Assembly: GCA_026399025.1 (NCBI GenBank)
Contig: JAPLRU010000031.1
Span: 1 to 39,980 of the forward strand
Length of the DNA: 39,980 nt
Direction: 5' to 3'
DNA from: Methylobacter sp.
GTDB taxonomy: Bacteria; Pseudomonadota; Gammaproteobacteria; Methylococcales; Methylomonadaceae
Below the pieces are notes generated by a model. That model ran no database searches and was not told the DNA's origin. It saw only the letters and a list, made by a program, of their open reading frames with translations. A program made the position numbers and the translations under genes. The number at the start of each line of letters is the position of its first letter. The stretch's first letter is position 1. Of the stretch, positions 1 through 39,980 are shown piece after piece.

Positions 1-90
1 CAGGACCGGCGTTTCCGGCATCCCGAGGCTTCGGAGTGCCGGAAACGCCCACCCTGGCTGTCGCCGGGCGGGCTTATTCCGGCCTACGTC
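1..90. repeat. GC-rich palindromic module, inverted copy of 26994-27083
   Basis: This 90-nt segment is the reverse complement of 26994-27083 with a single difference that I can see. It contains a perfect 13-bp inverted repeat (8-20 against 37-49) that can fold into a strong hairpin. It probably continues beyond the left edge of the window. No coding potential is evident. In the 26.9-kb copy the same module lies inside a larger element with GTTCCCACGCTCC ends, so here it is probably part of a nested or rearranged element. Confidence 0.85.
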
Positions 91-341
91 CGTCTTTATA
101 CACAAGTCTGTGAGGTTACCCAAAGCTCGTCATTCCGGCAGGGATGCCGGACCCGTTAGAGCGCGAAGCGAAACCAGTCACAGCGATGTGAAGCTGTCGT
201 TTGGCACTTAGCTTAAATTTAACCCCTAAGAAGCCATAAGTTGCCATCCATGGCACTGGATACCGGCATCCCTGCCGGTATGACGACTCTTGGACGAAGT
301 TGTGTATAAAGACGAGCGCCGGAGCGTGGGAACGATGTCGC
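91..341. repeat. MITE-like composite repeat element A (partial)
   Basis: The right end (about 299-337) has the TTGTGTATAAAGACGAGCGC string followed by CGGAGCGTGGGAAC, the same terminus as the elements at 13.2 and 26.9 kb. The left part starts with CGTCTTTATACACAAG, the matching inverted end, but without the outer GTTCCCACGCTCC. That outer end seems to have been replaced by the 1-90 module. The interior has facing CATTCCGGCAGGGATGCCGG and CCGGCATCCCTGCCGG blocks, related to the interior of the element at 13.2 kb. There is no open frame and no transposase. The rest of the gap up to 413 holds nothing I recognise. Confidence 0.75.
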
Positions 342-412
342 TTTATTCACTCCGGACTCTATAATGTTTTTTGAAGATGAGATTCGTAAAATCCTACCAA
401 TCAGACCGCCGC

Positions 413-2131
413 CTAGACCAACAAATACATCAACACCAGATTCGTGAACAGCAATAGTGCCGACAAACCTTTCCAGAACAATAACGGATTGCGTTGAATT
501 AAAGGTATTGCCTCTTCGGCGCTCAAAAACTTGGGGTTGGGCGTGGACAAGTCATACAAAAATTCCGATAAATCGTCATAACGAAATTGCGGCGTTAGTG
601 CGGTGGCTTTTTTTAAGGCTCCGTCAATCCAGATAGGCACCATCGCGTTGTGATGAAAACTGGGCACGTAATGCAATTTCGCCAGATTCATTTTATTAGG
701 TTTTTCAGGCATATCCTGGCCGAAGGGCAGGGCGCTGTTAAGCATCTCGTAAGTGATAACGCCCAAGGAAAACAGGTCGGATTTTACCGTGCCGCGCTGG
801 CCTAAATGATATTCCGGCGCGGTGTAATTCAAGGTGCCGAGCACATTCTCGCTATGATCCAAGGGCGTTATTTCCGCGATACCGGCGATTTTCACCGAGC
901 CGAAATCGATGATTTTCACCACGCCGTTTTTATCCAACATGATGTTTTCCGGTTTTAAATCCTGATGCAGCATTTCCATGCGATGAAATGCGCGCAGTCC
1001 TTTGGCGATTTGCTCGACGATTATGCGGGTTTCTTTAATGTCCGGTTTCGGGTTGGCGCTGATCCATTGTCTGAGGGTCGGGCCTTCGATAAACTCGGTG
1101 ACGTAATAAATGCAGCTTTTTTCCCGATTGGGATTCAGAATTTTTAAGACGTTTTCATGACGAATGCGTTTTCCGGCCCATTCTTCATGTAGGAAATGTT
1201 CGATGTAATGAGTGTCGTCGTCATAAAGGATGGATGGGGTTTTTAAAATAACCAAAGTGTCGGTTCGGGTATCGAAGGCGCGGTAAATCTGGGTGCGCTT
1301 ACTGGCATGGAGTTCCGCCTCAATCCGGTAGCCGTCAATCGTCATACCCGGTTCCAGCGGCGGCGGGAAGGGCAGGTTGGTGTGGCGTCGAATAATCTCG
1401 TCTTCGTTAGCGTCGGGCAGTTCATCGATTCTGACCAGTTGGCAAGTCAGATTGTCGTCGCTGTGATTGTCTGTGGCTTGCTGGGTGATGGTTTCGGCAA
1501 TCCGGGTTAAATCCGCACCGTTTTGGACGAGTTTTTTCAGGTTTTTTTCATCGATAAAATCGTGCACCCCGTCGGTCGTCATCAAAAACAGGTCGCCTAT
1601 TTCCAAAGGCAGCGCATGGTAATCGACTTCCAGATGCGGCTCTATGCCCATAGCCCGATTCAGATAATTTTTTTCTTTAACCCAAATGCGATGATCGCGG
1701 GTGATTTGCTCGAAATTACCTTGACGCAAACGGTAAATGCGCGAGTCGCCGATATGAAAAATATGCGCGGTGGTCGATTTAAGCACAATGATGCTCAGCG
1801 TACTGACCATGCCTTTGGTCGATTCATAGCGGCTTTGGCCCTGACTATATAACCAGGAATTGGTCGCTGAAAGAATTTTCTGGCCGGCATGTTTGACCGA
1901 CCAGGAGTCGGGAGTGCTGTAATAATCGCTTAAAAAACTGATCACGCAGCAATGGCTGGCTTGCTTACCGGCGTCACTGCCGCTCATGCCGTCGGCAATC
2001 GCAACGGCGATGCCTTTATGAATCAGTTGCGGGCCTTCCGGTATTAACGAACCGAAAAAATCTTCATTATCCGGCTTGATGCCTTTATCGCCGGCAGAGC
2101 CGATGCTGATTTTTAGTGTGGGTTTGGGCAT
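413..2131 (-). CDS. Bifunctional PP2C-type phosphatase / Ser-Thr protein kinase, membrane-anchored
   Basis: A 572-residue fusion. Residues about 1-240 are a PP2C phosphatase with the metal-binding aspartates in DNEDFF, ADGMSGSDAG and TTDGVHDFID. Residues about 265-530 are a Hanks-type kinase with the VILKTP lysine, the catalytic loop HQDLKPENIM (HQD in place of HRD) and the DFG motif in IIDFGSVKI. A hydrophobic segment at about 548-570 is probably a C-terminal membrane anchor, leaving both catalytic domains in the cytoplasm. The gene lies directly downstream of the nitrate transporter on the same strand, the order seen in the nasA-kinase-nirB clusters of Pseudomonas, so a role in controlling nitrate assimilation is likely but inferred. 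No good ribosome binding site precedes the ATG. A 7-bp tandem repeat lies immediately upstream instead, so translation may depend on the upstream gene. Any nirB would lie to the left of the window. Confidence 0.9.
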   Translation of the reverse strand: MPKPTLKISIGSAGDKGIKPDNEDFFGSLIPEGPQLIHKGIAVAIADGMSGSDAGKQASHCCVISFLSDYYSTPDSWSVKHAGQKILSATNSWLYSQGQSRYESTKGMVSTLSIIVLKSTTAHIFHIGDSRIYRLRQGNFEQITRDHRIWVKEKNYLNRAMGIEPHLEVDYHALPLEIGDLFLMTTDGVHDFIDEKNLKKLVQNGADLTRIAETITQQATDNHSDDNLTCQLVRIDELPDANEDEIIRRHTNLPFPPPLEPGMTIDGYRIEAELHASKRTQIYRAFDTRTDTLVILKTPSILYDDDTHYIEHFLHEEWAGKRIRHENVLKILNPNREKSCIYYVTEFIEGPTLRQWISANPKPDIKETRIIVEQIAKGLRAFHRMEMLHQDLKPENIMLDKNGVVKIIDFGSVKIAGIAEITPLDHSENVLGTLNYTAPEYHLGQRGTVKSDLFSLGVITYEMLNSALPFGQDMPEKPNKMNLAKLHYVPSFHHNAMVPIWIDGALKKATALTPQFRYDDLSEFLYDLSTPNPKFLSAEEAIPLIQRNPLLFWKGLSALLLFTNLVLMYLLV

Positions 2132-2143
2132 GGGGTTAATTAA

Positions 2144-2235
2144 GGCTAAAGGCGAAAGGCTAAAGGCTAAAGGCTAAAGGCGAAAGGCGAAAGGCGAAAG
2201 GCGAAAGGCGAAAGGCGAAAGGGCTAAAGGCGAAA
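2144..2235. repeat. Tandem 7-bp repeat, 13 units of GGCGAAA/GGCTAAA
   Basis: Thirteen consecutive heptamers, either GGCTAAA or GGCGAAA, fill most of the gap between the nitrate transporter and the kinase. One extra G interrupts the array at 2221. Facing it at about 2260-2284 is a stretch of inverted similar units (CGCCCTTCGCC and TTTTGCCTTTCG), so the transcript could fold into a long imperfect hairpin. The array starts about 12 nt upstream of the kinase start codon. Its copy number probably varies by slippage. Any effect on kinase translation is inference. Confidence 0.9.
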
Positions 2236-2289
2236 CTCGTATTCAGTATGGGGCTTTTTTCGCCCTTCGCCTTTTGCCTTTCGTCTGTT

Positions 2290-3768
2290 TTAATTCAACT
2301 CAATCATTTCCACTGTCCCGTCTTCCTGAACTTCGGCCATATGACCTTTAGGTTCGTCGATAAACTGCACCGCAATCAACACGCCTAACGCCACCGCCGC
2401 TATCACCATAAAAAACACGGTCGGCGTGACAAACGATAATATGGTCAAAAACAACACGCCGCCGACATTGCCGTAAGCGCCGACCATGCCCGCAATCTGC
2501 CCGGTCATGCGCCGCTTGATCAACGGAACGATGGCGTAAACAGCGCCGCAGCCGCCCGATACAAAGCAAGAACAAGCCATCGTTATCAATACCGCCAACG
2601 CAATAGGCCATTTTGAATTAATCATCGACATACAGAAATAACCCGCCGACAGACCCAAAACAAAAATGCTTAACGATAATTTACGCCCGAATTTATCGCT
2701 AATCCAGCCGCCCGCAGGCCGTGCCACCAGATTAATAAAAGCAAAACTGCCGCCCAGCAAACCCGCTTCGACCATGGTAATACCGTGCGATTCATGGAAG
2801 GTATCGAAGAAAAACAGCGGCAACATCGACACCACGGCCAACTCCGAGCCGAAGGTAATGAAATAGGCCAAATCCAGAATCGCAACCTGCTTGAATTTGT
2901 ATTTATGAATCTCATCGATTGGCTGTTGCAGATGCTCTTCATTGACGTGGATGATTTTGTACACGTTATAGAGAAACAGCGTCCAAATGACGACGTAAAT
3001 ACAGATAGCGGCGACGTTCGATAACAGGTTGGCGCCGGTCGGCGATAATTTCCAGGTTAACAGGCTCAAGGTGGCGTACAAAGGTACGCTCATTAAAATA
3101 TAGAAAAACAAATCCCAGATGCTGGTGACTTCCATCGCTCCGGCTTTTTTAGGCTTAAAGTAAGTTGAGCCTTTGGGTGTGTCGGACACGCTGAAAAAAT
3201 AGATCACCGAATAAACCAAGGCAATAAGGCCTGTCGTTGCAATCGCATAGCGCCAACCTTCATCGCCGCCATAGATCAACGCCAGAGCAGGCAAAACACC
3301 GGCCGCCGCAGCCGAACCGAAGTTGCCCCAGCCGCCGTAAATACCTTCGGCAATACCCACTTGCTTGGCCGGAAACCATTCGCCGACCATGCGGATGCCG
3401 ATCACAAAACCGGCGCCGATAAAACCCAATAAAAAACGGGCCAAGGCCAATTGCTCGAAACTGGTCGCGAAAGCGAACATAAAACAGGGAACGCTGCCTG
3501 CCGCCAACAAGGTTGAGTAGGTGCGTTTAGGGCCGAATTTATCGACCAAAATACCGATCACGATACGCGCCGGAATGGTCAACGCGACGTTTAAGATCAG
3601 GATGGTTTTTATCTCGGAGTTATTCATGCCCAGCGTTTTAGCGATGACCATCATTAAGGGTGCATGGTTAAACCACACCACAAAACTGATAAAAAAAGCC
3701 ATCCAGGTCATGTGGAGGATTTTGGTTTTGCCCGAGAAAGAGAGCAGGTTAAGGCGTTGAGCTGACAT
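2290..3768 (-). CDS. Nitrate/nitrite transporter, NNP (NarK/NasA) family of the MFS
   Basis: A polytopic inner-membrane protein of about 492 residues that imports nitrate or exchanges nitrate and nitrite. The two nitrate-signature glycine-rich segments of the family are present: GGWGNFGSAAAAG in the first half and VGAYGNVGG in the second. The MFS loop motifs DKFGPKRT and DKFGRKLS are also visible. The open frame extends 22 codons further to an ATG at 3834, but I chose the internal ATG at 3768 (MSAQRLNL) because the extension is not family-like and overlaps a sigma54-type promoter. The kinase/phosphatase gene follows 158 bp downstream, which suggests an assimilatory rather than respiratory role. 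The exact name (nasA or narK) cannot be decided from sequence alone. Confidence 0.9.
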   Translation of the reverse strand: MSAQRLNLLSFSGKTKILHMTWMAFFISFVVWFNHAPLMMVIAKTLGMNNSEIKTILILNVALTIPARIVIGILVDKFGPKRTYSTLLAAGSVPCFMFAFATSFEQLALARFLLGFIGAGFVIGIRMVGEWFPAKQVGIAEGIYGGWGNFGSAAAAGVLPALALIYGGDEGWRYAIATTGLIALVYSVIYFFSVSDTPKGSTYFKPKKAGAMEVTSIWDLFFYILMSVPLYATLSLLTWKLSPTGANLLSNVAAICIYVVIWTLFLYNVYKIIHVNEEHLQQPIDEIHKYKFKQVAILDLAYFITFGSELAVVSMLPLFFFDTFHESHGITMVEAGLLGGSFAFINLVARPAGGWISDKFGRKLSLSIFVLGLSAGYFCMSMINSKWPIALAVLITMACSCFVSGGCGAVYAIVPLIKRRMTGQIAGMVGAYGNVGGVLFLTILSFVTPTVFFMVIAAVALGVLIAVQFIDEPKGHMAEVQEDGTVEMIELN

Positions 3769-3806
3769 GATAGATTTCCGGTTATGAAGATTACTGGAGT
3801 TGCGGT

Positions 3807-3822
3807 AGCAGGTTGTATGCCA
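3807..3822 (-). promoter_or_regulatory. Candidate sigma54 (-24/-12) promoter for the nitrate transporter
   Basis: Read on the minus strand the site is TGGCATACAACCTGCT. The GG and GC doublets have the 10-nt spacing required by RpoN, and most positions of TGGCAC-N5-TTGC agree. A start about 12 nt downstream would leave a 5' leader of roughly 28 nt before the ATG at 3768. Nitrate assimilation genes are commonly driven by sigma54 with NtrC, which fits. This is pattern-based only. Confidence 0.45.
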
Positions 3823-3972
3823 TCTATGCACCATTGTAATGCGGAGTTATTTATAGGGAGCAGGGCGAGAGATAAAGCACCAAAACTAAGCGCTCTATGA
3901 GGGTATGGATGCAGTGAGGAACTAAATCGCCGGTATGACCGGATTAAACAAGCGGTGTTGGCTTGCTAATGA

Positions 3973-4007
3973 GCACCATAATAAGGCTTAACGCATTGTT
4001 ATGGTGC
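3973..4007. promoter_or_regulatory. Inverted repeat upstream of the nitrate transporter, possible NtrC half-sites
   Basis: Perfect 9-bp arms GCACCATAA (3973-3981) and TTATGGTGC (3999-4007) are separated by 17 nt. The outer GCACC/GGTGC pairs resemble the arms of NtrC sites, though the spacing is wider than the usual consensus. The repeat lies about 170-190 bp upstream of the predicted sigma54 start, a plausible enhancer distance. It could equally be an unrelated hairpin. Confidence 0.3.
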
Positions 4008-4105
4008 GGTGGGACGGATTGTAGGCTTATCTTTCTCCGGCGGAAGCTGGAGGATATTCTCAGTCCGACATTTACACTGGTTTGATTAAAAATAATATCA
4101 ATGAG

Positions 4106-4119
4106 TCACTTTATAGTGA
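4106..4119. promoter_or_regulatory. Small palindrome in the leader of the RecQ-PRTase operon
   Basis: TCACT-TTAT-AGTGA has 5-bp perfect arms in an AT-rich stretch about 165 bp upstream of the helicase start. It could be an operator for autoregulation of the downstream pair. The rest of the 3835-4279 gap shows no gene. A good ribosome binding site (AGGGGA) lies just before the ATG at 4280. Confidence 0.2.
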
Positions 4120-4279
4120 ACAGAGTAAATACAAATTTAGAGTAAGTTTACTGGGTGTGGGTGTTAGAATTTAACGCGCTTGGTTTACATCTTCATTGGT
4201 AACTCAACAAGCACAAAACCCACGGCATTCAGTCAAACGAATAGGCGTTACGGGGTAAAACTAACACAGGGGATATTGA

Positions 4280-6391
4280 ATGAATCGTTTGAAAGCACAA
4301 CAACTATTACAAATGGCATTAGCCGATTCCCAAGCTGACTTTCGTGATGGACAGTGGGAGGCCATTGATGCAGTGGTGAATCGCCGCCAAAAATTATTGG
4401 TGGTTCAACGCACCGGCTGGGGAAAAAGTGCAGTGTATTTTATCAGTGCTAAAATTTTTCGTGACCGGAATTTGGGGCCGACCATCATCATTTCTCCATT
4501 GTTGGCATTAATGCGTAACCAAATTGATGCTGCCCGACGCTTGGGAATTAATGCCGTTACCATGAATTCAACCAATACTGATAACTGGCAGGCGGTGACA
4601 CGGCAGATTCTGGCTGATGAAATAGATTGTTTGTTAATCTCCCCAGAACGCTTAGCCAATGACAAATTTGTGGAAACGGTTTTACAGCCAATTGCTGACC
4701 GTATTGCATTGATGGTAGTGGATGAAGCCCATTGTATTTCGGATTGGGGGCATGATTTCAGGCCTGATTACCGCCGTATCGTTAATATTTTACGCTTTTT
4801 GCCTGCTAACACGCCTGTATTGGGGACAACAGCAACGGCAAACAATCGTGTCATAGCCGATATAAAGAGCCAGCTTGGCGATATTCATATTCAACGTGGC
4901 TCCCTCATTCGCGATAGTTTGTCATTGCAAACGATGGTGTTGCCGGATCAGGCGGCACGTCTGGCGTGGCTTGCACAAACTATCCCGACATTGGGGGGAA
5001 CCGGCATTGTGTATGCCCTGACCAAACGCGATGCCGAACAAGTGGCTGACTGGTTGCAGCAGAACGGTATTAACGCGAAAGCGTATTACAGTGGTGTTGA
5101 GCATTCCGGTTTTACAGACAGTGATAGTTACCGGCAACACCTTGAAGACTCATTGCTAAATAATCAGCTCACAGTACTGGTGGCAACGACTGCGTTAGGT
5201 ATGGGCTACGATAAACCTGATTTGCGCTTTGTTATTCACTATCAGGCACCAGGTTCCATTGTCGGTTATTATCAACAGGTTGGTCGAGCCGGGCGTGGAA
5301 TTGATTCAGCTTATGGTGTTTTACTAAGCGGCACGGAAGATCAGCAGATTCACGAATATTTTCGTGAATCTGCTTTTCCAAGTGAAGATGAGGTTAGAAA
5401 AATTCTTCATGCTCTTGAAAATGCTGATGGTCTTGCGATTCAGAAAATTGAAAAAGCTGCTAATTTACGCTATAGGCGGATTGAAAATGCCTTAAAATAT
5501 TTAGCATCAGAAAGCCCATCTCCGGTTTTAGCTAGAAACAAAACGTGGTACAGAACCCCAGTCCATTTTTCTCTTGATTGGCAGCGGATAAATATCGTTA
5601 ATACCATGAGAAAAGATGAGTGGACTGAAGTCAATGCATACATCAATACGAAAGATTGTCTGATGAGCTTTTTAAGAGGCGCATTAGATGATCCGAGTCA
5701 TGAACCGTGTGGGAAATGTGAAGCTTGTCTTACTTATCCTGTCCTAAATAAAAGTTACCCAGATAAACTTGCAGCGAAAGCAATTGTCTTTTTGAAGCGA
5801 ACTGAGAAAATCATTAATCCTCGCAAAGAAATCGCGCAGTCTAATGAAGAAGCCGTAAAAACGTTCCCTGTTGATAAACTTCCAAGACGCCTTGGAGAGT
5901 TAGTGGCGCAGCCAGGAAGAATGTTGTCGCAATGGAAAGATGCGGGTTGGGGTTGGATGGTTGCTGACGACAAACATGCGGGCCGTTTCCGTGATGAACT
6001 GGTTGTCGCTATGGCTGAAATGATCAAAGGATGGCAGCCGGAACCATTCCCCTCATGGGTTTGCTGTGTGCCGTCTTTAAATCATCCTGAACTGGTGCGG
6101 GACTTCGCTCGGAGGCTGGCAGATGCGCTTGGCTTACCCTTTATTGATGTGGTAAAAAAAGTTAAGGCAAACGCACCGCAAAAGCTTCAGCAGAACCGTT
6201 TCCACCAATGCCGCAATCTGGACGGGGTGTTTGTAATTGATCCATCTAATACTAATAATGGAAGCGTATTTTTAGTGGATGATATTATAGATTCGGGCTG
6301 GACGTTTACGGTCATAGCCGCACTCTTACAACAGGCCGGCAGCGGTAAGGTTTATCCCTGTGCTTTGGCATCGTCATCAACGAATGAATGA
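4280..6391 (+). CDS. RecQ-family DNA helicase fused to a C-terminal phosphoribosyltransferase-like domain
   Basis: A 703-residue protein. The helicase core has Walker A QRTGWGKSAVYF (about 41-52), the DEAH box VVDEAHCISDWGHDFRP (about 145), motif III GTTATA and the RecQ-type motif VI QVGRAGRG. A Zn-binding cysteine cluster (CLMSF, then CGKCEAC) follows at about 460-490. From about residue 580 the protein changes character: the segment ending in VFLVDDIIDSGWT (about 662-674) is the PRPP-binding signature of type I phosphoribosyltransferases, as in ComF. No HRDC domain is apparent. The stop is 3 nt before the start of a DprA-like gene, so the two are surely co-transcribed. A PRTase toxin with a DprA-like partner is the composition reported for the ShosTA anti-phage toxin-antitoxin pair, here with a helicase added. 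Function as defence is inference. Confidence 0.9.
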   Translation: MNRLKAQQLLQMALADSQADFRDGQWEAIDAVVNRRQKLLVVQRTGWGKSAVYFISAKIFRDRNLGPTIIISPLLALMRNQIDAARRLGINAVTMNSTNTDNWQAVTRQILADEIDCLLISPERLANDKFVETVLQPIADRIALMVVDEAHCISDWGHDFRPDYRRIVNILRFLPANTPVLGTTATANNRVIADIKSQLGDIHIQRGSLIRDSLSLQTMVLPDQAARLAWLAQTIPTLGGTGIVYALTKRDAEQVADWLQQNGINAKAYYSGVEHSGFTDSDSYRQHLEDSLLNNQLTVLVATTALGMGYDKPDLRFVIHYQAPGSIVGYYQQVGRAGRGIDSAYGVLLSGTEDQQIHEYFRESAFPSEDEVRKILHALENADGLAIQKIEKAANLRYRRIENALKYLASESPSPVLARNKTWYRTPVHFSLDWQRINIVNTMRKDEWTEVNAYINTKDCLMSFLRGALDDPSHEPCGKCEACLTYPVLNKSYPDKLAAKAIVFLKRTEKIINPRKEIAQSNEEAVKTFPVDKLPRRLGELVAQPGRMLSQWKDAGWGWMVADDKHAGRFRDELVVAMAEMIKGWQPEPFPSWVCCVPSLNHPELVRDFARRLADALGLPFIDVVKKVKANAPQKLQQNRFHQCRNLDGVFVIDPSNTNNGSVFLVDDIIDSGWTFTVIAALLQQAGSGKVYPCALASSSTNE

Positions 6392-6394
6392 TTT

Positions 6395-7711
6395 ATGAAT
6401 CTAAATGAAAACACACAAGCAGTATTGCTGCTGACCAGTCACTTTAGCAAATTGACGCAAGATGGGGCCAAACCGTTAACTCCTACGGAATGGGGACGGT
6501 TTGCGGCATGGTTAAAGGAGAGAGAATTGTCTCCGGCCCAATTATTGGAAGGAAATGTTACCGACATGTTGTCAACGTGGCATGACAGTAAAATACCGTT
6601 GAACCGTGTGGAGGCTTTGCTAGGGAGAGGATACGCACTGGCATTAGCAATGGAAAAGTGGCAACGGGCAGGAATATGGGTATTGACAAGGTCGGATGTA
6701 GACTATCCAAGACGTTTAAAGCGCCGCCTGAGAAATGATGCGCCGCCTTTTCTGTTTGGCGTGGGCAATTCCCGACTGCTGAATAGCGGTGGCGTTGCGG
6801 TAGTCGGTTCCAGGCATGTAGACGATGAGAATTTGCAATATGCTGATGCCTTAGGTGCTAAGGCGGCTATGACGGGCGTAAGTGTTGTATCGGGAGGAGC
6901 TAAAGGTGTTGATGAAGCGGCGATGTTAGGAGCATTAACTGTTGGCGGTACAGTCATTGGTGTACTTGCGGACAGTTTGCTAAGAGCGGCAACAGCTCAA
7001 AAATGGCGTAAGGGCTTACTGAATAATGATTTGGTTTTGGTTTCTCCTTTTTATCCGGAAGCAGGGTTTAATACCGGTAATGCTATGGCACGAAACAAAT
7101 ATGTTTACTGCTTATCCGATGCTGCTATTGTGGTGCATTCGGGCAGGAATGGCGGAACCTGGAATGGCGCACTTGAAAACCTTAAAAAAAACTGGGTGCC
7201 TGTTTGGGTGAAGCCAACCGAGGACGTAGAAGCCGGTAATGAAGCTATAGTTAAACAGGGAGGGCTGTGGTGTGAAAGTATGATTGAGCGGCTTAATGTA
7301 AGCAGCTTGTTTGTGCGCTCCCAGAATGAGTGGAGTAACGCGGATGCATCAATATCCGACGACAAAGAAGACCACGTGGAAAATGCGTCAAAAGGCAATG
7401 ATGCCAAACATCAGGTAGTTACAGGAAAAGTGCCCACTATCCATGTGAAAGCAAAAGCCAGTAATGATACTGAGCAAGCAGAATCACAACTTGGCTTTTA
7501 CCAGCTTTTTTTACAAGAAGTGAAGCGAGTTTGCTTGGGTGACGCCAAAAGTATCGATGAAATTTCTGAATGCATGAAGCTTCACAAATTACAGGTTCGT
7601 AACTGGTTGGAACAAGCACAGAATGAAGGCGTAATTAAAAAACTGGAGAAACCGGTTCGATACCAGTGGAATGGAAGTTCAATGGAGCCAAGGCAGCATA
7701 GCCTGTTTTAA
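6395..7711 (+). CDS. DprA/Smf-like Rossmann-fold protein, partner of the helicase-PRTase
   Basis: A 438-residue protein. The central region (about 95-275) is a DprA/LOG Rossmann domain with AVVGSRHVDDE, VVSGGAKGVDEAAMLGAL and NGGTWNGALENL, corresponding to the GxR, SGGAxGID and GGT motifs of DprA. The N-terminal 90 residues are helical and may be a SAM-like domain. The C-terminal 60 or so residues look like a winged-helix domain (KSIDEISECMKLHKLQVRNWLEQ), as in many DprA proteins. A charged linker at about 310-365 separates them. It starts 3 nt after the helicase stop. In competence DprA loads RecA on single-stranded DNA, but divergence and context suggest a role as antitoxin or sensor for the upstream PRTase. 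It is probably not the housekeeping dprA. Confidence 0.85.
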   Translation: MNLNENTQAVLLLTSHFSKLTQDGAKPLTPTEWGRFAAWLKERELSPAQLLEGNVTDMLSTWHDSKIPLNRVEALLGRGYALALAMEKWQRAGIWVLTRSDVDYPRRLKRRLRNDAPPFLFGVGNSRLLNSGGVAVVGSRHVDDENLQYADALGAKAAMTGVSVVSGGAKGVDEAAMLGALTVGGTVIGVLADSLLRAATAQKWRKGLLNNDLVLVSPFYPEAGFNTGNAMARNKYVYCLSDAAIVVHSGRNGGTWNGALENLKKNWVPVWVKPTEDVEAGNEAIVKQGGLWCESMIERLNVSSLFVRSQNEWSNADASISDDKEDHVENASKGNDAKHQVVTGKVPTIHVKAKASNDTEQAESQLGFYQLFLQEVKRVCLGDAKSIDEISECMKLHKLQVRNWLEQAQNEGVIKKLEKPVRYQWNGSSMEPRQHSLF

Positions 7712-7746
7712 AGGCCTTATATTCAACGCATAAGCGCAATCAACAT

Positions 7747-8747
7747 ATGAGCCGCTGCTACCAACCTCCTTACACCATCACGGCCAACATCCTCAATGCC
7801 GTTGCCGAAATCAGCGAATTGCTGGGGCGTTGGTCGGTCAGCAACCAAGGCGAATTATCTCCACAACTGCGGCGCAAAAACCGCATCCGCACCATTCAGG
7901 CATCCCTCGCGATTGAACACAACAGTTTGTCGCTGGAGCAAGTCACCGCCATTCTGGAAGGCAAGCCGGTGCTCGGCCTGCCACGGGAAATTCAGGAAGT
8001 GCGCAATGCTTTTGCCGCTTATGAACAATTGCCCCACTGGCAAGCCACCGACGGCGAGCATTTATTGGCGGCGCATGAGCGTTTAATGTTGGGGTTGATT
8101 GATAATGCCGGGCAATGGCGTAGCGGCGGCGTGGGTGTTTTCCGGGAACAGGAATTGGTGCATATGGCTCCACCCGCTACGCAAATTCCTCGTTTGATGA
8201 ACGATTTGCTCGGCTGGCTTGCAACCCCGACATCCATCCGCTGATTGCCAGTTGCGTGTTCCACTATGAATTTGAGTTCATTCACCCGTTCAGTGACGGT
8301 AACGGTCGTCTGGGACGATTGTGGCAGACCTTGATTTTGAGCCGCTGGCGCGCGGAAATGGCGTATTTGCCGGTTGAAAGCATTATTCGTGAGCGGCAAA
8401 GCGAATATTACCGGGTGTTGGGAGCGGTTGAACAAGCCAGTGATTGCACTGTGTTTATCGAATTCATGCTGGATGCTTTGGCGCAGGCATTGCGGACGGG
8501 CATTGAAACGGTATCACCGTCAACACTGTCGGTAGAAATGACGGTACAAATGTCGGTAGAAACGCCGTTGGCAATTATCCGTGCTTTGCAGAAAAATCCC
8601 GGACTGACTATTCCGATGTTGGCGACACAGTTGAGTCTGAGTTCGCGCACTATTGAACGTCATCTGCAAAAGTTGCAACAGCAAGGGGTGTTAAAGCGTA
8701 TTGGCTCGACAAAAGGCGGGTATTGGCAAGTCGTTCGGAGTGAATGA
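7747..8747 (+). pseudogene. Fic-domain protein, interrupted by a one-base frameshift
   Basis: Two frames together encode one Fic protein of about 333 residues. The first (7747-8244) has the N-terminal helices with IQASLAIEHNSLS, which matches the region of the inhibitory helix. It breaks off after LLGWLA. The second frame resumes as NPDIHPLIASCVFHYEFEF and carries the intact catalytic motif HPFSDGNGRLGR, then a C-terminal helix-turn-helix (about the last 60 residues). The junction is at about 8222: restoring one A in the GCAACCCC run would join the frames. Fic proteins transfer AMP or other nucleotidyl groups to target proteins. The gene begins 35 bp after the DprA-like gene in the same direction, so it may belong to the same defence cluster. 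The lesion could be a true inactivating mutation, a programmed slip or a sequencing error. Confidence 0.85.
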
Positions 8748-8814
8748 AATTGAAGATTTCAATAAGCCAACGGATTTCAGCTTTGCCATCGCCACTTCAT
8801 CCGAATACCGGCCA

Positions 8815-9288
8815 TTACTCCAGCCATTCAATAATGTAGTCTTCCAAATCATCTGCCGCGTCGGCTTCTTTCATGGCATAGCTGCCGATGGAAACGCCGG
8901 CGTCTTGAACGCTGTCGGGGCTTTTCGACACTAAGGGATGCCAAGCCGGAAGTTCTTCGCCGTCAGCCAGTAGCCGATAAGCGCAGGTGGCCGGTAGCCA
9001 CTTATATTCGGCAAAATTGTATTGTTTTAGATCCAGGCATTCCGGGACTAGGCGGGTGCGTTCGTGATAACCGGTGCAACGGCAAGTGTCCAGGTCGATC
9101 AGTTTGCAGGCGACGCTGGTAAAATAAATGTCGCCGGTGTCCTCGTCTTCCAGTTTGTGCAGGCAGCATTTGCCGCAGTTATCGCATAACGACTCCCATT
9201 CTTCGGTAGTCATTTCGGCTAGTTTCTTGGTTTTCCAAAAGCTCATGGGACGTTTCTCATTAACGGGCTGGGGCTTAGATGAATTCAC
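8815..9288 (-). CDS. YcgN/UPF0260-family cysteine-cluster protein
   Basis: A 157-residue cytoplasmic protein matching the E. coli YcgN family throughout (WESLCDNCGKCCLHK, then DIYFTSVACKLID and a CRC segment, then WLPATCAYRLLADGEELPAWHPL). The eight or so conserved cysteines suggest an iron-sulfur or zinc site like that of the YkgJ superfamily. The precise function is unknown. The longest frame starts with GTG at 9288. An ATG at 9246 (MSFWKTKK) lines up better with the usual family N-terminus and may be the true start. The gene lies 64 bp downstream of the PHP phosphoesterase gene on the same strand. Confidence 0.85.
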   Translation of the reverse strand: MNSSKPQPVNEKRPMSFWKTKKLAEMTTEEWESLCDNCGKCCLHKLEDEDTGDIYFTSVACKLIDLDTCRCTGYHERTRLVPECLDLKQYNFAEYKWLPATCAYRLLADGEELPAWHPLVSKSPDSVQDAGVSIGSYAMKEADAADDLEDYIIEWLE

Positions 9289-9352
9289 CTTAAAGGACAG
9301 GTTTTGTTGTTCTCGGTGCTCTTCGTAGTGAATTTTTAGATTACAGATCGCA

Positions 9353-10189
9353 TTAATTCCCGAGCAGTTCCCATATCGGCTTGATGTTGGCGGGTAAAGG
9401 CGCGAGCTTGCCCAGTTCTACCCATTGATTGGCCGGATTATGGAAATCGGAGCCTATGGAACCGGCTAATTCGAACTTTGTTGCATAATTGGCGCTTCGT
9501 CTTATTTCATCGGCGTTATAGTGGCCGGTAACCACTTCGATGCCGAGTCCACCGACTTCTTTGAATGCCGTTAACAGGCGCTTCATCCAACTGGCGGTCA
9601 AGTTGTAACGCAAGGGATGCGCCAATACGGCAATGCCGCCGGACTCGGTAATCCAGTTAACCACTCTGTCCAGCTCGGACCATGTGGTGGGAACAAAAGC
9701 GGCTTTACCGGCGCCCAGATAGCGGTCGAAAGCTTCCTGTTGAGCGGAGACGTGAAATTGCGAAAGCAGGAAGTCGGCGAAATGGCTGCGAGTGATCATG
9801 CCGTCCCCGGCCGCTTTCTTGACCGCTTCCAGTGCGCCGGAAATGCCTTTTTTCTCCAGTTTTTCGGCGATTTTTTCGGCGCGTTCCGTGCGCATGATTT
9901 GCAGGTTGCGGGTAGCTTCGCGTAGCGGCGGATATTCAGGATCAATGCCCAGTCCGACGATGTGAAAACATTTATTTTGCCAACTGCTTGATAGCTCTAT
10001 GCCGGGTATTAATTTGATGCCTGTTGCGCTTGCGGCGGTTTGTGCTTCGGTAATTCCGGCGACGGTGTCGTGATCGGTTAAAGCCAGCGAGGTAACGCCG
10101 AATTGATGGGCGCGGCGCACTAATTCCGTCGGTGATAAGGCGCCGTCGGAGGCGGTAGAATGGCAGTGTAAGTCGTAAGTTTCAGTCAT
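9353..10189 (-). CDS. rnm: PHP-domain phosphoesterase, RNase AM (YciV/Rnm) family
   Basis: A 278-residue protein with the PHP metal-binding motifs in order: DLHCHSTASDG at the N-terminus, LALTDHDTVAG (about 35-45), the glutamate in LIPGIELSS, VLAHPLRY (about 195) and GSDFHNP near the C-terminus. E. coli YciV with this architecture is a 5'-3' exoribonuclease (RNase AM) that trims the 5' ends of rRNAs and also hydrolyses 3',5'-bisphosphorylated nucleotides. Length matches the family (about 280-290 residues). The gene shares its strand with the downstream ycgN-like gene. Upstream, 10190-10438 is a non-coding gap before the divergent NACHT gene, with a TATAAT-like hexamer at 10276 but no convincing -35. 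Confidence 0.85.
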   Translation of the reverse strand: MTETYDLHCHSTASDGALSPTELVRRAHQFGVTSLALTDHDTVAGITEAQTAASATGIKLIPGIELSSSWQNKCFHIVGLGIDPEYPPLREATRNLQIMRTERAEKIAEKLEKKGISGALEAVKKAAGDGMITRSHFADFLLSQFHVSAQQEAFDRYLGAGKAAFVPTTWSELDRVVNWITESGGIAVLAHPLRYNLTASWMKRLLTAFKEVGGLGIEVVTGHYNADEIRRSANYATKFELAGSIGSDFHNPANQWVELGKLAPLPANIKPIWELLGN

Positions 10190-10438
10190 GGATATTCAGG
10201 CAAAGCACAAGGGATGGGTATTTATAATTTAAAGCTTCGTCGTCAACGAGTGCGGAAAAGCGCATGTAAAGCGCTTATAATCCGGGCTTCCGAGCTTTCA
10301 TATTATACGCACAGATAGTTATACTTATACTTCCAAATCCGCTCCTTGCTCGGAAAAGAGAGTAAAGTCGATCAAACAAGCCCCGCTGCCTGATGCGGTC
10401 CGGCAGAACATTTAACCCAATGAACAGGATTTAAATTA

Positions 10439-13183
10439 ATGACCGTAAACAGCAATAACGGCTCTATCGCCACAGAAGTTATGTACCAGTGCCTTGTTCA
10501 AATCATTAATAATCACGGCAACGCGTTAACCGCAACGGAAATCAAAGACCGCGAACAGCACTATCTTAAACGTCTGATGAAAGAGTGCGCAGGGCTCGAA
10601 TGGTTAGACCAAGTTGAACAGATAGATGCGGACAGCACCCCAATGACCTTGAATGCTGTTTATACCGCGTTGCTAACCACTACCCCAAAAAACCACAAAG
10701 AACAAACCCTCAGGGAAAAGCTACGATCATTCAGCGCGGTGGAAATGCTTAATCGGGAACAGCGGCTGGTTATCACCGGCGCGCCCGGCAGCGGCAAAAC
10801 GGCCTTGGTTAACTTTATCGCGCTGTGCATGGCGGGCGAATTACTGCAAGACGCTTTATGCAATCTGCGCTTGTTAACCGAGCCTTTGCCCGTTGCCAAC
10901 GATCAAGAGAAAAACCAACCACAAGACTGGCAACATCCGGCCTTGATACCGCTACGGGTGGTGTTGCGGGATTTTGCCGGTTCGGAGCATTTCCCCCAAA
11001 CAGGACAGCAAGGCACGGCGTTGCAGCTTTATAACTTTATTAAAGCCGACTTGAGCAGCAAAATGTGTACGGAGTATGTCGATATTTTGGAGCAGCGTTT
11101 GCGGCGCGGCGAAGTCTTGGTATTGTTTGACGGGCTCGATGAGGTGTCGCAGGCGGGCGAACGCAGAGTACATCTCAAACAGTGCATCGAAGATTTTTGT
11201 AAATCCTATGGCGGCAACCGGTTTCTGGTTACCGTGCGCCCTTATGCTTATGAACAAAAAGACTGGAAAATACGCGATTTTAGCCAAACCGGCCTAGCCA
11301 ACTTCAGTCGCGGTCAAATCCGTTTATTTATCGAACGCTGGTATCAGTGTCGGATTGAAATTAAAGACAGCGAAAGGCAACACCGCGCCGAAAAACTTAA
11401 AACCGTGATTTTACAGAACAGCGCTTTATACGAGCTGGCGGAACGTCCGTTATTGCTGACCTTAATGGCCTTTTTGCACAGTAATCGCCATGACTTGCCC
11501 GAACGCCGGGCCGATTTATACAAGCATTTATTGGATTTGTTAATTCAAAAATGGGAAAAAGCCCGCTTTAAAGTTGACGATGTCGAGGCGGCAAAAAAGT
11601 GCGAACAGCACAGTTTGGCGGAGTTTTTACAGGTCGGTCCCGATGCGATCCGCCAAGTGTTGGAGCGGCTGGCCTATAATGCCCATGCCAATCAGACCGG
11701 TAACGCTAGCGGAACCGCTGATATTGCCGCCCAAAACCTGAGCCATGAGTTGGTTAAACTGGCGCGTAATAATCAGCAACACGACGTCAGCGTAGCCAAA
11801 ATTCATGATTATTTGCGCGACCGGGTCGGCATCTTATATCAACGCGGCGGTGACGGCGACAATGCGGTTTATACCTTTCCGCACCGCAGTTTTCAGGAAT
11901 ATCTGGCCGCCGCTTATTTTCATCGGGAAGAAAAGGATTTATTTACACAATATCAGGATTGCGAAGACTGGCAGGCCTTGGCCGCTCACTTAGCCATCAC
12001 CGACCCGGATCGTTGGCGTGAAGTCGTCATTTTGGCAGGCGGCATTGAAGCGCAGACCAAGCCCGGCCCTATCTGGGATTTATTGAATGCCTTAGTGCCG
12101 GAGCCGCTAACCGGCGACTTCTTGGAGTTGAAATCGGCCTGGGCTTTGCGTCTGTCCGCGCAAATTCTTGCCGAAAGCCTTAAGTTTATCGATTTAAGCC
12201 CAAAGCATGAGCGCATTAAACAACGCATTTGTTCATCATTGCCGCAGGTTTTAACAAGCTCGACACTGGCCGCCCCGGAGCGCGTTGCCGCAGGCCGTTA
12301 TTTAGCCAAAATCGGCGATCCGCGCAGCGAGGTGTTAAACGTTGATGACATGCTGTTTTGCTTGATAGCCAAAGGCGAGTTTTTCTTGGGCAGCACCGAT
12401 GACGATAGTTTGGCCCGTGACGATGAAAAACATAACGCGGGCTTGCAAAGCCTGGATTATGTTTACGCGCTGGGCAAGTATCCGGTCACCGTGGCGCAGT
12501 TTGCCCAGTTTGAGCAAGAATCCGGCTTTCAAGTAGGAGACCATGACTGTTTAGACGGTATGGCGAATGCCCCCGTGGTTTATGTAAGTTGGGATGAGGC
12601 TATGGCGTTTTGCGCGTGGCTGACCGAACGTTGGACAAATGTTTTGCCTAAAGGCTGGCGCGTGACTTTACCCACTGAACGCGAATGGGAAAAAGCCGCG
12701 CGCGGCGGCTTAACCATTCCACTGGCAACCCAAGCATTCACCGCCGACGGCTTAGTGGAAAACTTAACCTCGGAAGCGATTAAAGATAACGGCAATCCGC
12801 AGCGACTCTATCCTTGGGGCGACGACCTCGATAACGAAAAATTAAATTTCAACATGAACATAGGCGCGGTTTCGGCGGTAGGCTGTTACCCTTTGGGCGC
12901 TAGTCCTTATGGCTGTGAGGAGATGAGCGGCAATGTCTGGGAATGGGCGCGCAGCACTTATGATAAGAGCTATCCCGCTAGTGAGCATCTCTGGTTACAG
13001 CGTGATAATCCAGACGACAACAAGCAGTCGCGTGTGTTGCGCGGCGGCGGCTTCTACGACATTCAGAACTTCGTGCGTTGTGCCGCCCGTTTCGACGTCC
13101 ACCCGAACAGCCGTGGCTACGACATCGGCTTTCGGGTAGTGCTGTCCCCATTACCTCCGAACTCTGTATCTTCTGGCCTCTGA
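10439..13183 (+). CDS. NACHT NTPase with C-terminal FGE/C-type-lectin-fold domain, first copy
   Basis: A 914-residue STAND-type ATPase. The NACHT domain has Walker A ITGAPGSGKT (about 112-121) and Walker B LVLFDGLDEV (about 227-236), followed by helical regions to about 600. Residues about 626-914 form an FGE-sulfatase (SUMF1) fold with LYPWGDD, GNVWEW, RVLRGGG and IGFRVV. The two catalytic cysteines of true formylglycine-generating enzymes are absent: the segment after RGGGF reads YDIQNFVRCAAR. So it is probably a ligand-binding C-type-lectin variant, not an enzyme. Those residues coincide with the putative DGR variable region. The N-terminus has NNGSIATE, related to a motif in the next two proteins. 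A ribosome binding site (AGGA) precedes the ATG. The likely role is an NLR-like sensor in immunity or self/non-self recognition (inference). Confidence 0.9.
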   Translation: MTVNSNNGSIATEVMYQCLVQIINNHGNALTATEIKDREQHYLKRLMKECAGLEWLDQVEQIDADSTPMTLNAVYTALLTTTPKNHKEQTLREKLRSFSAVEMLNREQRLVITGAPGSGKTALVNFIALCMAGELLQDALCNLRLLTEPLPVANDQEKNQPQDWQHPALIPLRVVLRDFAGSEHFPQTGQQGTALQLYNFIKADLSSKMCTEYVDILEQRLRRGEVLVLFDGLDEVSQAGERRVHLKQCIEDFCKSYGGNRFLVTVRPYAYEQKDWKIRDFSQTGLANFSRGQIRLFIERWYQCRIEIKDSERQHRAEKLKTVILQNSALYELAERPLLLTLMAFLHSNRHDLPERRADLYKHLLDLLIQKWEKARFKVDDVEAAKKCEQHSLAEFLQVGPDAIRQVLERLAYNAHANQTGNASGTADIAAQNLSHELVKLARNNQQHDVSVAKIHDYLRDRVGILYQRGGDGDNAVYTFPHRSFQEYLAAAYFHREEKDLFTQYQDCEDWQALAAHLAITDPDRWREVVILAGGIEAQTKPGPIWDLLNALVPEPLTGDFLELKSAWALRLSAQILAESLKFIDLSPKHERIKQRICSSLPQVLTSSTLAAPERVAAGRYLAKIGDPRSEVLNVDDMLFCLIAKGEFFLGSTDDDSLARDDEKHNAGLQSLDYVYALGKYPVTVAQFAQFEQESGFQVGDHDCLDGMANAPVVYVSWDEAMAFCAWLTERWTNVLPKGWRVTLPTEREWEKAARGGLTIPLATQAFTADGLVENLTSEAIKDNGNPQRLYPWGDDLDNEKLNFNMNIGAVSAVGCYPLGASPYGCEEMSGNVWEWARSTYDKSYPASEHLWLQRDNPDDNKQSRVLRGGGFYDIQNFVRCAARFDVHPNSRGYDIGFRVVLSPLPPNSVSSGL
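13025..13157 (+). other. Putative DGR variable region VR1
   Basis: The core 13055-13126 (24 codons, residues 873-896 of the first NACHT protein) is flanked by 30 nt on the left and 33 nt on the right that are identical to the flanks of 16842-16913 in the second NACHT gene. Within the core the two copies differ at 11 nt. Eight of these have A in one copy, and eight of nine changed codons change the amino acid. The encoded pattern ending HPNSRGYDIGFRVV resembles the variable ends of DGR targets of the FGE type. The conserved right flank would hold the initiation-of-mutagenic-homing site. Confidence 0.7.
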
Positions 13184-13194
13184 ATCTCTGATTT

Positions 13195-13470
13195 GCTATC
13201 GTTCCCACGCTCCGGCGCTCATCTTTATACACAAGTGCTTGCGGGCACCGTCATTCTGGCAGGGATGCCAGAATCCAGGCACAGGGATGTGAAAGTTCGG
13301 AGATACCCGATGTTTCTAAACAACGCGCAAGGTTCGAAAGTTACCGTCCATGGCGCTGGATCCCGGCTTCCCTGCCGGGATGACGACTCTGCACCAACTT
13401 GTGTATAAAGATGAGCGCCGGAGCGTGGGAACTATTCGAGTTGCTGGGGTATTTATTGCGAGCTGCCTAA
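13195..13470. mobile_element. MITE-like element B, 36-bp perfect inverted repeat
   Basis: Inner arms 13201-13236 and 13397-13432 are perfectly complementary over 36 bp, beginning GTTCCCACGCTCCGGCGCTC. Between them lie CATTCTGGCAGGGATGCCAG and the facing CCCGGCTTCCCTGCCGGG block. On the right the element continues to 13470 with TATTTATTGCGAGCTGCCTA, the outer end also seen at 27.2 and 33.2 kb. The left outer end is missing. No transposase frame is present, so it would be a non-autonomous element. It ends exactly where the reverse transcriptase remnant begins. Confidence 0.85.
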
Positions 13471-13857
13471 GACGTTGCTATGGGAATGGAAGCAACAAAC
13501 TGAGGCTTATTTAGCCAAGCTAAGATTACGGTTTCATTCGGGAACGCATCCACGCCCTGTTACCGAAGGTTTTAGGTTTTTCCTAACAAGCGACGTTTAA
13601 AAAGACGCAAAGGCATTCAATATCAGCGCCGCTTAAAACACCTGATTTCACAAGTTGAACGTGGGGAGCTTCTAAAACAATCCTTGTTGGATTCAATCAT
13701 GGCGTGGAATAATCATGCCGGCTACGGTAATACAGTCGGTTTACCCGATGAAATTGCCGCTCTAGCTCGTAAACGCTATCAAAAAATTTTAAATCGACAC
13801 AACAAAAACCACCGGAGAAAACTATGTACGAATTACAACCCGCAGTCAGCGGTTTAA
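13471..13857 (+). pseudogene. Remnant of a reverse transcriptase C-terminus, DGR-like
   Basis: Conceptual translation across one disruption gives LLWEWKQQTEAYLAKLRLRF, then RPVTEGFRF, then (after a shift and small deletion near 13577) FPNKRRLKRRKG, LISQVERGELL and SIMAWNNHAGYGNTVGL. The order 'P-V-x-x-G-F-x-F-L-G-F, K-R-R, W-x-x-H-A, N-T' is what I recall of the thumb and C-terminal region of DGR-type reverse transcriptases. The palm domain with YxDD is absent: upstream the sequence changes abruptly into the repeat element ending at 13470. The remnant overlaps the start of the following gene by 34 nt. Assignment rests on recalled family patterns, not on a search. Confidence 0.65.
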
Positions 13858-14177
13858 TGGATTTATTGATTCAAGGCGGCTCGGATGCGGCTGTAGAACT
13901 GTCCAAAAATGCCGTGCTGAAAGGCGCTACGGTTTTATCGAAATTGTGGCGGGATATTTTCAGCAAACAGCCCCGAGCTTATCCACTGGCCGATGATGTA
14001 GCGAAACAGCCTGGCAATGAAGAATTGAAAAATCAGTTGCAAGCACTGTTGCAACAAACGCTTAGCGAATATCCCGAGTTATTGCAGAACACTAATACAT
14101 CGGGGGATGTCACTGCCGATAACGGTTCAATCGCCGTAGGGCAAAGTATTCATTCAAGCCAAACCATCCATAAATAA
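13824..14177 (+). CDS. Small helical protein with C-terminal N-G-S-I-A-V-G-Q motif
   Basis: A 117-residue protein of unknown function, preceded by a ribosome binding site (GGAGA). Residues 1-95 are predicted helical: an amphipathic N-terminal stretch with small residues (GGSDAAVELSKNAVLKGA), then EELKNQLQALLQQTLSEYPELLQ. The last 20 residues are polar and glycine-rich, with NGSIAVGQ at 100-107. Nearly the same octapeptide (NGGIAVGQ) opens the NACHT protein encoded 72 bp downstream. A small effector with a motif at its C-terminus next to an NLR with the motif at its N-terminus is the arrangement described for bacterial amyloid signalling sequences. It might therefore be the cell-death or membrane effector of the downstream receptor, which is inference. 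It is not Avd-like as far as I can judge. Confidence 0.75.
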   Translation: MYELQPAVSGLMDLLIQGGSDAAVELSKNAVLKGATVLSKLWRDIFSKQPRAYPLADDVAKQPGNEELKNQLQALLQQTLSEYPELLQNTNTSGDVTADNGSIAVGQSIHSSQTIHK

Positions 14178-14185
14178 ATCGAACC

Positions 14186-14230
14186 GGAGTGCGGGCTTTG
14201 CCCGCTATCGCCAAGCAAAGTCCGCACTCC
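14186..14230. repeat. REP-like hairpin between the small protein and the second NACHT gene
   Basis: Arms GGAGTGCGGGCTTTGC (14186-14201) and GCAAAGTCCGCACTCC (14215-14230) pair with one mismatch around a 13-nt loop. A related sequence occurs at 17019-17062, just after the second NACHT gene. It could act as an attenuator or mRNA stabiliser, but the recurrence points to a dispersed repeat. It has no T-run, so it is not a standard terminator. Confidence 0.8.
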
Positions 14231-14249
14231 AAAAATATGAGTACATCTT

Positions 14250-16970
14250 ATGAACTGGCTCGATTGGCTAAACCGAAAATTATCTAAACCTCAGCCACAA
14301 GCCGACGTTGCCAACGTAAGCGCCCAAAACGGCGGTATTGCAGTGGGCCAGGCTAACGGCAGTACTATTATTGTTTATAACCAGTCCGTACCCGATCAGG
14401 TTATCAAACTACAGGCAAGAGGGCTTAAGTTGCCGACCGAACGCGCGCAAAACATAACGCGGAAATTTTTAGAAGATATTCAAACCTATTACCGTTATTT
14501 ACCGTTAAAAGGCATGGGCAATAATGGCGAACTGCGTTTGCAGTTTCCGTTGGTCTCGCTGTTTATTCCGCTCAATGCCCGGTTAACCTTGCCCAAAGCC
14601 GATACCTTGCCGGATGGTTTGCGCTTGGCCGGGCGAAAGTTAAGCGAGGAAGATGACGAGCAATGGGGCGGGCGTTTGGATCATGCCCGTCCGGTGTTGG
14701 AGCTGATTATCCAACACCCGGTGTTAGTCATCCTCGGCGACCCAGGTTCAGGCAAAAGTACGGTGCTGCGGTTTTTGGCGTTCTTATTGGCGACCGGACA
14801 AGGCCGCAGCTTACAGCTGGAGGGTTTCCTGCCGCTATTGCTGCCGCTGGCCGCTTATTCCGAACGACTCAGCAAACAGGAGGATTTAAGCCTGCGGCGT
14901 TTTGCATTGGAATATTTTCAAGCGCGGATGGATTTGCACGATTTGGCTGAATTACTGGAAACCCGTCTGGAACAAGGCAAGGTCTTAATCCTGTTGGACG
15001 GCCTGGATGAAGTTAAAGCCGTGCATTTGCGCAATACCGTCGTGGATAGGGTGCAGCAATTTCTCTGCGGGCATATTAAACACGGCAACCGGGTGATTAT
15101 GACCAGCCGCATTATCGGTTATCAGGAAGTCCGCCCGCCGGAAATTGAAAACTTGCGCGAATGTACGCTGTTAGATTTCGATGAGGATGAAATCGCCGAG
15201 TTTATTGGCCGCTGGACGCAAACTATCGAAGCCGCCTGTTATGGGCAACAGGCGGTTATTCGCTATGAAGCGCAACGGGAAGCTAATGAATTGATAAGCG
15301 CTATCGAACACAATCCGGGCATACGCAAACTGGCGGCAACGCCGTTATTGTTGACCATGCTGGTCATCCAAAAGCGTCAAGGCGTCAGTCTGCCCAAGCA
15401 TCGCGTGATGTTGTATGAGCAATACATACAAAGCTTATTACGCGACTGGCTGCTGGCGCGCAGTTTACATAACAGTCCGGCGGATTTGCCGGATGATTTG
15501 ATGTTGCGCCGGGTGTTGGAGCCGCTGGCCTGGTGGCTGCAAAGCACGGTCCCCGGCAAAGGACTGGTCAATGAAGCGGATTTGCTTGCTTGGCTCGGCG
15601 ATTTTTATAAAGACGCGGAAAATCCTGGGCAGAAAGTCCGTGGCTGTATTAAAGACGTGCGCGAATATTCCGGTTTGCTGATCGACCGGGGCGGCGGAAG
15701 CTTCGGCTTTATGCACTTGACCTTTATGGAATACTTGGCGGCGGTATCGCTGGCCGACCGTGTGCAAAACGGATTAGACGCGGTTTTAGCGTGCATGGTA
15801 GAACATGCGGACGAGGCGGAATGGCAGGAAACCTTGTTGTTGTCTATCAGCTATTTGGGCATTAAGCAAAAGTTCGCTCCCCTGACGACCGAATTATTGC
15901 GGAAACTTTTGGCGCACACCGCGAAATCACCCGGAAGCCATCATGAACTGGTTGCCGCCGCTTTGGCTGACATGGGGCCGATAGGGGTAACCGCGGAAGG
16001 CTGGCAAAGCTTGCGGAAAAGTCTGGTGGATGAAGGCTTACGCAGTTTCGTTATTCCGGCGCGAAAACGGGCGAATATAGGCCGGTGGCTGGCTGAAATG
16101 GGCGACCCGCGTAGCGAGGTGTTAACGGTTGACGACATGCTGTTTTGCTGGGTGCCGAGAGGCGAGTTTTTCCTGGGCAGCACCGATAGCGATAGTTTGG
16201 CCAGTGGCGATGAAAAACATAACGCGGGCTTGCAAAACCTGGATTATGTTTACGCGCTGAGCAAGTATCCGGTCACCGTGGCGCAGTTTACCCGGTTTGT
16301 AAATGACTCGGGTTTTCAGGCAGGAGACAAGGGCTGCTTGGACGGGCCGACGAACCGGCCCGTGGTTGATGTAAGCTGGGATGAAGCGATGGCTTTTTGT
16401 GTTTGGCTGACTGAGCGTTGGAATACTGTTTTGCCGCAAGGCTGGCGTGTAACTTTACCCACCGAACGCGAATGGGAAAAAGCCGCGCGCGGCGGTTTAA
16501 AAATTCCACTGACAACCCAAGCATTCACTGCCGCCGACTTAGCGGAAAATTTAAGCTCGGAAGCCGTTAAAGATAACGACAGCCCGCAGCGACTCTATCC
16601 CTGGGGCAATGATCTCGATAACGAAAAATTAAACTTTGACATGAACATAGGCGCGGTTTCAGCAGTCGGTTGTTATCCCTTGGGCGGCAGCCCTTATGGC
16701 TGCGAGGAGATGGGCGGCAATGTCTGGGAATGGACGCGCAGTGTTTATGCAAAAAACTATCCCGATAACGGCAGCCTCTGGTTACAGCGTGATAATTCGG
16801 ATGACAGCGAACAGTCGCGTGTGTTGCGCGGCGGCGGCTTCAACGACCTTCAGAGCCGCGTGCGTTGCGCCGCCCGTTACGACGTCCACCCGAACGACCG
16901 TGACTACGACCTCGGCTTTCGGGTAGTGCTGTCCCCATTACCTCTGGACTCTGAAGCCTCTGATCTCTGA
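14250..16970 (+). CDS. NACHT NTPase with C-terminal FGE/C-type-lectin-fold domain, second copy
   Basis: A 906-residue STAND-type ATPase. The N-terminus carries NGGIAVGQ (27-34), matching the motif of the small protein upstream. Walker A is VILGDPGSGKST (about 159-170) and Walker B is VLILLDGLDEV (about 245-255). The NACHT and helical regions differ strongly from those of the first copy. From about residue 617 the FGE-fold domain is nearly the same as in the first protein at both protein and DNA level. As there, the catalytic cysteine pair of formylglycine-generating enzymes is missing, replaced by NDLQSRVRCAARY. A typical ribosome binding site is not evident before the ATG. The likely role is a ligand-sensing NLR-like receptor paired with the small protein; the ligand and output are unknown. 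Confidence 0.9.
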   Translation: MNWLDWLNRKLSKPQPQADVANVSAQNGGIAVGQANGSTIIVYNQSVPDQVIKLQARGLKLPTERAQNITRKFLEDIQTYYRYLPLKGMGNNGELRLQFPLVSLFIPLNARLTLPKADTLPDGLRLAGRKLSEEDDEQWGGRLDHARPVLELIIQHPVLVILGDPGSGKSTVLRFLAFLLATGQGRSLQLEGFLPLLLPLAAYSERLSKQEDLSLRRFALEYFQARMDLHDLAELLETRLEQGKVLILLDGLDEVKAVHLRNTVVDRVQQFLCGHIKHGNRVIMTSRIIGYQEVRPPEIENLRECTLLDFDEDEIAEFIGRWTQTIEAACYGQQAVIRYEAQREANELISAIEHNPGIRKLAATPLLLTMLVIQKRQGVSLPKHRVMLYEQYIQSLLRDWLLARSLHNSPADLPDDLMLRRVLEPLAWWLQSTVPGKGLVNEADLLAWLGDFYKDAENPGQKVRGCIKDVREYSGLLIDRGGGSFGFMHLTFMEYLAAVSLADRVQNGLDAVLACMVEHADEAEWQETLLLSISYLGIKQKFAPLTTELLRKLLAHTAKSPGSHHELVAAALADMGPIGVTAEGWQSLRKSLVDEGLRSFVIPARKRANIGRWLAEMGDPRSEVLTVDDMLFCWVPRGEFFLGSTDSDSLASGDEKHNAGLQNLDYVYALSKYPVTVAQFTRFVNDSGFQAGDKGCLDGPTNRPVVDVSWDEAMAFCVWLTERWNTVLPQGWRVTLPTEREWEKAARGGLKIPLTTQAFTAADLAENLSSEAVKDNDSPQRLYPWGNDLDNEKLNFDMNIGAVSAVGCYPLGGSPYGCEEMGGNVWEWTRSVYAKNYPDNGSLWLQRDNSDDSEQSRVLRGGGFNDLQSRVRCAARYDVHPNDRDYDLGFRVVLSPLPLDSEASDL
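16812..16946 (+). other. Putative DGR variable region VR2
   Basis: The core 16842-16913 (residues 865-888 of the second NACHT protein) corresponds codon for codon to 13055-13126. Differences from VR1 include TAC/AAC, ATT/CTT, AAC/AGC, TTC/CGC, TTC/TAC, AGC/GAC, GGC/GAC and ATC/CTC, all at first or second codon positions. The single other difference, TGT/TGC, is silent. All but that one are explained if a template carried A at the changed positions. No template repeat was seen in the window. Confidence 0.7.
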
Positions 16971-17018
16971 ATCTCTGAAAAAATGAGTTTCACTGGTTTT
17001 GATAGGGTGCAAGAATCG

Positions 17019-17062
17019 GGAGTGCAAGCTTTGCTTGCCTGTGCAGACGAAGCCTGCACTCC
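17019..17062. repeat. REP-like hairpin downstream of the second NACHT gene
   Basis: Ends GGAGTGCAAGCTT and AAGCCTGCACTCC face each other with one mismatch, and a second small hairpin lies inside (CAAGCTTTGCTTG). Related to the hairpin at 14186-14230. It lies between convergent genes and may help end transcription from either side, though no clear U-tract follows. Confidence 0.7.
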
Positions 17063-17134
17063 GCGATGCTGAAACAGGGTAGAGGCCTATGCCCGGTATT
17101 TCCTGGCAAGAGCGTGGCGGCGACTTTCCTTACC

Positions 17135-19012
17135 CTATTGATACTCCCCATAAAGCTTGGCATAAAGGCCGTTTTTGGTAAGCAGGGTTTCATGTTGCCC
17201 GTGCTCGCAGATTCTACCTTGTTCAAACACATAAACATGGTCGGCCTGTTTAACGGCGCTCAGGCGATGGGCGATGATAATGGTGGTGCGGCCTTTTAAA
17301 AACTTTGCCATGGCTGTATGTAATTTATGCTCGGTTTCGCTGTCCAGCGCCGAGGTGGCTTCGTCCAGGATGACCACTTTGGGATTGGCGACGATCATGC
17401 GGGCGATGGCCATGCGTTGCCGTTGACCGCCGGAAAGCCTCATGCCTAGGCGGCCGACCACGGTATCCAAGCCTTGAGTCAGTTCCTGCACGGTGTCTTT
17501 TAATTGCGCGATAGCCAGCGCGTTCCAGAGTGCGGCGTCGGTAGCCGGGCGGCCCAGGGTCAGATTGGCGCGGATCGTATCGTTAAACAGGACGGGATGT
17601 TGCAGCACGGTGACGACATTTTCCCTGACCACTTCCAGGCCGATGCGGTCGATAGGGACTTCGTCGAAATAAATTTGGCCGTGATCGGGCGGGTACAGGC
17701 CGATCAGGGTTTGGATTAAGGTCGATTTGCCGCCGCCGCTGGCGCCGACCAGCGCAACTTTTTCGCCGGCCTTGATTTTTAGCCGGATGCCGTCGAGTAT
17801 TTTTTCAGGCCGGTCTGTCCTGCCCGGCCCCCTGCGGGTAAATGCCAATTCGCTCCCGGCGAATTGGTCATCGCCGTAGCTAAAATGCAGATCGTCTACC
17901 CGTAACGATACGGTTTTTTTATTTAAAAACGGGTTTTGCAGATGCGGATAATGCGGCTCCTGCTTCAGCGTATTAAGCCGGTTAATGCGGATTAACGCGC
18001 CTTTGGCGGCATAAAACGCATATTGGATGCTCAGGATTTCCTGCACCGGAGCCATCATGAACCAGAGATAGCCGAACACGGCCAGCATTTGCCCGATGCT
18101 GAGATCGGAATAAACCACCATCAGCATCGCACAAGCGCGGAAGATGTCGAAGCCGAACAGAAATACTAAAAAGCTCAAGCGCGATGCGGCATCGCTTTTC
18201 CAGGCGAAAGCGGTGGAAAAATCCTTAACCGACCGGGCCGATTCGATTAATTGCCGGCAATAATGCTTCTCTCGGTTGCTGGCGCGTATTTGATGAATGG
18301 CTTCCAGGGTTTCGGTCAAGGCTTGCTGAAACACCTCGTAAGCGGAGTTTTCCCGTGATTTAAGGTCTTTAACCCGAGAGCCGACAGCGCGGGTGAAATA
18401 GATGACCACCGGATTCAACAGCAGGATAAATAAGCCCAGTTGCCAGTGCATCCATAATAAAACCACGGCCGTGCCGATAACGGTCAGGGTGGCGACCAGC
18501 AATTTGCTAACGGTGGTGCCGATAAAGGTGTCTATGGTGTCCAGGTCTTTAACCAGATGGCTGACGACGGTGCCGGTGCCCAAACTTTCGTATTCGGACA
18601 TCGAAATGTTTTGCAAATGGCCGATCAGGTCGCTGCGAATGCGAAATACAATATCTTTAGCGATGCAGGAAAATTGCCGGGACTGAATAATATTAAAGAT
18701 GAGGGCAATAATGCGCAGGATAACGCTGACCAGCAGAATGAAGCCGATATAAAGAAAGGGGACTTGCCAAGCCACGGGAAACAGCAGGTTGAGGTTTTGA
18801 ATGATGACGCCGGGTTTATGCAGCAATACTTCGTCGACCAGCAGCGGCATCAACAGCGGCACCGGAACGCTGGCTATGGTTGCCAGTATGGCGATAAAAT
18901 GGGAGCCGATCAGCTCTTTTTTGTGCTCTAAAGCAATTCGATAGATAACGCCCCAGTTATAAAGTGGGGCGGCCTGTTTTGCTTGCACGGAATTGGATAG
19001 GGATGTTTTCAT
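17135..19012 (-). CDS. ABC exporter, fused membrane and ATPase domains (MsbA-like)
   Basis: A 625-residue half-transporter. The first 320 or so residues hold six predicted membrane helices, and the nucleotide-binding domain follows with Walker A VGASGGGKST, signature RLSGGQRQRMAIARM, Walker B VVILDEATSALDSE and the switch histidine in IIIAHRL. It probably acts as a homodimer exporting lipid, peptide or drug; the substrate is not evident. The ATPase domain contains an insertion of about 20 residues (about 382-402, FAGSELAFTRRGPG and so on) between the two N-terminal strands, where family members have none. The insertion is encoded by a palindromic repeat (see 17808-17870). The gene is divergent from slt, with 59 bp between the starts. 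Confidence 0.9.
   Translation of the reverse strand: MKTSLSNSVQAKQAAPLYNWGVIYRIALEHKKELIGSHFIAILATIASVPVPLLMPLLVDEVLLHKPGVIIQNLNLLFPVAWQVPFLYIGFILLVSVILRIIALIFNIIQSRQFSCIAKDIVFRIRSDLIGHLQNISMSEYESLGTGTVVSHLVKDLDTIDTFIGTTVSKLLVATLTVIGTAVVLLWMHWQLGLFILLLNPVVIYFTRAVGSRVKDLKSRENSAYEVFQQALTETLEAIHQIRASNREKHYCRQLIESARSVKDFSTAFAWKSDAASRLSFLVFLFGFDIFRACAMLMVVYSDLSIGQMLAVFGYLWFMMAPVQEILSIQYAFYAAKGALIRINRLNTLKQEPHYPHLQNPFLNKKTVSLRVDDLHFSYGDDQFAGSELAFTRRGPGRTDRPEKILDGIRLKIKAGEKVALVGASGGGKSTLIQTLIGLYPPDHGQIYFDEVPIDRIGLEVVRENVVTVLQHPVLFNDTIRANLTLGRPATDAALWNALAIAQLKDTVQELTQGLDTVVGRLGMRLSGGQRQRMAIARMIVANPKVVILDEATSALDSETEHKLHTAMAKFLKGRTTIIIAHRLSAVKQADHVYVFEQGRICEHGQHETLLTKNGLYAKLYGEYQ
17808..17870 (-). repeat. 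In-frame palindromic insertion in the ABC transporter gene
   Basis: The perfect arms CCAATTCG (17845-17852) and CGAATTGG (17860-17867) surround the loop CTCCCGG. On the coding strand this reads GCCGGGAGC at the centre, the same core as in the slt insertion at 19441-19460. The stretch encodes about 20 residues rich in G, R and P that break the normal spacing before the Walker A motif without disturbing the frame. Confidence 0.7.
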
Positions 19013-19071
19013 TAGCGCTGAATTATATCTGTCTGAAACATCTTTAGGAATATATTTACGGTAAGTGAAAT

Positions 19072-21096
19072 ATGAAACACCTGCGAAAAAAATTATTGTT
19101 GTGTCTGGTTTTTTTCTCCGGTGCGGCGCCGGCCAATAGCCTTAACGAGCAGCGAAACGATTTTTTACGGGCGGAAAAATTGCTGGCTCAAGGCAATAAT
19201 ACCGCATTCATCAACATCTGCGCCGCTTTGGTCGATTATCCCTTATACCCTTATCTTCAATACCAATGGCTAAAAGATAATTTATCGCAAACCGATCAGG
19301 TTTTGGCTTTTTTGAGCTCTTATAAAGATACCCGTTATGCCGGCTTATTGCGATCTAAGTGGCTGGATTATTTGGCTAAAAATGAACGCTGGAACGATTT
19401 CATCCAAAATTATATCGCCAGGGATGGTGTGTATGCCGCAAACCTGCCGGGAGCAGGTTCGGCAATCGCCAGGGATGGTGTGTATGCCGCAACGGAAGTC
19501 ACCGAAAATACGCCTCTTGAATGTCAATACGCTCAGGCTGTCTATAAAACAGGCAGTCAGCAACAGGCGCTGGATGAAGCCAAGCGCTTGTGGCTTACCG
19601 GGGATTCGCTGCCGCCGGAATGCGATCCGCTGCTCTCGTTATTGACGATGTCGTCCGGCTTTACGCCGGAGCTGATTTGGCAGCGATTTGAGCTGGCTTT
19701 GGATAAAGATAATGTGTCAGTGGCCGAATACGTGCGCCGTTCGATGGGTCGAGCCGATCAGGATATTGCCGATGTTTGGTTGCGGGTTCATCAAAAACCT
19801 AGCCTGATCGAAAACAGCGGGTTTTTGAGTCCGCAAATGGGGCGGCTTTTTGCTCATGGCATAGAGCGATTGGCAAAATCCGATTTAAGTTTGGCCGTTA
19901 AACTGTGGGATGAAAGAAAACAGGCTTATCGGATCGATAGCCAAACCGTTCAACAGTTGGAGCGCAGTCTGGCGATTGCTTTGGCGCGCAGCCGAAATCC
20001 CGGCGCTTATTACCGTCTTAATCAGTTATCCGTGGTCGATGAGGAGGTTAATGAATGGAAAGTCAGGGCGGCTTTACTTGAACAAAACTGGCAGCATGTC
20101 ACCGAAGCATTGGGGGGCTTGTCGGCGTTGGAACGGCAAGATCCTAAATGGCAATATTGGCTGGCCAGAGCGCTGGATAAAACCGGGAACTCTTTGCTGG
20201 CGCAGGACGCTTACACCAAACTTGCAGAAGATCGCAGCTTTTACGGCTTTCTTGCCGCAGACACCGTTAATAAGCCTTATCAATTCGCCAACAAGCCGGT
20301 GCTTTTGGCTGAAAATGAACTCGACAATCTGGCTAATGAAAGCGACTTTAAAATGGTTCGGGAATTTAAGTTACTGAACAGGGATACAGAGGCTGAACGG
20401 CTGTGGTGGTACGCGGTTAAAAAACTGAGCAAAGAACGGCGTAGGGTCGCGGCCAAATTGGCACAGTCTTGGCATTGGGACCAAGTCGCTATTACGACAT
20501 TGGTTAAAGCTGATTATTGGGATGATCTGGAACTGCGTTTCCCGCTTTATTATTCGGATCAGATTCATAACAATGCTTTTCGTCAGGATCTTGATCCGGC
20601 CATTGTCTTCGGCCTGATTCGTCAGGAAAGCATTTTTAATAAAGATGCCGAGTCAGTCGTCGGTGCGCGCGGCTTAATGCAGGTGATGCCCAAAACGGGC
20701 ATGCAGATAGCCCGCGATTTGAAGGAAAAATGGCAGTCGGATAACAGCTTGTTTAATCCCGATGTGAATGTTCGATACGGCGCTTTTTATTACAAGCAAT
20801 TGCTAAAACAATTTCACGGGCATTTTGCGTTGGCCATTGCCGCTTATAACGCGGGAGGCGGGCGGGTGACAAAATGGTTGCCGAGTATTGAGTCGATGCC
20901 TGCCGATATTTGGATAGAAACCATCCCTTTTAAAGAAACTCGAAAATATGTCACCTCGGTGCTTTCTTACGCCATTATTTATCAGCAGCTTATACTCGGT
21001 AATTGCTCCATGCATTACCCTACCTCCTGCATCCCTGCAGTCGAAAGAAAAAGCTTGAAGATAAAGCAATTACTGCTGGATGTGTTGCCCGGCTAA
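19072..21096 (+). CDS. slt: Soluble lytic murein transglycosylase (Slt70)
   Basis: A 674-residue periplasmic enzyme that cleaves the glycan strands of peptidoglycan to 1,6-anhydro ends. The N-terminal signal peptide (KKLLLCLVFFSGAAPANS) is followed by a long helical superhelix and the C-terminal lysozyme-like domain, with the catalytic glutamate in GLIRQESIFNKDAES, then GLMQVMP and IAAYNAGGGRVTKWL. Two oddities stand out. A 17-codon segment at about residues 115-140 contains IARDGVYAA twice, created by a palindromic insertion. The last 35 or so residues (from NCSMHYPTSC) are encoded by another repeat and do not look like the family's C-terminus. Both insertions keep the frame, so the protein is probably functional. 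The start has signal-peptide support. Confidence 0.92.
   Translation: MKHLRKKLLLCLVFFSGAAPANSLNEQRNDFLRAEKLLAQGNNTAFINICAALVDYPLYPYLQYQWLKDNLSQTDQVLAFLSSYKDTRYAGLLRSKWLDYLAKNERWNDFIQNYIARDGVYAANLPGAGSAIARDGVYAATEVTENTPLECQYAQAVYKTGSQQQALDEAKRLWLTGDSLPPECDPLLSLLTMSSGFTPELIWQRFELALDKDNVSVAEYVRRSMGRADQDIADVWLRVHQKPSLIENSGFLSPQMGRLFAHGIERLAKSDLSLAVKLWDERKQAYRIDSQTVQQLERSLAIALARSRNPGAYYRLNQLSVVDEEVNEWKVRAALLEQNWQHVTEALGGLSALERQDPKWQYWLARALDKTGNSLLAQDAYTKLAEDRSFYGFLAADTVNKPYQFANKPVLLAENELDNLANESDFKMVREFKLLNRDTEAERLWWYAVKKLSKERRRVAAKLAQSWHWDQVAITTLVKADYWDDLELRFPLYYSDQIHNNAFRQDLDPAIVFGLIRQESIFNKDAESVVGARGLMQVMPKTGMQIARDLKEKWQSDNSLFNPDVNVRYGAFYYKQLLKQFHGHFALAIAAYNAGGGRVTKWLPSIESMPADIWIETIPFKETRKYVTSVLSYAIIYQQLILGNCSMHYPTSCIPAVERKSLKIKQLLLDVLPG
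19414..19492 (+). repeat. In-frame direct repeat with internal palindrome in slt
   Basis: A 28-nt sequence starting ATCGCCAGGGATGGTGTGTA occurs at 19414-19441 and again at 19465-19492, 51 nt (17 codons) apart. Between them AACCTGC and GCAGGTT form a hairpin around CGGGA. Its GCCGGGAGC core is shared with the insertion in the ABC gene. It looks like a repeat element that inserted in a coding region with a duplicated end. Confidence 0.8.
20995..21045 (+). repeat. Dispersed repeat forming the 3' end of the slt coding region
   Basis: This stretch, containing CTACCTCCTGCATCC, is the near reverse complement of 33002-33052 inside repeat element D (CTCGG, then TGCTCC, then the shared 15-mer, then TCG in the same order). 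The palindrome CTGCA-TCCC-TGCAG (21028-21041) follows. It supplies residues from about L642 onwards of Slt, so the natural C-terminus has been replaced or extended. Confidence 0.65.
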
Positions 21097-21177
21097 AAAT
21101 TGAGCTGATTTTTTTTGACGGCTGTAAGATAATGCACCATTTAGAATAATAATAATTACGCAAGGTATATAAAGAGT

Positions 21178-21693
21178 ATGGGGAAACAGCACAGTTTTAC
21201 GCGCGAAGAATTGTTGATGTCCGGCAGGGGAGAACTGTACGGGCCCAAGAATGCGCAATTGCCTCTACCGAATATGTTAATGATGGATCGCATTACCCTG
21301 ATTACGGATGAAGGCGGTACTTACGGAAAAGGCGAAATCATTGCTGAACTGGATATAACGCCTGATTTATGGTTTTTTGACTGTCATTTTCAAGGCGACC
21401 CTGTAATGCCCGGCTGCTTGGGACTGGATGCGATGTGGCAGTTGGTCGGCTTCTTTTTGTGCTGGATGGGCGGTCCCGGCAAAGGACGCGCTTTAGGCGT
21501 AGGTGAAGTTAAATTTACCGGACAAGTACTGCCTACCGCCAAGAAAGTGATTTATCGCGTCAATTTAAAAAGATTGATTATGCGCAAGTTGGTTATGGGT
21601 ATCGCCGACGCCACCATGGAAGTCGATGGCAAACTGATTTATGAAGCAACCGACTTACGGGTTGGTTTATTTACTTCCACCGAAGATTTTTAG
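21178..21693 (+). CDS. fabA: 3-hydroxydecanoyl-[acyl-carrier-protein] dehydratase/isomerase FabA
   Basis: A 171-residue cytoplasmic enzyme of the hot-dog fold. It dehydrates 3-hydroxyacyl-ACP and isomerises trans-2-decenoyl-ACP to the cis-3 form, the branch point to unsaturated fatty acids in anaerobic-type synthesis. The active-site histidine lies in [14 protein letters not shown] (about residue 70) and the aspartate in CLGLDAMWQ (about 84), as in E. coli FabA, whose length is almost the same. The gene is 11 bp upstream of fabB, forming the usual fabA-fabB operon. The Shine-Dalgarno (AAAGAG) is weak. In E. coli the pair is controlled by FadR and FabR; no operator was recognised here. Confidence 0.97.
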
Positions 21694-21704
21694 AGGCATT
21701 AGCA

Positions 21705-22928
21705 ATGAAACGAGTCGTAGTCACCGGTTTAGGCATTGTTTCCAGCATAGGAAATAACCGAACAGAGGTTGTCGATTCCTTAAGAGAAGGCCGCTCAGGA
21801 ATCGCTTTTGCCGATGTTTATCAACAAATGGGCTTTCGCAGCCATATTCACGGACCGATCAATATCGATTTAGATAGTTTTATCGACCGTAAAATAAAAC
21901 GTTTTATGGGCGATGGCGCGGCGTTCAATTATATTGCGATGCAGCAGGCGATTGACGATTCCGGCTTGGACGAAGCGGAGGTGTCGAACTTCAGAACCGG
22001 ATTGGTGATGGGGTCCGGCGGTCCTTCAACTTCTAATATTGTCGACGCGGCCGATATTTTGCGCGACAAAGGCATCAAAAAAGTAGGGCCTTATATGGTG
22101 CCGCGCAGCATGTCCAGCACCAATACCGCTTGTCTTGCAACGCCGTTTAAAATTAAAGGCGTCAATTACACAATAAGCTCTGCCTGTGCGACCAGCGCTC
22201 ACTGTATCGGCCATGCAATGGAATTAATCCAGATGGGCAAGCAGGATGTGGTATTTGCCGGTGGCGGCGAAGAAGTGCATTGGTCGATGTCGATGTTGTT
22301 CGATGCGATGGGCGCATTGTCTTCGAAATACAACGATAGCCCGGCAACCGCATCCCGGCCTTATGACGAAACCCGCGACGGTTTTGTTATCTCCGGCGGC
22401 GGCGGTGTTTTGGTGATTGAAGAACTGGAACATGCCAAAGCGCGCGGCGCGAAAATCTACGCGGAATTGACCGGTTACGGCGCAACTTCCGACGGTTACG
22501 ATATGGTTCAACCTTCAGGCGAAGGCGCGGTGCGTTGTATGCAGCAGGCGATGGCGACTATCGGCGACAGCAAGGTCGATTACATCAATGCCCACGGCAC
22601 CAGTACCCCGGTCGGCGATACCCGAGAACTTGAAGCTTTACGCAATGTGTTCGGCCCAGATAACGTGCCGTTGGTCAGTTCGACAAAATCGCTGACCGGT
22701 CACGCATTAGGTGCGGCGGGTGTTAACGAAGCGATTTATTCATTGTTGATGATGGAAGAAAACTTTCTCAGCGCCTCAGCTAACATCAATCAGCTCGATC
22801 CGGGCGCCGAAGGCATTCCGATCGTGCGTGAACGTAAAGACAACATTACGTTAAATACCATCATGTCGAACAGCTTCGGCTTCGGCGGCACCAACGCGAC
22901 ACTGATCTTTCAGCGTTACAACGGTTAA
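21705..22928 (+). CDS. fabB: 3-oxoacyl-[acyl-carrier-protein] synthase I FabB
   Basis: A 407-residue condensing enzyme (KAS I) that elongates acyl-ACP with malonyl-ACP and is required with FabA for unsaturated fatty acids. The Cys-His-His triad is visible: cysteine in [12 protein letters not shown] (about 163), histidine in [12 protein letters not shown] (about 298) and histidine in [12 protein letters not shown] (about 333). The C-terminal glycine-rich segment [14 protein letters not shown] is typical. It follows fabA by 11 bp. The sequence is full length and shows nothing unusual. Confidence 0.97.
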
Positions 22929-22942
22929 CGCATTCCAGCTAC

Positions 22943-23024
22943 ACAATAGAACACGGATTGGGCGGATTTTAAAAAACTTGATCAGCGCTAGTCAGTCCAA
23001 TCCGCATCATCCGTGCTCTATTGT
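22943..23024. repeat. Long imperfect inverted repeat after fabB
   Basis: Arms 22943-22967 and 23000-23024 share ACAATAG, CACGGAT and CGGAT in complementary order with four mismatches. It lies 15 nt after the fabB stop and could help end fabAB transcription, but there is no clean T-run. It may instead be a dispersed repeat. Confidence 0.6.
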
Positions 23025-23041
23025 TAAAACGTCTACTGACC

Positions 23042-23200
23042 ATGTCAGCTCCAAACCAAAAATCCACAACCCGGTTTAACACGCTGCAAAAAAATTGCGG
23101 CGCACGGTCGGCGCTGCGATTGCCGACTGCAACATGATCGAAAACGGCGACAGGGTCATGCTGTGCTTATCCGGCGGGGACACCTGTCACACAGAATAAC
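23042..23200 (+). pseudogene. Truncated, frameshifted 5' fragment of a second ttcA
   Basis: Translation gives [18 protein letters not shown] and, after a one-base shift in an A-tract at about 23085, [19 protein letters not shown] then [14 protein letters not shown] and a stop. This parallels the start of the intact TtcA downstream ([25 protein letters not shown]). The PP-loop lysine is deleted and the rest of the gene is missing. The DNA differs from the intact copy, so it is an old or foreign paralogue, not a recent duplication. The rest of the gap to 23404 holds nothing recognised. Confidence 0.85.
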
Positions 23201-23404
23201 CTTGCTGTAAAGACAGATTGCGCCCCATCGTTACTAAAAAAGTCGAGATATCCAGCCTTACTTGACGAAACTCAGAGACGGGTAAACCTTTCAGACTCGA
23301 TTTATAGCCTGAGCAAGTTGGCAATATGACTAGCCCTTCACATGGCCGAGCATTTCATCGCAATAAACGATGACTGCGGCTTCAATATTTAACATGGAAA
23401 CTTT

Positions 23405-24268
23405 ATGACCGTAGTTGCACAGCCTATACGCTTTGAACGTCACTCCAGCAATTTTAATCGTTTGCGAGGGCGTTTGGAGCATCAGGTCGGCAAAGCCATT
23501 GGCGATTTCAATATGATTGAAGACGGCGACAGCGTTCTGGTATGTCTCAGCGGCGGCAAAGATTCGTATACGCTGCTCGATATTCTGTTGGCTTTGCGCA
23601 AACGCGCACCGATCGATTTTCGAATTGTGGCGATGAATCTGGACCAGAAGCAGCCAGGCTTCCCGGCGGACGTGCTCCCCAATTATCTAAAGCGTCTCGG
23701 TGTTGAATATCACATTGAAACGCAAGACACTTATTCCACCGTCAAAGAAAAAATCCCTGAGGGAAAGACCACCTGTTCGTTGTGTTCGCGTCTGCGTCGG
23801 GGCATTATTTACAGGGTCGCCCGCGAGTTGGGCACCCATAAGATCGCGCTGGGACATCACCGCGACGACATGATCGAGACCTTGTTCCTGAACATGTTTT
23901 TCGGCGGCAAGTTAAAAGCGATGCCGCCGAAGTTGATTACCGACACGGGCGATCATATCGTAATCCGTCCGTTAGCCTATTGTTCCGAGAAAGACATTGC
24001 CCGTTTTGCGCGCAGCATGGATTTTCCTATAATCCCTTGCAACTTGTGCGGTTCTCAGGAAAATCTTCAACGCCAAAACATCAAGGAGATGCTGGGCGAC
24101 TGGGAGCGCCAATATCCGGGACGCAGCCAGACCATCTTTACCGCAATGCAAAACATCGTGCCGTCGCATTTACTTGATAGTAATCAATTCGATTTTAAAC
24201 ATATACAGATGGACGGTTCGATAACAGACGGCGATATAGTCTTTGATACCGATAATTGGCTTAGTTAG
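23405..24268 (+). CDS. ttcA: tRNA 2-thiocytidine biosynthesis protein TtcA
   Basis: A 287-residue cytoplasmic enzyme that thiolates C32 of certain tRNAs with ATP and a [4Fe-4S] cluster. The PP-loop [11 protein letters not shown] (about residues 49-59) binds ATP, and the paired CxxC motifs [11 protein letters not shown] and [13 protein letters not shown] carry the cluster ligands. [19 protein letters not shown] is the other family hallmark. The start at 23405 is supported by the family N-terminus. A broken second copy lies immediately upstream in the same direction. Confidence 0.95.
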
Positions 24269-24352
24269 AAAGACCATGGTTGGAAACGGCGTTGCATATT
24301 TTCCGTAGTCAACGTCCGTTTTGCCAGTCCGGCTTTAGTAGCCATGACGGTT

Positions 24353-26794
24353 TTATTTTTTCAGCGATGTTTTAGCGGTCTTAAACGTGATTTCAAGACG
24401 CGGCGCCAAAGCCGGGTTTCCTTCCTTGGCGACATAAGCCACCTCTCCGCTAATGTTCTGAGTTTCCTGCGTTACATTCAGTAACCATCCGCTCGCGCCG
24501 TCCTTTACATCATCGGAAACATCCCAGGTAATCTCGTCGCCGCTGCGGAGATCATTGGTATGCACGAACGGTGCCGCAGTAAATGGATTGGCATCGGCGG
24601 CCGTACCGTCGCTGCAATCTTTAACGGCGTTACTGATGTCATTGTCGACCGCACAGTTCCAGGTAACGCCGGTTCCGCTGCCGGCTGTTTTCAGATTTTC
24701 CGGTGCGTCCAGCCACTGTCCATTGCCTTCAGGAAAGTCGGCAGCCTTCAGCGGGCGTGCAACAACATTGCGGCCGTAATTGCCCCAGCCGCCGAGATTT
24801 TGTTGCACGGTCAGCACCAGTCTGGCTGTTGCGACGTTAGCACTGTCAATAGTGGACAGGTCGAACGCTACCGCAGTGCGCATCAAATTGCCGCCGCTAT
24901 CATTGTTCGGCCTCAAGTGGAGCGTCGGATTAGCGCCTTCGTTCCGGTCCGGCGCGTCCAGTGCCAGCGTGCTGTCCGCCTTCACGTTCACGACAGTGGG
25001 CAAATTGGTTGCCGATGCGCAGGCATCGCCAACCAGAATGCCGCGATCGCAAAAATTCGCCAGCAAGATATTCTGATGCAGCCCCGCAAACAACAACTTA
25101 TCGGTATCGATCATCTCCAGCGCCGCTTGCGGCATGGTCAGCCCGTTTGAGCAATCAAGATTAAAATGATGTTCGAGAACAAGTTGGTCGGTGACCGGAG
25201 CGCTCAGTTCGGTGCGTATGCCCCACAGCGCCGCCGACCAAATCTCGCCGTCAGAATGCACCTCGCCGACAAGATCGTTGGGATAGCGTTTACTGCCATC
25301 GACCCGGCGCAGACAGGTCGGATTGGTGCTGCTGTAGGGGCTGGAGTCCCATTCGCCGACACAGGCGGCATTCAGTGCCTGATGCGCCAAGTTACCTTTC
25401 TCGGCATAGAACGATGCAGCAAAATAATCGCCAAAACCCTCGCCTATTGCGCGAGCTTCGCTGACTTGGGCCGCATAGTTATCGCCCGGAAAGCACTCCG
25501 GATTCTGGTTATGCTGGATAGCGTGACCGAACTCGTGGACGATAATATCGGCGTCCTCGGCATCATCAACGCCACCGTCGCCAAAGTACAATACCCCTTG
25601 TCCATTGTCCGCCAAGGGGCTGTAAAACGACTGATCGTCGGCGTACCAGTGAGCGATTGCGCGAGTCGGGAAATTGCGGATAGTCGCATTACCTTCTGTA
25701 TCCTGGAAATGCAAAATGTCGCGGAGGTAGCGTTGCACCGAGTCGACCGCGTTGTAGATTACCACTTGCTCGAACTCGGCTTGGTCACGGGTATAAACAT
25801 AGGCGCGGCCCGCATTTTCGGCGTCAGGGCAACGCCCGTCGAGCCGCGGGCAAGTCGGGGAATCAAAGGTCGACAGATCGACAAACTCGCCTTTAAGTAA
25901 AGTCGATCCCTTCGCGAGACCTTGCAAATCTACTGCAATTCTCTGCCCATTCAGTCGTGCATTGGTCGCATCATTGTTGTCCTTGAAATTGAGTATGCCG
26001 GAGCTCTGGATCGGGTTGGGCTCATGCGCCATACCGGTCCCCTCAGCAAAAGCGATCAGGCTTTGCTGCACCAGCCGGAAGCCGGTGTTCGCATTCACGA
26101 GGGTATAAAAATCTCCTCTAGGTTTGTGAGTCCGTGTCTTGACTACCCAGACCAGCTTAACGCTTCGGTTGTCGTCAACCGGAAGCCAGCTCAGTGTAGC
26201 GCTGCTTTTTGCCAATGATTTAGACAGCGTAACTGTTGAAAGCTTACGAATGCCCTGAAACGCAATATTCTTGGCTGACGTTATGGAGATTGCCGGAGTC
26301 TCGGCTCCTATCACCAACGGCTCGCTGATGTAACTGGTGTGAATGGTCGTCACCCGTCCGCTTGGCCGTTGATGGATAGAAATAAACGCCTTCAGCACCG
26401 GAATATTGAGGAAAGTCTGTTGGAATCGAGTTATGGTTCGGGTTAAGCCTTTCTTGACGTTGACGACCTTCAAATCGGCCAAATCCGGACGCAGCGCCAT
26501 AGCTTGCGCATAAGTTTTGAGGAAGGTCTTCGCATTTTCAGGAGGCGGCTCCACCTTGTTGGCTTGCGTATCGCAACCGGTAAAAGTCATTTTCTTAGGC
26601 CAGCGCCGGACTTCCTGGCAGGGCATAGCGGAGTCTGCCGATTGAAGCGGCGGGATCACAATCGGGTGCGGGCGAAATTTTTTGTTAGCTGTCGGCGGCC
26701 CTGTTTCCGGAGGCTTTGCGGCAAACCCGGAGGACGCTCCGAAAAGCGTCAGGCCGACGATCAAAAATCCGGATAACATCTTATATTTATTCAT
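24353..26794 (-). CDS. Secreted M36 (fungalysin)-like zinc metallopeptidase with C-terminal DNRLRE-type domain
   Basis: An 813-residue exported protein. A signal peptide ending near FGASSGFAA is followed by an FTP-like propeptide region (about 85-250). The catalytic domain has the zinc motif DIIVHEFGHAIQHN (HEFGH about 418-422) and the third ligand in RAIGEGFGDYFAAS (about 452), the GEG-xD pattern of family M36. From about residue 600 a beta-rich domain begins with VVNVKADSTLALDAPDRNEGAN. This has the form of a DNRLRE/CBM96-type surface domain, ending near ALAPRLEITF. It probably degrades extracellular protein. There is no lipobox and no obvious type I secretion repeat, so export is likely Sec then type II (inference). 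It is a single-gene unit on the minus strand. Confidence 0.85.
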   Translation of the reverse strand: MNKYKMLSGFLIVGLTLFGASSGFAAKPPETGPPTANKKFRPHPIVIPPLQSADSAMPCQEVRRWPKKMTFTGCDTQANKVEPPPENAKTFLKTYAQAMALRPDLADLKVVNVKKGLTRTITRFQQTFLNIPVLKAFISIHQRPSGRVTTIHTSYISEPLVIGAETPAISITSAKNIAFQGIRKLSTVTLSKSLAKSSATLSWLPVDDNRSVKLVWVVKTRTHKPRGDFYTLVNANTGFRLVQQSLIAFAEGTGMAHEPNPIQSSGILNFKDNNDATNARLNGQRIAVDLQGLAKGSTLLKGEFVDLSTFDSPTCPRLDGRCPDAENAGRAYVYTRDQAEFEQVVIYNAVDSVQRYLRDILHFQDTEGNATIRNFPTRAIAHWYADDQSFYSPLADNGQGVLYFGDGGVDDAEDADIIVHEFGHAIQHNQNPECFPGDNYAAQVSEARAIGEGFGDYFAASFYAEKGNLAHQALNAACVGEWDSSPYSSTNPTCLRRVDGSKRYPNDLVGEVHSDGEIWSAALWGIRTELSAPVTDQLVLEHHFNLDCSNGLTMPQAALEMIDTDKLLFAGLHQNILLANFCDRGILVGDACASATNLPTVVNVKADSTLALDAPDRNEGANPTLHLRPNNDSGGNLMRTAVAFDLSTIDSANVATARLVLTVQQNLGGWGNYGRNVVARPLKAADFPEGNGQWLDAPENLKTAGSGTGVTWNCAVDNDISNAVKDCSDGTAADANPFTAAPFVHTNDLRSGDEITWDVSDDVKDGASGWLLNVTQETQNISGEVAYVAKEGNPALAPRLEITFKTAKTSLKK

Positions 26795-26900
26795 ATTATT
26801 ACAACCTTCAAGGATGGTTTCGATAACATCCCATCATCGTGGGACGTCCTGTAGCCGCTATACCGGCCGGATAACGCCGGCTATCGTACCTGCCGGGAGA

Positions 26901-27205
26901 TAAGGCAACTCGCAATAAATACCCCACAGACCCGAATAGTTCCCACGCTCCAGCGCTCGTCTTTATACACAAGTCTGTTCAAGACGGGACGTAGACGTAG
27001 GCCGGAATAAGCCCGCCCGGCGATAGCCAGGGTGGGCGTTTCCGGCACTCCGAAGCCTCGGGATGCCGGAAACGCCGGTCCTGCGCTAAAGCTCGGACCG
27101 GCTTATTCCGGCCTACATCGCTACATCGAGATGTGTATAACGATTAGCGCCGGCCGGAGCGTGGGAGCGATAGCTGTGAGGGATCTATTATTGCGAGTTA
27201 CCTAA
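26901..27205. mobile_element. MITE-like element C
   Basis: The outer ends are TAAGGCAACTCGCAATAAAT (26901-26920) and the inverted ATTATTGCGAGTTACCTAA ending at 27205. Inside are GTTCCCACGCTCCAGCGCTC (26939 on) and GGAGCGTGGGAGC near 27168. The interior holds the 90-nt module 26994-27083, nearly identical to the inverse of 1-90. No open frame or transposase is present. The inner arms are more degraded than in element B. It lies between the peptidase and the GGDEF/EAL gene. Confidence 0.8.
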
Positions 27206-27248
27206 CGGAATATAACGTAGGGCTTGCCGTGCGCGCCTTACCGGGTGA

Positions 27249-30200
27249 TCAGAGCGGCTCCAAGCCTCTTTCCGCCCACTGCCGGTTTTCCTGCACCAGC
27301 GCTTCCAATTGTTCACGCAATACCTCCACTAAGACGACGAGTTCAGCCAACCCGGCCAAGGCCTCTTGATTACGGCCTAAAGTTTTAAGTTCGACTAATT
27401 CCGTTCCCAGTACATGCACTCGCCGATGCAGGGGTTCGATGACTTGATAGGCTATTTGCGCATCATGGCGAAGCAAGCCTCCGCTATTCAGCCATGAGCC
27501 AAAACGGCATTGCCGGTAATTCAGCAGCGGCGGGTTTTCAAGCTCACCTTTAAGATAGCCGGCCAGGGCTGTTATCCAGGCTTTGTGCTCAATGCCGGCA
27601 AAAAGCAAGGGTAAATCGTCACGGCTGAACGCAGGCAGACGGCTCCAGGAAGGATGAGTGCGCCAGCTAGCCGACCAGCCGGACAGCGCGCCGGCCGGCA
27701 TCGGATGCGCGATGCCGTAGCCTTGGCCCAATTCACAGCCGAGTTGTAGCAGCATTTCGCCGTGTTTCACCGTTTCCACCCCTTCGGCAATGACTTGGCG
27801 GCGGAAAGCGACAGCCAAGCCGAGCACCGCCTCAAGAATGGCCAAATCATCCGGGTCGTCCAGCATGTCGCGGACGAAACTCTGGTCGATCTTGAGTAGG
27901 GTGAACGGCAGGCGTTTAAGATAGGTCAATGAAGAGTAGCCGGTGCCAAAGTCATCCAAAGCAAACTTCACCCCGACCTTTCGGCAGGCCTCGATAACTT
28001 GGGATATTTGAGCCAAATCTTCCAGCGCGCTGGTTTCCAAGACTTCTATTTCCAGGTCGTCCGGCCTGACGCCGGGATGCGCGGTCAGCAGTACGTGCAA
28101 ACGCTCGACAAAATCCGGGTGCTGCAACTGGCGGGCGCCGACATTGACGCTGACCGGAATGTCCAGTCCGGCGGCATGCCAAAGTTCTATTTGGGTCAAC
28201 GCGTTATCGATCACCCACTCGCCAAGTTCGATAGCCAGCTGATGCTCTTCAATCACCGGCAGGAACAAGGCTGGCGACAACAGGCCTTTTTCCGGGTGTT
28301 GCCAACGAATCAGGGCTTCCGCACCGATGAATTGCCCGGTGCGCATGTTGACCTTGGGCTGGTAATACAGCACGAATTCCCGTTCGGCCAGGGCTCGGCT
28401 GATGCGCTCAAGGTTTTCGTGGTGGTCGCGGACGTTGCGATCTTGCTCGTCGTCGAAAACATGATAGCGGTTCTTACCGGCCAATTTGGCTTGATACATG
28501 GCTTGGTCGGCTTGGCGCAACAATTGATCCGCATCCACGTCGTCCTCTTGCGGATAAAAGGTAACGCCGAGACTGGCCGAAACCTGGAGCATAAGGTCGC
28601 CGACATACACGGGTTGGGCGGCAGCGGCAACCAAGCGGGTAAGCAGAGGTACGCTGGCTTCGATAGAATCCAAGTCGATCAGTACCGCGACGAATTCGTC
28701 GCCGCCCAGACGGGCAAGCGTGTCGCCTTCGCGCAAGGTATGTTTCATGCAGGCGGCCATGCTCATTAGTAACTGGTCGCCGGCGACATGGCCGTAATTG
28801 TCATTGATCGCCTTGAAACCATCCAGATCGAGATAAGCCACGGCCAGCAACTCGCTGTGGCGATGGGCCTGAGCCATGGCTTGTTGCAGGCGATCGGCCA
28901 GTAGTACGCGATTGGGCAGGGCGGTTAAGGCATCGTAGTGAGCGATATGCTCCAGTTTTTCAAGAACACTCAAACGCTCGGCTTTTGAACGCAGATTACC
29001 GATGCCGAAAGCGAGATCATCAGCCAGTTCGGTCAACAGGTTGATGATTTCTTCGCTCAATTCATTGGCCTTAGCGCCATAAACAACCAAGACGCCAAGA
29101 ACATGCCGGTCGTGTTTGAGCGGAATGGCGATGATCGTTAAACAGCCCGCTTGCAAAGCTTGGTCAAGTTCCGCAGCGCACTGCGTTTCGTTGCGAATGT
29201 CGTGGCAGACTACCGTCTGTCCGTTACGAATGGCGGTCCCGGCCGGACCCTGTGCCTGCTCGGCCCAGGTTGGATTAAGGCTTTCGAGAAGACTCCGCTC
29301 AAGCCCCGTTGCCGCCACCATCCGAATCCGCTTATCCGCACCCTGTTCGCTATAGCCCACCCAGGCCATGCGAAAGCTGCCTTCTTCGGTGAGTATCCGG
29401 CACATCTCATGGGCTAATTCCAGTTCATCCGTGGCCCGCACTAAAGTTTCGTTGCAGCGGCTGATGGTGCGGTACATCTGCCCCAGGCGTTGGCTGTTTT
29501 CTTCGGCCAGCCAGCGCCGGGTGATGTCACGGATATTGCATTGGATGACTCTGACGTTATCCACCAGATAGACATTGCTGACAAACTCCACATGCACCGT
29601 TCGCCCATGCGCCGTTTCCAAGGGGATGTCCTCATAGCGCACATAATCTTGCTGTTGTAATTCGTGAAACTTTTCCTTGCTGGCCGCGACATTTTCCAGG
29701 GAGCGCAGATCCCAGATATGCTTGCCGAGACAGTCTTCAAGGGTATAGCCCAATAGATCGGCGATAAAAGGATTCGCGTCCACCACCATGCCGGTTTCGG
29801 CATCCAGGATCAAAATACCGTCTTTGGCCGATTCGAACAGGCGGCGGTAGCGCTCTTCCGAAGCGTGCGCCCGGTTGCGTTCGGTGATGTCGCGCACGAT
29901 GCCGGTCGTGAACCATTTGCCGTGAGTATTCATCGCCGATAAGGAGAGTTCGATGGGAAATTCCGTTCCGTCCTTGTGCAGGGCCGCCAGCTCAATGGTC
30001 TTGCCGATGGTCGTGCCGTTCCCGGTTTTGGCGAAATGCGCCATACCGCGTAAGGCCACCTCGCGAAATTGCGGCGGCGCCAGAAAGCCCAGCAGGACAT
30101 GCCCGATCACCTCTTTCCGGCTGTAACCGAAAATCGCTTCGGCGGCCGGATTCCAGGCGGTCACCAGGCCGCTTTCCTTGGCTACAGTAATAATTGCATC

Positions 30201-30635
30201 GTGCGCCGTTTCGGTAACCCGGCGAACGTTTTCCTCCGCCGTTTCAACCTGCCTTTGTGCGGTGATGTCGTTAAGTATGTGCAGGAAGTAAAGCGGCCGG
30301 CCCTGATCGTCGCGCACGGTGTAAGCGCTGGAAACATAGAGCTTCTCGCCCACGCTCACTTCATTCCGGCAAGCGGAGTAGCCTCCTTCGCCGAGTATCT
30401 CATCGGTGCAGCCGGGCAGCGGCCCGGTCCCGTGCGGAAAAGCCTGCCAATAGGGCTTGCCCAATACTGTCTCCTCAACCCTGCCGGCTTCCCGGTAATA
30501 GGCGCGGTTGGCCAGTAATACGCGGAATTGAGCGTCGTGTAGAAACACCGGATCTTCAATGGCGTCAAAAACATAACGCCAGATTTCGGCGGTTATTGCT
30601 ATGCTCACCGGTTGGACAATGCTAGTCATCGTCAC
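27249..30635 (-). CDS. PAS-PAS-PAS-GAF-GGDEF-EAL protein with C-terminal CZB domain
   Basis: A 1128-residue cyclic-di-GMP signalling protein. Three PAS domains (about 15-130, 135-255, 260-380) and a GAF domain (about 400-545) come first. The GGDEF domain has an intact active site, RLGGDEFVAVL (about 638-648). The EAL domain has the catalytic signature GAEALIRW (about 770), DDFGTGYSSL and AEGVET. No transmembrane segment is apparent, so it is probably cytoplasmic. Both activities look intact, so it may make or break c-di-GMP depending on input. The last 120 or so residues form a chemoreceptor zinc-binding (CZB) domain: HKAW, then CRFGSWL, then HRRVH, matching the H..., CxFGxW, HxxxH spacing. 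A zinc-sensing domain after an EAL domain is less usual than at the N-terminus of a diguanylate cyclase. The gene is monocistronic. Confidence 0.92.
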   Translation of the reverse strand: MTMTSIVQPVSIAITAEIWRYVFDAIEDPVFLHDAQFRVLLANRAYYREAGRVEETVLGKPYWQAFPHGTGPLPGCTDEILGEGGYSACRNEVSVGEKLYVSSAYTVRDDQGRPLYFLHILNDITAQRQVETAEENVRRVTETAHDAIITVAKESGLVTAWNPAAEAIFGYSRKEVIGHVLLGFLAPPQFREVALRGMAHFAKTGNGTTIGKTIELAALHKDGTEFPIELSLSAMNTHGKWFTTGIVRDITERNRAHASEERYRRLFESAKDGILILDAETGMVVDANPFIADLLGYTLEDCLGKHIWDLRSLENVAASKEKFHELQQQDYVRYEDIPLETAHGRTVHVEFVSNVYLVDNVRVIQCNIRDITRRWLAEENSQRLGQMYRTISRCNETLVRATDELELAHEMCRILTEEGSFRMAWVGYSEQGADKRIRMVAATGLERSLLESLNPTWAEQAQGPAGTAIRNGQTVVCHDIRNETQCAAELDQALQAGCLTIIAIPLKHDRHVLGVLVVYGAKANELSEEIINLLTELADDLAFGIGNLRSKAERLSVLEKLEHIAHYDALTALPNRVLLADRLQQAMAQAHRHSELLAVAYLDLDGFKAINDNYGHVAGDQLLMSMAACMKHTLREGDTLARLGGDEFVAVLIDLDSIEASVPLLTRLVAAAAQPVYVGDLMLQVSASLGVTFYPQEDDVDADQLLRQADQAMYQAKLAGKNRYHVFDDEQDRNVRDHHENLERISRALAEREFVLYYQPKVNMRTGQFIGAEALIRWQHPEKGLLSPALFLPVIEEHQLAIELGEWVIDNALTQIELWHAAGLDIPVSVNVGARQLQHPDFVERLHVLLTAHPGVRPDDLEIEVLETSALEDLAQISQVIEACRKVGVKFALDDFGTGYSSLTYLKRLPFTLLKIDQSFVRDMLDDPDDLAILEAVLGLAVAFRRQVIAEGVETVKHGEMLLQLGCELGQGYGIAHPMPAGALSGWSASWRTHPSWSRLPAFSRDDLPLLFAGIEHKAWITALAGYLKGELENPPLLNYRQCRFGSWLNSGGLLRHDAQIAYQVIEPLHRRVHVLGTELVELKTLGRNQEALAGLAELVVLVEVLREQLEALVQENRQWAERGLEPL

Positions 30636-30712
30636 TCATCTTGATCACATTCATGCGGATGCCTCCTGTTCGTCATTGTCTATTTGCCTTATCTCGTTCC
30701 CCCGCTTAGCGT

Positions 30713-30843
30713 CACTGCCATTAAATTAAGTGTTGTAGGAGCGGGCCATGCCCGCGATGAGGGCGCTACAATTATGCAATCGCTGTGCAAACGGGCAGAG
30801 CCTGCTCCTACGGCGTGTCGCTGTGCTTAACTTAATGGCAGTG
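30713..30843. repeat. Small inverted-repeat element with REP-type core
   Basis: Outer arms 30713-30730 (CACTGCCATTAAATTAAG) and 30826-30843 are complementary with one mismatch. Inside, GTAGGAGCGGGC and GCCTGCTCCTAC face each other, a REP-like core. A fragment with the same GTAGGAGCGGGCCATG string occurs at about 32570-32584, just after the M41-like gene. Confidence 0.75.
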
Positions 30844-30892
30844 CTGCTTAGCGCCCACAACGCGGTTTGCTATTTTATTCAGTGGCCGTTAT

Positions 30893-30920
30893 AAAAAACG
30901 GCGAGCTATCCACTCGCCGT
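30893..30920 (-). terminator. Rho-independent terminator of the SmbP-like gene
   Basis: On the minus strand ACGGCGAG and CTCGCCGT form a perfect 8-bp stem with a 7-nt loop, followed by a run of T. It begins about 30 nt after the stop codon of the gene at 30950-31267. Confidence 0.85.
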
Positions 30921-30949
30921 CTCCTGTAATACCGAAGCCTATGCTCGTT

Positions 30950-31267
30950 TTATTGCGCGGCTTTCAGATGCGTTACGGCTTCTTCGGCGGCTTTTTTCGC
31001 TAAGTCGACATGGCCTTGTTTACCATGTTCAATCGCGGCATCCAGGCTCGTGACACCGGCATCCAGATGTTCATCGGCGGCTTTCACATGGGTCTTCGCG
31101 TTTGCCGCGTGTTCGGAGATAGCATTGGCATTGTCGGCTTTAGCCGCGACCTCTGCATGCTTAAGCGCTTCCGCCATATGGTTTTCAGCGGCATAAGCGC
31201 CAAACGAGGCCATGCTCAAAATGATGGCTGCGCATAAACCGGTGAATTTCATGTTGGTGAGTTTCAT
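30950..31267 (-). CDS. Small metal-binding periplasmic protein, SmbP-like
   Basis: A 105-residue protein with a signal peptide ending near FGAYAA, leaving a mature protein of about 79 residues. It has a repeating heptad-like pattern of alanine, lysine and histidine (HMAEALKHAEVAAKA, SEHAANAKTHVKAADEHL and so on), typical of SmbP, a helical histidine-rich periplasmic protein of Nitrosomonas that binds several metal ions including copper. Ten or so histidines are spaced for metal binding. A good ribosome binding site (AGGAA) precedes the ATG and a strong terminator follows. The role is probably metal buffering or storage; the metal cannot be read from sequence. Confidence 0.8.
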   Translation of the reverse strand: MKLTNMKFTGLCAAIILSMASFGAYAAENHMAEALKHAEVAAKADNANAISEHAANAKTHVKAADEHLDAGVTSLDAAIEHGKQGHVDLAKKAAEEAVTHLKAAQ

Positions 31268-31589
31268 ATCTATTTCCTGTAAAAGTTGAGAGTAGCTAAG
31301 TGCTGTCTGATGGCAGACCGGTCAGGACTTGTCTGTGCAGCTCGGCAGCGTTGGTTTGAGCGGTCTTGCTTTAACGTCCTTCTGTTATTAAGGTCTTCCG
31401 ACATCATGACCCGAGCGTGAAATGCGGTATCCCAACGCTTAGCCAAAGAATACCCCGATGCACTGAGCGGAAACGGTGCGGCAACGAACAGACAAGTATT
31501 ATTCACCTTAGGAAATCCGTTTGGCCGACTGATGGCTAAAACATCACAAGCGGGAAGCCGCCCGTATGTACGTTACCGTACTGAGCGCG

Positions 31590-31858
31590 GCAGGTTTTAC
31601 GGCTAAATTGTGTTCGGCGTATTCAATACCGGGTCTTTAATCGATTGGAAAAGCGCCTGATTGTTGCCATCCAGGTCGAAGCGCTGTTATTAGATGAGTC
31701 CAAGCTGAAATAGGGGGGGAAGCTACAGCCCTTCGACCGGTTCGGCTATCGACTTAAGACGGGGCAAATCAAGACGACAGGCAGCCCCAGCGTCGGCAAG
31801 CTTGACTGCGAAGTCGATAAATCATGGTCTTATAAAAATAATAAGCGCACCAGGACAT
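31590..31858 (+). pseudogene. Possible IS1595-type transposase relic
   Basis: One frame reads VFNRLEKRLIVAIQVEALLL followed by DESK, then a stop, then GGKLQPFDRFGYRLKTGQIK. The spacing of a helical stretch before a DES(Y/K) motif resembles the start of the DDE domain in IS1595-family transposases. There is no start, the frame is interrupted, and the remaining motifs are not visible, so this is a weak call. The rest of 31268-31868 shows nothing else recognised. Confidence 0.25.
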
Positions 31859-31868
31859 AGTATTTAAT

Positions 31869-32564
31869 ATGAAACGAAACAAGATAATCGAAACTCTCAG
31901 TCAGGATGAATTAAAAGAGTATAAAAAATGCGTTGCTTTTCATGAAGCGGGACATGCGGCGGGCATTCATTTACATAACCAAGCCCATCATCTGCCGCCG
32001 GTTTTTTTTAACATTAATTTTAAACGTTTGAGCGCCCTCGCAGATACCGATGTCATGGCTTATCAATCTCCTCATAGCGACTGCATCGCACGGGTGGAAG
32101 GAGGGCGCTTAATTGAATCGCTACCGCCTTCTATTGACAGTTTGCTGTGTGGGCTAAGCGGACATGATGATAGCCGAATGCAATTGACCAAAGCGTATAT
32201 GAGCGCTTTTGATGCGGATATTATTAACCTGTTGATCGGACCGCTGGCTGAAGCCAAGCATGTCGCCGACGTTGACGACGAACTGTTCAATCACCGATTA
32301 ATCAGTCTGGACGCGTTAAAATATTATGGCGGCAGCTTCGATCTTGCCTTGGTCAATGAATATTTGCACAGCTTTTCTGCCGATAAACAGCAACAAGATG
32401 AGAAATCGGTCAAGTTGTTTACTGCGGCATTCGACTTTGTCAATAACAAGGCGAACTGGAAAGCCATCACCCAATTGGCCGGTTACATTCTTGACAGTAA
32501 TAAAAGTATTATTTGCTGTGCGGAGATTGTTTCAATACTCGATCAGGTCGAGTTAGCCGGCTAA
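31869..32564 (+). CDS. Stand-alone M41-like (FtsH peptidase-type) protein, unknown role
   Basis: A 231-residue protein without signal peptide. It opens with a helical segment and the zinc motif VAFHEAGHAAGIHLHN (HEAGH at about 26-30), as in the peptidase domain of FtsH. At about 120-135 it has IINLLIGPLAEAKHVADVDD, which resembles the FtsH stretch AGRxAEE with a following acidic zinc ligand. No AAA ATPase domain is present. The remainder is helical, unlike FtsH. It stands alone between a degraded region and a repeat element. Similar small HEAGH proteins occur as uncharacterised genes near mobile elements, but I cannot name a function. It could be a protease or a zinc-binding structural relative. 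Confidence 0.65.
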   Translation: MKRNKIIETLSQDELKEYKKCVAFHEAGHAAGIHLHNQAHHLPPVFFNINFKRLSALADTDVMAYQSPHSDCIARVEGGRLIESLPPSIDSLLCGLSGHDDSRMQLTKAYMSAFDADIINLLIGPLAEAKHVADVDDELFNHRLISLDALKYYGGSFDLALVNEYLHSFSADKQQQDEKSVKLFTAAFDFVNNKANWKAITQLAGYILDSNKSIICCAEIVSILDQVELAG

Positions 32565-32891
32565 GCGTTGTAGGAGCGGGCCATGGGGGGGCTTGTGCTC
32601 CCTTCTCTCTCCTTGTGTTTAAAATAATCCTATCTAACTTACCTGAAAAATGGATGCCGAAAGCGGGAAAGTCCGACGCCGTTTGGCATCCCATACATAG
32701 CTCTCATCGTTATACACATCTCAATGTCGCCGGACGGGCTTATTCCGCTCTGTCTTGGACTGAAAACAGCATGATATAAACCCTAGTCCTACTGTTAGGC
32801 GTTTGTTCTAAAGCAAGATACCAATAATCAAATCCCATAATGCAACGGCAATTGATTGGTAAGACAGTTGCCGTTGGAACATTGCTATCAA
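32565..32891. other. Gene-free stretch with repeat fragments
   Basis: Starts with a GTAGGAGCGGGCCATG fragment related to 30736-30751. At about 32708-32748 GTTATACACATCTCAATGT and CGGGCTTATTCCG resemble the inverse of the right part of element C. No coding region is supported. Confidence 0.5.
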
Positions 32892-33216
32892 TAAGGCAAG
32901 TCGCAATAAATACCCCGCCGACCAGAATAGTTCCCACGCTCCAGAGACTGTGAAAGTATTCGTTTTAAAACAAAAGAAAAAGCATTCACCACGAAGGCAC
33001 GAACGACTTGCAAGGATGCAGGAGGTAGAGCAACGCAGGAGCAGTTGCCGAGGACACGAAGTTTTCAATACATTGAGTTTAAATAATTATTTTTTTCTTC
33101 GTGCTCTTCGTGCCTTCGTGGTGAATAGGCTTTTAAATTTATGTGGATAATACTTTCACAGTCTCTGGAGCGTGGGAACGATAGCTGTGTGGGATTTATT
33201 ATTGCGAGTTACCTAA
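32892..33216. mobile_element. MITE-like element D, 31-bp perfect inner inverted repeat
   Basis: The outer ends are TAAGGCAAGTCGCAATAAAT and its inverse ending at 33216. The inner arms 32930-32960 and 33149-33179 are perfectly complementary over 31 bp, starting GTTCCCACGCTCCAGAGACT. Just inside them CACCACGAAGGCACGAA faces CTTCGTGCCTTCGTGGTG. The centre (33002-33052) is the repeat also found at the end of slt. No transposase is present. The right end lies only about 20 bp from the promoter of the efflux operon. Confidence 0.85.
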
Positions 33217-33236
33217 ATACTGCGAGCAATATAAAA

Positions 33237-33282
33237 TTGACAATCAAACGCTTGTTTGAAATCATATCATTCAATCGTTTGA
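33237..33282 (+). promoter_or_regulatory. Promoter and probable operator of the TetR-RND efflux operon
   Basis: A perfect -35 hexamer TTGACA (33237-33242) is followed by the perfect palindrome TCAAAC-GCTT-GTTTGA (33244-33259) filling the spacer, with a loose -10 (around 33260-33270). A second imperfect copy, TCAATCGTTTGA, lies at 33271-33282. Placing an operator in the spacer would let the TetR-family repressor encoded by the first gene block its own operon. The site is predicted from pattern only. Confidence 0.6.
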
Positions 33283-33316
33283 TTTATTTTTACGACAAGC
33301 AATTTATTGAGGCAGC

Positions 33317-33985
33317 ATGGGCAAAAACGAAAATACCGAAACAGAAACGCATGATGCGCGCAGCAGGCTGGTTTTAGCCGCATTGCGCTTGTTTGCCGAA
33401 AAAGGTTATGAGGCCGCCACCACCCGAGAAATCTGCGAAGCGGCGGAGGCAAATATTTCGGCCATCCGCTACTACTTTGGCGATAAGGCCGGGCTCTATC
33501 GTGTTGTGTTCACCGAGCCGATGGGCGAGACCAAATGCCACACCAATATTGCAACGTACTCCGATCTACCTCTGGCCGAAGCGCTTGGCAGGTTTTTCAC
33601 GGAATTTCTTGAATGCCTAAAAAAGGGCGAGGAAGTCAGGCTGGTGATGAAACTGCACTTTCGGGAAATGATCGAGCCGACCGGCATCTGGCAGCAGGAG
33701 ATCGATACTGAAATCAAACCGCAACATGAAGCGCTCGTTACGGTGCTTAAACACCATTTGGGCCTGCAACGCATCGATGCGGATGTGCATCGATTGGCTT
33801 TTGCCATCGTCGGCATGGCCGTGTATTTTTATGTCGGGCAAGAGGTTGTTGCGGCCATTTCGCCGCAACTGTTGAGCACTCCAAAAGTGATTGACGTCCT
33901 GGCGGAACGTCTGGCCGGTTACGCTATTTCTATGATCGAAGGCGAGGCTCTGCGTCGCGTACAAGAAGCCAATAATCATGAGTAA
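33317..33985 (+). CDS. TetR-family repressor, CecR-like (DUF1956 C-terminal domain)
   Basis: A 222-residue regulator. The N-terminal helix-turn-helix spans about residues 15-60 (LFAEKGYEAATTREICEAAEANISAIRYYFGDKAGLY is split over helices 1-4). The C-terminal ligand domain has MKLHFREMIEPTG and the pattern of the CecR/YbiH group. It is the first gene of a four-gene operon: its stop overlaps the start of the outer-membrane factor gene by 8 nt. It therefore probably represses the pump and its own synthesis through the palindromes upstream, relieved by a pump substrate. The start codon follows the palindrome by 35 nt. Confidence 0.88.
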   Translation: MGKNENTETETHDARSRLVLAALRLFAEKGYEAATTREICEAAEANISAIRYYFGDKAGLYRVVFTEPMGETKCHTNIATYSDLPLAEALGRFFTEFLECLKKGEEVRLVMKLHFREMIEPTGIWQQEIDTEIKPQHEALVTVLKHHLGLQRIDADVHRLAFAIVGMAVYFYVGQEVVAAISPQLLSTPKVIDVLAERLAGYAISMIEGEALRRVQEANNHE

Positions 33986-35540
33986 TAAAAATCTGCAAAT
34001 ACTAAGCCGGAGTCTTCTGCCCTTGCTGCTATCAGCCTGCGGCTCCGGCGGCTTGTTGACCACAGTGGGTCCCGATTACCAATCAGCGCCCTTGCTGACA
34101 GCGGCTAACTGGCAGGCTCCCCAACCCAAGGGAAATAACTTACCGATTGCGCATCAAGGCGACTCGGCGGATTTGAGTCGCTGGTGGGATCGTTTTCAGG
34201 ATCCGGTGCTGAACCGCTTTTTGGCGGCAGCCCAGCAAGAAAGCGCGTCAGTAGCCGATGCCCGAGCGCGCATCGAGCAAGCCAGAGCCAACCTCGTCGG
34301 CGCCGATGCGGCCTTATTGCCGAATATAGACTCCAGCATCGGCGCAAAACGCTCCTCTTCTTCCTTTGGCGGCACGCCGTTCTTGTGGAACCAAGTTCCG
34401 GCCGGGCTGCAATCGAGCTGGGAAATCGACCTGTTCGGCGGTTTGGCGCGTCAGGAACAAGCGGCCCGCAGTCAGCTGGAATCGAGAAACGCATCCTGGC
34501 ACGACGCCCGCGTGTCGGTGGCGGTGGAAGTCGCCAATGCTTATCTGGCTTATCGCTATTGCGAGGCCCAAGTGCACATAGTGCAGGCCGATACCGATTC
34601 TCGCCGGGAATCGGCGCGGCTCGCGGAAATCGCAGGTAAAGCCGGATTCCGTGCACCGGGGGACGTCGCCCTCGCCGAGGCCAGTGCGGCCGAAGGCAAC
34701 AGGACTTTATTGCAGCAACAAGCGCAATGCGAACGCTCGATAAAGGGCTTGGTCGCACTCACCGGCATACAGGAAACAGAAGTTCGTAAATTGTTAACCG
34801 AGGCACCGGAGCGGGTGGCAAAGCTGCCCAGCCCGTCTGCGTTCCGGATCGATTCCCTGCCTGCCCGTGTGTTGCTGCAACGGCCCGACGTCGCCGCCGC
34901 CGAGCGCGATGTCGCGGAGGCCAGCGCCAAAATCGGCGTCGAGCAGGCCAAGCGCTTTCCGAAATTGAGCTTGTCCGGCAACATCACGCCTACCTTGCAA
35001 AACATTAACGGATCAGCATTTTTGCTCGCACAAACCTGGGCGATCGGCCCGACGCTCAGCTTGCCGTTGTTCGATGCCGGTAAGCGGGCTGCCGATGTGG
35101 AAGCGGCGCGAGTCCACTATCAGGCCGCCGAAAGCACGTTCCGCAGCAAGGTGCGCACCGCGGTCAAAGAAGTGGAAGACGCTTTGGTGCGATTAGACAG
35201 CGCCGGCCAACGCTTACCCGAAGGTCGTAAGGCAGTCACCGGTTATCGGGCAAATTTTCTGGCTGTCCAGCAGCTTTACCAAGTCGGCTTAGGTAATTTG
35301 ATCGACGTCGAAACGGCCCGGCGTAACGTTCTGTCCGCTGAAATGGCCGTTAAAGAACTGGAGCAGGAACAGGTGAGCGCCTGGATTGCCCTCTACCGCG
35401 CAGCCGGCGGAAGTTGGGATGGACATGAAAATGCCCGGAAAGTTGATGCTGCAAGCGCTTCCGTTTCAAGCAACAGCAAACCCGAACAACCGGATCAATT
35501 GTTAAATCATCAAATCGATTTCAGCGAAGGAAAATTATGA
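33978..35540 (+). CDS. Outer-membrane efflux lipoprotein, NodT/OprM family
   Basis: A 520-residue outer-membrane channel of a tripartite pump. A lipoprotein signal peptide ends in the lipobox LLSAC, so the mature N-terminal cysteine is probably acylated. The family hallmark VGPDY follows. Two OEP repeats are visible in the coiled-coil segments ARARIEQARANLVGADAALL and AERDVAEASAKIGVEQAKRF. Its start lies inside the repressor gene and its stop overlaps the adaptor start by 4 nt (ATGA), pointing to translational coupling. Confidence 0.92.
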   Translation: MSNKNLQILSRSLLPLLLSACGSGGLLTTVGPDYQSAPLLTAANWQAPQPKGNNLPIAHQGDSADLSRWWDRFQDPVLNRFLAAAQQESASVADARARIEQARANLVGADAALLPNIDSSIGAKRSSSSFGGTPFLWNQVPAGLQSSWEIDLFGGLARQEQAARSQLESRNASWHDARVSVAVEVANAYLAYRYCEAQVHIVQADTDSRRESARLAEIAGKAGFRAPGDVALAEASAAEGNRTLLQQQAQCERSIKGLVALTGIQETEVRKLLTEAPERVAKLPSPSAFRIDSLPARVLLQRPDVAAAERDVAEASAKIGVEQAKRFPKLSLSGNITPTLQNINGSAFLLAQTWAIGPTLSLPLFDAGKRAADVEAARVHYQAAESTFRSKVRTAVKEVEDALVRLDSAGQRLPEGRKAVTGYRANFLAVQQLYQVGLGNLIDVETARRNVLSAEMAVKELEQEQVSAWIALYRAAGGSWDGHENARKVDAASASVSSNSKPEQPDQLLNHQIDFSEGKL

Positions 35541-36646
35541 CAAAAGGAAAAATAAGTGTCCTGCTGGCAGCCATAATCGTATTGGCCGGCATAGGCATTT
35601 TCGCCGGACGCAGTAAGCAACCTGCCGCCGACATTGCTTTGGCGCCTAAGCCTGCGCTCAGCGTTACAGTAGTCCAGCCGCTCATGCTCGATATTCCTAT
35701 GACACTGACGGCCAACGGTTCGATAGCGGCATGGCAGGAGGCCATTATCGGCTCTGAAATAAGCGACCTGCGCTTGATCGAAGTGAATGTGCAGGTGGGG
35801 CAAACCGTAAAGAAAGGGCAGGTGCTGGCGGTTTTTTCCGACGAGAGCGTTTTAGCCGATGTCGCTCAAAGCCGGGCGGCGCTGGCCGAAGCCGAGGCAA
35901 ATTTGGCCGATGCCCGCGATAACGCCGAGCGGGCTCAACAGATCTCCGCGTCCGGCGCCTTAAGCAGTCAGCAAGTGAACCAATATCTGACCGGCGAAAA
36001 AACGGCGAATGCCAAAGTTCAATCAGCCAAGGCACAGCTGGATTCGCAATTGTTGCGGCTGAAATATACCAAGGTTTTAGCCGGCGATGACGGGGTTATT
36101 TCTTCCCGTAGCGCCACATTGGGAGCCGTCGCGGCAAAGGGCCAGGAGCTATTTCGGATGATCCGGCAAAACCGGCTGGAATGGCGGGGCGAAGTCACCG
36201 CGGCCGAAATGGCTCAACTCAAACTCGGCATCCCGGTTAACGTCGATGTGCCTAACGTTGGCGGCATCAAGGGCAAGATTCGCGCACTGGCGCCGACCTT
36301 GGACGAAAAGACCCGTAATGGTTTGGTCTACGTGGATTTACCCGAAGCCGCCCGGCACGGCTTGCGCGCGGGGATGTTCGCCAAGGGGGAATTCGAGATC
36401 GGCGTCATCCCCGGCCTGACTATTCCTCAGACTGCGCTGTCTTTGCGGGAAGGCTTTAGTTATGTGTTCAAGCTGGGCGAGCAAAACGGCTCGTTTGCCA
36501 AGGTCTCCCAGATCAAAAGTCAACTGGGCCGAAGAATCGGCGACAGTCTGGAAATACTTTCGGGGCTCAAGCCGGGGGATAGGCTGGTTGCCGGCGGCGC
36601 CTCGTTCCTGACCGATGGCGATACTGTGCAGGTGGTGCAGCCATGA
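35537..36646 (+). CDS. Periplasmic adaptor (membrane fusion protein) of an RND pump
   Basis: A 369-residue HlyD/AcrA-type adaptor. An N-terminal membrane anchor (ISVLLAAIIVLAGIGIFAG) lacks a lipobox. The lipoyl halves (VQVGQTVKKGQVLAVF and LGAVAAKGQELFRM) flank a helical hairpin of about 95-165. The beta-barrel domain follows. It bridges the RND transporter and the outer-membrane channel in the periplasm. Overlaps of 4 nt with both neighbours (ATGA at each end). Confidence 0.92.
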   Translation: MTKGKISVLLAAIIVLAGIGIFAGRSKQPAADIALAPKPALSVTVVQPLMLDIPMTLTANGSIAAWQEAIIGSEISDLRLIEVNVQVGQTVKKGQVLAVFSDESVLADVAQSRAALAEAEANLADARDNAERAQQISASGALSSQQVNQYLTGEKTANAKVQSAKAQLDSQLLRLKYTKVLAGDDGVISSRSATLGAVAAKGQELFRMIRQNRLEWRGEVTAAEMAQLKLGIPVNVDVPNVGGIKGKIRALAPTLDEKTRNGLVYVDLPEAARHGLRAGMFAKGEFEIGVIPGLTIPQTALSLREGFSYVFKLGEQNGSFAKVSQIKSQLGRRIGDSLEILSGLKPGDRLVAGGASFLTDGDTVQVVQP

Positions 36647-39600
36647 ACGTGTCCTCATGGTGTATCCGCAATCCCATTCCGGCGCTGATGTTGTTTGTGC
36701 TGCTGAGTTTCGGCGGGATATTGAGTTTTCAGTCGATGAAAGTTCAAAATATGCCGGATCTGGACTTACCCACGGTGACGGTCAGCGCCTCTTTGCCCGG
36801 CGCCTCGCCGTCCCAGCTGGAAAGCGAGGTGGCGCGTAAGATCGAAAACGCTATCGCCACTTTGCAAGGTCTAAAGCATATCACCACAAAAGTGCAGGAT
36901 GGCAGCGTCACCATTACTGCCGAGTTCCGGCTGGAAAAACCGGTGCAGGAAGCGCTGGACGACATACGCTCCGCCGTGTCCAAAGTGCGCTCCGATCTAC
37001 CGGGCGATTTGCGCGACCCGGTCGTTACCAAGTTGGATTTGGCCGCTTCCCCGATCCTGGCGTTTACCGTCGCCTCCGCCCGGCGCGATGACGAAGCGCT
37101 GTCCTGGTTTGTAGAAGAGACGGTTGCCAAAAAGTTGCTCAGTGTCCGAGGTGTGGGCCAAGTTAGCCGGGTGGGCGGCGTTAGCCGGGAAGTGACCATT
37201 GCCCTGGATCCGGTCAAATTACAATCGCTGGGCGCTACGGCGGCCGATATTTCCCGCCAATTACGCGCGATACAAAGAGAAAGCGCCGGCGGGCGGGCTA
37301 ATTTGGGCAGCGGCGAGCAGCCCTTACGCACCTTGGCCAACGTTGCTTCGGTAGAAGAAATGCGGCCGCTGCAACTGTCGCTGGCGGACGGGCGCAGTAT
37401 CCGGCTCGACCAGGTCGCAACAATCGACGACACGGTGGCGGAGCCTCGAGCCCTGGCCTTGCTTAACGGCAAACCGGTGGTAGCGTTTGAAGTGACCCGC
37501 AGCCGCGGTGCCAGCGACGTCGAAGTGGGCGAGGGCGTGCAAAAAGCCTTAGCGGAATTGCGCCTTGCCAATCCGGATATCGAATTTACCGAGGCGTTCA
37601 ATTTTGTCACCCCGGCACAGGAAGAATTCCAGGGTTCGATGACCATGCTTTACGAAGGCGCTTTGTTGGCGATATTGGTGGTATGGCTGTTTTTAAAAGA
37701 TTGGCGGGCGACTTTTATCTCTTCCGTAGCCTTGCCGCTGTCGATAATTCCGGCCTTTTTGGGCATGGACTATTTAGGCTTTTCCCTGAACGGCATCACT
37801 TTGTTGGCCTTGTCTTTAGTGGTTGGCATCCTGGTGGATGATGCGATTGTCGAAGTGGAAAACATCGTGCGCCATTTGCGTATGGGCAAAACGCCTTATC
37901 AGGCGGCGATGCAGGCGGCCGATGAAATCGGTCTGGCGGTGGTCGCCACCACGTTCGCACTGGTTGCGGTATTTTTGCCGACGGCGTTCATGAGCGGAAT
38001 TGCCGGGCGCTTCTTCAAGCAATTCGGCTGGACCGCAGCGCTGGCGGTGCTGGCTTCGCTGGTCGTGGCGCGGATGCTGACGCCGATGATGGCCGCTTAT
38101 CTGTTGAAAGACAGCGGCCACTTCGAGCCGCCGGAAGGGCGCATCATGAAAATCTATATGAAACTGGCGGCCTGGTGTTTGCAGCATCGCCTGACCACGA
38201 TAGCGGCTGCGGCGGCGTTTTTCGTCGGTTCCTTGCTGCTGATTCCTTTATTGCCCACGGGCTTCATACCGCCGGATGATAACCCTCAAACCCAGGTTTT
38301 TGTCGAATTATCGCCCGGCGCCGGCCTTGCCCAAACCGGCGCCTCGGCGGAAGCCGCCCGGCAACTGGTGGCAAACGTGCCTTTTATAAAATCGGTTTAT
38401 ACCACCATCGGCGGCGGTTCAGCCGGCGGCGATGCTTTTGCCGCCTCTCAAAACGGCGAAGTACGTAAAGCCACGTTGACGATTACACTGGCTAACCGGC
38501 AAGACCGGCCGGTGCGCAAACAAGTCATCGAGCAAAACATCCGGCAGGCGCTGCAAAACCTGCCCGGCGTGCGCACCAAAGTGGGCCTCGGCGGATCGGG
38601 CGAGAAATACGTGCTGGTGCTGAGCGGCGACGATCCGCAGGCCTTAAGCACCGCCGCCCGTAACGTCGAGCGCGATCTTCGGACCATTTCCGGCCTCGGC
38701 AGTATCGCCTCCAGCGCCGCGCTGGTGAGGCCTGAAATTGCGGTACGAACGGATTTTGCCCGTGCCGCCGACTTGGGCGTCACTACCGCGGCTATCGCGG
38801 AGACGCTGCGCATCGCCACCTTAGGGGATTACGATTGGTCTTTGCCCAAGCTTAATCTTGCCCAGCGTCAGGTGCCGGTAGTGGTCAAACTGGCCGCAGA
38901 CGGCCGCAGCGATCTTTCGGTGCTGGAACGGCTCGCTGTGCCGTCAGGCAAAGCGGGTTCGGGAGCGGTGATGGTAAGCCAAGTGGCCGATCTGGAGCTT
39001 TCCAGTGGGCCCGCGGTCATTGATCGTTATGATCGTTCGCGCAATATCAATTTTGAAGTCGAACTCTCCGGCCTGCCGTTAGGGGATGTAACTAAGGCAG
39101 TGCAAAATTTGCCGAGCATTCGCAATCTGCCGGCCGGGGTAAAGCAGATTAATATCGGCGATGCCGAAATGATGGCCGAGCTTTTCGCCAGTTTCGGCCT
39201 CGCGATGCTGACCGGCGTTTTGTGCATATTCATCGTGCTGGTGCTGCTGTTCAAAGAGTTCTTACAACCGATCACCATTTTGGCGGCGCTGCCGCTTTCT
39301 TTCGGCGGTGGTTTTGTCGCGCTGTTGTTGACCGGCAAAGCGTTTTCGATGCCGTCGCTGATCGGGCTGATTATGCTGATGGGTATTGCGACCAAGAATT
39401 CCATATTGCTGGTCGAATATGCGATTGTTGCGCGGCGGGATCACGGCATGTCCCGAATGGATGCACTGCTGGATGCCTGCCGGAAACGCGCCCGCCCTAT
39501 CGTGATGACCACCATCGCGATGGGGGCCGGTATGTTGCCGATTGCGCTTGGCATGGGCGGCGCGGATTCATCGTTTCGCAGTCCGATGGCGGTCGCCGTG

Positions 39601-39753
39601 ATCGGCGGCTTGGTGACGTCCACCTTGCTCAGCTTGTTGGTGATTCCGGTGGCGTATACCTATTTGGATGATTTCAATAATGTAATCAAGACATTTTGGC
39701 GGCGCTACGCCGCCGCCAAAGCATTAGGAACTAAACCGGGAACTGCCGGTTGA
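36643..39753 (+). CDS. RND-family multidrug efflux transporter (AcrB/MdtBC type)
   Basis: A 1036-residue inner-membrane proton antiporter. It has the usual twelve helices and two large periplasmic loops. The proton-relay aspartates are in VVGILVDDAIVEVENIV (about 396-412) and the lysine in MGIATKNSILLVEYA (about 915). The length is standard. The HAE1-type character suggests drugs or other hydrophobic compounds as substrates rather than metals, although the exact substrate is open. It is the last gene of the operon. The 115 bp after its stop show no clear terminator before repeat element E. Confidence 0.94.
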   Translation: MNVSSWCIRNPIPALMLFVLLSFGGILSFQSMKVQNMPDLDLPTVTVSASLPGASPSQLESEVARKIENAIATLQGLKHITTKVQDGSVTITAEFRLEKPVQEALDDIRSAVSKVRSDLPGDLRDPVVTKLDLAASPILAFTVASARRDDEALSWFVEETVAKKLLSVRGVGQVSRVGGVSREVTIALDPVKLQSLGATAADISRQLRAIQRESAGGRANLGSGEQPLRTLANVASVEEMRPLQLSLADGRSIRLDQVATIDDTVAEPRALALLNGKPVVAFEVTRSRGASDVEVGEGVQKALAELRLANPDIEFTEAFNFVTPAQEEFQGSMTMLYEGALLAILVVWLFLKDWRATFISSVALPLSIIPAFLGMDYLGFSLNGITLLALSLVVGILVDDAIVEVENIVRHLRMGKTPYQAAMQAADEIGLAVVATTFALVAVFLPTAFMSGIAGRFFKQFGWTAALAVLASLVVARMLTPMMAAYLLKDSGHFEPPEGRIMKIYMKLAAWCLQHRLTTIAAAAAFFVGSLLLIPLLPTGFIPPDDNPQTQVFVELSPGAGLAQTGASAEAARQLVANVPFIKSVYTTIGGGSAGGDAFAASQNGEVRKATLTITLANRQDRPVRKQVIEQNIRQALQNLPGVRTKVGLGGSGEKYVLVLSGDDPQALSTAARNVERDLRTISGLGSIASSAALVRPEIAVRTDFARAADLGVTTAAIAETLRIATLGDYDWSLPKLNLAQRQVPVVVKLAADGRSDLSVLERLAVPSGKAGSGAVMVSQVADLELSSGPAVIDRYDRSRNINFEVELSGLPLGDVTKAVQNLPSIRNLPAGVKQINIGDAEMMAELFASFGLAMLTGVLCIFIVLVLLFKEFLQPITILAALPLSFGGGFVALLLTGKAFSMPSLIGLIMLMGIATKNSILLVEYAIVARRDHGMSRMDALLDACRKRARPIVMTTIAMGAGMLPIALGMGGADSSFRSPMAVAVIGGLVTSTLLSLLVIPVAYTYLDDFNNVIKTFWRRYAAAKALGTKPGTAG

Positions 39754-39867
39754 TTCCGCGATGTAAAATCAAGGATTGATCCGATTAAGTACTCCGGCCT
39801 GGGGGGCGGCATTTGTGATCGGCAAGCTTGTGTCAATCGCCTTAGCGACGTAACAACAATAAACGAC

Positions 39868-39980
39868 ATCGTTCCCACGCTCCGGAGGCTGTGAAAGTAT
39901 TATCAAAATCAGTTTAAAAACCTATTCACCACGAAGACACGAAGTTCACGAAGAAAAAATAATTGATTAAACTCAACACA
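39868..39980. mobile_element. MITE-like element E (partial, cut by window end)
   Basis: Begins ATCGTTCCCACGCTCCGGAG then GGCTGTGAAAGTATTATC and CACCACGAAGACACGAAG. This matches the inverse of the right half of element D (33060-33181) with scattered differences. The other half lies beyond the window. Confidence 0.8.

What the first reader, a model, noticed from the sequence alone, without database searches (positions are those of the whole stretch)
13025..16946. Two variable regions of a diversity-generating retroelement in tandem NACHT-FGE genes
The 72-nt cores 13055-13126 and 16842-16913 differ at 11 positions. Eight have A in one copy, two more (TTC against CGC) fit a template AAC codon, and only one is a silent T/C. 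Eight of nine changed codons change the amino acid, at first and second positions only. The cores are bracketed by 30 and 33 identical nucleotides. They sit exactly at the ligand-binding end of an FGE-type C-type-lectin fold, the place DGRs diversify. The combination with NACHT (NLR-like) domains suggests immune receptors with reverse-transcriptase-made variability.
Basis: partly seen in the sequence, partly recalled or inferred. Interest (0 to 1): 0.92.

Follow-up and report, generated by a model that had tools for sequence, protein, structure and literature searches.

The report
Decayed hypermutation cassette in immune-like genes
Two neighbouring immune-receptor-like genes of a methane-oxidising bacterium carry the marks of a natural mutation machine at their sensing ends, but the machine itself is broken here: only the tail of its reverse transcriptase is left between them, beside a small repeated element.

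Summary
13055-13126 and 16842-16913 differ at 11 sites in 9 codons (8 nonsynonymous), bracketed by 30 and 33 identical bases. They are most likely variable regions (VRs) of a diversity-generating retroelement (DGR), but the DGR is broken in this genome. Between the two NACHT-FGE genes, at 13469-13806, lies a remnant of a DGR reverse transcriptase (RT): only its C-terminal third, in two frames with a stop. A hairpin-forming, multicopy MITE-like repeat (13198-13435) stands where relatives have avd, template and the RT's 5' part. No template or intact DGR RT was found in the genome, nor avd (controls silent). Relatives in other phyla keep the cassette; in nine template-VR comparisons the template has A at 145 of 159 differences. 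The locus is an insertion between two genes adjacent in 21 of 21 genus-mates examined. DGR-diversified NACHT-lectin targets and MITE-degraded DGRs are published (PMC10907252), so this is a new, degenerate member of a known kind. A 22-residue motif shared by NACHT2 and the small protein encoded upstream hints at amyloid-type signalling.

The parts
10190..17134 (.). inserted island between a PHP-phosphatase gene and an ABC-exporter gene
   Evidence: ABC and PHP genes are neighbours in 21 of 21 other genus genomes with an ABC match (19 within about 150 bp, 2 at about 1.0-1.3 kb); none of these loci matches the FGE, RT, avd or small-protein queries at E<=1e-3
10439..13183 (+). NACHT-FGE gene 1 (914 aa), DGR target
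   Evidence: Pfam PF05729 and PF03781 over cut-off; NACHT part 50% identical to that of Methylococcales locus L030
13025..13157 (+). variable region 1 (core 13055-13126)
13198..13435 (.). MITE-like palindromic repeat in the place of template, avd and RT 5' part
   Evidence: 79 matches at E<=1e-5 in own genome, itself included; being a palindrome many places count on both strands, and 40 of 270 first-look candidates were scored; inverted arms; hairpin z=-12.7, 0 of 200 shuffles fold as well
13469..13806 (+). remnant of a DGR reverse transcriptase: C-terminal third only, two pieces in two frames with a stop
   Evidence: tblastn combined E down to 4e-19; profile A2 positions 238-275 and 275-338 of 344, E 2.3e-7 and 6.3e-15; reversed-window control silent
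13824..14177 (+). small helical protein (117 aa), possible effector; C-terminal motif at 14106-14171
   Evidence: no Pfam, NCBIfam or PADLOC match; motif shared with the next gene, 8 of 2000 shuffles reach the score; low-confidence helical model with unstructured C-terminus
14250..16970 (+). NACHT-FGE gene 2 (906 aa), DGR target; shared motif at 14313-14378
   Evidence: PF05729 and PF03781 over cut-off; FGE segment 85% identical in DNA to gene 1, NACHT parts only 27% identical in protein
16812..16944 (+). variable region 2 (core 16842-16913)

Best explanation
This is a degenerate DGR locus. An island with two NACHT-FGE receptor genes, and between them (as in L042 and L048) avd, a template repeat and an RT, came into the genome between a PHP gene and an ABC-exporter gene. 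While active, the RT copied the template into cDNA with errors at adenines, and the copies replaced the last ~130 bp of both genes, giving each a different ligand-binding face on the same lectin scaffold. Later a MITE-like repeat came to occupy the middle, with loss of template, avd and the catalytic two thirds of the RT; the RT tail then decayed. The receptor genes stayed open. They now carry two frozen binding sites and probably work as ordinary NACHT sensors, with NACHT2 possibly switching on the small protein encoded next to it through a shared prion-like motif. Shown: the VR pattern, RT remnant, repeat, failure to find the machinery, relatives with the cassette, insertion. Inferred: past activity in this lineage, order of events, sensing, signalling.
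For: RT remnant between the two genes. VR pattern as in systems with a template. Templates of relatives have A in 145 of 159 TR-VR differences and align without gaps to the window VRs. Order FGE gene - avd - template - RT in L036, L038, L040, L042, L044, L048, the RT cut to its C-terminal end in L036 and by the contig end in L044. The L048 avd is over the NCBIfam cut-off for DGR Avd; the four targets scanned are NACHT + FGE. MITE-like repeat beside the remnant. No other FGE domain, DGR RT, template or avd found in the genome. TvpA, a DGR variable protein, is among the structural and profile matches of the domain. Both receptor ORFs are open.
Against: No template is present, so A-specific mutation cannot be shown directly in this genome. 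The plain A count is not significant (p=0.21). 18 columns that are mostly A in relatives' templates are identical in the two window copies, 11 of them not A, so the lost template must have had fewer adenines or the copies share history. The assembly has 138 contigs; a missing DGR cannot be excluded. The avd search's built-in controls were silent. Fold matches are led by enzymes, TvpA ranks 42nd.
Confidence: 0.83

Rival explanations
1. The DGR is still active: an RT and template lie in an assembly gap, or in other cells of the population, and act in trans on these VRs.
For: PMC10907252 (passages read) reports targets at incomplete loci still diversified, by trans activity or by cells with intact copies. 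Of the 11 core differences only one is silent and one more lies outside the majority-A columns, so little ordinary drift has built up in the VRs.
Against: Genome rated 100% complete; no DGR RT, avd or template found in 5.23 Mb. The genus-mate RT in G005 is only 48% identical to the L042 RT and stands beside other genes.
Confidence: 0.12
2. Ordinary tandem duplicates under diversifying selection and gene conversion, with no DGR involved.
For: A-in-one-copy is not enriched over the rest of the FGE segment (p=0.21), and another 44-codon stretch also lacks third-position changes.
Against: DGR RT remnant between the genes; differences sit in template-A columns of relatives (p=0.016); the FGE pairs L046 and L070 look different.
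Confidence: 0.03
3. The FGE domains are real formylglycine-generating or related enzymes and the differences reflect substrate specificity.
For: Fold and profile matches are mostly FGE, EgtB-like and related enzymes.
Against: Fusion to NACHT, location of differences at the VR and presence of DGR parts in relatives; catalytic residues were not examined here.
Confidence: 0.02

Closest known systems
Thiohalocapsa PB-PSB1 DGR loci and clade 5D DGRs (Dore et al. 2024, PMC10907252; abstract, first of three parts of Results, sections 12 and 18, and search passages read)
   Same: Two tandem targets with central NACHT/STAND domain and C-terminal FGE-type lectin carrying the VR; degenerate loci where MITE-like repeats replaced RT or template; target N-terminal parts differ while lectin ends are related.
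   Different: Methylococcales host (the words methanotroph and Methylo- do not occur in that paper's main text; its supplements were not seen); template, avd and RT core were not found anywhere in this genome; a small protein with a shared motif instead of a peptidase nearby.
NACHT-FGE DGR loci found here: L042 (Anammoxibacter), L048 (KSB1), L038 (unnamed bacterium)
   Same: NACHT-FGE targets in L042 and L048, FGE target in L038; same VR register; RT homologous to the remnant.
   Different: They have avd, template and full-length RT.
TvpA, Treponema denticola DGR variable protein (2y3c)
   Same: FGE-type lectin fold with the VR at the C-terminal end (fold match; PMC6328139 passages).
   Different: Single-domain protein without NACHT.
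NLR-associated amyloid signalling pairs (BASS/BELL; PMC7889193 and PMC8086366, passages read)
   Same: Short motif at the C-terminus of a small helical protein and at the N-terminus of the NLR encoded next to it.
   Different: Not tested against the published BASS profiles; no amyloid test.

Membership tests
Diversity-generating retroelement (functional) | DGR reverse transcriptase, intact | tested here: not met
   only the C-terminal third, frameshifted, at 13469-13806; the other two RTs of the genome are a group II intron RT (TIGR04416 over cut-off, GIIM) and one next to Cas1
Diversity-generating retroelement (functional) | template repeat matching the VR except at adenines | tested here: not met
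   none found in the own genome; the 13 minor matches are no better than the chance floor when A is tolerated (33 to 40 other mismatches in 111; floor in the rest of the window 35-36)
Diversity-generating retroelement (functional) | accessory protein Avd | tested here: inconclusive
   no match, but the 14 control genomes were silent as well and one search covers the window only
DGR target gene (variable protein) | VR at the C-terminal end of a C-type-lectin fold | tested here: met
   (model pLDDT 93)
DGR target gene (variable protein) | substitutions at codon positions 1-2 in template-A columns, constant flanks | tested here: met
DGR target gene (variable protein) | adenine-specific change against own template | not testable with these tools
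   template not found; shown only in relatives (145 of 159)
Clade 5D DGR RT (Dore 2024) | phylogenetic placement | not tested
   no RT tree was built; the remnant is short
NACHT/STAND NTPase | NACHT domain | tested here: met
   PF05729 over cut-off in both proteins
BASS amyloid signalling pair | shared motif at C-terminus of small helical protein and N-terminus of adjacent NLR | tested here: inconclusive
   shared motif score 47 with 8 of 2000 shuffles reaching it, best of 18 control ORFs 32; small protein helical at low confidence; no BASS profile available
MITE | short, multicopy, terminal inverted repeats, no gene | tested here: met
   target-site duplication and parent transposon were not tested

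The most novel reading that the evidence does not exclude
Receptors that outlive their mutator: after the DGR is destroyed by repeats, its targets are kept as fixed NACHT sensors, so that an adaptive-like system turns into an innate one. The two loci of this kind seen in the family (window and L030) have open receptor genes and only an RT tail. Here the frozen sensor may signal by amyloid templating to the small effector encoded beside it.
Probability: 0.3. Interest if true: 0.65.

Novelty: new member of a known kind. Interest (0 to 1): 0.45.

Why it matters
DGR-diversified NACHT proteins are proposed antigen sensors of bacteria. What happens to them when mutagenesis stops is an open question. 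A locus with two frozen binding sites, a dead RT and a candidate effector gives a testable case of fixed receptors derived from a hypermutation system, in a methanotroph family in which it is rare (2 of 237 family genomes hold this FGE type at E<=1e-30).

Tried and rejected
Living DGR in this genome: disfavoured. Help from the genus-mate DGR (G005): its RT is 48% identical to the L042 RT, stands beside other genes, and no template was seen in the 15 kb fetched. The same A-biased repeat scan of the G060, G071, G068, G016 and G020 stretches gave one pair, inside two FGE copies of G060 (8 differences, 7 with A in one copy), and none in the other four. Loose RT motif hits in L047, L052 and L071 were not confirmed by the RT profile. 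Viral contigs: no relative. Plasmids: 210 records with a match, 12 listed, best 33% identity. PADLOC: window proteins only weak matches, E 0.0005 or worse. NCBIfam: NACHT2 touches the antiphage protein EruA over 34 residues, far under cut-off. Plain A-enrichment test: not significant. TR-VR pooling left out L044 (partial template), the third L048 VR (register lost), the other L032 VR and L070 (no real template). In one search's column test L044 was kept although its first part does not align as a template. That the four truncated RTs (window, L030, L032, L036) all lack the 5' part was looked at as a possible pattern; four cases are too few. Literature: (listings); the last two gave no useful hit. 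No claim that this locus is absent from print is made.

Full report
What was claimed and what is there. The two copies are exactly as described. 13055-13126 and 16842-16913 differ at 11 positions in 9 codons; 8 codons change the residue; 10 of the 11 changes are at codon positions 1 and 2; the cores stand between 30 and 33 identical bases. Both genes are open, 914 and 906 aa, with NACHT and FGE-sulfatase domains over Pfam cut-offs. The FGE segments are 85% identical in DNA, while the NACHT parts are only 27% identical in protein: the sensing end was shared out between two different receptors.

Is it more than chance? Against the rest of the shared segment (116 differences in 716 nt, 61 at third positions), the core has 1 of 11 at third positions (Fisher p=0.009), and the whole VR has 1 third-position change in 44 codons against 61 in 238 (p=0.0002). 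The stronger test uses templates from relatives: 9 of the 10 differences at codon positions 1-2 fall in columns where at least 5 of 8 templates have A (27 of 48 columns, p=0.016). Against this, 18 mostly-A columns are identical in both copies, 11 of them not A. Of the seven other FGE pairs compared, those beside a real template (L042, L048) look like the window pair, and so do three without (L037, L043, L049); L046 and L070 do not.

Relatives. One scan of GTDB contigs with the FGE pair gave 56 loci. RTs with the motif GNLTSQ and YVDD or FVDD lie beside the FGE genes in L038, L040, L042, L044 and L048. A profile of these five, run over 14 kb of the window and the 56 loci, matched 9 of 57: the five it was built from (one cut by the contig end) and four that keep only the C-terminal part, namely the window, L030, L032 and L036; 48 had no match, many of them short contigs or remote FGE genes. 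Avd stands beside the template in six loci, L036 and the five; the L048 one is over the NCBIfam cut-off for DGR Avd. The four target genes scanned in L031, L042 and L048 match the FGE and NACHT profiles (NACHT is under the gathering score in one L042 gene). Templates align without gaps to the window VRs; in nine template-VR comparisons the template has A at 145 of 159 differences, with 17 of 17, 15 of 15, 15 of 15, 12 of 12, 18 of 18 and 19 of 19 in six of them; L031, L036 and L040 have 13 of 15, 17 of 24 and 19 of 24.

The missing machine. The RT queries hit the window itself at 13469-13806, between the two genes. The profile covers positions 238-275 and 275-338 of 344, in two frames with a stop; the reversed window gives nothing. 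The catalytic YVDD (at 227-230 of the first sequence of A2) and all before it are missing. In its place stands a palindrome, 13198-13435, with 79 matches in the genome at E<=1e-5, itself and second-strand matches included, and a very stable hairpin (z=-12.7). No template was found (the 13 minor matches are at the chance floor), nor avd (the controls were silent), nor an intact DGR RT. The other two RTs are a group II intron RT and one beside Cas1. The closest relative, L030 (it contains the G063 stretch L086, same family; titled Methylococcales), also has an open NACHT-FGE gene and an RT tail in pieces. The host is placed in Methylococcales by that family match; its species is not known to me.

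Origin. The ABC-exporter gene and the PHP gene that flank the island are neighbours in 21 of 21 genus-mates with an ABC match (19 within about 150 bp, 2 at about 1.0-1.3 kb), without FGE, RT, avd or small-protein matches there; G016 had no ABC match. More remote FGE genes do occur elsewhere in three genus-mates, G003, G016 and G020. In the family 2 of 237 genomes have this FGE type at E<=1e-30. The island was gained, or kept only here.

Structure. The FGE domain is predicted with pLDDT 93. Its best fold matches are formylglycine-generating and related enzymes; TvpA, a DGR variable protein, ranks 42nd and is found by the profile (E 2.6e-24). The VR is the last stretch of the domain, as described for TaqVP and TvpA (PMC6328139, passages).

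Signalling. The 117-aa protein encoded between the RT remnant and NACHT2 has no family match. Its C-terminus and the N-terminus of NACHT2 share a 22-residue stretch (score 47; 8 of 2000 shuffles reach it; best of 18 control ORFs 32), NACHT1 not convincingly (460 of 2000). L030's small protein and its NACHT N-terminus show no such shared motif (score 29). A single-sequence model is helical up to residue 92 and unstructured in the motif, at low confidence. Motif at the C-terminus of a small helical protein and at the N-terminus of the adjacent NLR is the layout described for BASS/BELL amyloid pairs (PMC7889193, passages). This is a lead, not a test.

Known or new. PMC10907252 (abstract, first of three parts of Results, sections 12 and 18, passages) describes NACHT/STAND targets with FGE-type lectins, two targets per locus, and loci where MITE-like repeats replaced RT or template. 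The window fits that picture. It is a new degenerate member, not a new system. The open point it adds is what the frozen receptors do.

Noticed in passing
window 238-336, 26930-26974: Further partial copies of the MITE-like repeat of 13198-13435.
   Followed up: no
L032, L036, L030 and window: All four truncated DGR RTs found keep only the C-terminal part; avd remnants in L037 and L039 keep only the N-terminal part, one in L032 the C-terminal end. Why the loss runs from avd/template into the RT is unexplained.
   Followed up: partly
L037, L043, L049: FGE pairs with VR-like differences (25, 21, 22 core differences, none in 39 flank bases) but no RT match in the fetched DNA: possible further orphan VRs; L049 is a short contig.
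   Followed up: partly
G005:C134 (L147) 34-1433: Genus-mate has an intact DGR-type RT with an upstream 115-aa weakly Avd-like protein, next to FtsW/penicillin-binding-like, FHA-like and PP2C-like genes (names by eye): a different DGR class.
   Followed up: partly
G000:C136 (L002): RT encoded directly after a Cas1 gene, with repeats downstream that look by eye like a CRISPR array.
   Followed up: no
window 413-2131 -: One protein with PP2C phosphatase and protein kinase domains.
   Followed up: no
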